This document shows positions 1 through 42,565 of a stretch of 42,565 nt of DNA, in pieces. Position 1 is the first letter of the stretch. Every line of letters starts with the position of its first letter. The stretch is from assembly GCA_028823105.1 (NCBI GenBank), contig JAPKCC010000014.1:1-42565 (forward strand), written 5' to 3'. The position numbers and the translations under genes were made by a program. The stretch is from Phycisphaerales bacterium (GTDB lineage: Bacteria > Planctomycetota > Phycisphaerae > Phycisphaerales > SM1A02). The notes below the pieces were generated by a model. The model was not told the DNA's origin. It made no database searches and worked only from the letters and a program-made list of their open reading frames with translations.

Positions 1-276
1 ATCGACTACTCGGGGTACCCGGACTGTCGGCCCGAGTATCTCGCCGCGTTCCAGCGGATGTCCGATCTCGCGACCAAGGCCGGCGTGGAGGGGCACGGAC
101 CACGGTTCGTCTCGCCGCTCGCCGAACTCGGAAAAGTTGAGATCGTTCGTAAGGCGAGGGAACTTGGCGTGCCGATCGATCGGACGTTCAGCTGCTACGA
201 CCCGGGCGACGATGGGACGCCCTGCGGGCGATGTGATTCGTGCATTCTCCGCCAGGCCGCGATCGCCGAAGCCTGA
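1..276 (+). CDS. queC: 7-cyano-7-deazaguanine synthase QueC, C-terminal part
   Basis: The reading frame is open from the first base, so the gene begins upstream of the window and only the last 91 codons are present. QueC converts 7-carboxy-7-deazaguanine to preQ0 with ATP and ammonia in the queuosine tRNA-modification pathway. The visible part starts with [13 protein letters not shown], continues with an ATKAGVEG stretch and ends with a four-cysteine zinc site (SCY...[11 protein letters not shown]), all hallmarks of the QueC C-terminus. The stop codon is followed by a perfect 14-bp hairpin. The downstream gene converges on it, so this is the last gene of its transcript. The ATP-binding P-loop lies outside the window and could not be checked. 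Confidence 0.95.
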
Positions 277-310
277 TCCCTCCGAGCGGGTCATCCTGGG
301 GGAAGGAAAC

Positions 311-350
311 CGCCCCGCGGAAGCGATGCTTCCGCGGGGCGATATTGTTT
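311..350 (+). terminator. Intrinsic terminator after queC, possibly bidirectional
   Basis: A perfect 14-bp inverted repeat (left arm 311-324, right arm 328-341, 3-base loop GAT) is followed by a T-rich run ending in GTTTT at 350. It lies 34 bases after the queC stop and 30 bases beyond the stop of the convergent gene on the minus strand. It can therefore end transcription of queC and probably also that of the minus-strand gene. Confidence 0.85.
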
Positions 351-370
351 TCGAATCGAATCGAGGCGAT

Positions 371-1966
371 TCAGGGGCAGTCGGCGGGACGAAATTCCGG
401 GAGCGGCCAGCCGCAGTGACCCCAGTTGGCGAGAAGCTGCCCCAGATCACCGGCGCCAATCGTCGGTGACTGGCGATCGATGTTGAAACACTGCCCCTCG
501 GCGGACGGAGTGTCGCCGAAGTCCCAGTGAAGAAGCAGTTCGGCCAGATCGTCGCCGTCGACCATGCCGTCCCGGTTGAAGTCACCGGGGCAGGTGTCGC
601 ACCATGGCACCTCGCCGTTGGTCGGTTCGTTGAGGTATTGATGCGGCTCGATGTACGTGATGAGAAACATCGGGTGGTGGGTGGCGTGGATCATCTCGCT
701 GGCTGCGCCGAAGCTCCCACTCAGGTCACCCGGAACGAAGTCCTTCGCATTCGGATCGAACTCGTTCCAGTTGAGCGTGAGTCCGAGGCCACTGAAGGGG
801 AAGCCGTACACGTAATCGAGGCCTTCCCAGCCGCCCTTGGGCGGAGTCCAGTTGTTGATCTTCCACTGCTCCAGCCAGTCTTCGAAACCCTGCGTTCCTT
901 GATACTCGGTCGGCGGATGGTTACCGGGGTTGTCGGTGTAGCCAAGGAAGTTCTCGGTGGCCTTGATGTAGGCGGCGTAGAGCGGTTCGCTGGGGTTCGG
1001 TGGCCGGTAGCTCCCCGTCCCTTTTTTCTTGGGCGACCAGATCGGTCGACCGTTCTGCGTGGGGAGCTCGTCGGTCGTCCGACGCATCGACGGATTGAAG
1101 GACGGCCGGACGAACGCGTCCCGATCGGCTACGAAGACGTAGAGTTGTTGCTTCCACCATCGAGCGCTCGCGGGTTGGTGGTCCGAGTCGGCGTTCGGCA
1201 GGTACTCCCATGGATTGGTGAACGCCGACGAGTTGTTGGAGAACATGTACGGCATGCCGACGCCCGACACTCCGATCGATGGCGCGAGCACGCAGGGTAT
1301 GGCGTTCGGTGAGGGGTCCTCGGGATCGCCGCATCCGCCCAGGCCCAGCACCTCCCGGACGTAGTGAAGCGTGGTGCCGGGGGCGTACGCGACCTCATCG
1401 CCTTCCTGCTCGGCGATGTGAGCCGTCATCCAGTTGTTGTAGGTCTTGTCGTCCGTGTTGACTTTGTAGGGCCGAAACACCACCTCCCCGTTTGAATTGA
1501 GGTCGAGAATCGGCAAGTAGTCGTCACGCACGGATTGGAACCCGCTGCCGGAGAAGATCGATGGCTTGTTGACGTTGAGGCTGATCACAAGCACCGGATT
1601 ATCGATCGTGTACGGCACGATTTCATGGGTGTCCGGGTCCTTGATCTGGATATGAAGCGGTGTGGATTCGGGGAACGAGACCAGCTTTTGCCAGACCAGG
1701 TTCGGTTGCTCGGTGTTCTCGGCCGCGGGGGCCCCGATGGGGGCGCCATCCGAGCCGAGCAGGAACGTCGACGCGTTGTACTTGTGGACCCAGTTGGAGA
1801 GGAGCGGATCGGCACCGGTCGGCGGGAAGACGATCGGATTGAAGACCTCGAGGGGATCGCATGGCTCGTCGCCGACGGCGGAGGAAACGGAGGCGACGGC
1901 GAGGCTGGTCAGCACGGCCGCCGTGGCGATGAGAACTCGGTTCGAGGTGGTTTGGGTATTACTCAT
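371..1966 (-). CDS. Secreted protein of unknown function with C-terminal dockerin-like domain
   Basis: The product is 531 aa. The ATG at 1966 is chosen over an upstream one because GGAG lies 6 bases before it and a clean Sec signal peptide (MSNTQTTSNRVLIATAAVL..., Ala-rich to about residue 31) follows. The mature part resembles no enzyme family I can name; it is rich in Asn, Trp and Pro and has several Cys. The last ~65 residues form a type I dockerin-like module with a calcium loop DFNRDGMVDGDDL and a degenerate second half (AGDLGQLLANWG). This arrangement is common at the end of large secreted proteins in Phycisphaerae and is thought to serve calcium-dependent attachment or structure. The gene lies downstream of gyrB on the same strand, 146 bases apart, and is probably transcribed separately. 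Confidence 0.85.
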   Translation of the reverse strand: MSNTQTTSNRVLIATAAVLTSLAVASVSSAVGDEPCDPLEVFNPIVFPPTGADPLLSNWVHKYNASTFLLGSDGAPIGAPAAENTEQPNLVWQKLVSFPESTPLHIQIKDPDTHEIVPYTIDNPVLVISLNVNKPSIFSGSGFQSVRDDYLPILDLNSNGEVVFRPYKVNTDDKTYNNWMTAHIAEQEGDEVAYAPGTTLHYVREVLGLGGCGDPEDPSPNAIPCVLAPSIGVSGVGMPYMFSNNSSAFTNPWEYLPNADSDHQPASARWWKQQLYVFVADRDAFVRPSFNPSMRRTTDELPTQNGRPIWSPKKKGTGSYRPPNPSEPLYAAYIKATENFLGYTDNPGNHPPTEYQGTQGFEDWLEQWKINNWTPPKGGWEGLDYVYGFPFSGLGLTLNWNEFDPNAKDFVPGDLSGSFGAASEMIHATHHPMFLITYIEPHQYLNEPTNGEVPWCDTCPGDFNRDGMVDGDDLAELLLHWDFGDTPSAEGQCFNIDRQSPTIGAGDLGQLLANWGHCGWPLPEFRPADCP

Positions 1967-2059
1967 TTTTTCTCCGTGTCGGGATATCGAAGTGCGCCGC
2001 GGCCACATGTATTTGATGCCGCCACGGCGGCGATGTTAGTCGCCGGCCATGCGAACGCG

Positions 2060-2102
2060 AAAGAAAAAGCCACATTTGATGGTCATTTGACTGATCACGT
2101 GG
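2060..2102 (-). terminator. Probable gyrB intrinsic terminator
   Basis: Read on the minus strand after the gyrB stop, CCACGT (2102-2097) pairs with ATGTGG (2075-2070), including one G-U pair. A T-rich run CTTTTTCTTT follows directly (2069-2060). The stem is short, so this is a moderate call. No other candidate is visible before the next gene. Confidence 0.45.
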
Positions 2103-2112
2103 ATGACCGGGG

Positions 2113-4671
2113 TTAGATGTCGAGGTTTTTGACTTCGAGGGCGTGGGCCTCGATGTAGTTCCGTCGGGCTTCCACGTTCTCGCCCATCAGGGTGGCGAAC
2201 AGTGCATCGGCCTCGCTGGCAGCATCCCAACTGACTCGAAGAAGCGTTCTCTTGGTGGGATCCATCGTGGTCTCCCAGAGCTGCTCGGCTTCCATTTCGC
2301 CCAGCCCTTTGAATCGCTTCACTTCGCTTCCCCGCCGCCCGACATCCTGCATCGTGTGGGTGATCGCGGGAATGTTGACGGCCTCGACGATCTCTTCTGC
2401 GCCGCCCTTCTTCAGGTTGGTTACCACCCAGCCGTATCGGGTTGGAAGTCGCTCGCCGGTGACCGCCTCTTCCTGCACGAGCGCCCAGTCGTCGATCGAG
2501 ATGTTCACGTCTGCCAGTTCGGCGATGATCCGGTCGATCTCTCGGTTCTCGTGCAACTCCCAGATCGTCGCGACCAGGGTTGAGTCGGGCGCGGGCGTCT
2601 CTTCCGGATCAATTGTCGAGTCCAGAATGAGTTCGTTGGCGACGATTGCTTCCATCGCTTCCGCCTCGCTCCAACAGAGCCGCTCACCGCCTTGCCATCT
2701 GAGATGGAAGTGGGGGAGCCGGTCGTTGTTCTGGGGGTCTCGATGGCGGGCGGTGAGAAGATCGGTGAAGAGAAGGCCGCGTCGCTGGGATACGGTGGTG
2801 AGTTCTTCGAGCCGTTCCAGACGGCGAAGGATGCGACGAGCCTCGTCGCCTTCGAGTCGGGATTGGATGCTGCCGTCGTCGTTTCGCACGACGAAGGCGG
2901 CGTGTTCCATCGCCTGTTCCATCAACACATCGTTCATCCGGCGGTCATTCAGCACGTAGACGGACTTCTTCCCGCGGGAAAGCTGATAGAGCGGTGGCTG
3001 TGCAATGTAGACATGGCCACGACGGACGAGTTCGGTCATCTGCCGGAAGAAGAAGGTCAGCAACAGCGTGCGGATGTGCGAACCATCCACATCGGCATCG
3101 GTCATGATGATGATCCGGCCGTATCGCAGCTTGCTGACGTCGAAGTCTTCGCCGATCCCGCACTGCAGGGCCTGGATGAGGGTTCGGATTTCCTCGAAGC
3201 CGAGGACCTTGTCGAGCCTTGCCTTTTCGACGTTGAGGAGTTTGCCACGGAGCGGGAGGATTGCCTGATTGACGTGATCCCGGCCTCCCTTGGCGCTTCC
3301 ACCCGCGGAGTCACCTTCGACGAGGAAGATTTCGGTCTCGTCGACCTTGTTACTCGAGCAGTCGGCGAGCTTGTGAGGCATGCCGCCGGAGTCAAGGGCG
3401 CCCTTTCGCTTGATCAACTCGCGGGCCTTGCGGGCGGCCTCGCGAGCCTGTGCCGCAAGAGCGGCCTTCAGCGCGATCTGCTTCGCTTCGGCGGGATGTT
3501 CGTCGAGCCATGCACCGAGGCCTTCGCTGACCATTTGGCTGACAAAAGACTCCGCCTCCTGGTTGAGGAGCTTCTCTTTCGTCTGGTTATTGAACTGCGG
3601 ATCTCCGATCTTGACGCTGATGATCGCGGTCAGGCCTTCCCGAAGGTCGTCGCCGGTGGGCGTGAGGTCCTTCAGCAGGTTGTTCCGCTTCGCGTATCCG
3701 TTGATGGTTCTGGTCAACGCCGTCTTGAATCCGGAGACGTGCGTGCCGCCGTCCGGATTGAAGATGTTGTTTCCGAACGGGAGAAGATTCTCCGAAGTCG
3801 CATCGGTGTACTGCATCGCGATCTCGGCGTGGAGCTTCTGTGAGTCGTCGCTCGCCGTGAGGTGGATGATCGGGCTCTCGGTCCGCTTGCTGGCGTTGAG
3901 GTGACCGATGTAGGCGATCAGTCCGCGTTCGTCGTGGTACCTCTCTTCCCGGATCCGTCCCGACGCGTCGACCCGTTCGTCGATCAGGCGGATGAGCACG
4001 CCGGAGTTGAGGAAGGCGAGTTCGCGAAGCCGATGCTGCAGTGTTTCGAAGCGGAAGTGGGTGTCGGTGAAAATCTGGGAGTCGGGCTTGAAGGAGATTC
4101 GGGTGCCGTTGCGGCCTGCCGGGATGTCAAGGATCTCATTGGTACCCTCGACGACGTAGAGTTCGGTCTCGACCTCGCCTCGCGTGAAGCGGATCTTCTG
4201 GACGAGGCCGTCCTTGATGACCTCGACTTCGGTCCACTCGGAGAGGGCGTTGACACACTTGATGCCGACGCCATGGAGTCCACCAGAAACCTTGTAGGCG
4301 TTGTCGCCGAACTTGCCGCCGGCATGCAGTTGGGTGAGGATCACTTCAACCGCGGGGCGACCGTTGATCTTCGGATTGTCATGCTTCATCGGGCCGGTCG
4401 GCATTCCGCGGCCGTCGTCGGTGACCGTGCACGAACCATCGACCCCGAGGCGGACGACCACGCGGGTCGCAAAGTCCGCCATGGCTTCGTCGATCGCGTT
4501 GTCGACGCACTCGTATACGAGATGATGAAGCGCGCTGAGACCGGTTCCGCCGACATACATGCCGGGTCGCTTGCGAACGGCCTCCAAGCCCTCAAGGACC
4601 TGGATCGATTCACTGGTGTAGTCATCGCCGTTCCCGGGTGCGGAATCGACGGGTTCCGTGGTGTCGGTCAT
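2113..4671 (-). CDS. gyrB: DNA gyrase subunit B
   Basis: The 852-aa product is the ATPase/TOPRIM subunit of gyrase, which with GyrA introduces negative supercoils. The N-terminal GHKL ATPase is clear (VRKRPGMYVGGTG; NAIDEA; a GLHGVG lid around residue 120). The TOPRIM domain carries the catalytic Glu452 in EGDSAGGSAKGG and the metal aspartates D525/D527/D529 in DADVDGSH, with PLRGKLLNVEKAR between them. The C-terminal RFKGLGEMEAEQLW motif identifies GyrB. About 170 residues are inserted between the LYQL strand and this tail, like the insertion of Gram-negative GyrBs, which explains a length above the ~640 aa of Gram-positive forms. No dnaA, dnaN, recF or gyrA is adjacent. The ATG at 4671 has only a weak ribosome site (GGGA). 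Confidence 0.97.
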   Translation of the reverse strand: MTDTTEPVDSAPGNGDDYTSESIQVLEGLEAVRKRPGMYVGGTGLSALHHLVYECVDNAIDEAMADFATRVVVRLGVDGSCTVTDDGRGMPTGPMKHDNPKINGRPAVEVILTQLHAGGKFGDNAYKVSGGLHGVGIKCVNALSEWTEVEVIKDGLVQKIRFTRGEVETELYVVEGTNEILDIPAGRNGTRISFKPDSQIFTDTHFRFETLQHRLRELAFLNSGVLIRLIDERVDASGRIREERYHDERGLIAYIGHLNASKRTESPIIHLTASDDSQKLHAEIAMQYTDATSENLLPFGNNIFNPDGGTHVSGFKTALTRTINGYAKRNNLLKDLTPTGDDLREGLTAIISVKIGDPQFNNQTKEKLLNQEAESFVSQMVSEGLGAWLDEHPAEAKQIALKAALAAQAREAARKARELIKRKGALDSGGMPHKLADCSSNKVDETEIFLVEGDSAGGSAKGGRDHVNQAILPLRGKLLNVEKARLDKVLGFEEIRTLIQALQCGIGEDFDVSKLRYGRIIIMTDADVDGSHIRTLLLTFFFRQMTELVRRGHVYIAQPPLYQLSRGKKSVYVLNDRRMNDVLMEQAMEHAAFVVRNDDGSIQSRLEGDEARRILRRLERLEELTTVSQRRGLLFTDLLTARHRDPQNNDRLPHFHLRWQGGERLCWSEAEAMEAIVANELILDSTIDPEETPAPDSTLVATIWELHENREIDRIIAELADVNISIDDWALVQEEAVTGERLPTRYGWVVTNLKKGGAEEIVEAVNIPAITHTMQDVGRRGSEVKRFKGLGEMEAEQLWETTMDPTKRTLLRVSWDAASEADALFATLMGENVEARRNYIEAHALEVKNLDI

Positions 4672-5471
4672 TCCCGTTCTTCACCTGATCTCGAGGACGC
4701 TGGAACGAGTTTCGATCTCGATCGGTTCCTTGAAGGGGAATCCAGAATCGAAAACAAAAAACGCTGTTTTCTGAACCGATCGAAGGCTGAGAAAGACACT
4801 TCGGTCGTGTCTCGAAAGAACGCTTCCGAGCCCCAACGATTCTACCGTAAATTGGCTTTGAGATGGGTCTTCGGAGGTGGATCTGGAGTCGTCCGTAAAG
4901 TCACTGGAGCCCCCTCGCCGTCATGGTAAAGGCCGCTTCTCAAACGGGGGGTCGACGCAGGGTCGACGGAAGGGCGGCCAGTCTCGGGTAGAGGGAATTT
5001 CGGCCTCTTCGTGGTGCGTGATTCCGATCTGATTTTCGAGCCTCATCTCCTGCTTCATGTGGTTTCCGGCGGCGCTTCTTCGCCCAAAAATCTTCCGAAT
5101 CACCGATCCTCGAGGGCCTCCGCCTTCAGCATCAAGCACCACGGCATTCGTCTCGGAGGGGAGCCGAACCCTGGATCGCCCATTTGTCCGGCAGCGTGTC
5201 CACCGAGGGACTGCACGGCCCTCGAATTCGACCGTACTTGGCCCGTCCGATACTGCAGCGGACGCAAGAATGGGGTCGATGACTGAGGGATCAGGTCGAA
5301 AAATGCCGAACAACCGCCCCTCGGGCGTCGTCTGAACGAGGGGGATCAGGAATTGTCCAGGTTCACGACATGGCCGCCGGAAGGCCGGACCACCGAAAAT
5401 CGCTCGATCTCAGGTCATCCACTTGATGAGAAGCCGTGAGACCCCGTCCCCCAGCCACGAAGGTTCATTCA
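4672..5471. other. 800-base intergenic region between divergent gyrB and the amidase gene
   Basis: No convincing gene is seen. Open frames here (for example 4921-5313, minus) have no ribosome site, no family resemblance and unusual composition. The stretch should contain the gyrB promoter: on the minus strand a TAGAAT hexamer at 4844-4839 lies ~170 bases before the gyrB start, but no good -35 box stands at the proper distance. The opposite side must hold the amidase promoter. No tRNA fold or riboswitch was recognised. Confidence 0.5.
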
Positions 5472-6236
5472 ATGACCAGACCTCCCCGAGACGAAGATCA
5501 GGCCTCATCGGGTTGTGATCTTCAACGTCGTCGGGTGCTTGGCGGCGTTGCTCGCACGCTCTTCTCGGGCGGGGCGTTGGTGGTGGGCCTGAATGCCTGC
5601 TCGACCGCCAGTCGAAGTTCGTCTACCCCGCAGCCGGACTGGCCCACGGTCGCGGGGGGGAATGCCGGCTCGATTCCGAAGCCGGGCGTCGCTCCGGCGG
5701 CGGCCGTCGATCCGAGATTCGCCAACGTGGCGGCAAGAACATCGTGGACCACCATGCTCCCCGACTACAAGGGGATGAACCGGATGAAGCCCATACGGGC
5801 GGTGACCGTGCACCATGACGGCCTTCCCAGTCCGCTCGCCAGCAGTCGTTCCCGGGATGCTGAGGATCGACTTCGGACCATTCGCCGCGGCCATGTGAAC
5901 CACAACGGCTGGGCAGACATCGGCTATCACTTCGCGATCGATCGATCCGGTCGGGTCTGGTCATGCCGACCGCTCGTGTGGCAGGGCGCACACGTCAAGG
6001 ACCGAAACGAGGGAAACATCGGCGTGCTGGTTCTTGGAAACTTCGAGATCGAGCGACCAACCTCGGCCCAGCTCAACGCGCTGGCCATCCACTTGAAGAC
6101 GCTTGTGACGGCGTATCGCATCGATCAGCGGAAGGTCTATACGCACCGCGAATGGCCAGGCGCCGCCACGGCATGCCCGGGTCGAAACCTTCAGCCGGCG
6201 GTGAATCGAATTCGCGCTCGCGGCCTCGTCGCCTGA
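5472..6236 (+). CDS. N-acetylmuramoyl-L-alanine amidase (amidase_2/PGRP fold), lipoprotein
   Basis: The 254-aa product should cleave the bond between N-acetylmuramic acid and L-alanine in peptidoglycan, acting from the cell envelope. The start at 5472 is preferred to 5436 because GAAGG precedes it and the N-terminus then reads as an export signal: RRR, a hydrophobic stretch and a lipobox ending in LNAC. The triple Arg could make it Tat-dependent, although the full SRRxFLK motif is absent. The zinc ligands of the family are visible: His114 in TVHHDG (His115 adjacent), His225 in YTHREWPG and Cys235 in TACPG; GDIGYHF-like IGYHFAID is also present. A Ser/Pro-rich linker (about residues 35-75) joins the lipid anchor to the domain. 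It stands alone, between divergent gyrB and convergent xylB. Confidence 0.9.
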   Translation: MTRPPRDEDQASSGCDLQRRRVLGGVARTLFSGGALVVGLNACSTASRSSSTPQPDWPTVAGGNAGSIPKPGVAPAAAVDPRFANVAARTSWTTMLPDYKGMNRMKPIRAVTVHHDGLPSPLASSRSRDAEDRLRTIRRGHVNHNGWADIGYHFAIDRSGRVWSCRPLVWQGAHVKDRNEGNIGVLVLGNFEIERPTSAQLNALAIHLKTLVTAYRIDQRKVYTHREWPGAATACPGRNLQPAVNRIRARGLVA

Positions 6237-6243
6237 CCGAAGG

Positions 6244-6277
6244 CGTCGTCGGCATAACCAATCTCAATCCGACGACG
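6244..6277. terminator. Inverted repeat between convergent genes
   Basis: CGTCGTCGG (6244-6252) and CCGACGACG (6269-6277) form a perfect 9-bp stem with a 16-base loop, starting 8 bases after the amidase stop. The stop codon of the small minus-strand gene lies in the loop. There is no T-run on either side, so it may pause or stabilise transcripts rather than terminate them fully. Confidence 0.35.
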
Positions 6278-6437
6278 GGGGATCCGGTGACTCGCCACGT
6301 CCGATCGCGGCGCGACGGTCGTCCGCATCGAGTTTCGATTGCAGCACCGAGTCGCCTTCTTCGTGGCGGTTGATCACCTTCCAGATGATCCAGCCGAAGA
6401 TCAGCATCGAGGCGGTCATGGCGAGCATTTCGATCAT
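6264..6437 (-). CDS. Small single-pass membrane protein, 57 aa
   Basis: This short gene begins with ATG at 6437, 28 bases after the xylB stop, and has a good ribosome site (GGAGCAAGGAA). The product starts MIEMLAMTASMLIFGWIIWK, one hydrophobic helix of about 20 residues. A charged cytoplasmic-type tail follows (NRHEEGDS...LDADDRRAAIGRGES) and the protein ends in PDPPSSD. The composition, with one helix, a basic boundary and an acidic/basic tail, is that of a real small membrane protein, not a random frame. It is probably co-transcribed with xylB. The function is unknown; nothing in the sequence ties it to xylulose phosphorylation. Confidence 0.65.
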   Translation of the reverse strand: MIEMLAMTASMLIFGWIIWKVINRHEEGDSVLQSKLDADDRRAAIGRGESPDPPSSD

Positions 6438-6465
6438 GGTCGGTTCCTTGCTCCGGATCGAGCAG

Positions 6466-7980
6466 TCAGGCGTCGGCGGCGATGTCGGGGAAGAGTGGTT
6501 TCAGGGCAGGGTAGAGGCGTTCGTAGATCGAGTGTCTCGCGGCCAGTACGGCGGCGTTGGGACCTGCTTCCGTTCGATCGACTTCGCTGACCGTCTTCCG
6601 GCAGGCCTCTTCGATGCTGGGGAACGCGCCGGCGCCGACCGCGGCGAGGATGGCGGCGCCGCACGCGGTACCTTCCGTGGTCGTGGTTGTAGTCGTGGGA
6701 ACGCCAAAGAGGTCGGCGCAGGTCTGTCGCCAGAGCGGGCTCTTGGCACCTCCGCCCGAGAGCCGGACGGTCTTCGGTTCGACTCCGGCCGCTCTCACGA
6801 GATCGAGGCACTGGGCGAGCCCGTGGGTGACCCCTTCGAAGACCGCACGGGCGAGATGCCGGCGATCGTGCCGTTGGTCGAGGCCGATGAACGTCCCCCG
6901 CGCATTCACGTCGGAATAGGGCGTTCTTTCGCCGGAGAGGTAAGGGAGGAAGAGAACTCCGCCCGCGCCGGCGGGGACCTCTTCTGCCATCGACTCGATG
7001 CGGGGGAAGGCTTCCGAGCCTGCTTCCTCGTCGATGTCTGGAACGATCGCCGACCGGAACCAGTCGAGGCTTCCGGCGCCGGAGAGCATGACGCCCATCA
7101 GGTGCCATCTCCCAGGGACCGCATGGCAGAACGCATGAAGCCGTCCGTCCGGGAGTGACCGCCATTCGTCGGTTGGGGCGAAGACGACGCCGCTGGTTCC
7201 CAACGTGGAACCGACGGTGCCTTCCGTGATCAGGCCGGTTCCGATCGCCGACGCCGCCTGGTCGCCGGCCCCCGCGACGATCGGAATCCCTTCGCGAAGT
7301 CCGGTTTCTGCAGCCGCGGCTGCGTGCACTGATGCCACAATCTCCGGGCCCTCGGCGGCATGCGGCCACCAGCTACGCGGGAGATCGAGTTCGCCGAGAA
7401 GTTCGTCGGACCATGTCCGATTTGCACAGTCAAAGACCGCGGTGCCGGAGGCATCGGAGACGTCCATCACGAGTTCGCCGGAGAGCCGATAGCGAATCCA
7501 GTCCTTGGGGAGCAGCACGGTGGTGACTCGGGCGTACGCTTCTGGTTCATGCTCCCGCATCCAGAGGAGTTTCGGTGCGGTGAACCCGGGAAGCATGCGA
7601 TTGCCGCAGAGTGAGACCAGTCGTTCAATCCCGATTCGGGATTCGACCGCATGGCACTGGGGTGCGCTGCGCCCGTCGTTCCAGAGAATGGCTGGACGGA
7701 TCGGGGTTGCCGAAGAGTCGAGGGCGACCAGGCCGTGCATCTGACCGGTGAGGCCGACGCCATCGATGGTGTCCGCGGTGACGCCGGCGGCTCGACATGC
7801 TTCGCCGATCGCCGCGATGGTGCTCGGCCACCAGTCGTCGGGATCTTGCTCCGACCAACCGGCCCGAGGGGCGGAGGGCGTGTGACTCCCGTTGCCGGTC
7901 GCGAGGACTCGGCCTTCCTGATTGAGGAGAATGGCCTTGGTACCGCTGGTCCCGACGTCGATGCCGATGAATAGGCTCAT
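6466..7980 (-). CDS. xylB: Xylulokinase (FGGY carbohydrate kinase)
   Basis: The 504-aa product has the usual length for xylulokinase, which phosphorylates D-xylulose to xylulose 5-phosphate for the pentose phosphate pathway. It starts MSLFIGIDVGTSGTKAILL, the FGGY phosphate-1 motif. LTGQMHGLV and PAILWNDGR mark the sugar-binding half typical of XylB rather than glycerol or gluconate kinases. Asp240 in GAGDQAAS is the expected catalytic base, and LSGGGAKSPLWRQ is the second FGGY signature. The ATG at 7980 fits the family N-terminus; a 35-codon upstream extension lacks homology. A run of seven threonines (VPTTTTTTTEG) replaces the usual short loop before GTACGAAILA. No xylose isomerase or xylose transporter is near. 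Confidence 0.92.
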   Translation of the reverse strand: MSLFIGIDVGTSGTKAILLNQEGRVLATGNGSHTPSAPRAGWSEQDPDDWWPSTIAAIGEACRAAGVTADTIDGVGLTGQMHGLVALDSSATPIRPAILWNDGRSAPQCHAVESRIGIERLVSLCGNRMLPGFTAPKLLWMREHEPEAYARVTTVLLPKDWIRYRLSGELVMDVSDASGTAVFDCANRTWSDELLGELDLPRSWWPHAAEGPEIVASVHAAAAAETGLREGIPIVAGAGDQAASAIGTGLITEGTVGSTLGTSGVVFAPTDEWRSLPDGRLHAFCHAVPGRWHLMGVMLSGAGSLDWFRSAIVPDIDEEAGSEAFPRIESMAEEVPAGAGGVLFLPYLSGERTPYSDVNARGTFIGLDQRHDRRHLARAVFEGVTHGLAQCLDLVRAAGVEPKTVRLSGGGAKSPLWRQTCADLFGVPTTTTTTTEGTACGAAILAAVGAGAFPSIEEACRKTVSEVDRTEAGPNAAVLAARHSIYERLYPALKPLFPDIAADA

Positions 7981-8026
7981 GGCGTGGATGGTACGGGCCG
8001 CGAGTTCGCCGCGAGCAGGAGGATCC

Positions 8027-8071
8027 AAAAACGGAAGGCCGGGACGAAATGCGATCGCATTCCGTCCCGGC
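8027..8071 (-). terminator. Intrinsic terminator of the exporter operon
   Basis: An almost perfect 34-base palindrome (8038-8071) is followed on the minus strand by CTTCCGTTTTTGG, whose T-run lies at 8031-8027. The one imperfect pair is a G-U on the minus-strand RNA but an A-C mismatch on the plus strand, so it is built for minus-strand transcription. It lies 70 bases after the stop of the last operon gene (8142) and just before xylB, which separates the two units. Confidence 0.8.
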
Positions 8072-8141
8072 GTCGATCCTTCCATTCGCTCGCGCGATGA
8101 TGCATCAGGTTCTGATGAACCGCATCGAAGCGTCGAACGAC

Positions 8142-8834
8142 TCAGTGATCAGGCTTGCCGTCACCGTCGTGATCATGGGCAACACCATCGCCGTGATCAT
8201 GCTCTCCGGCATCGGTATCGCCGGTCGAAGCGCCTTCGTTCTCTTCGCCGGCAAGCGAACCACGGCGAGGCATGCCTCGCATGGGCTTGCCGCCAACCCA
8301 GATCTCAGTGGCGTCAATGACGAAGAGGCCTTCATCGTTCCGCTCGTTGACCACGCCCTCGACGATGACGAATTTCAGAGGTTCGAGACCACCAGCACCT
8401 TCGGCATTCGCGGCGATTGGGGTACCGGCACTTCCGTTGAGTCGGATGGTGGCGGAACCGGCGGTGATTCCGTTGGGATCCTCGCAGCAGTAGTCCCAGG
8501 GAAGGGGGCAGTGATCTTCGTCGCCCATCAGCTCGCATGACAAGAGCGATGGATCCGCAACCGTGAAGATCGCGAGTCCGTCGACGAACGGTTCGACCCG
8601 GCCACCCACGCGTGCGAGGAAGACCACGGAGTCACCGACCGATGCGGTGGGCTTGATCTGAATGAGATCGACGACTTCTGTCGGGCGATCAGTGGTGAAG
8701 AATGCGGCGGGAATCGTCGCTCGGGTGGGGCCGACGTCATTGGACGCAGTGGTATCACCGCCGCCCTGATCGCAACCGTTGAGCGTGATGAAGAGGGCTG
8801 AAAGCCCGAGGAGCAAGTGTGTGTTTCGAGACAT
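8142..8834 (-). CDS. Lipoprotein with Cys cluster and His/Asp-rich tail, last gene of the exporter operon
   Basis: The 230-aa product starts at the ATG at 8834 (GGAG 10 bases before). It has a lipoprotein signal MSRNTHLLLGLSALFITLNGC, with the lipid-bearing Cys21. Residues ~55-180 look like a compact beta domain with an OB-like pattern (VGDSVVFLARVGG, then PFVDGLAIFTVAD), followed by the cysteines C100, C109, C116 and C117, the last two in PWDYCCE. The last 25 residues are Asp/His/Glu-rich (EHDHGDGVAHDHDGDGKPDH), a likely metal-binding tail. I recall related proteins in other planctomycetes but no named function. Its place 47 bases after an ABC permease suggests an extracytoplasmic partner, perhaps a metal chaperone, for the exporter. 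That role is inference. Confidence 0.75.
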   Translation of the reverse strand: MSRNTHLLLGLSALFITLNGCDQGGGDTTASNDVGPTRATIPAAFFTTDRPTEVVDLIQIKPTASVGDSVVFLARVGGRVEPFVDGLAIFTVADPSLLSCELMGDEDHCPLPWDYCCEDPNGITAGSATIRLNGSAGTPIAANAEGAGGLEPLKFVIVEGVVNERNDEGLFVIDATEIWVGGKPMRGMPRRGSLAGEENEGASTGDTDAGEHDHGDGVAHDHDGDGKPDH

Positions 8835-8881
8835 GATTGAGTGACTCCAGAACAAGATGGAAGAAAGGGTGGAATGAGATG

Positions 8882-10063
8882 CTATGACGAACGAAGGGCT
8901 TCGGGTACCGGAAGTCGGAGGCAACGAATCGCGGGGATCACGGCTCCGACGATTCCGAGCGTGAGGCCGCCGAGAAGACCGAGGGCGACGACGCCGGGGC
9001 CGATCTGGATCCCGAAGACGCCCATGGAGAATCGGATGGTCACCTGATCGAGGACGAGAATGCCGATGGCGGCCGCCACCAAGGCTCCGATCGAGGCGGT
9101 GAGGATCGACTCTTCGACCAGACTACGAACGATGGCGAGTCGACTGTATCCCAACGTCTGGAGGGTGCCGATCTCCCGCACCCGGCTCGCGAATGCGGCA
9201 TAGGTGGTGTTGAGTCCGCCGATGACCCCCCCGGCCGCCACGAGGATGGCGGTGATCATCACCATGAATCGGATGGGCTTGAAGAAGGCGGCGAGCGAGG
9301 CGTAGTAGTCGCTCTCTCTGGTTGCCACGAGTTCGAGATCAAGTCGGGTCGCGGCGAAGCCGTGGGCGGATGTGAGGTCGCCGTCGGTGGTGCGAATAAC
9401 CACGCAGGAGAGGGTGTCACGTTGTCCAATGATGAGCAGGTCCGAGAGCGGAATCCAGATTTCGCCTTCGATGACCCCTCCGTCGGCATCGATTACGCCG
9501 ACGATGGTGAAGGGGCGTTCATCGACCACCAGCGTTGAACCGAGGATGCGATCTTCGCCTTCGAGTCCGAGGCCGCGGGCGGCGAGTCGGCCGATCGCGA
9601 CTTCGTCGGCGCCGGTCTCGGGGAATCGTCCCTCGGTCAGTCGTGCCTCCTGGTGCACGAGAAACGCCGACGGCGTGATTCCGCGGAACAGCGCGTTCGC
9701 CTCATTTTCCTCGGTCGGGGATTCCGTTTCCGTCTGCAGTTGGATCGGAATGGCCAGATGAACTTCCGGGGAAATTGCTTCGACGCCGGCGGCGATTGCG
9801 ATGCCGCGAATGCCGGTCGCGGCGATGCCGGGGGTTCGCATCGGGATTTCACTGCGCTCGACGCTCTCTTCGCTTCCGGCGCCCATGAGAATCACGTTGC
9901 GCGGTGACCCGCTGATCTTCAGTGAGTCCTGCATGCCGCTGACGAAGCCGCCGGCCGCCATGGCCAGCAGCACCACCAGTCCGCATCCGCCGGCACTCAT
10001 CAGGAGCCGACTCGGACTACGCCCGAGGTTTCGGACTGCATATTCAAAGGGAAGTCTGCGCAT
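8882..10063 (-). CDS. ABC transporter permease, FtsX/MacB type (second permease)
   Basis: The 393-aa product has the MacB/FtsX layout: one N-terminal membrane helix (about 18-42, after VRNLGRSPSRLLMSAG), a large periplasmic domain (~45-265) and three C-terminal helices (~270-300, 320-345, 355-380). The coupling motif REIGTLQTLGYSRLAIVRSLVEES lies between the first two C-terminal helices. The periplasmic domain contains NVILMGAGSEESVERSEI and several short beta segments. It has no fused ATPase, so it must use the separate ATPase encoded at 11243-11977 and probably forms a heterodimer with the permease encoded just before it (gap 19 bases). The protein likely couples ATP hydrolysis to substrate extrusion through the membrane fusion protein and TolC-like channel of the same operon. 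Confidence 0.9.
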   Translation of the reverse strand: MRRLPFEYAVRNLGRSPSRLLMSAGGCGLVVLLAMAAGGFVSGMQDSLKISGSPRNVILMGAGSEESVERSEIPMRTPGIAATGIRGIAIAAGVEAISPEVHLAIPIQLQTETESPTEENEANALFRGITPSAFLVHQEARLTEGRFPETGADEVAIGRLAARGLGLEGEDRILGSTLVVDERPFTIVGVIDADGGVIEGEIWIPLSDLLIIGQRDTLSCVVIRTTDGDLTSAHGFAATRLDLELVATRESDYYASLAAFFKPIRFMVMITAILVAAGGVIGGLNTTYAAFASRVREIGTLQTLGYSRLAIVRSLVEESILTASIGALVAAAIGILVLDQVTIRFSMGVFGIQIGPGVVALGLLGGLTLGIVGAVIPAIRCLRLPVPEALRSS

Positions 10064-10082
10064 GAATCATCTTTCCGGTCGT

Positions 10083-11246
10083 TCAGACCGCACGGAACCC
10101 TTGCACGATTTCGCCGCGAGAAGCCCGGATCGCAGGCACCGCGCCTGCGAGCAATCCAAGTCCGACCGCGATCCCGGCGCCGATGACTGCGAGACGAGGG
10201 TCGTTCGCGATCTCGACGTTCATTCCTTCCATGGTCATGCTGAAACGTCCGAGGCTGACCACCACGGTCGAGGTCACGGCACCGACCACACCACCCGCCA
10301 AGCCGAGCAAGGCACCTTCGAGCAGCACCATCCAAGCGATTAAGCCACCGGTGTAGCCGAGGGTTTGGAGCACCGCGTGATCGCGGATTCGATCCCGCAT
10401 CGCCAGCACGATCGCGTTGGCCACCAGCGCCAAGACCGCGACGAGCGACGCCCATCCGACCCAGCTGGCGAAACCGACGAGTTCGACGATGTCCCGCACC
10501 GCGCGGCCGACGAAGGCTTTCTCGGGCCAGGTGCTGGTAGGGAATTCGTCGTACCGAAACGCCTCGTCGATGCTGGAGGCGATCGCCTCCATTTGCGACG
10601 GGTCGTCGACGTTGACGTTGAACTGGGTCACGATGCCCCCCGAGCCACCTCTGGTCACGGTCTCCTGAAGAAACGAGAGGTGGACGTAGGCGACGTTGCG
10701 ATCCTGCGGACGATCGCTGCCGAGGATGCCTGCGACAAAGACGGTGATTCCCGCCGCAGAGAATCGGTCTCCCACTTTAACTCCGCGGCGGAGGGCCAGT
10801 GACTCGCCGACCAATGCGGCATCGCTTCGCGATCGCCAAGCGGCAGCATCTCCCTCAAGGAACCGTCCGGCGTCGCTGATGGTCGCTTCGAGGTCGTCGT
10901 TCGGTACGCCGCGAAAGGTCACGACATCCAGGCTCGCTCGGCAGTTCGACACGAGGATCTGCATCGGGATGACCGACCGGACGCCGTCGATTCGTTCGAT
11001 TCGATCTCCATAGAACTGAGGAAGCCGACTTGTGAACGGACAGAAGCGGTTCTCCCGATAGACGACCAGGGTTGCATCCTTCGCACTACTGGTCGTGGCG
11101 GCGTGGACGCCGCCCCGCATCGCTTCCACGCTGGTGAACAGGAACATCGCGACCGCGATTCCGGTGACCGTCAACCCGGTGCGAATCGGCGCCCGGACAA
11201 TTTGGCGCCAGACAGTGGGAATGACGTTGATAGCACGACTCATCAT
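10083..11246 (-). CDS. ABC transporter permease, FtsX/MacB type (first permease), with periplasmic cysteines
   Basis: The 387-aa product starts at ATG ATG (11246) behind GGAGATCTCATC. Its start codons overlap the ATPase stop codon, so translation is coupled. The topology is FtsX-like: helix at ~20-42, periplasmic domain to ~265, then three helices with the coupling segment RDRIRDHAVLQTLGYTGG. Two cysteines stand in the predicted periplasmic domain, in ENRFCPFTSRLPQ and in ILVSNCRASLD. They could form a disulfide or bind a metal. The pairing of two dissimilar single permeases with one ATPase differs from the classical MacB homodimer. It is part of the exporter operon. Confidence 0.9.
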   Translation of the reverse strand: MMSRAINVIPTVWRQIVRAPIRTGLTVTGIAVAMFLFTSVEAMRGGVHAATTSSAKDATLVVYRENRFCPFTSRLPQFYGDRIERIDGVRSVIPMQILVSNCRASLDVVTFRGVPNDDLEATISDAGRFLEGDAAAWRSRSDAALVGESLALRRGVKVGDRFSAAGITVFVAGILGSDRPQDRNVAYVHLSFLQETVTRGGSGGIVTQFNVNVDDPSQMEAIASSIDEAFRYDEFPTSTWPEKAFVGRAVRDIVELVGFASWVGWASLVAVLALVANAIVLAMRDRIRDHAVLQTLGYTGGLIAWMVLLEGALLGLAGGVVGAVTSTVVVSLGRFSMTMEGMNVEIANDPRLAVIGAGIAVGLGLLAGAVPAIRASRGEIVQGFRAV

Positions 11247-11977
11247 GATGAGATCTCCGTCATGGTCTGGTTATGGGATTCCGTCCCGGACGAGTCGTCG
11301 GCATTCGAGTCGGCCAATTTCCCCTTCTCTAGGTGCAGCACGGTGTCGCACCAGACGGTGGTCTTCGGATCGTGGGTAACCATGACGATCGTTCTTCCGA
11401 GTTCGGTGTTCAACCGCTTGAGCAGATCCATGATGTTGGTAGCGCTCTCACGGTCGAGATCACCGGTCGGTTCGTCGGCGAGAATCAAGGTCGGGTCGGT
11501 CACGATGGCTCGGGCAATCGCCACTCGTTGTTCCTGGCCGCCGGAGAGTTGTCGAGGATAGTGATCGCTTCGATCAGCGATGCCGACGAGGTCGAGCGCG
11601 GCAGCCACCTTCTGATGGCGTTCCTTTCTCGAGAGCGAATGAAGAAGGAGGGGCAACTCGACATTCTCATAGGCCGTCAACACCGGGACGAGGTTGTAGA
11701 GCTGAAAGACGTACCCCACGGCTTCGCTCCGCCATTCCGCCAGAGCATTCCGCGAGAGCGTGTGCACGGGGCGCCCGTCGATCAACAACGAGCCCCGGGT
11801 GGGGCGGTCGATGCCTGCGAGGAGGTTGAGCAGGGTCGTCTTCCCGGATCCCGATGGTCCCATCAGGGCGACGAATCCTCCACGCTCGATGTCGAGATGC
11901 AGACCGTCAAGCGGTGTGATCTTCTCGCTGCCTCGGGTATAGGTCCGGGTGAGATCCCGGCATTCGATCAGGCTCAT
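11243..11977 (-). CDS. ABC transporter ATP-binding protein, LolD/MacB class
   Basis: The 244-aa ATPase supplies energy to the two permeases encoded downstream. It begins MSLIECRDLTRTYTRGSEKI; the ATG at 11977 overlaps the stop of the membrane fusion gene by 4 bases, which settles the start within a longer open frame. Motifs in order are Walker A GPSGSGKT, Q-loop VFQLYNLVP, signature LSGGQEQR, Walker B LILADEPTGDLD with the catalytic Glu, and the H-loop VTHD. The spacing GYVFQLYNLVPVLTAYENVELPL is that of the MacB/LolD/FtsE family. The final ~20 residues are an acidic, Ser-rich tail. Confidence 0.95.
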   Translation of the reverse strand: MSLIECRDLTRTYTRGSEKITPLDGLHLDIERGGFVALMGPSGSGKTTLLNLLAGIDRPTRGSLLIDGRPVHTLSRNALAEWRSEAVGYVFQLYNLVPVLTAYENVELPLLLHSLSRKERHQKVAAALDLVGIADRSDHYPRQLSGGQEQRVAIARAIVTDPTLILADEPTGDLDRESATNIMDLLKRLNTELGRTIVMVTHDPKTTVWCDTVLHLEKGKLADSNADDSSGTESHNQTMTEISS

Positions 11978-13536
11978 GTGTCGGCTCCGTTGCTTGAGTC
12001 CGGTTCCCGGAAGCGGATCGCGGTACCCATCTTGATTGTGGGGTCGAGGATGACGGCATCTCCCGGACGAAGTCCGGATCGAATCTCCACCCAGCCGTCG
12101 ACGCGGGCTTCGCCCACCTCCACCGACCGTCGTGCGGCGACCCCTTCGTTTCCGCTTCGTTCGTCGACGACCCAGATGTCGCCTTCCGGATCGAAGGCGG
12201 ATTCGGGTGCGAAGATTCGGTTGACGGTTCGTCGGACGCCGTCCTTGCGTTCGTCTTGGGAGGGAAGAATTCGGACTCGGGCGAGCATGTCGGGTTTGAG
12301 CAGCGGGGACGGATCGATGATGTGCACCTTCGCTTCGATGGTGTTCTTCGAGAGGTCCGCCCGATGGACGAAGCGGGTGATCACTCCTTGGAAGACGGTA
12401 TCGGGGAGAAGATCCACGATGATTTCTGCGGACTGTCCCACGCCGACCTTCGCCGCCTCGGCGAGTGGAATGTCCGCTCGCACCTGAAGCATCGTCGGGT
12501 CGTAGAGATGCACGACGTGGGCCCCGTGCTGACCGTTCGCAAATTGAATGGTCGAACCAGGCGATGCGATTCGTTCGATGACCACGCCGTCGATCGGCGA
12601 GACGACCGTGCATCGATCCAGAGCCAGGGCTGCGGTGTCTCGATCCGCCGCCGCTCTTCCGACTTCGGCCTCCGCGACCAGTAGGCCGGCTCGAGCGGAA
12701 TCGAGATCAAGCCGTTCCTTGATGCGGAGATCGCGGTCGGAGATCGCCGCGCTTCGTTCCGCGTCAGCCGCCTGCAGCGAGGCGGATACCGCGTCGCGTT
12801 CCCGCTCGAGTTGTGTGACCTGTGCCTCCAACGCTCGGAGTCGAAGGCCCATTCTGGCCACCGGGCCGGCTGCCACAGCACCTTCATCGACGAGCCCTCG
12901 CTTGCGGTCGTACTCGTCGCGCAGCTCTTCGTGATTCGACTCCACTTCCGCGATTCGCGACGGGAACGCCTCGAGATCCGCAGAGATCTTTGCCTTGTTC
13001 GCCTCTGCGACCGCCACTCGACGGTGTACCGAGATTCGCGTCTCGTAGTCAGCTTCAGCGGCGGTCAACGTCGCCTGTGCAGCGTTGAGGAGCCCGACTC
13101 TTCGATCAACTTCGGTTTCAGCGCGGCGAAGGTCGATTTCCGAGTCGGCTCGGATCAACGTCGCGACAGCCTGCCCGGCTGTCACGGCATCGCCTTCGAG
13201 TACGAGGATCGACTCCACGATCCCTTGCGTGAGCGCAGAGGCGTAGGTCGAGAAGGGTTCCGCTTCGACCCAGCCAGGCGCCTGCACCACCGCGTTTCCT
13301 GCCGCCGCGGACTCTGGATTTGGGGCTTCGTCGGTCTCCATGGTTCTGATCGCGACCGTGACCGCGGTCACGTCGGTGCGCGGCCTGACCGCATCCCAGC
13401 CGACGTAGGCGAGTAACGCCGCCGTCGCGAGGAGAATGAGGATGGGAACTCCGAGTCTGGAGAAGACCCGACGGGGGGGTGTCGGAACCATGTCGCCCGC
13501 CGAGGGGCGAATCGATTCGAGTCCTGAATCGGTCAT
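11974..13536 (-). CDS. Membrane fusion (HlyD/MacA-like) protein of tripartite exporter
   Basis: The 520-aa product has a cytoplasmic Pro-rich N-terminus and one membrane helix (about residues 28-47, LGVPILILLATAALLAYVGW). A lipoyl half-motif (GIVESILVLEGDAVTAGQAVATL) and a long coiled-coil hairpin of ~170 residues rich in Ala, Glu and Arg follow. The second lipoyl half (CTVVSPIDGVVIERIASPGSTI) and beta-barrel segments (VGQSAEIIVDLLPDTVFQGVITRF) complete the fold. The coiled coil is longer than in RND adaptors and fits contact with a TolC-type channel. The ATG at 13536 overlaps the stop of the upstream TolC-like gene by 4 bases. It should link the ABC permeases to the outer-membrane channel. 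Confidence 0.92.
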   Translation of the reverse strand: MTDSGLESIRPSAGDMVPTPPRRVFSRLGVPILILLATAALLAYVGWDAVRPRTDVTAVTVAIRTMETDEAPNPESAAAGNAVVQAPGWVEAEPFSTYASALTQGIVESILVLEGDAVTAGQAVATLIRADSEIDLRRAETEVDRRVGLLNAAQATLTAAEADYETRISVHRRVAVAEANKAKISADLEAFPSRIAEVESNHEELRDEYDRKRGLVDEGAVAAGPVARMGLRLRALEAQVTQLERERDAVSASLQAADAERSAAISDRDLRIKERLDLDSARAGLLVAEAEVGRAAADRDTAALALDRCTVVSPIDGVVIERIASPGSTIQFANGQHGAHVVHLYDPTMLQVRADIPLAEAAKVGVGQSAEIIVDLLPDTVFQGVITRFVHRADLSKNTIEAKVHIIDPSPLLKPDMLARVRILPSQDERKDGVRRTVNRIFAPESAFDPEGDIWVVDERSGNEGVAARRSVEVGEARVDGWVEIRSGLRPGDAVILDPTIKMGTAIRFREPDSSNGADT

Positions 13537-15011
13537 GATTGGATCTCCGGGCCGCGGCTCGAGGAGCGAACGGCGGTCTTGGTTTGATCAGTGGTCGTGG
13601 TGGCGTGGTCGATGTCTGGGACCACCGGAGGCATTGGCGGGAGGTCGAATGAACCTCCAACCTGTTCCTGCAGCGAGATGCGATCGGTGATCGCCGTGAC
13701 TTGGAATTTCACGAGGCGCCGTTCGGCGGTGATTCGTCGTTGCTGAGCAAGGAGGAGCACGGTCAGATCAATGACGCCTTCGCGATAGGCGGACTCCGCG
13801 AGCGTTTCCGCTTCCGTCGCGGGGGCGAGGACCGTCTCAGAGTAGGCGATGCGTTGCTGGTCAGATCGCAGGAACGCTTCGCGACTCGAGCGGACTTCGC
13901 CGATGGCTCGACGACGTATGGAGAGCAGTTCGAGTTGTGCGCGATCTAGTCTCGCATTCGCCGCGGCGATCGCGGCACTGCCATCATCGAGGATCGGCAG
14001 GGTGATTCTGGCACCGGGGAGCACGGCTTGGCGATCACCGAAGTTCTGGTTCCAGGCTGCTCCGACGCCCACTTCCGGAAGACGTTTCGATCCGGCAAGG
14101 CGGCATTCCGCTTCGGCGGCGAGGACCCGCATTCGGGCCGCAGCGACGTCGAGTCTCGTGGCGCGAGTGAGTTCGACGATCCGATCCTCGTCGGGAACGG
14201 ATCCACCGGAGTCCGCGAGTGAACCTCGCAGATCGAAATCGGTGGAGGCGTCGGGACAACCGATGCCTGCGAGAACTTCGAGTTTCATCTGGCGTGCGGT
14301 GCGCCGGCTGGCATCGGCAGTGGCGGCGCTCTCGGCGGCATTCAGTCTGGCGCGGTCGAGATCGATTCGGGATGCTTCGCCGGCCTCGAAGAGGCGGGTC
14401 ACGGCATCGACGGTTCGGCCGGTGGCCTCGGCGTGGGCTTGATCGAGGAGATGCGTCGCTTCGGCGGCGATCGCGGCGGCATGAACCCGTCGCACCTTCG
14501 CGTCGAGCCTAATCATCGTCTCGGCGGCGAGCAGGATCATCGCGCGTCGATCGGCGTCGCGGGCGTCCACTCGATCCGGTCGAGTCCAGATCCAGGTCAG
14601 TTGCTGGGTGATGCCGACGATCGCCGGGGCGCCGGAAGCACCATCCACGGCGACGCCGATGGCGAGGTCCAACGCCGGATTCGGTGGAAGATCGGCCTGG
14701 GCGAGTTCGGCACGAGCGAGGTCGAGCTCCGCTAAAGACACCCGAATACCGGCATCCCGTTGGAACGCGACGCGGACCGCGGCGTCGGCATCGAGGGGCG
14801 TGAGCCCGTTCCAAACCGACGGAGGCGAGACCGGTGACGCCTGGAGCGCCTCAAGGTCGATCGATTCGCCAAGGCGAGGCCGAACGAGTGCGTCCACGGT
14901 GGACCGATCGGACGTGGGATCACTCGAGATACAACCCGACGTCGTCAGGGCGAGCCCGGACAGCAGTAGGAGCGGCGCGGTGCCGCGGTTCTTAAGAGTT
15001 GAAAGGATCAC
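13533..15011 (-). CDS. TolC/OprM-like outer-membrane efflux lipoprotein
   Basis: The 492-aa product uses a GTG start at 15011, chosen because GGAG lies 6 bases upstream and a lipoprotein signal (PLLLLSGLALTTSGC, Cys27) follows directly; the longer frame starts with TTG and adds charged residues. The body shows the duplicated outer-membrane efflux pattern: Ala/Arg/Glu-rich helices with NPALDLAIGV and WTRPDRVDARDADRR in the first half, and NQNFGDRQAVLPGARITLPILDDG in the second. It should form the outer-membrane exit duct of the exporter. It lies 78 bases after the Cys-rich gene. Lipidation suggests an OprM/CusC-like anchoring. Confidence 0.9.
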   Translation of the reverse strand: MILSTLKNRGTAPLLLLSGLALTTSGCISSDPTSDRSTVDALVRPRLGESIDLEALQASPVSPPSVWNGLTPLDADAAVRVAFQRDAGIRVSLAELDLARAELAQADLPPNPALDLAIGVAVDGASGAPAIVGITQQLTWIWTRPDRVDARDADRRAMILLAAETMIRLDAKVRRVHAAAIAAEATHLLDQAHAEATGRTVDAVTRLFEAGEASRIDLDRARLNAAESAATADASRRTARQMKLEVLAGIGCPDASTDFDLRGSLADSGGSVPDEDRIVELTRATRLDVAAARMRVLAAEAECRLAGSKRLPEVGVGAAWNQNFGDRQAVLPGARITLPILDDGSAAIAAANARLDRAQLELLSIRRRAIGEVRSSREAFLRSDQQRIAYSETVLAPATEAETLAESAYREGVIDLTVLLLAQQRRITAERRLVKFQVTAITDRISLQEQVGGSFDLPPMPPVVPDIDHATTTTDQTKTAVRSSSRGPEIQS

Positions 15012-15089
15012 GATGGACTCCGAACGAAGTTCACGACGACAAACTCTGGTGCGCAAGGCAGTCCAGAGAACGACGGGGTTTCTTCGGAG

Positions 15090-15530
15090 TCAGCGTTGGA
15101 TGATAATGATGCGACGCAGCCATCTCGGGGACCTGGTGGGGTCCTTGTCCGGTGGCGGTTCACTCTGGTATTGGCCAGGTTCGAATCGGTCTTTGGAACC
15201 GACGACGGCTTCGACCGGCACGTTCATCACGTCGGGAAGGAAGGCGATGGTATCGAGCGCGATTCGAAGATCTTGATCGACGGTCGCCGGTACCTTGAGG
15301 CAGCAGGCTTCTCCACACCCGCTGTCGTCGTTCGCCGGTGGGGGAGCATCGGTTCCCTCATCTGCCTGATCGACCTGATGGGCGGAACAGCAGGATGGAA
15401 GCAGTCCAGCAGCCGACTCGGGGCCGGAAAGTGCCGCGGCACTGCGAAGCACACAACAGCACAACGGCATCGCGATCACGAGTGTTGTCGTGACCAAAAG
15501 GCGCATGAAGTTGTGATGCATGAGACGCAT
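15090..15530 (-). CDS. Cys-rich exported protein, first gene of exporter operon
   Basis: The 146-aa product (if started at the ATG at 15530; 15521 and 15506 are alternatives, none with a strong ribosome site) opens with an export signal (MRLLVTTTLVIAMPL). Eight cysteines follow in three clusters: CCC (24-26), CC (47-48) and C72, C76-C77 in GCGEACCLKV. A His stands beside the second cluster (CCSAHQ). The C-terminal half is Pro- and Asp-rich and ends with a basic stretch and IIIIQR. The Cys content in a small exported protein points to metal binding or thiol redox function. No family was recognised. Position as the first gene before an efflux system resembles small metal-binding leader proteins of metal-resistance operons; this is inference. 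Confidence 0.7.
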   Translation of the reverse strand: MRLMHHNFMRLLVTTTLVIAMPLCCCVLRSAAALSGPESAAGLLPSCCSAHQVDQADEGTDAPPPANDDSGCGEACCLKVPATVDQDLRIALDTIAFLPDVMNVPVEAVVGSKDRFEPGQYQSEPPPDKDPTRSPRWLRRIIIIQR

Positions 15531-15900
15531 GAGTGAGTGATGGTTGCGAGGAACGTGGAATGCTGCGGGCGTCGTACCCGAGTGCTTTAAGTATAGGAGG
15601 CTGCGTCGGCCAAAGTTCGCCCGGGCTCGTATCGGACGACAACTGTACGGTGGATCGGGTCCGTCCCACCCCCTTCTGGAGCCTTGAATCCCGGATTGTC
15701 GGATCGCGTCGCTCAAAGTTCCAATCGGGGGGATTTTCGCGTTCAGGTCACGCAGCTCGCTTCGATCAGGTCATTGCAACCGTCCGGGAACCGAGATGCG
15801 GGTCGCGGTGGACCCCCGGTCGAAATCGACCCACGGTCGGTGGTTTGGAATCGCAGCGGGTACCTTTGAAGGCATCGCCCATCCTTCTTAGGTGCCTGCC
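15531..15900. other. Divergent intergenic region between exporter operon and mannosidase operon
   Basis: This 370-base gap must hold the promoters of two oppositely oriented operons. The only element picked out is the minus-strand TATACT. Open frames crossing the gap on the plus strand run into the mannosidase gene in the wrong frame and are not credible. Confidence 0.5.
15590..15595 (-). promoter_or_regulatory. Candidate -10 box of the exporter operon
   Basis: On the minus strand TATACT (15595-15590) lies about 60 bases before the start of the Cys-rich gene in the 370-base divergent gap. No good TTGACA element stands 16-18 bases upstream (CTTTGG-like sequence is nearest), so an activator or alternative factor may be needed. 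No clear operator dyad of the CueR or CsoR type was seen. Confidence 0.35.
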
Positions 15901-18900
15901 ATGCTTCCCGATCTTGAATACGCCGCTCTTCGCTTTGAAACCTTCGCCGACGAGGTGCTTCGACCCGTCGCCATGCCGGGCGTGGCCCCGCTTGAGATCA
16001 CGGTCGCCCAGTTCGAGGGCCGTCCGACGCACGATGAGATCAGTGCGCTGCCAGAGAGCGAGTTTGCCCCGGTGGAACCGGGTTGGCGATGGGGGCCAGT
16101 CTGGAGCACGGCCTGGTTTCGTCTCCGCGGCAATCTGCCGGAATCGATGGTGGGTCGCTCCGTGCATCTCCGATTCGATGCAGGGACCGAAGCGCTGCTT
16201 TGGCGGGACGGGGTGCCGTTTCATGGCTTCGACTTCAATCGCGATCGGGCGCCGCTCTTCGACGCCGCGGAACGCGGTGGATCCGTCGACTTGCTGGTGG
16301 AAGCGGCCTGCAACATGCCGCTCGGAATCTCGACGTTCTGGTGGGATCACCCGGAACTTCATGCTCGCTGGAACGAGGCGAAGCCTGGCCGTCTCGCGGC
16401 GGCGGAACTTGTGGCCTACGACGACCGGGCCTGGCGTTTCGTGGAAGCCTGGGACCTCGCTCGTCGAACCCTCTTGATCCAACCGACGAGTTCGCCGCGG
16501 GCTCATCGACTTCAGGCGGGACTTCGCGAGATTCTGGGGACGATTCCGGCCCACGATCCACGACCGGCGATGGAAGCGCGATACGAGGATCTCCGGATTC
16601 TGCTTAGAGGTGACGGCCCGGCGAGCGGAACTGGAACCACCTGTGTCGCCGTCGGCCATGCCCACATCGATACCGCGTGGCTCTGGCCGCTCGCGGAGAC
16701 CCGTCGAAAGTGCATGAGGACCTTTGCCACCGTCGACCGGATCATGGAGCGATCGCCGGGTTTTCGATTCCTCTGCAGTCAGGCACAGCAGTATCAATGG
16801 ATCCGCGAGGATTCCCCTCGGCTCTTCGAAAGAATCGCGGCACGGGTTCGCGAAGGGCGATGGGAGCCAGGCGGCGCCATGTGGATCGAACCGGACTGCA
16901 ACGCACCCAGCGGCGAGAGCTTTATTCGTCAGATCCTCCACGGGACAGGTTGGTGGCGTGATGCCTTCGGTGCGGATGCCACGCAACGCCATCTCTATCT
17001 TCCCGACACCTTTGGTTTTCCCGCTTCGATGCCCCAGATCATCCGCGGCGCCGGGCTTGATACCTTTATCACCAACAAAATCAGTTGGTGCGAACGGAAC
17101 AAGTTCCCGCACGTGAGTTTCGATTGGGTGGGTATCGACGGTACTTCGGTGCTGACGCATCTGACGCCCGGGCACAACTACAACAGTTCGATTCTCCCCG
17201 CGGATCTGCAGTTCGCGGAACGCAATGTCACCGAACTCGATCAGGCCGCGATGCCGACCTGGTTGCAGCCCTATGGATTCGGTGACGGCGGCGGTGGTCC
17301 AACCGTCGAGCAGGTGGAACGCATCGAGTTGATGGCGGAAGGGGTGGAAGGTCTTCCTGCGGTCGAATTCGGAAGAGCCGATGATTTCTGCGGCCGCCTC
17401 CACGAAGAAGCCGCCGACCTTCGCGCCGCGGGACGGGAGCCGGCGAAATGGGACGGCGAGCTGTACCTCGAACTGCATCGTGGCACTTACACCTCTCATC
17501 AGTGGCTCAAGCAGGCCAACGCGGAGGCGGAGTCTGCACTGCGTGCGATCGAACTGATCGGGTGCGGTGCACCGAATGCGGCGCCGGCGTCCACGGCATC
17601 GCTTCGCGATCGACTCGACGCGACCTGGAAACTCGTCCTCTTGAACCAGTTCCACGACATTCTGCCGGGATCTTCGATCCCCGAGGTCTACGTCGACGCG
17701 CGGGCGCAGTACGAATCGATCCGGTCGGTCTGCAAGCGCGAACTCGACGCCGGTCTCGATCGGTGGGCCGCTTCGCTGGACGCGACCGGCTTCGATCAAC
17801 CGGTGCTGATCATGAATCCCGCGAGCACGCCGCGGGGTGGAGTGGTGGACGTGGACGGTGAATTGCTCCCGGTCGAGTCGGTGCCTGCGACCGGCGGAAG
17901 TTTGGTCGACGCGTCGCGGCTGCACGCGATCGCCCAGGTCGATCTGGTCGTGGTCGACGAGCATTCGATGCGCAATGGTCGCATCGAAGTCGCCTTCGAC
18001 GAATCAGGTCGAGTGATCGAACTTCGGCGAGCCGGTGGGGAATCGGTCAATGGTCGGGATGAAGACGGACGGGTGCGACCGCTGAATCGATTCCGGCTCT
18101 ACGAGGATCGGCCTCGTCGCTGGGAAGCCTGGGACCTCGACCGCGACTATCACGAGAAGTACGAGGAGATCCAGAGCGATGCCGCTCGCCATGCGGTCAT
18201 TGAGTCTGGCCCGCTTCGAGGAGCGATCGAGTTTGAGCATGCGATCGGTCGATCGAGTCGACTCGTGGTGCGGTACGTTCTCGACGCCGGCGCGGATCGA
18301 CTCGATGTCCAACTGCTCGTCGACTGGCAGGAGGATCGGACGCTGCTTCGCGCCGAGTTCCCGACCGGGATCCGGGCTCGAAGTGCGACCTTCGGCATTC
18401 CCTTCGGCGAGCTCGAACGGTCTACGCATCGGAATACTTCTTGGGAGGAAGCCCGATTCGAGGTGCCGGGTCGGCGATGGATGGATCTCTCCCAGCCCGG
18501 GCTTGGTCTCGCGGTGCTCGATGCCGGAATCGTTGGGCGAAACGCCCATCGGTCGACGCTTGGTCTGAGCTTGCTCCGGAGTCCGAGGTTTCCCGACCCG
18601 ACCTGCGATCGAGGAACGCATCGTCTGAGGTACGCACTGATGCCGCACGGTGGCGATCGCTTCGCCGCGGAGGTGGATGCGGAAGCGGAGGCGTTCGCGG
18701 AGCCGCTGATCGTGCACCGGCCGTCCTTGGAAGCGACGTCTTCTGGAGGCGAGGACTCCATCGATCCGGTGCGGCATTCGGTCGACGGAGCTGCTCGCCT
18801 CGAACTGGTGGCGTACAAGCCGAGCGAGGACGGAACCGGGACGATTCTCCGGATGGTCGAGAAGCATGGTGGCGCCGGAGTGGTCACGGTCCGGGTTCCA

Positions 18901-19038
18901 GGGCATGCGACCGCGGTTGGGGTCGATCTGATGGAACGCGAGACAGAGATTCCGGGGTTCGTATGGAATCCCGGTTCATTCGAAGCCCGTTTTCCAATCC
19001 GGCCCTTCGAGATCGTCAGCCTCCGGTTCGATCGGTAG
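15901..19038 (+). CDS. Alpha-mannosidase, glycoside hydrolase family 38
   Basis: The 1045-aa enzyme should remove alpha-linked mannose from glycans with retention, using a zinc ion. The motif GHAHIDTAWLW gives zinc ligands His255 and Asp257. LYLPDTFGFPASMPQI holds the nucleophile Asp369, and NQFHDILPGSSI holds the last zinc ligand His585. An N-terminal ~240-residue beta region precedes the catalytic barrel and a large beta-sandwich end follows, as in bacterial GH38. The ATG at 15901 has AGG 8 bases upstream; an in-frame GTG at 15892 would add three residues. No signal peptide is seen, so it acts on imported oligosaccharides. Its operon partners are a symporter and a beta-mannosidase. Confidence 0.95.
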   Translation: MLPDLEYAALRFETFADEVLRPVAMPGVAPLEITVAQFEGRPTHDEISALPESEFAPVEPGWRWGPVWSTAWFRLRGNLPESMVGRSVHLRFDAGTEALLWRDGVPFHGFDFNRDRAPLFDAAERGGSVDLLVEAACNMPLGISTFWWDHPELHARWNEAKPGRLAAAELVAYDDRAWRFVEAWDLARRTLLIQPTSSPRAHRLQAGLREILGTIPAHDPRPAMEARYEDLRILLRGDGPASGTGTTCVAVGHAHIDTAWLWPLAETRRKCMRTFATVDRIMERSPGFRFLCSQAQQYQWIREDSPRLFERIAARVREGRWEPGGAMWIEPDCNAPSGESFIRQILHGTGWWRDAFGADATQRHLYLPDTFGFPASMPQIIRGAGLDTFITNKISWCERNKFPHVSFDWVGIDGTSVLTHLTPGHNYNSSILPADLQFAERNVTELDQAAMPTWLQPYGFGDGGGGPTVEQVERIELMAEGVEGLPAVEFGRADDFCGRLHEEAADLRAAGREPAKWDGELYLELHRGTYTSHQWLKQANAEAESALRAIELIGCGAPNAAPASTASLRDRLDATWKLVLLNQFHDILPGSSIPEVYVDARAQYESIRSVCKRELDAGLDRWAASLDATGFDQPVLIMNPASTPRGGVVDVDGELLPVESVPATGGSLVDASRLHAIAQVDLVVVDEHSMRNGRIEVAFDESGRVIELRRAGGESVNGRDEDGRVRPLNRFRLYEDRPRRWEAWDLDRDYHEKYEEIQSDAARHAVIESGPLRGAIEFEHAIGRSSRLVVRYVLDAGADRLDVQLLVDWQEDRTLLRAEFPTGIRARSATFGIPFGELERSTHRNTSWEEARFEVPGRRWMDLSQPGLGLAVLDAGIVGRNAHRSTLGLSLLRSPRFPDPTCDRGTHRLRYALMPHGGDRFAAEVDAEAEAFAEPLIVHRPSLEATSSGGEDSIDPVRHSVDGAARLELVAYKPSEDGTGTILRMVEKHGGAGVVTVRVPGHATAVGVDLMERETEIPGFVWNPGSFEARFPIRPFEIVSLRFDR

Positions 19039-19092
19039 GCTCAACGCCGCACGGTCCGCCGGACCGTCGCGACGAATGGAAAGGACGCACGC

Positions 19093-20604
19093 ATGAGTCA
19101 GACCGAGACCATCCTTTGGTTCGACTTCGAGACCTTCGGTTCCCTGAGCCGTCCTTGGGATCGTGGTCGATCGGGGCCGTATCGTCGACGCGATCGGCCC
19201 TCTCAGTTCGGGGCCATCCGCACCGATCTCGATCTCCAGCCGGTGGGAGATCCAATCGAGATCCGATGTACGCCGCCGATTGATGAACCGCCGTCGATCG
19301 GCGCCTGCCTGGTCACCGGGATCGGACCGCAGGACACGATTGAGGATGGTGTTCCAGAGCACATCTTCTTCGAGCAGGTGCTCGAGGTGCTGTCCACGCC
19401 GGGATCGATCTGCACCGGTTGGAACAGTCTCGGCTACGACGATGACATCATTCGATTCGGCGCCTGGCGGAATCTTCTTCCCACCTACGACCGCGAATGG
19501 AAGCACGGCAATCGTCGCTTCGATCTGTTGGCAGCCTTCCGCATGGCTTGGAGCACGGGCCGGCATGGCGGCATCGAGTGGCCGACCTACGAGGACGGAT
19601 CGCTTTCGCTCCGACTTGGCGAACTCGCCACGGCCAACGGCATTTCGGAGCACGCTGCCAGTGCGCACGATGCGCTGGGCGATGTTCGCGCCACGATCGA
19701 GATGGCCCGGAAGCTTCGGGAATCGAACGGTCGACTCTGGGACCATGCGATTTCGATGGGCATCAAGGACAAGGTCAAGAAGATCGTCGGCGACGGCGAC
19801 AAGAACAAGGAATTGAAACCGTTCTTCATGTCGGTGCCCGGCCTTGGAGCCGCCCGCGGTCACGGAACGGTCGGGGTCGTGGTGGCGAGCGATGGAAGGA
19901 ACGAGCGGGTCGTGATCGATCTTCATGGTGACCCCGCAGAAATCCTCAAACTCGAGCCGAGGCAGGTCCATGCCCGATTCCACGGCATCTCTGAGGATGG
20001 CGAACGACTTTCGGTCCGGAGGCTTCGGGTGAACAGCGTTCCGATGGTGGCGCCGGCGGAGGTGCTCACCCGCAATCCCCAGGCGCTCGCCGCCGCAGGT
20101 CTCGATGAATTGACGATCTCGGATCGGATGGAGTTCGTTCGGGAGAACCGGGCCGCGATCACCGAACGCATTCGACTCGTGATGGACGATCGACCGGCGG
20201 ACGATGACGGTCAGGTTGATGCCGAGGAGCAGCTCTACGGCCGATTCGTCGGCGATGGCGATGGTGTGGCGATGGGGCGAGCGAGAACCGGCGGCCCGGA
20301 GGAACTCCGTCGATTCATCCGCACCACCGGCGACGACCGACTCGAGGAGCTCGCGTTCCGATTCCTCGCCCGGGTTCATCCAGCATCACTGGACGAGGAG
20401 GAGCAAGCCCGTTGGGATCTGCACCGGCGGGATCGGCTCACTGGGCCGGGCGGTAATGGCTCGCCGCGGGCCATCGAATCCCTGCAAGCCATCGAGGCGG
20501 CGCGGGCGGGAGGGGATGCGGACGCCCGGATGCTCCAGGATGTCGAAGCATGGACGCGTGGCATGGCCGAATCCGTCGGCCTCGAACTTCCTCCCTCGGT
20601 GTGA
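19093..20604 (+). CDS. sbcB: Exodeoxyribonuclease I (SbcB)
   Basis: The 503-aa product matches exonuclease I, which digests single-stranded DNA from the 3' end and acts in mismatch repair and recombination. The DEDDh exonuclease residues are visible: Asp11 and Glu13 in WFDFETFG, an Asp in GYDDDIIRF, and His/Asp in SAHDALGDVRAT. RPSQFGAIRTDLDL and CLVTGIGPQ match the family closely, and the SH3-like and C-terminal helical regions follow. An insertion of ~15 residues (SLSRPWDRGRSGPYRRRDR) separates the first motif from the next. It sits between two sugar-metabolism genes with only 54 and 38 bases on either side, an odd place for a DNA-repair enzyme. Confidence 0.93.
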   Translation: MSQTETILWFDFETFGSLSRPWDRGRSGPYRRRDRPSQFGAIRTDLDLQPVGDPIEIRCTPPIDEPPSIGACLVTGIGPQDTIEDGVPEHIFFEQVLEVLSTPGSICTGWNSLGYDDDIIRFGAWRNLLPTYDREWKHGNRRFDLLAAFRMAWSTGRHGGIEWPTYEDGSLSLRLGELATANGISEHAASAHDALGDVRATIEMARKLRESNGRLWDHAISMGIKDKVKKIVGDGDKNKELKPFFMSVPGLGAARGHGTVGVVVASDGRNERVVIDLHGDPAEILKLEPRQVHARFHGISEDGERLSVRRLRVNSVPMVAPAEVLTRNPQALAAAGLDELTISDRMEFVRENRAAITERIRLVMDDRPADDDGQVDAEEQLYGRFVGDGDGVAMGRARTGGPEELRRFIRTTGDDRLEELAFRFLARVHPASLDEEEQARWDLHRRDRLTGPGGNGSPRAIESLQAIEAARAGGDADARMLQDVEAWTRGMAESVGLELPPSV

Positions 20605-20642
20605 AGGGCGTGGATGGCACGGGTGGCGAGTAGGATCTCGTT

Positions 20643-23036
20643 GTGCATCTCTCCACGCTTGACTGGACGATTCTCGCCGCCTTCTTCACGCTGCTTCTCG
20701 TGGCGGCGATCGCTACCAATCGGTATGCCCGTTCGGTATCGGGTTTTCTCGCCGCGAATCGCTGCGCCGGTCGCTATTTGATTGCCGTCAGCTACGGCAT
20801 GGCACAACTCGGCGTGATCTCGCTGGTCTGGTTCTGGCAGCAGTACTACGACGTTGGATTTACCAGTATCTGGTGGGGTTTCATGGAGAACCCCGCGATG
20901 ATTCTCATCGCGCTCTCAGGTTGGGTCGTCTATCGGTTCCGCCAGACCCGCGCGCTGACCATGGCGCAGTTCTTCGAGATCCGTTACTCCCGGAAATTCC
21001 GGGTCTTCGCGGGGCTGGTTGCCTTTCTCTCCGGCATCATCAACTACGGCATCTTTCCGGCGGTGGCGGCGCGTTTCTTCATCGCGCTCTGCGGACTTCC
21101 GACGGAGATGGCCATCGGTCCCTGGGTCGTGCCGACCTTCGCCATCCTCATGGCGGCGATGCTCTCCACGGCGCTGTTCTTCGTGTTCATCGGTGGTCAG
21201 GTCGCGGTGATCGTCACCGATTTCCTGCAAGGCACTTTCGGCCAGATCGTCTTCATTGGGGTGATGCTATTCCTGCTGACCACCTACTCCTGGAGCGACA
21301 TTGGAGACACCCTGCTCGCGGCGCCCGAAGGAAGATCGATGGTCAATCCCTTCGATCTCGGGCAAGAGGAGCAGTTCAACGCCTTCTACTGGGTGATCAG
21401 CGTGATCGTGCTGTTCTACGGAATGCTCGGCTGGCAGGGGACATCCGGGTACAACGCGGCCGCGATCGATGCCCATGAAGCGAAGATGGCGAACATTCTG
21501 AACGGCTGGCGTTTTCGGGTCCTACTGCTGATCACGCTGGTACTTCCGATCTGCATCCGCGTGGTCATGAATTCGCCCGAGCACGCGGCCGCCGCGGCGG
21601 AGGTGCACGCGATCATTGCCGCACAGCCCGCCAACGGCGCCGACCCGGCCGTCCTATCGAGTGAACTCCGGACGCCGGCCGCGGCAAGCGTCATGCTTCC
21701 CTCCGGACTGCTGGGGCTGTTTGCAGCGGCTTTGCTGGGAGCATTCATCTCGACCAACGACACCTATCTCCACTCGTGGGGATCGATCTTCATCCAGGAT
21801 GTGATTCTGCCGTTCCGCAAGCGTCCGCTCTCCGCGCGGGCGCACCTCTGGCTACTGCGAGGTTCGATCTTTGGCGTCGCGGTGTTCGCCTTCTGCTTCA
21901 GCCTCTGGTACACGCCGAATCAATACGTCGCCATGTTCCTGGCCCTCACCGGGGCCATCTTCGTAGGCGGTGCCGGAAGCGCCATCATCGGTGGCTTGTA
22001 CTGGCGTCGGGCGACGACGGCTGGGGCGTGGGCCGCCATGATCGCAGGGATGTCGCTCGCCGGATTCGGCGTCGTCGTCAAGCAGATGCCCGAATCTCTG
22101 ATCCACCCCGACAGTGTCCTGACGATGACCTTTGATTCTGAGAACGATGACCGGGAAGCGATTCTCCTCGGCGACATCGTCTCAGACGGCGGGGTGCGGG
22201 AGTTTCCGGAGCGGGACCTTCGACTTCGGATCGATGCGATTGGATCTCCCGAAGGAGATCGCGGTGCCGAGATCGGGATCACGTTTCTCGACGCCGCGGA
22301 TGCACCTCTGGTCGCCTGGTCGCTGGCAGCCGACGAGTCGCCGCAGACGAGCAAGCAGTTGCCCGGCGGAGGTTCGGCGGGGTTCGACCTCCGCGAACCT
22401 CGAGTGGGATTACTCGGTGTGATCAGTCGCGTCGCCTCATACGTGCGAAATGACATGAGCGGTCAGGTCCTGACCTTCTGGTCGATCGCGATCTCCATCA
22501 GCCTCTTCGTCGTCGTCTCACTCATGACCGCTCGAGAGCCTTTCGATCTCGACCGCATGCTGCATCGTGGTATTCATGCGGACTCGCCCTCCGGCGACGG
22601 CCCGGCCACGCCTTCTCGCTGGTACGAGCGCCTTGGATTCGGCCGGGAGATGACGCGGTGGGACCGGATCATCACCGCGGTCACGATTGCCTGGCCGATC
22701 TTCTTCACACTGGTATTCGCGGCCGGACTGGCCTGGTACTTCACGGCGCCTCTTCTGGGCTGGCCCCAGATCTCCGACGAGGCCTGGGTCGAGGCCTGGG
22801 GCTGGTGGCTCTGGTTCGCACTCGCCACGGCGATGGTGGTCACGGTGTGGTTCACGATCGGAGGCTTCCGCGACCTCGTCCGGATGTTCCGATTGATGGG
22901 ACAGGTGCAGGCTGACGAGCGCGACGATGGTCGGGTCATCGGGCACCGGAATGCCGATGAGATCAAGAGCGTCGTGGAAGAAGATCGGTTCTCGCCTCCG
23001 ACGGAGCCCCCGTCGAATTCCGGAAGAGCAACATGA
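20643..23036 (+). CDS. Sodium:solute symporter (SSS family) with inserted soluble domain
   Basis: The 797-aa protein starts with GTG at 20643 (AGGA 8 bases upstream). It shows the SSS fold: about a dozen hydrophobic helices from residue 8 to ~485, with NYGIFPAVAARFF, GWQGTSGYNAAAIDAHEAK and LLGAFISTNDTYLHSWGSIF typical of the family. Residues ~487-605 are a soluble, Asp/Glu-rich stretch with beta character (LTMTFDSENDDREAILLGDI... and DLRLRIDAIGSPEGD). Further helices and a charged tail follow. Because its stop overlaps the beta-mannosidase start (ATGA), it probably imports mannose or manno-oligosaccharides with sodium. The substrate is inferred only from neighbours. Confidence 0.9.
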   Translation: MHLSTLDWTILAAFFTLLLVAAIATNRYARSVSGFLAANRCAGRYLIAVSYGMAQLGVISLVWFWQQYYDVGFTSIWWGFMENPAMILIALSGWVVYRFRQTRALTMAQFFEIRYSRKFRVFAGLVAFLSGIINYGIFPAVAARFFIALCGLPTEMAIGPWVVPTFAILMAAMLSTALFFVFIGGQVAVIVTDFLQGTFGQIVFIGVMLFLLTTYSWSDIGDTLLAAPEGRSMVNPFDLGQEEQFNAFYWVISVIVLFYGMLGWQGTSGYNAAAIDAHEAKMANILNGWRFRVLLLITLVLPICIRVVMNSPEHAAAAAEVHAIIAAQPANGADPAVLSSELRTPAAASVMLPSGLLGLFAAALLGAFISTNDTYLHSWGSIFIQDVILPFRKRPLSARAHLWLLRGSIFGVAVFAFCFSLWYTPNQYVAMFLALTGAIFVGGAGSAIIGGLYWRRATTAGAWAAMIAGMSLAGFGVVVKQMPESLIHPDSVLTMTFDSENDDREAILLGDIVSDGGVREFPERDLRLRIDAIGSPEGDRGAEIGITFLDAADAPLVAWSLAADESPQTSKQLPGGGSAGFDLREPRVGLLGVISRVASYVRNDMSGQVLTFWSIAISISLFVVVSLMTAREPFDLDRMLHRGIHADSPSGDGPATPSRWYERLGFGREMTRWDRIITAVTIAWPIFFTLVFAAGLAWYFTAPLLGWPQISDEAWVEAWGWWLWFALATAMVVTVWFTIGGFRDLVRMFRLMGQVQADERDDGRVIGHRNADEIKSVVEEDRFSPPTEPPSNSGRAT

Positions 23037-25549
23037 GCACGCGGGTATCACGATCATTGCGGGAAGGCTGGCGGGTCGTTCGAAGCGGCGGAAGTGTGGC
23101 GGCGCCGGTAGATCTCCCAGAGGACGGCCTCGAGGCCGAGGTCCCGGGATGCGTCCATCTCGACCTTATTCGGCACGGTCTGCTCATTGATCCCGATCAG
23201 GGTGACGGTGAAACGGCGCAGCTGTGGGTCGGTCGCACGGATTGGACCTGGCGTCGAGTCATGAGCGAGTTGGATCTCCCGGCCAATCTCGATTCGCATG
23301 CGGTCGTCGAACTCGTTTTCGATGCACTGGATACGGTCGGCGAAGTGAGGCTCGATGGTGCGCTCCTCGGCGAGGTCCAGAACCAATTCCATCCCCACCG
23401 TTACCGAGTCGAGGCGGCGACGATTCGTCGGGGATGCGTTCTAGAAGTTGAACTCCGCGCCCCCCTCGATGAACTTGATCGTCTCGTCGACCGCCTTGGT
23501 AATCGGCCGGTGAACGCGGACGGTGATTGGGGCGTCTATTCCTACCTTCGCAAGGCGTCCTGCAGTTTCGGATGGGACTGGGGCCCGAAGTGTCCAAGTT
23601 CCGGGATTCTTGGAGAGGCTCGAATCGAGGTTTGGACGGCTGCTCGGATCGAGCACGTTCGACCGTTGGTCCGTACCTGCAACGATCGGTTGGCGGTGGT
23701 CGAGATCGCGGTCGACGTCGCGATGGAGTCGGACGCCGACGTTCAGGAATTCGTTGCCCTCGTCCGGGTCGCCGCTCCCGACGGGCGAGGATTCGAGGAG
23801 TCGGTGCCGGTGCGATCGACGGAAGCGGGAGGACTGGCCACCGCGACGATCGAGATTCCGGAACCCGCTCGATGGTGGCCTCGGGGATTCGGTGAACAGC
23901 CGTTGCATGAGGTATCCGTCACGCTGCGTCGGCACGAAGAGGATCTGGACGTTGCGATTCGCAAGATCGGATTGCGAATCGTCGCGCTCGATACCGGGAA
24001 GGATCCCGAGGGCGCCCGCTTTCGTTTCGTGGTGAACGGGGAGCCAATTTTCTGTCGAGGCGCCAACTGGATTCCGGACGGACTTTTTCCGGGTACCTCG
24101 GAGCCATCGAGAATCCGTACGAGGATCGGGCAGGCCGTCAGCACCAACTTCAACATGCTTCGAGTGTGGGGGGGCGGGATCTATGAACAAGCCGCCTTCT
24201 ATGAAACGTGTGACGAGCTTGGTGTTCTGGTCTGGCAGGATTTTATGTTCGCCTGCGCGACCTACCCGGAGGACGACCCATTCCCCGCATCGATCGAGCG
24301 GGAGGCCCGCCATCAGGTGGCCCGCCTTGCATCGCATCCGTCCATCGTGCTGTGGTGCGGCGGCAACGAGAACGTGCTGGCGTGGCGGAACTGGGGCTGG
24401 CGGGAACGGATGGATCCGGCGCAGGCCTGGGGTAAAACGTACTTCACCGATCTTCTCCCGGGAATCTGCGCGGATCTGGATCCTTCTCGACCGTACCTCG
24501 TGGACAGCCCGTGGTCCGGTGACGTGGAGACCGATCCGAACGACCCCGATCGTGGTGATCGCCACACCTGGGATCTGAAGGTCGAGGAGGTCCGGGAGAT
24601 GGTGCCTCGATTCGTCAGCGAGTTTGGTCATCAGGCGCCTCCGCTTCGACGCACGATCGAGGAGGCCCTCGGCGACGAGATCTTCTCCTCGGAGAAGCCC
24701 GAGGCATTGGTTGCGTTTGCGGGCCGTCAGCGCGGGTGGGGCGGAGATGCGACGCAGTACGATCGATGGCTCGACGACTGGTTCTCTCCGGCGACCTCGC
24801 TTGACCAGCGTTTGTTTCAGATGCACCTGTTGCAAGCTCGCGCCACCACGATTTCCTATGAGTGGCTGCGTATGAACTCGCCTCGGTGCTCCGGTGCTTT
24901 GATCTGGCAGTTGAACGATGCTTGGACCGGACACTCGTGGTCGTTGATCGATCGAGCCGGCCGCCCTAAGCCCGCGTGGTGGGCGGCACGCGCCGCGTGC
25001 GCCTCGCGGCTGATTGGATTCACCGCGAGTGACGAGGGCATCGCGATCGGCATCGTGAACGATGGCCAATCGGCGTGGTCCGCGGATGCGATCGTTCGCC
25101 GCGTCGACGTGTCCGGTCGGGACCTCGCGGTGGATCATGTGCGACTGGACGCGGCGGTTGGAAAGACGAGTCAGGTTTTGGTCGGTCGGGAGATTGCGAT
25201 ACCCGCAGATCCTTCGAGTGAGTTCCTCGTCGTTGAATCAGGAACCCATAGAGCGTTCTGGTTCTATGGGAAGGATGCGTGGCTCTCGCTCCCTGCGGCG
25301 GCCTATGACCTCGAGTTCGAAGCCTCGGCAGGGGTTTGTCGAGTCGGGGTGCACGCTCGGACCATCGTGCGCGACCTGGTCATGGATCCGAGTCGTCTGT
25401 CCCCCGACGGGGTGGTCGATCGAAATCTACTGACCCTGCTTCCTGGCGATCGAACCTGCTTCGAATTCCGCGCTTCAGCGCCGATCGATCCTGCTCGATT
25501 TCGAGATTCAGGAGTTTTTCTTGAGGCGAATTCCCGTGCATCAGAATGA
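23033..25549 (+). CDS. Beta-mannosidase, glycoside hydrolase family 2
   Basis: The 838-aa enzyme should hydrolyse terminal beta-mannose of mannan or N-glycan core oligosaccharides. The jelly-roll N-terminus has VPGCVHLDL and the RTDWTWRR strand of GH2 beta-mannosidases, followed by ASCSFGWDWGPKCPSSGI. The barrel contains the acid/base Glu446 in WCGGNENV and the nucleophile Glu530 in FVSEFGHQ; RGANWIPDGLFP and MLRVWGGGIYE are also diagnostic. No signal peptide is present, in line with cytoplasmic action after uptake. The ATG overlaps the symporter stop. A strong hairpin follows 4 bases after the stop codon. Confidence 0.95.
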   Translation: MSTRVSRSLREGWRVVRSGGSVAAPVDLPEDGLEAEVPGCVHLDLIRHGLLIDPDQGDGETAQLWVGRTDWTWRRVMSELDLPANLDSHAVVELVFDALDTVGEVRLDGALLGEVQNQFHPHRYRVEAATIRRGCVLEVELRAPLDELDRLVDRLGNRPVNADGDWGVYSYLRKASCSFGWDWGPKCPSSGILGEARIEVWTAARIEHVRPLVRTCNDRLAVVEIAVDVAMESDADVQEFVALVRVAAPDGRGFEESVPVRSTEAGGLATATIEIPEPARWWPRGFGEQPLHEVSVTLRRHEEDLDVAIRKIGLRIVALDTGKDPEGARFRFVVNGEPIFCRGANWIPDGLFPGTSEPSRIRTRIGQAVSTNFNMLRVWGGGIYEQAAFYETCDELGVLVWQDFMFACATYPEDDPFPASIEREARHQVARLASHPSIVLWCGGNENVLAWRNWGWRERMDPAQAWGKTYFTDLLPGICADLDPSRPYLVDSPWSGDVETDPNDPDRGDRHTWDLKVEEVREMVPRFVSEFGHQAPPLRRTIEEALGDEIFSSEKPEALVAFAGRQRGWGGDATQYDRWLDDWFSPATSLDQRLFQMHLLQARATTISYEWLRMNSPRCSGALIWQLNDAWTGHSWSLIDRAGRPKPAWWAARAACASRLIGFTASDEGIAIGIVNDGQSAWSADAIVRRVDVSGRDLAVDHVRLDAAVGKTSQVLVGREIAIPADPSSEFLVVESGTHRAFWFYGKDAWLSLPAAAYDLEFEASAGVCRVGVHARTIVRDLVMDPSRLSPDGVVDRNLLTLLPGDRTCFEFRASAPIDPARFRDSGVFLEANSRASE

Positions 25550-25553
25550 ACAC

Positions 25554-25582
25554 GCTGACGGCGCACATCGTGCGCCATCGGC
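25554..25582 (+). terminator. Strong hairpin at the end of the mannosidase operon
   Basis: GCTGA-C-GGCGCAC (25554-25566) pairs with GTGCGCC-A-TCGGC (25570-25582) around a 3-base loop. This gives twelve pairs, one of them a G-U, with a single 1x1 mismatch. It begins 4 bases after the beta-mannosidase stop. There is no run of T after it, so it may be a factor-dependent terminator or an mRNA-protecting 3' structure. Confidence 0.5.
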
Positions 25583-25899
25583 TTCGTGAGATGCGTGTTG
25601 CGAGACTTTGCCACCACTTGAGCGGTGATTTTCGCGAACCAGCGGGGTTCTGGCAGAGGAATCATGATTTTCAAGATGGATTGAAATCTGGAGAAATCCG
25701 AAAGAACCGATGGCGGTACGGATTTTTCAACTGTGCAGATTCGGTCGTTTTCATCTTTGGGTCCGAGAATCACTGTAGAAAAACTATGGATTGGCCGAAC
25801 TTAGGAATAGCGAGGGCGTAGTAAAGCTCTTGAAATCATGCGGGGATCCGCCGCGGCGGACGACCGACCACTCAACTCGTCATCTCTTTCTCCTCCTGT

Positions 25900-25937
25900 C
25901 ACCTCGGGGCCTAACGGCACCGGGGTGATTTCTTTCT
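25900..25937 (+). terminator. Terminator-like hairpin in the intergenic region
   Basis: CACCTCGG-G-GCC (25900-25911) pairs with GGC-A-CCGGGGTG (25916-25927) around a TAAC loop, with one G-A mismatch and one G-T pair. It is followed by ATTTCTTTCT. It lies 350 bases after the beta-mannosidase and 149 bases before the next gene on the same strand, so it may end a small transcript that starts in the AT-rich patch. Confidence 0.55.
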
Positions 25938-25967
25938 GCCATCGGATGCCATCGGATGCCATCGGAT
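25938..25967. repeat. Tandem repeat, 3 copies of a 10-bp unit
   Basis: The unit GCCATCGGAT occurs three times in direct succession (25938-25967). A degenerate continuation GCATTCGGCATTCG follows. It begins at the tail of the hairpin upstream and lies ~120 bases before the start of the next gene. Confidence 0.9.
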
Positions 25968-26085
25968 GCATTCGGCATTCGTCCGGATCACATGCTCCGC
26001 GTCGAGGCGCCTGCAAATCCGCCTGACGTCCCGGACTGTGCTTGAAGCGGTTCTAGAGTGCGAACAAGAGGGCGGAGATGAACTC

Positions 26086-26640
26086 ATGTTCGATTCGACG
26101 GAGCGGGATCGAATCTTCGATCGCAAGCGTGCTTCTCGCGAAGGCGCCATCGACCGGTTGCATTCTGCAGCGATCGTGGGCCGTGGCATCGAAGACCGAG
26201 GCTATTGGACGCTGGTACACGATCTGGAGATCGCCGCCTTGACGACGAATCTCGAACAGCTCGACGAGATCGGCATCGAGGTGCCGATGACCGACGCGAT
26301 TGATGACGACGAACTTCGTCTTTCGCTTGCAGAGGTGGTTCGTGGTCTGGCCGAATTGGAGGTCTACCTCCTGCACTCTGATCATCTCGACGACCGGTCG
26401 CTGCATCGGCGGCTTCGTGACGATGTGTTGAAGGATCAAGTGCGGGATCTACCACCACGGATCGGTTGTCGCGAATGGATCGACCTCGCGAGCGGTCTCG
26501 GTGATCCCGTCGAAACCTGGCTCCGATACCACGCAAGCGACGAAGAGCGAAGTGAGGCATCCGATCGCGGGGAGATCGTTCCGCCGAGATCGAAGAAGAA
26601 AGCTGATCGGGATCGGTCGCTCCCGCGTCCCAATGCGTGA
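26086..26640 (+). CDS. Conserved-looking protein of unknown function, 184 aa
   Basis: I do not recognise this family. The ATG at 26086 is chosen over an earlier in-frame start because GGCGGAGA precedes it at the right distance and the sequence becomes protein-like there (MFDSTERDRIFDRKRASREG). The product is charged and mostly helical, with a middle section HDLEIAALTTNLEQLDEIGIEVP and LSLAEVVRGLAELEVYLLHSDHLDD. Its C-terminal tail is strongly basic (PPRSKKKADRDRSLPRPNA). There is no signal peptide or membrane helix. The gene stands alone between the non-coding region and a convergent sulfatase. Confidence 0.65.
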   Translation: MFDSTERDRIFDRKRASREGAIDRLHSAAIVGRGIEDRGYWTLVHDLEIAALTTNLEQLDEIGIEVPMTDAIDDDELRLSLAEVVRGLAELEVYLLHSDHLDDRSLHRRLRDDVLKDQVRDLPPRIGCREWIDLASGLGDPVETWLRYHASDEERSEASDRGEIVPPRSKKKADRDRSLPRPNA

Positions 26641-26645
26641 TCGCA

Positions 26646-26680
26646 TCGACGGTCGACCGTCGACGTTCGACTTTTAATCT
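26646..26680 (+). terminator. Probable terminator between convergent genes
   Basis: An 18-bp perfect palindrome (26646-26663, centred on GTCGAC) starts 5 bases after the stop of the unknown protein gene. CTTTTAATCTT follows from 26671. The T-run overlaps the stop codon of the convergent sulfatase. Confidence 0.5.
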
Positions 26681-28305
26681 TCAATCTCGGTCGCGCGGAG
26701 CGCCGCCGCGTGTGCGCCGGGCCGCGTGACCGGCTGGTTGGTCCGTACGTCGATGGAGATCGAGGCGTCGGTGTCTACGTACCACGCCTCAAGTGCGAGC
26801 AAGAGACTCTGGACGATCTCGGGTCGATCCTCCGCGAGATTCCGGGTTTCGCCGAGGTCGCTCGCGAGGTTGTACAACTCGATCCGCGGCCCATCGTGAA
26901 AGTAGAGAAGTTTCCATTCGCCGCGCCGGAATGACGTAAAGGGTTCGATGCCCGGTCCGCTTGCACCCCACTGATGGGGCATGTGCCAGGCAAGGCCCCG
27001 GTCGTCGCTCGGGATCGGCGTATCGCCGCCCGCGCGGAGCAGGCCAACGAGAGATTCTCCGTCGACGGTCGGGGCATGCTCGGCCGGGAGGGTTGTCTTC
27101 GTGAGTTCGAGCACGGTGGGGAAGAGGTCGATCACCGTGACCGGGGTCGATATCCGGCGGCCATCCGCGTGGATGTCGGCCTGCCCGGGCCCGGAGACGA
27201 CCAGTGGTACTCGGACCCCGCCTTCATAGGCAGACCCCTTTCCACTTCGGAGCGGCGCATTGTGGACGTGGCGTGGTCCGCCCCGGGCGTGGGCGGAGAG
27301 TCCACCGTTGTCGCTCGCGAAGATGACGATGGTGTCATCGGTGAGTCCCAGTTCGTCGATGGTGTCGAGAATCCGCCCCAGCGCGGCATCGGCCGACTCG
27401 ATCATCGTGGCGTACGCCGCTTCTCGCCGATCGATCCCTTCGTAGTGATCGAGATGACGGGGATTCGCCATGATCGGAGCATGGACGGCGTACGGCGCAA
27501 AGTGAAGGAAGAACGGCCGATCATCCGTGGTCTTTCTACGGATTTCGGCCACCGCCTTTTCCGCGAGGACGTCGGTGAGGAAAACGTCGCGACCGTGATA
27601 CTCCTCGAGGTCGGGGACATCCCAGACGCTCGGTCCGGTCTTCCCCTGGCGTTTCTTGGCGCCGAAATCGTGGATTCCAAAAAAACTGCCGGGACCACCG
27701 GCCGCATGTCCTGCAATGTTGGTTTCGAATCCCAGGTTTGTCGGATCGGCGCCACTCGTGCCGATCGCGCCGAAGTGGGCCTTGCCGATGTGGATCGTGC
27801 GGTAGCCCGACGCCTGAAGAAGGCCTGGCAGGGTGGTGTCTTCCGAGGAGAGTCCTTCGAGACGCCACGGCGGGTTCTTCAGCCGAGGGTGCTTCGTCGA
27901 GTTGTCGCGATCGGCATGAAGTGTCCAGTAGGTGATCCCGCTGCGACCGGGATGCTGGCCGGTCATCAAGGCGGTCCGGGTCGGCGTGCAGACCGGACTC
28001 GCGGCGTAGGCATCGGTGAAGATGATGCCCCGGGATGCGAGCCGTTCCAGATTCGGGGTGCGATAGCGCCGATTGAAATCAGTGGTCTCGGGACCGAGTG
28101 GGAGGGAGATGTCCTGCCACCCGAGGTCATCCACCATGACGACGACGACGTTGGGCCGTGGTGGATCCACGATCTCCACGATCTCCACGATCTTGAGGAT
28201 CTCGAGGGGGCGAGCGGCGACGGTCAGAAGCAGCACTCCGAGAAGTGCGGGAGCGATGAGGTACCTGTTGACCCGTGTGGGGCGATGGTGATGGGTCGTC
28301 TGCAT
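26674..28305 (-). CDS. Exported sulfatase (type I, formylglycine-dependent)
   Basis: The 543-aa enzyme should hydrolyse sulfate esters, probably on algal or other marine polysaccharides. An N-terminal hydrophobic segment (YLIAPALLGVLLLTVAA) acts as signal or anchor. The core begins at PNVVVVMVDDLGWQD (metal ligands Asp59 and Asp60). Cys106 in SPVCTPTRTALMTGQ is the residue converted to formylglycine (CxPxR motif). GKAHFG, FLHFAPYAVHAP and IFASDNGG complete the active site. Between signal and core lies an odd IVEIVEIV stretch encoded by a 9-bp tandem repeat. It is divergent from the OPT transporter gene, with only 66 bases between. The maturase is not in the window. Confidence 0.95.
   Translation of the reverse strand: MQTTHHHRPTRVNRYLIAPALLGVLLLTVAARPLEILKIVEIVEIVDPPRPNVVVVMVDDLGWQDISLPLGPETTDFNRRYRTPNLERLASRGIIFTDAYAASPVCTPTRTALMTGQHPGRSGITYWTLHADRDNSTKHPRLKNPPWRLEGLSSEDTTLPGLLQASGYRTIHIGKAHFGAIGTSGADPTNLGFETNIAGHAAGGPGSFFGIHDFGAKKRQGKTGPSVWDVPDLEEYHGRDVFLTDVLAEKAVAEIRRKTTDDRPFFLHFAPYAVHAPIMANPRHLDHYEGIDRREAAYATMIESADAALGRILDTIDELGLTDDTIVIFASDNGGLSAHARGGPRHVHNAPLRSGKGSAYEGGVRVPLVVSGPGQADIHADGRRISTPVTVIDLFPTVLELTKTTLPAEHAPTVDGESLVGLLRAGGDTPIPSDDRGLAWHMPHQWGASGPGIEPFTSFRRGEWKLLYFHDGPRIELYNLASDLGETRNLAEDRPEIVQSLLLALEAWYVDTDASISIDVRTNQPVTRPGAHAAALRATEIED
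28162..28206. repeat. 9-bp tandem repeat inside sulfatase gene
   Basis: The plus strand reads about five near-copies of GATCTCCAC (perfect at 28171-28179 and 28180-28188, diverged on both sides). On the coding strand this gives alternating ILKIVEIVEIVDPP between signal peptide and catalytic domain. A multiple of nine keeps the frame when copies are gained or lost. Confidence 0.85.
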
Positions 28306-28371
28306 GATTGAAGCCTAGCGATCAGGGAACGAAAGGAGACGGAATCCCGCTCCAGACGTTAGATTCCGGAC

Positions 28372-30363
28372 ATGAGCATTGATTCACAGCATGATGGCCA
28401 CCCCGTTCCTGAAAATACTTCGACCGAGAAGCATGGGGTGACGCCCGGTCCGAGCGACCGTGAGCCGAGTCGCTCCGCGGAGCAGATCTATCGTCCGACG
28501 TACGGCGAAGCGCAACTGTCGTGGCGAGCGGTGATCACCGGCTGTTTGCTCGGAGCGGTGGTCGCCTCCATGAACATCTACTTCGGCCTCAAGACCGGGT
28601 GGTCGATCGGTGGTTCCTTGATCGCCGCCATTCTGGGCTTCAGCGTGTGGAAGGCATTGGCTTCCGTGGGATTCCGGCCACTGTCGGTGTTGGAGACCAA
28701 CATCGCCCAGACTTCCGGGAGCGCCGCCGGCTCGATGACAAGTGCAGCGGGGATGTTGAGTGCGATCCCGGCGCTCGGGCTCCTCGGTCTGGAGTTCTCG
28801 TACCTGCAACTGGCAGGTTGGGCATTGGCCGTCGGCTTCCTCGGCGTCTTCTATGCGATCCCGCTTCGTAATCAGATGGTGGTGGTAGAGAAGCTCAGAT
28901 TTCCCACCGGCACGGCCACCGCGGAGACCATCGTCTCGATGAACTCTTCGGGTGGCGCGGGCGACGCACTCAAGCAGGCGAGGTTCCTTCTCATCTGGGC
29001 GTTGATCGCCGCCGCGTTCACCCAGGTGAAATATTTCTATCCGATCATCGAGCACCCGATGTTCGCGAATCTGATCGCCGGTCCGGAGCGGGTCGCGTTG
29101 ATCAATGCCGGTGATGCGGCGGCGAGCATCGGGGCGACCGGGCTCTTCGTCATCGCAGGGATGTGGGGATTTAGTCTGCTCATCTCACCGCTGATGTTCG
29201 GTGCGGGGATCCTCATCGGGCCACGAATCGGAACCTCACTCCTGTTGGGCGCGATTCTCGGTTGGGCCATTCTCGGCCCCTGGTCGAAGTCGCAGGGTTG
29301 GGCCGAGGGATCGATCATGTCCTACGCCGACGGCCCACGGGGATGGTTGTTGTGGCCGGGGGTGGCCATCATGATCGCCGACGCCTTTGCGAATCTCGCC
29401 TTGTCGTGGCGGACGATACTCAACACCTTCCGTCCCGGGGCATCGGCGATGACCGACGGCGACGAGATGGAACCGGCGTCGATGCTGGTACCCAACTCCT
29501 GGTGGATCATCGGTCTGGGGATCGCAAGTGTGATCACCATGACGGTCGCCCATTCGGTCTTCGGGATCCCCTGGTGGATGACGCTGCTTGCCGTCGCCAT
29601 GAGTTCGGTGCTCGCGATGATCGCCACCCGGTCCACGGGCGAGACCGACATTAATCCGATCGGCGGCATGGGCAAGGTCACGCAGCTGGCCTTCGGTGCG
29701 ATTGCGCCCGGCCAGGCGGAGACCAACGTTCTGGCCGCGGGCATCACCAGTGCCGGAGCCAGCCAATCCGGCGACATGATGCAGGACTTGAAGACCGGTC
29801 GGCTGCTGGGGGCAAGCCCTCGCAAACAGGTGATCGCCCAGCTCGCCGGAGTCTGCGTGGGAATTCCGATCTGCGCCGCGGTCTACAAACTTTTCGATTC
29901 ACAATATGAGATCGGAATCGACGAATCCTTTCCCGCTCCAGCGGCCAACGCGTGGAAGGCGATGGCGGAGCTCCTCAGCGGGGGCTTCGATCAACTTCCA
30001 CCGCAGGCACTTCCGGCGATCATCGGCGGGGCGTGCTTCGGGATCGCGTTGCCCGTGCTGCGTCGGTTTGTGAAACCGCTGGCACCCTTCGTTCCAAGTT
30101 CGCTGGCCATGGGCATTGCATTCATCGTTCCGGCGTACTACTCCGTCGCGATGTTCGCTGGCTCGATGATACTGGTGGCTTGGAAGCGTCTTTCGCCGGC
30201 TTCAGCGGCCGCCCTCGCCATCGCGGTGGCCAGTGGCCTCATTGCAGGCGAGGGGCTCACCGGCGTATTGTCCGCGATCGAGTCGCTCATCGGACTTCCC
30301 GAGGGTCAAGGCATTACAGCGGCGCTGGAGTGGGTGTTCGGTGGGGGATCGTCGGGCACGTGA
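28372..30363 (+). CDS. OPT-family oligopeptide transporter
   Basis: The 663-aa integral membrane protein has a ~45-residue hydrophilic N-terminus and then about 14-16 hydrophobic helices. The first helices carry the OPT signature around MNIYFGLKTGWSIGGSLIAA. PLSVLETNIAQTSGSAAGSM and LRFPTGTATAETI are further conserved segments, with GAGILIGPRIGTSLLLGA in the middle. Members of the superfamily import peptides or metal chelates; the substrate cannot be told from the sequence. The gene is followed by an MscS channel 106 bases later in the same direction. Confidence 0.93.
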   Translation: MSIDSQHDGHPVPENTSTEKHGVTPGPSDREPSRSAEQIYRPTYGEAQLSWRAVITGCLLGAVVASMNIYFGLKTGWSIGGSLIAAILGFSVWKALASVGFRPLSVLETNIAQTSGSAAGSMTSAAGMLSAIPALGLLGLEFSYLQLAGWALAVGFLGVFYAIPLRNQMVVVEKLRFPTGTATAETIVSMNSSGGAGDALKQARFLLIWALIAAAFTQVKYFYPIIEHPMFANLIAGPERVALINAGDAAASIGATGLFVIAGMWGFSLLISPLMFGAGILIGPRIGTSLLLGAILGWAILGPWSKSQGWAEGSIMSYADGPRGWLLWPGVAIMIADAFANLALSWRTILNTFRPGASAMTDGDEMEPASMLVPNSWWIIGLGIASVITMTVAHSVFGIPWWMTLLAVAMSSVLAMIATRSTGETDINPIGGMGKVTQLAFGAIAPGQAETNVLAAGITSAGASQSGDMMQDLKTGRLLGASPRKQVIAQLAGVCVGIPICAAVYKLFDSQYEIGIDESFPAPAANAWKAMAELLSGGFDQLPPQALPAIIGGACFGIALPVLRRFVKPLAPFVPSSLAMGIAFIVPAYYSVAMFAGSMILVAWKRLSPASAAALAIAVASGLIAGEGLTGVLSAIESLIGLPEGQGITAALEWVFGGGSSGT

Positions 30364-30400
30364 CCCGTCGGTCATCTTGGCGATCAGCACCAGTTCTTAG

Positions 30401-30436
30401 TCTCATCAGTCTCATCAGTCTCATCAGTCTCATCGG
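30401..30436. repeat. 9-bp tandem repeat upstream of the MscS gene
   Basis: Three perfect copies of TCTCATCAG (30401-30427) and one variant copy TCTCATCGG (30428-30436) lie in the 106-base gap, ending 33 bases before the MscS start codon. Any change in copy number would alter the 5' leader of that gene. Confidence 0.95.
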
Positions 30437-30469
30437 CTTTTCTTTAATTTCATTTCGGGAACAAGAATC

Positions 30470-31414
30470 ATGAGCATCGGATTCAGTGGTCAGGACACGG
30501 GCGCGGCGGCGGCAGCGGCGCCGTCCAAGGCAGCAGGCGCGGGAGACGCTGCGACGTCAGCGGTGTCTGCGACGGATGTCACGGATTGGGTGAACGCCGC
30601 GGGCACGCAACTCGTGGATTTGACGGTGAGCTATGCGCCGCGGGTTGGGCTCGCGATCCTGGTGTTGGTGATCGGCTGGGTGGTGATCGGGATCTTCCGA
30701 AGGGCCATTAACCGTGTACTTGGGATGAAGCAGGTCGACGTCACGGTGGGGCACTTCCTCGCGAGCCTCGCGTCGATCGCTCTGAAGGTCATGCTTCTGC
30801 TGTCGGTCGCGGGCATGCTGGGAATTGAGGTGACGTCCTTCATCGCGATTCTGTCGGCCGCCACGCTGGCCATCGGTATGGCACTGAAGGGAACGCTGTC
30901 GAACTTCGCCGGTGGTATCTCAGTGATGCTGTTCCGCCCCTACAAAGTCGGTGACTTCATTACCGGGGCGGGCCAGAGTGGTTCGGTCAAGGCGATTCAC
31001 ATCTTCAACACGGTCCTCACCACAGGTGACAACCAGACGGTGATCATCCCGAACAATTCGATTTCCACCGGCGTTCTGATCAACTCGTCAACCCAAAGCA
31101 CTCGTCGCATTCAGATCGATGTGGGAATCGGTTATGAGGACGACATTGATGAGGCACGAAAAGTTGTGATGGACCTGATCGCGAAGGACCAACGCGTGCA
31201 TGCGGAACCGGCGCCGATGGTGGCGGTCGGCGCCCTGGGTGCGAGTTCGGTCGACTTGGTCATTCGATTCTGGGTAGACGCAGGGGACCTCTGGCCCACG
31301 AAATTCGACTTCAACGAGAACCTGAAGAAGGCGTTCGATGCCGCTGGAATCAATATTCCCTATCCGCAGCAGGTCGTCCACCATGTCCGCGAGAAGGACG
31401 CCAGCGCACCCTGA
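30470..31414 (+). CDS. mscS: Small-conductance mechanosensitive channel MscS
   Basis: The 314-aa product would release solutes on osmotic downshock. After an Ala-rich N-terminus (GAAAAAAPSKAAGAGDAATS) there are helices at ~62-82, 100-120 and 123-150. The third is the pore helix with the Gly/Ala pattern (IGMALKGTLSNFAGGISVMLFRPYKVGDFI). The beta domain contains VIIPNNSISTGVLINSS, and the C-terminal domain RIQIDVGIGYEDDIDEARKVV is also typical. It ends 3 bases before the convergent sulfatase gene, so the two 3' ends are back to back without a separate terminator. Confidence 0.95.
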   Translation: MSIGFSGQDTGAAAAAAPSKAAGAGDAATSAVSATDVTDWVNAAGTQLVDLTVSYAPRVGLAILVLVIGWVVIGIFRRAINRVLGMKQVDVTVGHFLASLASIALKVMLLLSVAGMLGIEVTSFIAILSAATLAIGMALKGTLSNFAGGISVMLFRPYKVGDFITGAGQSGSVKAIHIFNTVLTTGDNQTVIIPNNSISTGVLINSSTQSTRRIQIDVGIGYEDDIDEARKVVMDLIAKDQRVHAEPAPMVAVGALGASSVDLVIRFWVDAGDLWPTKFDFNENLKKAFDAAGINIPYPQQVVHHVREKDASAP

Positions 31415-31417
31415 GCC

Positions 31418-32998
31418 TCAACCGTGCGTCCGAACATCCGCCCGGATCTGGTCGAGGATCGCCTGTAATCTGGCGACCTCGTCCGGATGCTGGGCGGCGA
31501 TGTTTTTGGTCTCGAAGGGATCGGTCGCGAGGTCGTAGAGTTGCGCACGGGGCTCGCCAGCTTGGGCGGTTCGTCGCTTGGGTGCGGTGAATCCACCGCT
31601 TCCGAGGCCTTCGATGAACTTCCAATCGCCGACCCGGATTGCGAACATGCCATCGAGGCTGTGATGGACGATGCCGGCCCGGCTTGCCAGCAAGGTGGCG
31701 TCACCATCGGCAAGCAGAGGCATGAGGTCGATCGAATCCTCACCGCCGCGATCCGGCCGCGCGGCGGTCGTGGAGTGTGCGCCGTCCGCGGCGGCGATGC
31801 TCGTGGCGTAGAGATCGGTCAGGCACACGGTTTCTTCGAGCGTGGTTCCCGGTTCGATCACGCCGGGCCACCGAACCAGCAACGGGACCCGGTGTCCAGC
31901 TTCATGGATGTCCGCCTTCTGGCCACGCCATTCGAGGTTCGCGGCATGTCCCCACCGTTTGACGTCGGCGGCCGGCCAGTGCGATCCGTTGTCGCTGGTG
32001 AAGATGAAGAGCGTGTTTTCCGCGAGTCCGGAGGTCTCGAGGGCCTCGAGGAGTCGTCCCACCTCGAAGTCGATCTCGTTCACGAAGTCGCCGTAGTGCC
32101 CCGCGGAACTCGTTCCGCGGAAACGGTCGGTGGGAAGCCACGGGGTGTGTGGTGCACTCAGACAGAGTTCGAGAAAGAGGGGGCGGCGGTCATCGGCCTC
32201 GACGTGGTCGTGCACGATGGCGATCGACTCATCGATGGATCGCGCGAGGACCTCCTGATGCACGAACCCTTCCCCGATCGCACCTCCGCGCCAGAACCCT
32301 CCGCCGTCTTGGCGTCGATGCTTCGAACCTTTGATGGTCGTGGTGGGTGGAGGATCGCCCACGCCGTCCCGAAACCAGCAGTAGGGGGGGATGTCGAGGG
32401 AACTGGGAATTCCCACGCTCCGCTCGAAACCAACGGTGTGAGGTCCGGCATCGAGCGGCGCGGTCCAGTCGGTGGGACCTTCGGCGCCGAGGCCGAGATG
32501 CCACTTGCCGACGAACGCCGTCTCGTAACCCCGGGTGGCAAGTTCGCTCGCGATGGTCGGTCGGCCGGGTTCGATCAAGAGGGGGTCGTTGGTCCAAAGA
32601 ACGCCGGACTTCAATGAGCTTCGCCAGCAGTAGCGACCGGTGAGGATGCCGTATCGAGTGGGTGAACAGACGGCGCTGGGAGAATGGGCATCGGTGAAGC
32701 GGACGCCGGCGGCCGCGACTCGATCAAGATTGGGCGTCCCGGTGGCGGCTTCGGGATTGAAGCACGAGAGATCCCCAAGGCCGAGATCGTCGGCGATCAC
32801 GATCACGATGTTCGGTGGGGATGACGCGGTGGACGCGGTGGACGCGGTGGACGCGATGGATGCGCTGGATGCGATGGATGACGAGCTGGGTGAGGTGGTG
32901 GCCGTCACGCACCCGGCCACGGCAAGCAGCGTGCCTCCAAGAAGGCCAAGTGAGGCAGGATTGAAGGCTCGAAGTGATGGTGTGTTCGATGTCCTCAT
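31418..32998 (-). CDS. Lipoprotein sulfatase (type I, formylglycine-dependent)
   Basis: The 526-aa enzyme starts at the ATG at 32998, where a lipoprotein signal begins (LGLLGGTLLAVAGC, Cys30); a 41-codon upstream extension looks non-coding. A Ser/Ala/Thr linker (~38-60), encoded by 9-bp repeats, leads into the catalytic core NIVIVIADDLGLGDLSCF. Asp70 and Asp71 bind calcium, and Cys111 in SAVCSPTRYGILTGRY is the formylglycine precursor. KWHLGLG, CLSAPHTPWLP and FIFTSDNGSHW follow. The pattern resembles arylsulfatase A-type enzymes. Anchored to the envelope, it would desulfate extracellular or periplasmic glycans. It differs clearly from the other sulfatase in the window. Confidence 0.95.
   Translation of the reverse strand: MRTSNTPSLRAFNPASLGLLGGTLLAVAGCVTATTSPSSSSIASSASIASTASTASTASSPPNIVIVIADDLGLGDLSCFNPEAATGTPNLDRVAAAGVRFTDAHSPSAVCSPTRYGILTGRYCWRSSLKSGVLWTNDPLLIEPGRPTIASELATRGYETAFVGKWHLGLGAEGPTDWTAPLDAGPHTVGFERSVGIPSSLDIPPYCWFRDGVGDPPPTTTIKGSKHRRQDGGGFWRGGAIGEGFVHQEVLARSIDESIAIVHDHVEADDRRPLFLELCLSAPHTPWLPTDRFRGTSSAGHYGDFVNEIDFEVGRLLEALETSGLAENTLFIFTSDNGSHWPAADVKRWGHAANLEWRGQKADIHEAGHRVPLLVRWPGVIEPGTTLEETVCLTDLYATSIAAADGAHSTTAARPDRGGEDSIDLMPLLADGDATLLASRAGIVHHSLDGMFAIRVGDWKFIEGLGSGGFTAPKRRTAQAGEPRAQLYDLATDPFETKNIAAQHPDEVARLQAILDQIRADVRTHG
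32823..32885. repeat. 9-bp tandem repeat inside the lipoprotein sulfatase gene
   Basis: Seven consecutive 9-bp units are seen. Three are perfect GACGCGGTG (32823-32849), followed by GACGCGATG, GATGCGCTG, GATGCGATG and the diverged GATGACGAG. On the coding strand they produce the SIAS/AST linker between lipid anchor and enzyme domain. Confidence 0.9.
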
Positions 32999-33187
32999 GG
33001 AATCGACCGTACCGGGGAATCGAGGATGGCGACAGTCTGGGGTTGAGATCGCGTGATCCCGATTCGGGCGATCGCGGTCCAGTGTCGTTCCCCGAGCCGC
33101 GACTCCGACTAGCCGGATCACGTACCCTCGTCAGCCGCGGCACGCGGTGGTTCGTGCCTTCAAAGCCTCATTTCAGGAAGTGCCGTC

Positions 33188-34282
33188 ATGGATCTCTCCC
33201 ACTATCAGACGCTCGGGCGTTCGGGCCTCTGCGTCAGTCCCTTCTGTCTCGGATGTATGACCTTCGGTGACGAATGGAAAGCGGTCGGCGCCGGTGTGGA
33301 CGAGAGCCGGAGCGTGCTTGAGGCATACCTCGAGGCGGGGGGTAATTTTCTCGACACCGCCAACGTCTATACACACGGCCACAGCGAGGTGATCATCGGG
33401 GACTATTTCGCGGGGACACCCATGGTCTCCAGGGACCGCATCGTCATCGCGACAAAGTTCTCGGGCAACATGCATCCGGGGGATCCCAACGGCGGTGGAT
33501 CTGGGAGGAAGGCGATCATCCATCAGTTGGAGGATTCGTTACGGCGGCTGCGGACGGATCACATCGATCTCTACTGGTGTCACTTTCATGATCGCCACAC
33601 GCCGATCGAGGAGACCATGCAGACTCTGGACCAACTTGTCCAGAGTGGCAAGGTTCGGTACATCGGCTTCAGTGACGTCCCGGCGTGGGTTGTGGTGCAG
33701 GCGCAGTACGAAGCGATGATGCGGAATTGGACGCCGTTGATCGCGCTGCAGATCGAGTACAGCCTGGCGGAACGAACCGTGGAGGCGGACCTTATTCCCA
33801 TGGCTCGCGAACTCGGTCTCGGCGTCACGCCGTGGAGTCCGCTTCGAGCCGGGGTGCTGAGTGGAAAGTACCGACGTGATTCCCGTCCTGAAGTCGGCAC
33901 GACCCGAGTCAAGGTTGATAGTCCACATCTCAACGATCGCAACTACGAGATCATCGAGATGCTGGTCTTGATCGCGGAGGAACTCGGAGCCACACCGGCG
34001 CAGGTCGCGCTCAAGTGGGTCCAGAGTCGCGAAGGCGTCGCAAGCACGATCATCGGCGCCCGGCGCCGCGATCAGTTGCTCGACAATCTCGCGGCCCTTG
34101 CGGTCCCGCTCTCGAGTGATCAGGTTCGCCGACTTGACGAGGTCTCGAAGCCCACGCACTCGTTTCCCCATCCATTCCTCGCGTCGGTTCAGCCGTCCGC
34201 GATCCAGGGTGGCGTCCGGGTGAACGACGTGGTGGGTCCACGGGCGGAATTCCTTCCCGCGACGTCTGAAGACCGATGGTGA
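33188..34282 (+). CDS. Aldo/keto reductase
   Basis: The 364-aa NADPH-dependent oxidoreductase has the complete catalytic tetrad: Asp56 and Tyr61 in FLDTANVYTHGHSE, Lys90 in VIATKFSG and His132 in DLYWCHFHD. The N-terminus LGRSGLCVSPFCLGCMTFG and the cofactor motif TIIGARRRDQLLDNL are those of the AKR family that includes YajO/Tas-like proteins. The substrate cannot be inferred. It stands alone, divergent from the lipoprotein sulfatase across a 189-base gap. The last 30 residues extend past the usual barrel end. Confidence 0.93.
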   Translation: MDLSHYQTLGRSGLCVSPFCLGCMTFGDEWKAVGAGVDESRSVLEAYLEAGGNFLDTANVYTHGHSEVIIGDYFAGTPMVSRDRIVIATKFSGNMHPGDPNGGGSGRKAIIHQLEDSLRRLRTDHIDLYWCHFHDRHTPIEETMQTLDQLVQSGKVRYIGFSDVPAWVVVQAQYEAMMRNWTPLIALQIEYSLAERTVEADLIPMARELGLGVTPWSPLRAGVLSGKYRRDSRPEVGTTRVKVDSPHLNDRNYEIIEMLVLIAEELGATPAQVALKWVQSREGVASTIIGARRRDQLLDNLAALAVPLSSDQVRRLDEVSKPTHSFPHPFLASVQPSAIQGGVRVNDVVGPRAEFLPATSEDRW

Positions 34283-34335
34283 GGATGATCATCGCCTGCA
34301 GCTTGATTTGAGACACCGAGAGGATCAGCCCATTC

Positions 34336-35118
34336 ATGAGCACTTCGAATCGACGGGACGATCTCATCACCGCGATCACCGCCCGGGTCTCAGAACTCGA
34401 GTGGATGGATGCGGCCTGGCTGGGAGGATCTGATGCGACCGGCCGCACCGACGAGCGGAGCGACCTCGACCTGGTCTGTCTCGTCCGCGACGATCGCATC
34501 GAGGAGACCTTCGATTCGCTGGAATCGCTGTTCAAATCGCTGGGGGGCATCAGGCATCGCTACCGGGTGCCCGAGCCGACGCGGCACGGCAACGCCCAAG
34601 CCTACTATTTGCTGGTCGGCGCCACCGACGATCTCACCATCGACCTCGTGGTGCTCCGAGATTCTGTGCAGGATCGACTGCTCGAACTCGAACGCCACGG
34701 AGACCCGCTGGTGCTCTTCGATCGAGGGCTCGGTATCCGCTCCATTCCGCTCGATCGGGACGCTCATGACACGCGGCTTCGAGTGAGATTTTCCGAAATC
34801 AAAAACGCCGCGCCGATTCTGATTCCGCTCGTCTCGAAGGCGATCGATCGAGGCTTCGTCGCGGAAGCCGTTTCTTCCTATCACAACTTCGTCTTGCGGC
34901 CACTGGTCGACCTGCTCCGCATGGAGCACTGTCCCGACCGATTCGATTTCGGGTTCCGCTATCTGGACCGCGACCTGCCACCTTCGGAACGCGCCCTCGT
35001 CGAACGCCTCTCGATGGCCGGTGATCTCGAGATAATTGACGAGCTTCGGCAGCAGGCGATCGCTCGGCTGGAGATTCAGATCGGTCGCGTTGACGCGTTG
35101 CTCAATCGCGATCGATGA
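34336..35118 (+). CDS. Nucleotidyltransferase-like protein
   Basis: The 260-aa product has a minimal nucleotidyltransferase fold: WLGGSDATGRTDERSDLDLV provides the GGS motif at 30-32 and the metal aspartates Asp43 and Asp45, and a later LTIDLVVL supplies a candidate third Asp. The C-terminal helical half (KAIDRGFVAEAVSSYHNFVLRPLVDLLRMEH) resembles that of aminoglycoside adenylyltransferase-like proteins. Whether it modifies a small molecule or a macromolecule is not known. Its 3' end overlaps that of the convergent LOG gene by 17 bases. Confidence 0.75.
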   Translation: MSTSNRRDDLITAITARVSELEWMDAAWLGGSDATGRTDERSDLDLVCLVRDDRIEETFDSLESLFKSLGGIRHRYRVPEPTRHGNAQAYYLLVGATDDLTIDLVVLRDSVQDRLLELERHGDPLVLFDRGLGIRSIPLDRDAHDTRLRVRFSEIKNAAPILIPLVSKAIDRGFVAEAVSSYHNFVLRPLVDLLRMEHCPDRFDFGFRYLDRDLPPSERALVERLSMAGDLEIIDELRQQAIARLEIQIGRVDALLNRDR

Positions 35119-35902
35119 ACGGATGTTCCAAGAGATATCCCCGGGGTCGTACTTTCGGGCCGTAGGTGAGGCCGAATCTATCTCGGGCGATGGTAGAGAT
35201 CAGGTCGACGACTTCCTGTGGATCGTCGACGATCAGGAGGCGATCGGGATCTTCGGGCGAGATGGTGCCTGCCGCCAGCATCCGATCGCGAAGAAAGTCG
35301 ATCATCGGCTCCCAGAACTTGCGTCCCATCAGGACGATTGGAAAATCGACGACCTTCCCGGTCTGGACGAGGGTCGCGATCTCGAAGAGTTCGTCGAGGG
35401 TGCCGAAGCCGCCGGGCATGACGACGAACGCATAGGAGTACTTGACGAGCATCACCTTGCGGACGAAAAAGTAGTGGAACGGGACCTCGAGATCGAGATA
35501 CGGATTCGAGGATTGTTCATGCGGGAGTTCGATTGTCGCGGCGATCGAACGGCCACCGGCTTCCTTCGCGCCACGGTTCGCGGCTTCCATGATGCCCGGC
35601 CCGCCTCCGGTCATGACCGTGAAGCCAGCCTTGGCGATGAGTCCAGAGGTCTCGCGGGCCAGTTGGTAATACGGATTCTCTTCGGTGAATCGAGCCGAGC
35701 CGAAGACCGTCACGCAGGGGCCGACGAAGTGAAGTCGTCGGAATCCTCGAAGAAACTCGTTCCCGATCCGGAGGAGTCGTCCGAACTCGAATCCCCGTGA
35801 TTGAGGTCCCTGGAGAAATCGAAGTTCTGGAATCTCGTTCTGCTCCCCGGCCCTGAATGGGTTGGACGGGGAAGGTCCCGGGGGCGTTTCTGGCGTCTTC
35901 AT
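35102..35902 (-). CDS. LOG-family protein (TIGR00730-like, possible cytokinin-type phosphoribohydrolase)
   Basis: The 266-aa product belongs to the Rossmann-like LOG family, whose known members split nucleoside 5'-monophosphates to base and ribose 5-phosphate. The motifs TVFGSARF, MTGGGPGIMEAANRGAKEAG and PGGFGTLDELFE (the PGGxGTxxE signature) are all present. A ~45-residue N-terminal extension before the fold is Pro-rich at first. In bacteria the substrate is often unknown, so the role as a nucleotide hydrolase is by family only. Confidence 0.92.
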   Translation of the reverse strand: MKTPETPPGPSPSNPFRAGEQNEIPELRFLQGPQSRGFEFGRLLRIGNEFLRGFRRLHFVGPCVTVFGSARFTEENPYYQLARETSGLIAKAGFTVMTGGGPGIMEAANRGAKEAGGRSIAATIELPHEQSSNPYLDLEVPFHYFFVRKVMLVKYSYAFVVMPGGFGTLDELFEIATLVQTGKVVDFPIVLMGRKFWEPMIDFLRDRMLAAGTISPEDPDRLLIVDDPQEVVDLISTIARDRFGLTYGPKVRPRGYLLEHPFIDRD

Positions 35903-35953
35903 CCCTTCATTCTAGAGATGGATGGACGCTCGTGAGGCGGTACCATCCTCGAT

Positions 35954-37462
35954 ATGCAGCAGATACTCATCAACGGTCATTGGGTGGAGTCGTCGTCCAC
36001 CGACGGATTCCGAGCACTGAATCCCTCCACCGGCGAGACTCGTGAACCAGTCTTTCCGAGGTCGAACTGGCATGACCTCGATTCGATGGCGGCGGCGGCC
36101 ACGGCGGCGTCGGTCCATCCCGCGAATGCGGAACCGGACCGCATCGGACGGTTTCTGGATCTCTTCGCCGAACGGCTTGATGCGAATCGATCCAGGATTG
36201 CCTTGGTGGCGCACGAAGAGACCGGGCTTCCACTTGAGACCCGACTGGCTCAGATCGAATTCAACCGAATGCTCGGTCAACTTCGTGAAGCCGCATCGGC
36301 TGCTCGCGATGTGACGGCGAACTCTTGGCGTTCGCCCTTGATCGACGCTGAATCGGGAATTCGAAGTGACTTCGGCCCACTGGGTGGTGCCGTCCTGACC
36401 ATCGGCCCCAACAACTTTCCGTTGGCGTTTCATGCCGTCTCCGGCGGAGATTTCGCGGCGGCGATCGCCGCGGGGAACCCCGTCATCGCAAAGGGACATC
36501 CACTTCACCCGGAGACCGGATCTCTGCTCGCGGATTGTGCCGCGGAGGCGGTACTCGAAGCCGGTCTTCACCCCGCAACGGTGCAGTACTTTCATCAGTG
36601 CCATCCGGAAGACGGACTCCGGCTGATCGCCGACCCGAGAATCGCCGCGGTCGGATTCACCGGAAGCCGCGCCGCTGGTCTCTCGATGAAGGCCGCTGCG
36701 GATGCATCAGGAACGCCGTGCTTCCTAGAGATGTCGAGTGTGAATCCGGTCTTCGTCCTCCCCTCAGCCCTGTCCGAACAGGGCGCCCGGATCGGCGGGG
36801 AATGGGCGGCTTCGCTCATGATGGGCGCGGGACAGTTCTGTACCAAACCGGGGATTGCGATTATCGTCGGCGACGGCGCTGATGCGTTCGTAGATGCGGC
36901 GACCTCGGGCCTGCAAGAGGCTGCTCCCGGCGTGCTCTTCTCCGGCGCCGGGGTCGAACGTCTCGCAGCAGGAATAGATTCGATCGAGGCCGCCGGTGCG
37001 GTGCTTCGATGTGGTGGCGCCTCGGGAAGTCCAGGCTCCCGCTTCGAACCAAGTCTGCTTGAAGTAGATGGGGACGACTTCCTGAAGTCGTTCGAGGCGC
37101 TTTCTCAGGAGCTCTTCGGTCCGGTGGGCCTGGTGGTTCGCGCTGGAGACATGGAAGAAGCGTCGAGGATCGCCGCTCGATTTGACGGGCAATTGACAGC
37201 CACCATGTATACCGGAGACAACGATGACGCCGCGTGGACGGCGTTGGAGTCGACCCTTCGGGTGAGGTGCGGCCGGCTGATCGAGAACAAGATGCCGACC
37301 GGCGTCGCGGTGGTGCCCGCGATGGTGCACGGCGGGCCGTTCCCGGCCACGGGACATCCCGGCTTCACCGCGGTCGGACTGCCGACCAGCGTCACCCGAT
37401 TCGCGATGCGACGCTGTTGGGACGGCGTCGATCCGCGGAGACTTCCCGCGTGGATGCGGTGA
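35954..37462 (+). CDS. Alpha-ketoglutaric semialdehyde (2,5-dioxovalerate) dehydrogenase
   Basis: The 502-aa aldehyde dehydrogenase oxidises alpha-ketoglutaric semialdehyde to alpha-ketoglutarate with NAD(P)+. The N-terminus INGHWVESSSTDGFRALNPSTGE is typical. TIGPNNFPLAFHAVSGGDFAAAIAAGNPVIAKGHP identifies the semialdehyde (KGSADH) branch of the superfamily. Glu259 in CFLEMSSVNPVFV and the catalytic Cys296 in GAGQFCTKPG are present. This is the last step of hydroxyproline, sugar-acid and pentose oxidation routes. The neighbouring 4-hydroxyproline epimerase and DHDPS-like enzyme make the hydroxyproline route most likely. The next gene starts at or before its stop codon. Confidence 0.92.
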   Translation: MQQILINGHWVESSSTDGFRALNPSTGETREPVFPRSNWHDLDSMAAAATAASVHPANAEPDRIGRFLDLFAERLDANRSRIALVAHEETGLPLETRLAQIEFNRMLGQLREAASAARDVTANSWRSPLIDAESGIRSDFGPLGGAVLTIGPNNFPLAFHAVSGGDFAAAIAAGNPVIAKGHPLHPETGSLLADCAAEAVLEAGLHPATVQYFHQCHPEDGLRLIADPRIAAVGFTGSRAAGLSMKAAADASGTPCFLEMSSVNPVFVLPSALSEQGARIGGEWAASLMMGAGQFCTKPGIAIIVGDGADAFVDAATSGLQEAAPGVLFSGAGVERLAAGIDSIEAAGAVLRCGGASGSPGSRFEPSLLEVDGDDFLKSFEALSQELFGPVGLVVRAGDMEEASRIAARFDGQLTATMYTGDNDDAAWTALESTLRVRCGRLIENKMPTGVAVVPAMVHGGPFPATGHPGFTAVGLPTSVTRFAMRRCWDGVDPRRLPAWMR

Positions 37463-38334
37463 CCGGCGGTGGCGACTTCGCGGCATCGCTCGACGGTCGT
37501 CGGATCGTCGTGCTGCATGCCGCCAGCCCGTTCTCGCTGCGTGACGGGTATCTCCTCGGACTCCTGGTCGAGCGTTGGGCGGCGCTCGGCGCGATGGTCA
37601 CGGACGCGATCGATCCGGAACCGCCGGGGGACGCCGACGTCCTATTGGTCCATGCAGATCGCACGGTCGTGCCCGACTCGGTGATCGCTTCGGTCGGGGG
37701 CCGACCGGCAGTGAACGGCCGCGCCCTCGACATTCGAAAGTCGCGGTATCTGGAGCACGTGGTCACGGGGCCCGATCCTGATTCGGGGCCGGTACTGGTC
37801 AAGACCGACCTCAACCATGCGGGGCTTCCTGAGCGGCGTGCCGGCGGCGGTTTTCCTGGACCCTTGCCCGCGCGACTGATCCGGGTGGTCCGTCGGCGTC
37901 TCGGGCTGCCGGTCGAGATTCGCACCAAGGCCGACTATCGCGTCTACGACCGCTCCGAGGATGTCCCAGCCCGACGGTTCGCCGACGGGTCGCTGGTGCA
38001 GCGGTTCCTGCCCGAACGGCGAGACGGTCGGTACGTGCTCCGCGAGTACTACTTTCTTGGTGGTCGCGAGTACCTGAGCGTCGAACTCGGCGACGAACCG
38101 ATCCTGACCTCGGGGACGCAGGTCGATTCCGGGCCAGGCACGCCGCCCGCGGAAGTGCGGGCGATCCGCGATCAGCTCGGGCTCGACTACGGCAAGATCG
38201 ACTACGGCATCGTCGACGGTCGCGCCGTCATCTACGACGCGAACAAGACGCTTGGCATCCGGTCCCACCCGACGCCAACGACGTACGCGATCGCGGATCA
38301 CCTCGCGCCGGGGATCATCGACTTCCTTCGCTGA
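37450..38334 (+). CDS. ATP-grasp-like protein of unknown function
   Basis: The 294-aa product is likely started by GTG at 37450 (GGAG 9 bases upstream), overlapping the dehydrogenase stop by 13 bases; the GTG at 37459 (GTGA overlap) is the alternative. Either way the two genes are translationally coupled. The N-terminal third is a Rossmann-like segment (RIVVLHAASPFSLRDGYLL... DVLLVHADRT). The middle has VLVKTDLNHAGLPERR. The end, DYGKIDYGIVDGRAVIYDANKT, resembles the Asp/Asn metal-binding strand pair of ATP-grasp ligases. No exact family was recognised. Coupling to a catabolic dehydrogenase is unexplained. Confidence 0.75.
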   Translation: MDAVTGGGDFAASLDGRRIVVLHAASPFSLRDGYLLGLLVERWAALGAMVTDAIDPEPPGDADVLLVHADRTVVPDSVIASVGGRPAVNGRALDIRKSRYLEHVVTGPDPDSGPVLVKTDLNHAGLPERRAGGGFPGPLPARLIRVVRRRLGLPVEIRTKADYRVYDRSEDVPARRFADGSLVQRFLPERRDGRYVLREYYFLGGREYLSVELGDEPILTSGTQVDSGPGTPPAEVRAIRDQLGLDYGKIDYGIVDGRAVIYDANKTLGIRSHPTPTTYAIADHLAPGIIDFLR

Positions 38335-38377
38335 CCGTCCCACGCCCAAGAGTCGATCGCCTATCGCATCGGCGGGA

Positions 38378-39292
38378 TCAGATCGTCGGACGGGTGCGCT
38401 TCGCCTCGGCGATGACCGCGAGGGCGTGTTCCCGCACCGGGCCTTCGAGCGGGCGACGCGGACCGCGGACGAGTTCGTCGCCCATGTCGAACTCGGCCTG
38501 CACGAGGTTCACGAGGTGGACGAACTCCGGCACCGCGTCGAGTCGCAGGAGAGGCAGAAACCACTGGTAGAGCGATTCGAGTTCGTCTCGGTCGCCCGTG
38601 GCCCGAGCGTTGATCGCAAGTTCCCAGAGGCGGATGGACTCTTCGGGGAGTGCATTCACCAACCCCGCGATCCAGCCGTCAGCGCCGGCGGAGGCGCCTT
38701 CGACTGCCATGTCGTCGATTCCCACGAAGATCGCAAGTCGGTCGCCGAGGGTGCCTTTGATCTCTCGGAACCGTCGGATGTCGCCGCTGGACTCCTTGGT
38801 CGCGTGGAGATTGGAATGGTCAGAAGCGAGTTCCGCCAGTTCATGTGGCCGAACGTCGACTCGGTATGCGATCGGATTGTTGTAGAGCATGCACGAGAGT
38901 CCGGTGGCCTCGAACACCGTGGCGAAGTGCACCTTCATCTCGGTCCAGGGTCCCGCGTATGCGTAGGCCGGAAGCACCATCAGCCCTCGGCAACCACATC
39001 GTTCCGCTTGCTGGGCGATCGCGACCGACTGGCTGGTGGAGATGGCGCTCACCGCGGCGATGATCGGGATTCGGTCTCCGACGGCCTCCACGCAGGTGGT
39101 CCAGACGGCAGACTTCTCGTCCATTGACAACGCACCACCCTCTCCGAGTGAACCGGGGGTGACGATCGCGGAACTGCCGGCGTCCGCCATCCGAACGACG
39201 TGCGCGGCAAGTCGGGCGTGATCGATCGTGAGATTCGGGTGATATGGATTGGTGATGGCCGGCATCACGCCCTGCCAGTTGGAACGGTTCAT
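38378..39292 (-). CDS. DHDPS/NAL-family lyase, likely 1-pyrroline-4-hydroxy-2-carboxylate deaminase
   Basis: The 304-aa product is a class I Schiff-base enzyme with Lys166 in LHATKESSGD and the catalytic Tyr137 in CMLYNNPIAY. The TPGSLGEGGALS segment replaces the GTTGE phosphate/pyruvate-carboxylate loop of DapA. Because it is next to a 4-hydroxyproline 2-epimerase on the same strand and near alpha-ketoglutaric semialdehyde dehydrogenase, the best guess is the deaminase that converts 1-pyrroline-4-hydroxy-2-carboxylate to alpha-ketoglutaric semialdehyde. A sugar-acid dehydratase/aldolase of the same fold is the alternative. AAGGA precedes the ATG at 39292. Confidence 0.85.
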   Translation of the reverse strand: MNRSNWQGVMPAITNPYHPNLTIDHARLAAHVVRMADAGSSAIVTPGSLGEGGALSMDEKSAVWTTCVEAVGDRIPIIAAVSAISTSQSVAIAQQAERCGCRGLMVLPAYAYAGPWTEMKVHFATVFEATGLSCMLYNNPIAYRVDVRPHELAELASDHSNLHATKESSGDIRRFREIKGTLGDRLAIFVGIDDMAVEGASAGADGWIAGLVNALPEESIRLWELAINARATGDRDELESLYQWFLPLLRLDAVPEFVHLVNLVQAEFDMGDELVRGPRRPLEGPVREHALAVIAEAKRTRPTI

Positions 39293-39366
39293 GGTGCTGA
39301 GTCCTTGAGTCTGGAGTTCGAAGGGTATCCGAAGGAGGGGACTTTCCGAGGGTGCGTTCCCGGTGT

Positions 39367-40314
39367 TCAGGAGATCCCGAATCGGTATGGGTCCTCGGGA
39401 TCAAGGTGGAGCATCGACTCCCCGGTGATCCAGGCCTGCCCCGAGATGGTGGGAATGATCGTGCCTGGCTCCTCTCCCGCTCGCCAGGTACCGGCGAACC
39501 GCGATCCAATGATCGACTCTTGGATCCACGTCGCGCCTTCCGCGAGCCTCCCGTCGGCGGCAAGGCACGCGAGTTTCGCGCTGGTTCCCGTCCCGCAGGG
39601 CGATCGGTCGTAGGCACCGCCGGGGCAGAGGACGAAGTTCTGCCCGTCGCCGCCGTTCACGGGAGGACCGAAAAGTTCGACGTGATCAATCGGCCCGCCG
39701 CGTGCTCCGGTTCCGTCCAGTCCGGCGTCGTTCATCACCCGGCGGATCTTCGAGGCGAGTTCGGTCAGTTCCTTCCGGCGTTCGAACTCGATTCTCTCGC
39801 CGTGATCATCGATCAACGCAAACCAGTTGCCGCCCCACGCGATATCCGCATGGACCAGCCGGTCGTCGAGTTGCACGGGGACTCGATGGTTGGTTCTTCG
39901 CGATGCCACGTTCTCAACCGCGATGACTCCATCCGGTTCGACGGTCGCGGTGACCGTGCCAACCGGGGTATCGAGTCGGATGGTCTCACCGGGTGTCGTG
40001 GACGCCCGGCCGAGGTGCTGAAGGGTACGGACCACCCCGATCATTCCGTGGACACACATTCCAAGTATGCCGGCATTGTTGACGAAAATGACCCCGGCGT
40101 CCGAGCTTTGGGTCTCCGGCGGCCGAAGAAAGGCGGCGACCAAGACGTCCGATCCGCGAGGTTCGAGTACCACGGCGGTTCGAACATGATCGAATTCAGA
40201 CGTAAGCAGTTCCGCCTGCCTGAAGAGCGATCCTGCACCGAGGTCCGGCGCGCCCTCCACGATCACTCGGGTGGGTTCCCCTTCGGTATGGCTATCGATC
40301 ACCTTGATGGACAT
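39367..40314 (-). CDS. 4-hydroxyproline 2-epimerase (proline racemase family)
   Basis: The 315-aa product should interconvert trans-4-hydroxy-L-proline and cis-4-hydroxy-D-proline, the first step of bacterial hydroxyproline breakdown. Both catalytic cysteines are present: Cys87 in LGMCVHGMIG and Cys240 in YDRSPCGTGTSA. The second Cys argues against trans-3-hydroxyproline dehydratase, which has Thr there. The first motif reads MCVHG rather than the usual MCGHG, a change next to the active site. The N-terminus VIDSHTEGEPTRV is standard. It is followed 74 bases later by the DHDPS-like gene, so the two are probably one transcript. Confidence 0.9.
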   Translation of the reverse strand: MSIKVIDSHTEGEPTRVIVEGAPDLGAGSLFRQAELLTSEFDHVRTAVVLEPRGSDVLVAAFLRPPETQSSDAGVIFVNNAGILGMCVHGMIGVVRTLQHLGRASTTPGETIRLDTPVGTVTATVEPDGVIAVENVASRRTNHRVPVQLDDRLVHADIAWGGNWFALIDDHGERIEFERRKELTELASKIRRVMNDAGLDGTGARGGPIDHVELFGPPVNGGDGQNFVLCPGGAYDRSPCGTGTSAKLACLAADGRLAEGATWIQESIIGSRFAGTWRAGEEPGTIIPTISGQAWITGESMLHLDPEDPYRFGIS

Positions 40315-40399
40315 GAGGCGGAAGGTACCCGAGGCGGCATTCTTCGGTATCGCCGCGATCGATCATCAACGTCAGGGAATGCCAATTCGACGCCCCCGA

Positions 40400-42241
40400 T
40401 CAGGAGCCTTCGTACGCTCGCCAGTCGGGGAGGATCCTCGCGAGTTCAGGCAGCAGGGCGCTCATGAAATCGGTCACCTGCGTTTCAAAGAGCGCCAGGA
40501 TCTTCTCATCGTCCTGCTCGCTCATGGAGATGTAGGTCGAGTTCAGCTGAATCTTGCAGTAGTAGGCATACTCGGAGGTGAGGTCGAATGCGACGTTCTC
40601 GACCGCCATCGCGCTGGCCGTGGTTCGACCGTTGGCGATGAAGAAGTACGCCCCTAGATTCCGCGTCGAGGGGTTCTCCGGATTGGTGAAGATCGTCGTT
40701 CGAAGGGAGATCTTCCCGATCGGAAGCGGGAGTTCGCTGGTGGCGCCGGTCACTGGATCGGTGAACGGGATGACCTGGTACGGAAGCCCCGTCGCCCGAT
40801 TGATGGTCTCGGTGAAGGTGCCCATTTCGGGAAGTTCAAGATCGATGTTGAATGGATCGCGAACGGAGAGAAGTCCACTGTTCGCCCAGCAGACCTCGGG
40901 GATGTGCGGTGCGGTGCCTGCGAGATCCGTGTAGTACGCGAGGTGAAGTTGAAGGGCCCCCGGCTGTTCCGCCTCGGAATCTACATAGACCCGCTGGAGG
41001 TACTGATTCGTGCCGAGAACCTCGATGATCGTGTCTCGGAAGACCTCGTCCTCCCCGGTCTTCTTCCAGCCGCCGAGCGTGGTTGGCACGCTGGCGAGGG
41101 CTTCGCGCGGCTGCACCTGTTTCTTGACCAGATGAAGCCCGAAGGCATCGACCGTGGTATTGATGGCGATTCCACCCGTGCAAAGCAGGATGGACGTGGC
41201 GGCGCAGATCAGGACGGCGGATCGGCTGAACCGAGGTGGTGCCGTCGCTCGAGTCTCGGCGCTTCCGGCACCGCGTCGAAGCCGATTTCCATCTTCATCT
41301 TCGTCAAGCGGTTGGAGAAACCACATCAACAGCATGAAGAGCCCGAAGGTGGGGATCATCCAGACCAGTCCGATCAGCGAATGGAATTCGCCGAACATGA
41401 ACTCCTCCCCGTTCATACCGAAGATCCCAAGCGTGCAGATCCGAAGGACGTTGATGAAGATCGCGATTGGAAGTCCGGCAGCGATCAGGAGAATCCGAAG
41501 CCACCAGCGATCGAGGCCGACGTAGGCGATGACGGTTCCGAGTGCAAGGAACGCCATGAGCATTCGCATTCCCGAACACGCTTCGGCCACATCCAGCGGG
41601 TAGGTATTTCCCCCGGGCAGAAGAATCTCGATGTAGTTCCCTCGAAGTGGCATCAGGTCGTACCCGATGAGGTCGAGGGCCTGCCAGGATCCCCACGCGG
41701 CCATGGACTGCATCGGAAGCGTGATCTCCAGAAGCACCTTGTCCGTGATTCGTTGCCCGAAGACGAAGACGTAGAGCAATGGGAACCAAAGCCAGACGAG
41801 CGATCGCCATCCGAGAATCGCGACGCAGGCACCGAGCAGTCCGAAGAAGACGCCGACCGCCCGCATGTTGTGGCTGTTCAGAAAGGTCGAATCGGGAGCG
41901 AGCCAGGTCGCGGCGTACCAGACAAGTCCGAGTGCGATCAGGCCCATTCCTCCCCAGGTCGACTGAAACGGTCGAGCGAAGAGATCTGCCTTGTGCAGAA
42001 AGACCACGTACAAGGCGATCAGCGGAATGAAGAGGGTATGTCCCCAGTCCGCGGAATCGGTCGTGGCATAGTGATATTGAAGAAGGAAGAAATCACGGAA
42101 GGCGAAGAAGAGCGAGCCGATGATCGCCACCGCGATGATCGTTGCCACGAGGGGCGAGGGCACCAGCCAGTCGGCTTCCCGCTTCGGGGCGTCCGCGGCC
42201 GAGTGGGTTGGTTCGAATGGTGTGTTCTGGCTCTTCTGCAT
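40400..42241 (-). CDS. Exosortase fused to EpsI-type C-terminal domain
   Basis: The 613-aa membrane protein has an exosortase N-terminal half with about eight helices (30-310). The catalytic triad is visible: Cys222 in VAEACSGMRML, Arg267 in INVLRICTLG and His287 in EFHSLIGLVW. After a ~40-residue charged linker and one helix, the C-terminal part (about 345-600) is an EpsI/DUF3485-like domain with HIPEVCWANSG. Exosortases cleave C-terminal sorting signals of PEP-CTERM-type proteins and are often linked to exopolysaccharide systems. No target protein with such a signal, and no polysaccharide gene, is found in the window. The epimerase gene lies 85 bases downstream. Confidence 0.93.
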   Translation of the reverse strand: MQKSQNTPFEPTHSAADAPKREADWLVPSPLVATIIAVAIIGSLFFAFRDFFLLQYHYATTDSADWGHTLFIPLIALYVVFLHKADLFARPFQSTWGGMGLIALGLVWYAATWLAPDSTFLNSHNMRAVGVFFGLLGACVAILGWRSLVWLWFPLLYVFVFGQRITDKVLLEITLPMQSMAAWGSWQALDLIGYDLMPLRGNYIEILLPGGNTYPLDVAEACSGMRMLMAFLALGTVIAYVGLDRWWLRILLIAAGLPIAIFINVLRICTLGIFGMNGEEFMFGEFHSLIGLVWMIPTFGLFMLLMWFLQPLDEDEDGNRLRRGAGSAETRATAPPRFSRSAVLICAATSILLCTGGIAINTTVDAFGLHLVKKQVQPREALASVPTTLGGWKKTGEDEVFRDTIIEVLGTNQYLQRVYVDSEAEQPGALQLHLAYYTDLAGTAPHIPEVCWANSGLLSVRDPFNIDLELPEMGTFTETINRATGLPYQVIPFTDPVTGATSELPLPIGKISLRTTIFTNPENPSTRNLGAYFFIANGRTTASAMAVENVAFDLTSEYAYYCKIQLNSTYISMSEQDDEKILALFETQVTDFMSALLPELARILPDWRAYEGS

Positions 42242-42565
42242 TGTGAAATGGCGGAGTCGGGGTTGCAGATCGGCTCCTGCTCGGAATCACCGCCGGAGTT
42301 CTTCGATCCGAGAGTCGGACACCGAAAGCCTATCATCGGTCCTCACGCTCGGTCTTCGAAGAGAATTCTCTCGATCGCCCGTAATTGAACTACAGGCGGA
42401 TATTCGGACCATGTGAGGTTGCATCGAATGGATCCCCTCCGCTTGGGGGGGGGTGCTTGGGAGAGTCTGGTAGTCGAATCGCAGCAGACTTGGATTCGAC
42501 GCGACGGGATGGCGGATACGAAACGACCCGCGGCCACGAGGTGTGGTCACGGGTCGCCTTCAATG
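42242..42565. other. Non-coding end of the window upstream of the exosortase gene
   Basis: No gene is supported here. The stretch should contain the exosortase promoter, but no clear -10/-35 pair was found. It contains a run of nine G (42435-42443 area), two overlapping inverted repeats (42464-42500) and a terminator-like hairpin near the edge. Confidence 0.5.
42524..42556 (-). terminator. Terminator-like hairpin at the window edge
   Basis: CGACCCGCGGCCAC (42524-42537) and GTGGTCACGGGTCG (42543-42556) pair over 14 positions, with one wobble and one mismatch, around a 5-base loop. On the minus strand TTTCG follows. It probably ends transcription of a gene lying beyond the right edge, but the sequence needed to decide the direction is outside the window. 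Confidence 0.45.

What the first reader, a model, noticed from the sequence alone, without database searches (positions are those of the whole stretch)
8142..8834. PWDYCCE lipoprotein with OB-like core and His/Asp tail
After a lipobox, the protein has a compact beta-type domain, four cysteines (C100, C109, C116, C117) and a tail with six His among Asp/Glu. This combination is typical of metal handling but fits no named family I know. Being the last gene of an exporter operon, it may deliver substrate to or sense substrate for the permeases.
Basis: partly seen in the sequence, partly recalled or inferred. Interest (0 to 1): 0.6.

Follow-up and report, generated by a model that had tools for sequence, protein, structure and literature searches.

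The report
Thiol lipoprotein of a metal exporter
The gene makes an unnamed lipoprotein with four conserved cysteines, encoded almost always beside a MacB-type pump whose own paired cysteines are replaced in related bacteria by the rare amino acid selenocysteine, which points to a previously undescribed machine for handling toxic soft metals such as copper or mercury.

Summary
It is a 230-aa lipoprotein on the minus strand, with an OB-fold (residues 49-184, confident model) and cysteines C100/C109/C116/C117. The tail has five His, not six.

The four cysteines define a family that Pfam and NCBIfam do not name. A profile finds it in 92 of 294 sampled Planctomycetota genomes and in 20 of 145 of a second, Verrucomicrobiota-type phylum. 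In 83 of 85 Planctomycetota loci it directly follows a MacB-type permease, in a conserved MFP-ATPase-permease1-permease2-lipoprotein operon. The His/Asp tail is not conserved.

(1) Permease 1 has a periplasmic cysteine pair (C69/C102) in all 78 complete copies. (2) The operon starts with an exported Cys-rich leader protein with a C-terminal PP (64 of 72 operons; controls 1-3 of 65-72), built like copper-sensing CutF/CruR. (3) In about 17 genomes the C69 or C102 region of permease 1 carries in-frame TGA, and in two genomes the lipoprotein cysteines do. Nearly all of these genomes carry SelB, most a tRNA-Sec. I infer selenocysteine.

Adjacent ArsR/MerR regulators, HMA lipoproteins and a copper-oxidase locus point to soft metals. 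Best reading: the lipoprotein passes Cu(I)/Hg(II)-like metal to a tripartite MacB-type exporter. Metal and direction are inferred.

The parts
8142..8834 (-). OB-fold thiol lipoprotein (230 aa), the gene in question
8772..8774 (-). Codon of lipobox Cys21 (lipidated Cys, predicted)
   Evidence: Sequence TLNGC; C in 81/83 homologues
8484..8537 (-). Cys cluster C100...DxC109xxPWDYC116C117
   Evidence: C109 and C116 invariant, C100 79/85, C117 82/85; C100 and C116 read TGA in L199, C117 reads TGA in L198
8145..8213 (-). His/Asp tail with DHDGDGKPD repeat, not conserved in the family
   Evidence: 11/85; same motif in unrelated proteins
8882..10063 (-). Permease 2 (MacB_PCD + FtsX domains)
   Evidence: Pfam PF12704 58.5 bits, PF02687 43.5 bits
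10083..11246 (-). Permease 1 (MacB_PCD + FtsX domains) with periplasmic C69 (codon 11040-11042) and C102 (codon 10941-10943)
   Evidence: both Cys in 78/78 complete homologues; TGA at or beside these positions in about 17 genomes
11243..11977 (-). ABC ATPase of LolD/MacB type
   Evidence: Pfam ABC_tran 125 bits; NCBIfam LolD 229.9 bits, below its cut-off of 307.75
11974..13536 (-). Periplasmic adaptor (membrane fusion protein)
   Evidence: HlyD_D23 58.5 bits; TIGR01730 126.7 bits, over its cut-off of 94.9
13533..15056 (-). TolC-family outer-membrane factor (start uncertain, 14990-15056)
   Evidence: Pfam OEP 95.6 bits
15090..15530 (-). Cys-rich exported leader protein (146 aa), CutF-like architecture, head of the operon

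Best explanation
The protein is the dedicated extracytoplasmic metal-handling lipoprotein of a MacB-type tripartite efflux pump for soft, thiol-loving metal ions (Cu(I), Hg(II) or similar). SHOWN by sequence and statistics: OB-fold; near-invariant Cys cluster; strict linkage to adaptor, ATPase, permease 1 and permease 2; invariant periplasmic Cys pair in permease 1; a Cys-rich exported leader at the head of most operons; in-frame TGA at the same Cys sites in relatives that carry selenocysteine machinery. INFERRED: TGA is read as Sec. The lipidated OB domain captures the metal with the CxPWDYCC cluster, docks on the MacB-like periplasmic domain of permease 1, passes the metal to C69/C102 by ligand exchange, and ATP-driven mechanotransmission pushes it through adaptor and TolC. 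The leader senses periplasmic metal during its own export, as CutF does.
For: Cys conservation. Operon: 83 of 85 directly after permease 2; permease 1 in 103, lipoprotein in 92 and both in 86 of 294 genomes (intersection counted from the two lists). Permease 1 C69 and C102 in 78/78. TGA at or beside these positions in about 17 loci; reading TGA through lifts permease-1 scores from about 200 to about 340 in the f28-type loci (smaller gains in a few others) while ATPase, adaptor and permease-2 scores barely change in most loci. Lipoprotein C100 and C116 -> TGA in L199, C117 -> TGA in L198. SelB over cut-off in these genomes except a partial hit in G131; tRNA-Sec at 69-75 bits in most; RNA folding after the TGA has mean z -1.25 against +0.15 for Cys controls. 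The window's genome shows neither SelB nor tRNA-Sec above cut-off and uses Cys. Leader in 64/72 operons against 1-3 of 65-72 controls; C47, C48, C72 invariant and PP at least 90%. Metal context: ArsR metalloregulators before the operon in L069 and L098; MerR-type regulators nearest to Hg-MerR in L074, L183, L184; HMA lipoproteins in L183/L184, one with UxxU; a stand-alone Cys-type copy beside a CopA-type multicopper oxidase and a YHS-type protein in L175. In one Verrucomicrobiota-type lineage the homologues have neither the Cys cluster nor the transporter.
Against: No metal regulator or metal gene lies in the window itself, and such neighbours are found in only a minority of loci. A Cys/Sec cluster could equally be redox-active. 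MacB-type pumps are known for antibiotics, peptides and lipoproteins, not metal ions. Most Sec-type permease-1 operons lack a recognisable lipoprotein (f28 family), so it is not universally required. Two homologues (L106, L080) and a divergent CPFC subfamily (L208-L213) stand alone. Several genomes are MAGs; tRNA-Sec was not found in G223, G272 and G131.
Confidence: 0.55

Rival explanations
1. Redox rather than metal: the lipoprotein and permease 1 form a thiol/selenol-disulfide relay, for example to export or process low-molecular thiols, persulfides or disulfide-bonded products; the Cys cluster cycles between dithiol and disulfide.
For: Cys-to-Sec exchange is typical of redox-active cysteines (PMC13188914); vicinal CC and CU pairs; the CU pair in f28 adds a Sec beside a Cys.
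Against: OB-fold, not thioredoxin-like; metal regulators and HMA proteins adjoin several operons; no thioredoxin, Dsb or thiol enzyme recurs beside the operon.
Confidence: 0.2
2. Peptide exporter: the Cys-rich leader protein is the exported substrate (as MacAB-TolC exports the Cys-rich peptide STII) and the lipoprotein chaperones its cysteines.
For: Leader heads 64/72 operons; a MacB link to a secreted enterotoxin is cited in PMC9820375.
Against: Leader is extremely divergent (14% mean column identity) yet keeps C-terminal PP and a hydrophobic tail, which fits a CutF/CruR-type regulatory leader better than a cargo; stand-alone lipoprotein L175 sits with copper genes and no leader of this kind.
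Confidence: 0.13
3. Import, Zrg-like: the system resembles ZrgABCDE zinc uptake, where a MacB-like ABC transporter ends with an exported DUF3299 protein (ZrgE); the lipoprotein would be a ZrgE-like helper for metal uptake.
For: Same gene logic (ATPase, MacB-like permease, small exported protein last); the Cys pair of DUF3299 and the lipoprotein line up in hhalign.
Against: hhalign probability 2.6%; no Pfam DUF3299 match; the Pseudomonas ZrgB-type permease lacks C69/C102; adaptor and TolC genes argue for export; no ZrgA-type gene was seen in the operon.
Confidence: 0.1

Closest known systems
MacAB-TolC tripartite ABC efflux pump
   Same: MacB_PCD and FtsX permease domains, HlyD-type adaptor, TolC-type outer-membrane factor, LolD/MacB-type ATPase
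   Different: Separate ATPase and two different permeases; permease 1 has an invariant Cys/Sec pair; dedicated OB-fold Cys lipoprotein and Cys-rich leader; TolC gene only in part of the operons
ZrgABCDE zinc system (DUF3299 ZrgE, PDB 4hsp)
   Same: MacB-like ABC transporter operon ending in a small exported Cys-bearing protein
   Different: No significant sequence relation; different permeases; no adaptor/TolC in Zrg; no ZrgA here
CutF/CruR copper-responsive exported leaders (DUF2946)
   Same: Heads the operon, Sec signal, Cys motif, C-terminal PP
   Different: Not recognised by the DUF2946 model; more Cys; regulatory role untested
Sec-assisted organometallic (Sao) selenoprotein ABC system
   Same: Selenoprotein permease in an ABC system with suspected soft-metal substrate
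   Different: No SaoP or other Sao match in NCBIfam; MacB-type exporter rather than a system with substrate-binding subunits
CusCFBA copper/silver efflux
   Same: Works like it in the proposal: periplasmic metal donor plus tripartite pump (from general knowledge)
   Different: RND proton-driven pump with Met-rich CusF; here ABC-driven and Cys/Sec-based

Membership tests
MacB-type (type VII) ABC exporter | Permeases with MacB_PCD periplasmic core and FtsX C-terminal domain | tested here: met
   Both permeases pass Pfam cut-offs
MacB-type (type VII) ABC exporter | Adaptor and TolC-type partner for export | tested here: met
   HlyD_D23, RND_mfp and OEP over cut-off in the window; TolC gene not detected in many homologous operons
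MacB equivalog (PRK10535) | NCBIfam equivalog score of 966 | tested here: not met
   213.6 bits for the ATPase, 15.4 for permease 2
LolCDE lipoprotein release | NCBIfam LolD/LolCE equivalog cut-offs | tested here: not met
   229.9 vs 307.75 and 57.3 vs 362.45
DUF3299 / ZrgE | Match to PF11736 | tested here: not met
   No member of 81 matches
DUF3299 / ZrgE | Remote homology by profile comparison | tested here: inconclusive
   hhalign probability 2.6%, E 0.018, Cys pair aligned
OB-fold | Five-stranded OB barrel | tested here: met
   Model core pLDDT above 90; PDB matches are OB domains, Z up to 9.9; weak Pfam OB hits in 12 of 81 members
CutF/CruR (DUF2946) leaders, for the leader protein | Match to PF11162 | tested here: not met
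   0 of 63 members
CutF/CruR (DUF2946) leaders, for the leader protein | Head of operon, signal peptide, Cys motif, C-terminal PP | tested here: met
   features of CutF/CruR from PMC9973294 and PMC9426467
CutF/CruR (DUF2946) leaders, for the leader protein | Metal-dependent control of the downstream genes | not testable with these tools
   Needs reporter fusions
Selenoprotein | In-frame TGA at a conserved Cys position, Cys homologues, Sec machinery, downstream stem-loop | tested here: met
   (relatives only, not the window; tRNA-Sec missing in G223, G272, G131)
Sao selenoprotein ABC system | NCBIfam Sao models | tested here: not met
   No Sao hit for permease 1 or lipoprotein, Cys or Sec forms

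The most novel reading that the evidence does not exclude
An undescribed ABC-driven soft-metal exporter, widespread in Planctomycetota and a second, Verrucomicrobiota-type phylum, in which metal is passed from a Cys/Sec OB-fold lipoprotein to a Cys/Sec pair in a MacB-type permease, with expression gated by a Cys-rich co-exported leader. It includes two new selenoprotein families.
Probability: 0.5. Interest if true: 0.85.

Novelty: new variant of a known kind. Interest (0 to 1): 0.74.

Why it matters
MacB-type ABC transporters are known for exporting antibiotics, peptides and lipoproteins. A version with a thiol/selenol metal relay would be a new way to power soft-metal efflux, an ABC counterpart of Cus. 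The Sec-for-Cys exchange in a transporter permease and its lipoprotein partner would add two families that the 2026 inventory of 119 prokaryotic selenoprotein families does not list (search for permease, lipoprotein and FtsX in PMC13188914). The system is common in Planctomycetota yet not named, and standard annotation would truncate the Sec versions at the TGA. Every step of the proposal can be tested with purified protein and with gene removal.

Tried and rejected
(1) His-rich tail as the metal site: poorly conserved (11/85) and found at the ends of unrelated proteins. (2) DUF3299/ZrgE membership: no Pfam match, hhalign not significant. PDB 4hsp is the solved DUF3299 relative; it does not appear among the 50 rows shown in the structural re-alignment, which excludes nothing. 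(3) Named family: none in Pfam or NCBIfam. (4) Plasmid carriage: no tblastn match in PLSDB. (5) TGA as a general code change: rejected, since ATPase, adaptor and permease-2 scores barely change on read-through in most loci. (6) Sec in G360 and G139: not supported; the G139 region shows no readable homologue and G360 lacks over-cut-off SelB and tRNA-Sec. (7) Profile search of PDB sequences: only chance hits. (8) Haft and Gwadz 2023 and Haft and Tolstoy 2025 were not held, so overlap with their Tso operon was checked only through NCBIfam models. One search failed by a script error and was repeated.

Full report
Observation. The gene is on the minus strand, 8142-8834: 230 aa with a lipobox-like TLNG-C21 and the four cysteines as stated. 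An AlphaFold2 model made with 81 homologues gives a confident OB barrel (126 residues at pLDDT 90 or more), and Foldseek/VIA matches are OB domains of aminoacyl-tRNA synthetases, MCM, Ten1 and the like. The tail has five His, not six. No Pfam or NCBIfam family recognises it, and none recognises its homologues beyond chance and weak generic OB hits.

Family. Four near relatives in Phycisphaerales-type genomes share 46-91% identity. A single-sequence search of 294 genomes of the window's phylum (Planctomycetota, judged from the record titles) finds homologues in 88, and a profile finds them in 92. A second phylum, reached through an Akkermansiaceae genome, has them in 20 of 145. In 85 aligned proteins of the window's phylum C109 and C116 are invariant, C100 is kept in 79, C117 in 82, and P112, W113 and D114 in 82-84. 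The His/Asp tail is kept only in the closest relatives and a few others (11/85). Its DHDGDGKPD element is a calcium-loop-like repeat that also ends unrelated proteins in other phyla.

Operon. In the window the order, all on the minus strand, is leader 15090-15530, TolC-type factor, adaptor, ATPase, permease 1, permease 2, lipoprotein. Neighbours overlap by 4 bases or are less than about 50 bases apart. In 83 of 85 loci the lipoprotein directly follows permease 2 (exceptions L080 and L106). In family f30 the order is permuted to permease 2, lipoprotein, adaptor, ATPase, permease 1. Permease 1 is found in 103 of 294 genomes, the lipoprotein in 92 and both in 86 (intersection counted by hand from the two lists; about 32 expected if independent).

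Permease 1 cysteines. Inside the MacB-like periplasmic domain (Pfam 23-228), C69 (motif CPxTSxLPxxY) and C102 (motif NC[RG]xSLDVVTFxG) are present in all 78 complete copies. The Pseudomonas zinc permease of the Zrg system lacks them.

A natural experiment. In the second phylum, ten operon-linked homologues carry the Cys cluster and their permease 1 carries the Cys pair. Six examined homologues of one lineage (L177-L182) have no Cys cluster, and no transporter of this type lies within about 7 kb. L175 keeps the cysteines but stands alone, in a genome that also has the full operon (L176); it sits beside a CopA-type multicopper oxidase (best NCBIfam hit copper_res_A, 401 bits, below cut-off) and a YHS-type small protein. 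A divergent subfamily with CPFC instead (L208-L213) also lacks the operon.

Leader protein. A small exported Cys-rich protein heads 64 of 72 evaluable operons. The same filter gives 2/72 on the opposite strand and 1/65 and 3/65 downstream. Although its sequence is very divergent, C47, C48 and C72 are invariant, and C26, C77 and a PP near the C-terminus are kept in at least 90%; 54 of 64 end in a hydrophobic tail. This is the architecture of CutF and CruR (Sec signal, Cys metal motif, C-terminal PP stalling-type motif, head of metal operons; PMC9973294, PMC9426467). No member matches the DUF2946 model, so it is called CutF-like in design, not a member.

Selenocysteine. The permease-1 profile also hits genes with one or two in-frame TGA codons. 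In about 17 loci the TGA falls at C69, at C102, or directly after C102 (CU in f28; TWUPTSSELP, TTNCUSFEP). The lipoprotein has TGA at C100 and C116 in L199 (LPPUPSNEGCATPWDYUC) and at C117 in L198 (PWDYCU), and in both loci permease 1 also has TGA at C69. Reading TGA through lifts permease-1 scores in all 17 loci (from about 200 to about 340 in the f28-type loci, less in a few others) but hardly those of the ATPase, adaptor or permease 2 in most loci, so TGA is not generally reassigned. SelB exceeds its cut-off in these genomes (G131 partial) and tRNA-Sec scores 69-75 bits in most; G223, G272 and G131 lack it, all fragmented genomes. The sequence after the TGA folds more stably against its shuffles (mean z -1.25, n=32 including three chance motif matches) than the same place in Cys homologues (+0.15, n=46). 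The window genome has neither SelB nor tRNA-Sec above cut-off and uses Cys. I put about 0.93 on Sec.

Metal context. ArsR-type metalloregulators precede the operon in L069 and L098 (over the NCBIfam subfamily cut-off). MerR-type regulators with three cysteines in the metal-binding half adjoin the operon in L074, L183 and L184 and score best against mercury MerR (120-130 bits, cut-off 150.85). In L183 and L184 HMA lipoproteins lie about 1-2 kb after permease 2, one with GMDUGQU. A recent review links most selenoprotein transporters to heavy-metal handling (PMC13188914).

Mechanism. The best-supported reading is that the lipoprotein binds a soft metal ion with its Cys cluster and hands it to C69/C102 of permease 1, for ATP-driven export through adaptor and TolC, with the leader as sensor. 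Linkage, cysteines and the TGA-for-Cys exchange are shown; Sec, metal identity, direction and hand-over are inferred. Redox relay, peptide export and Zrg-like import remain as rivals. Confidence 0.55.

Novelty. The transporter class is known, but this combination, the OB lipoprotein family and the two selenoprotein families were not found in the libraries and papers that I could search. One relevant paper (Haft and Tolstoy 2025, Tso operon) was not available; NCBIfam models of June 2026 do not match.

Noticed in passing
L183 and L184, about 1-2 kb after permease 2: Two HMA lipoproteins in tandem, the first with UxxU (GMDUGQU, in-frame TGA) in the metal site.
   Followed up: partly
L177-L182: Lipoprotein homologues without any of the four cysteines and without a transporter of this type nearby, in a conserved neighbourhood (citrate synthase-like, SmpB-like and TsaB-like genes).
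   Followed up: partly
L208-L213: Divergent OB-fold lipoprotein subfamily with DHDPSTCPFCKWKW motif, no permeases of this type adjacent.
   Followed up: partly
L130 (G132:C212:25253-25537): A DUF3299 gene lies about 0.6 kb from the lipoprotein of the same genome, on the opposite strand; DUF3299 with a CCFG motif is common in this phylum (40 of 149 genomes).
   Followed up: no
L122 (G116:C14): DUF3299 domain in one reading frame with a NicO/RcnA-like membrane segment.
   Followed up: no
L196 (G001), just after permease 2: Small lipoprotein with GGDCUTP (in-frame TGA), possibly a very divergent form of the lipoprotein; the family model does not recognise it.
   Followed up: no
window 6466-8085 minus: FGGY-type sugar kinase follows the operon in the window and near relatives; not conserved with the family.
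   Followed up: no
L076 (G270:C6:40191-41102): Tandem double-domain version of the lipoprotein, first domain with a different Cys pattern.
   Followed up: no
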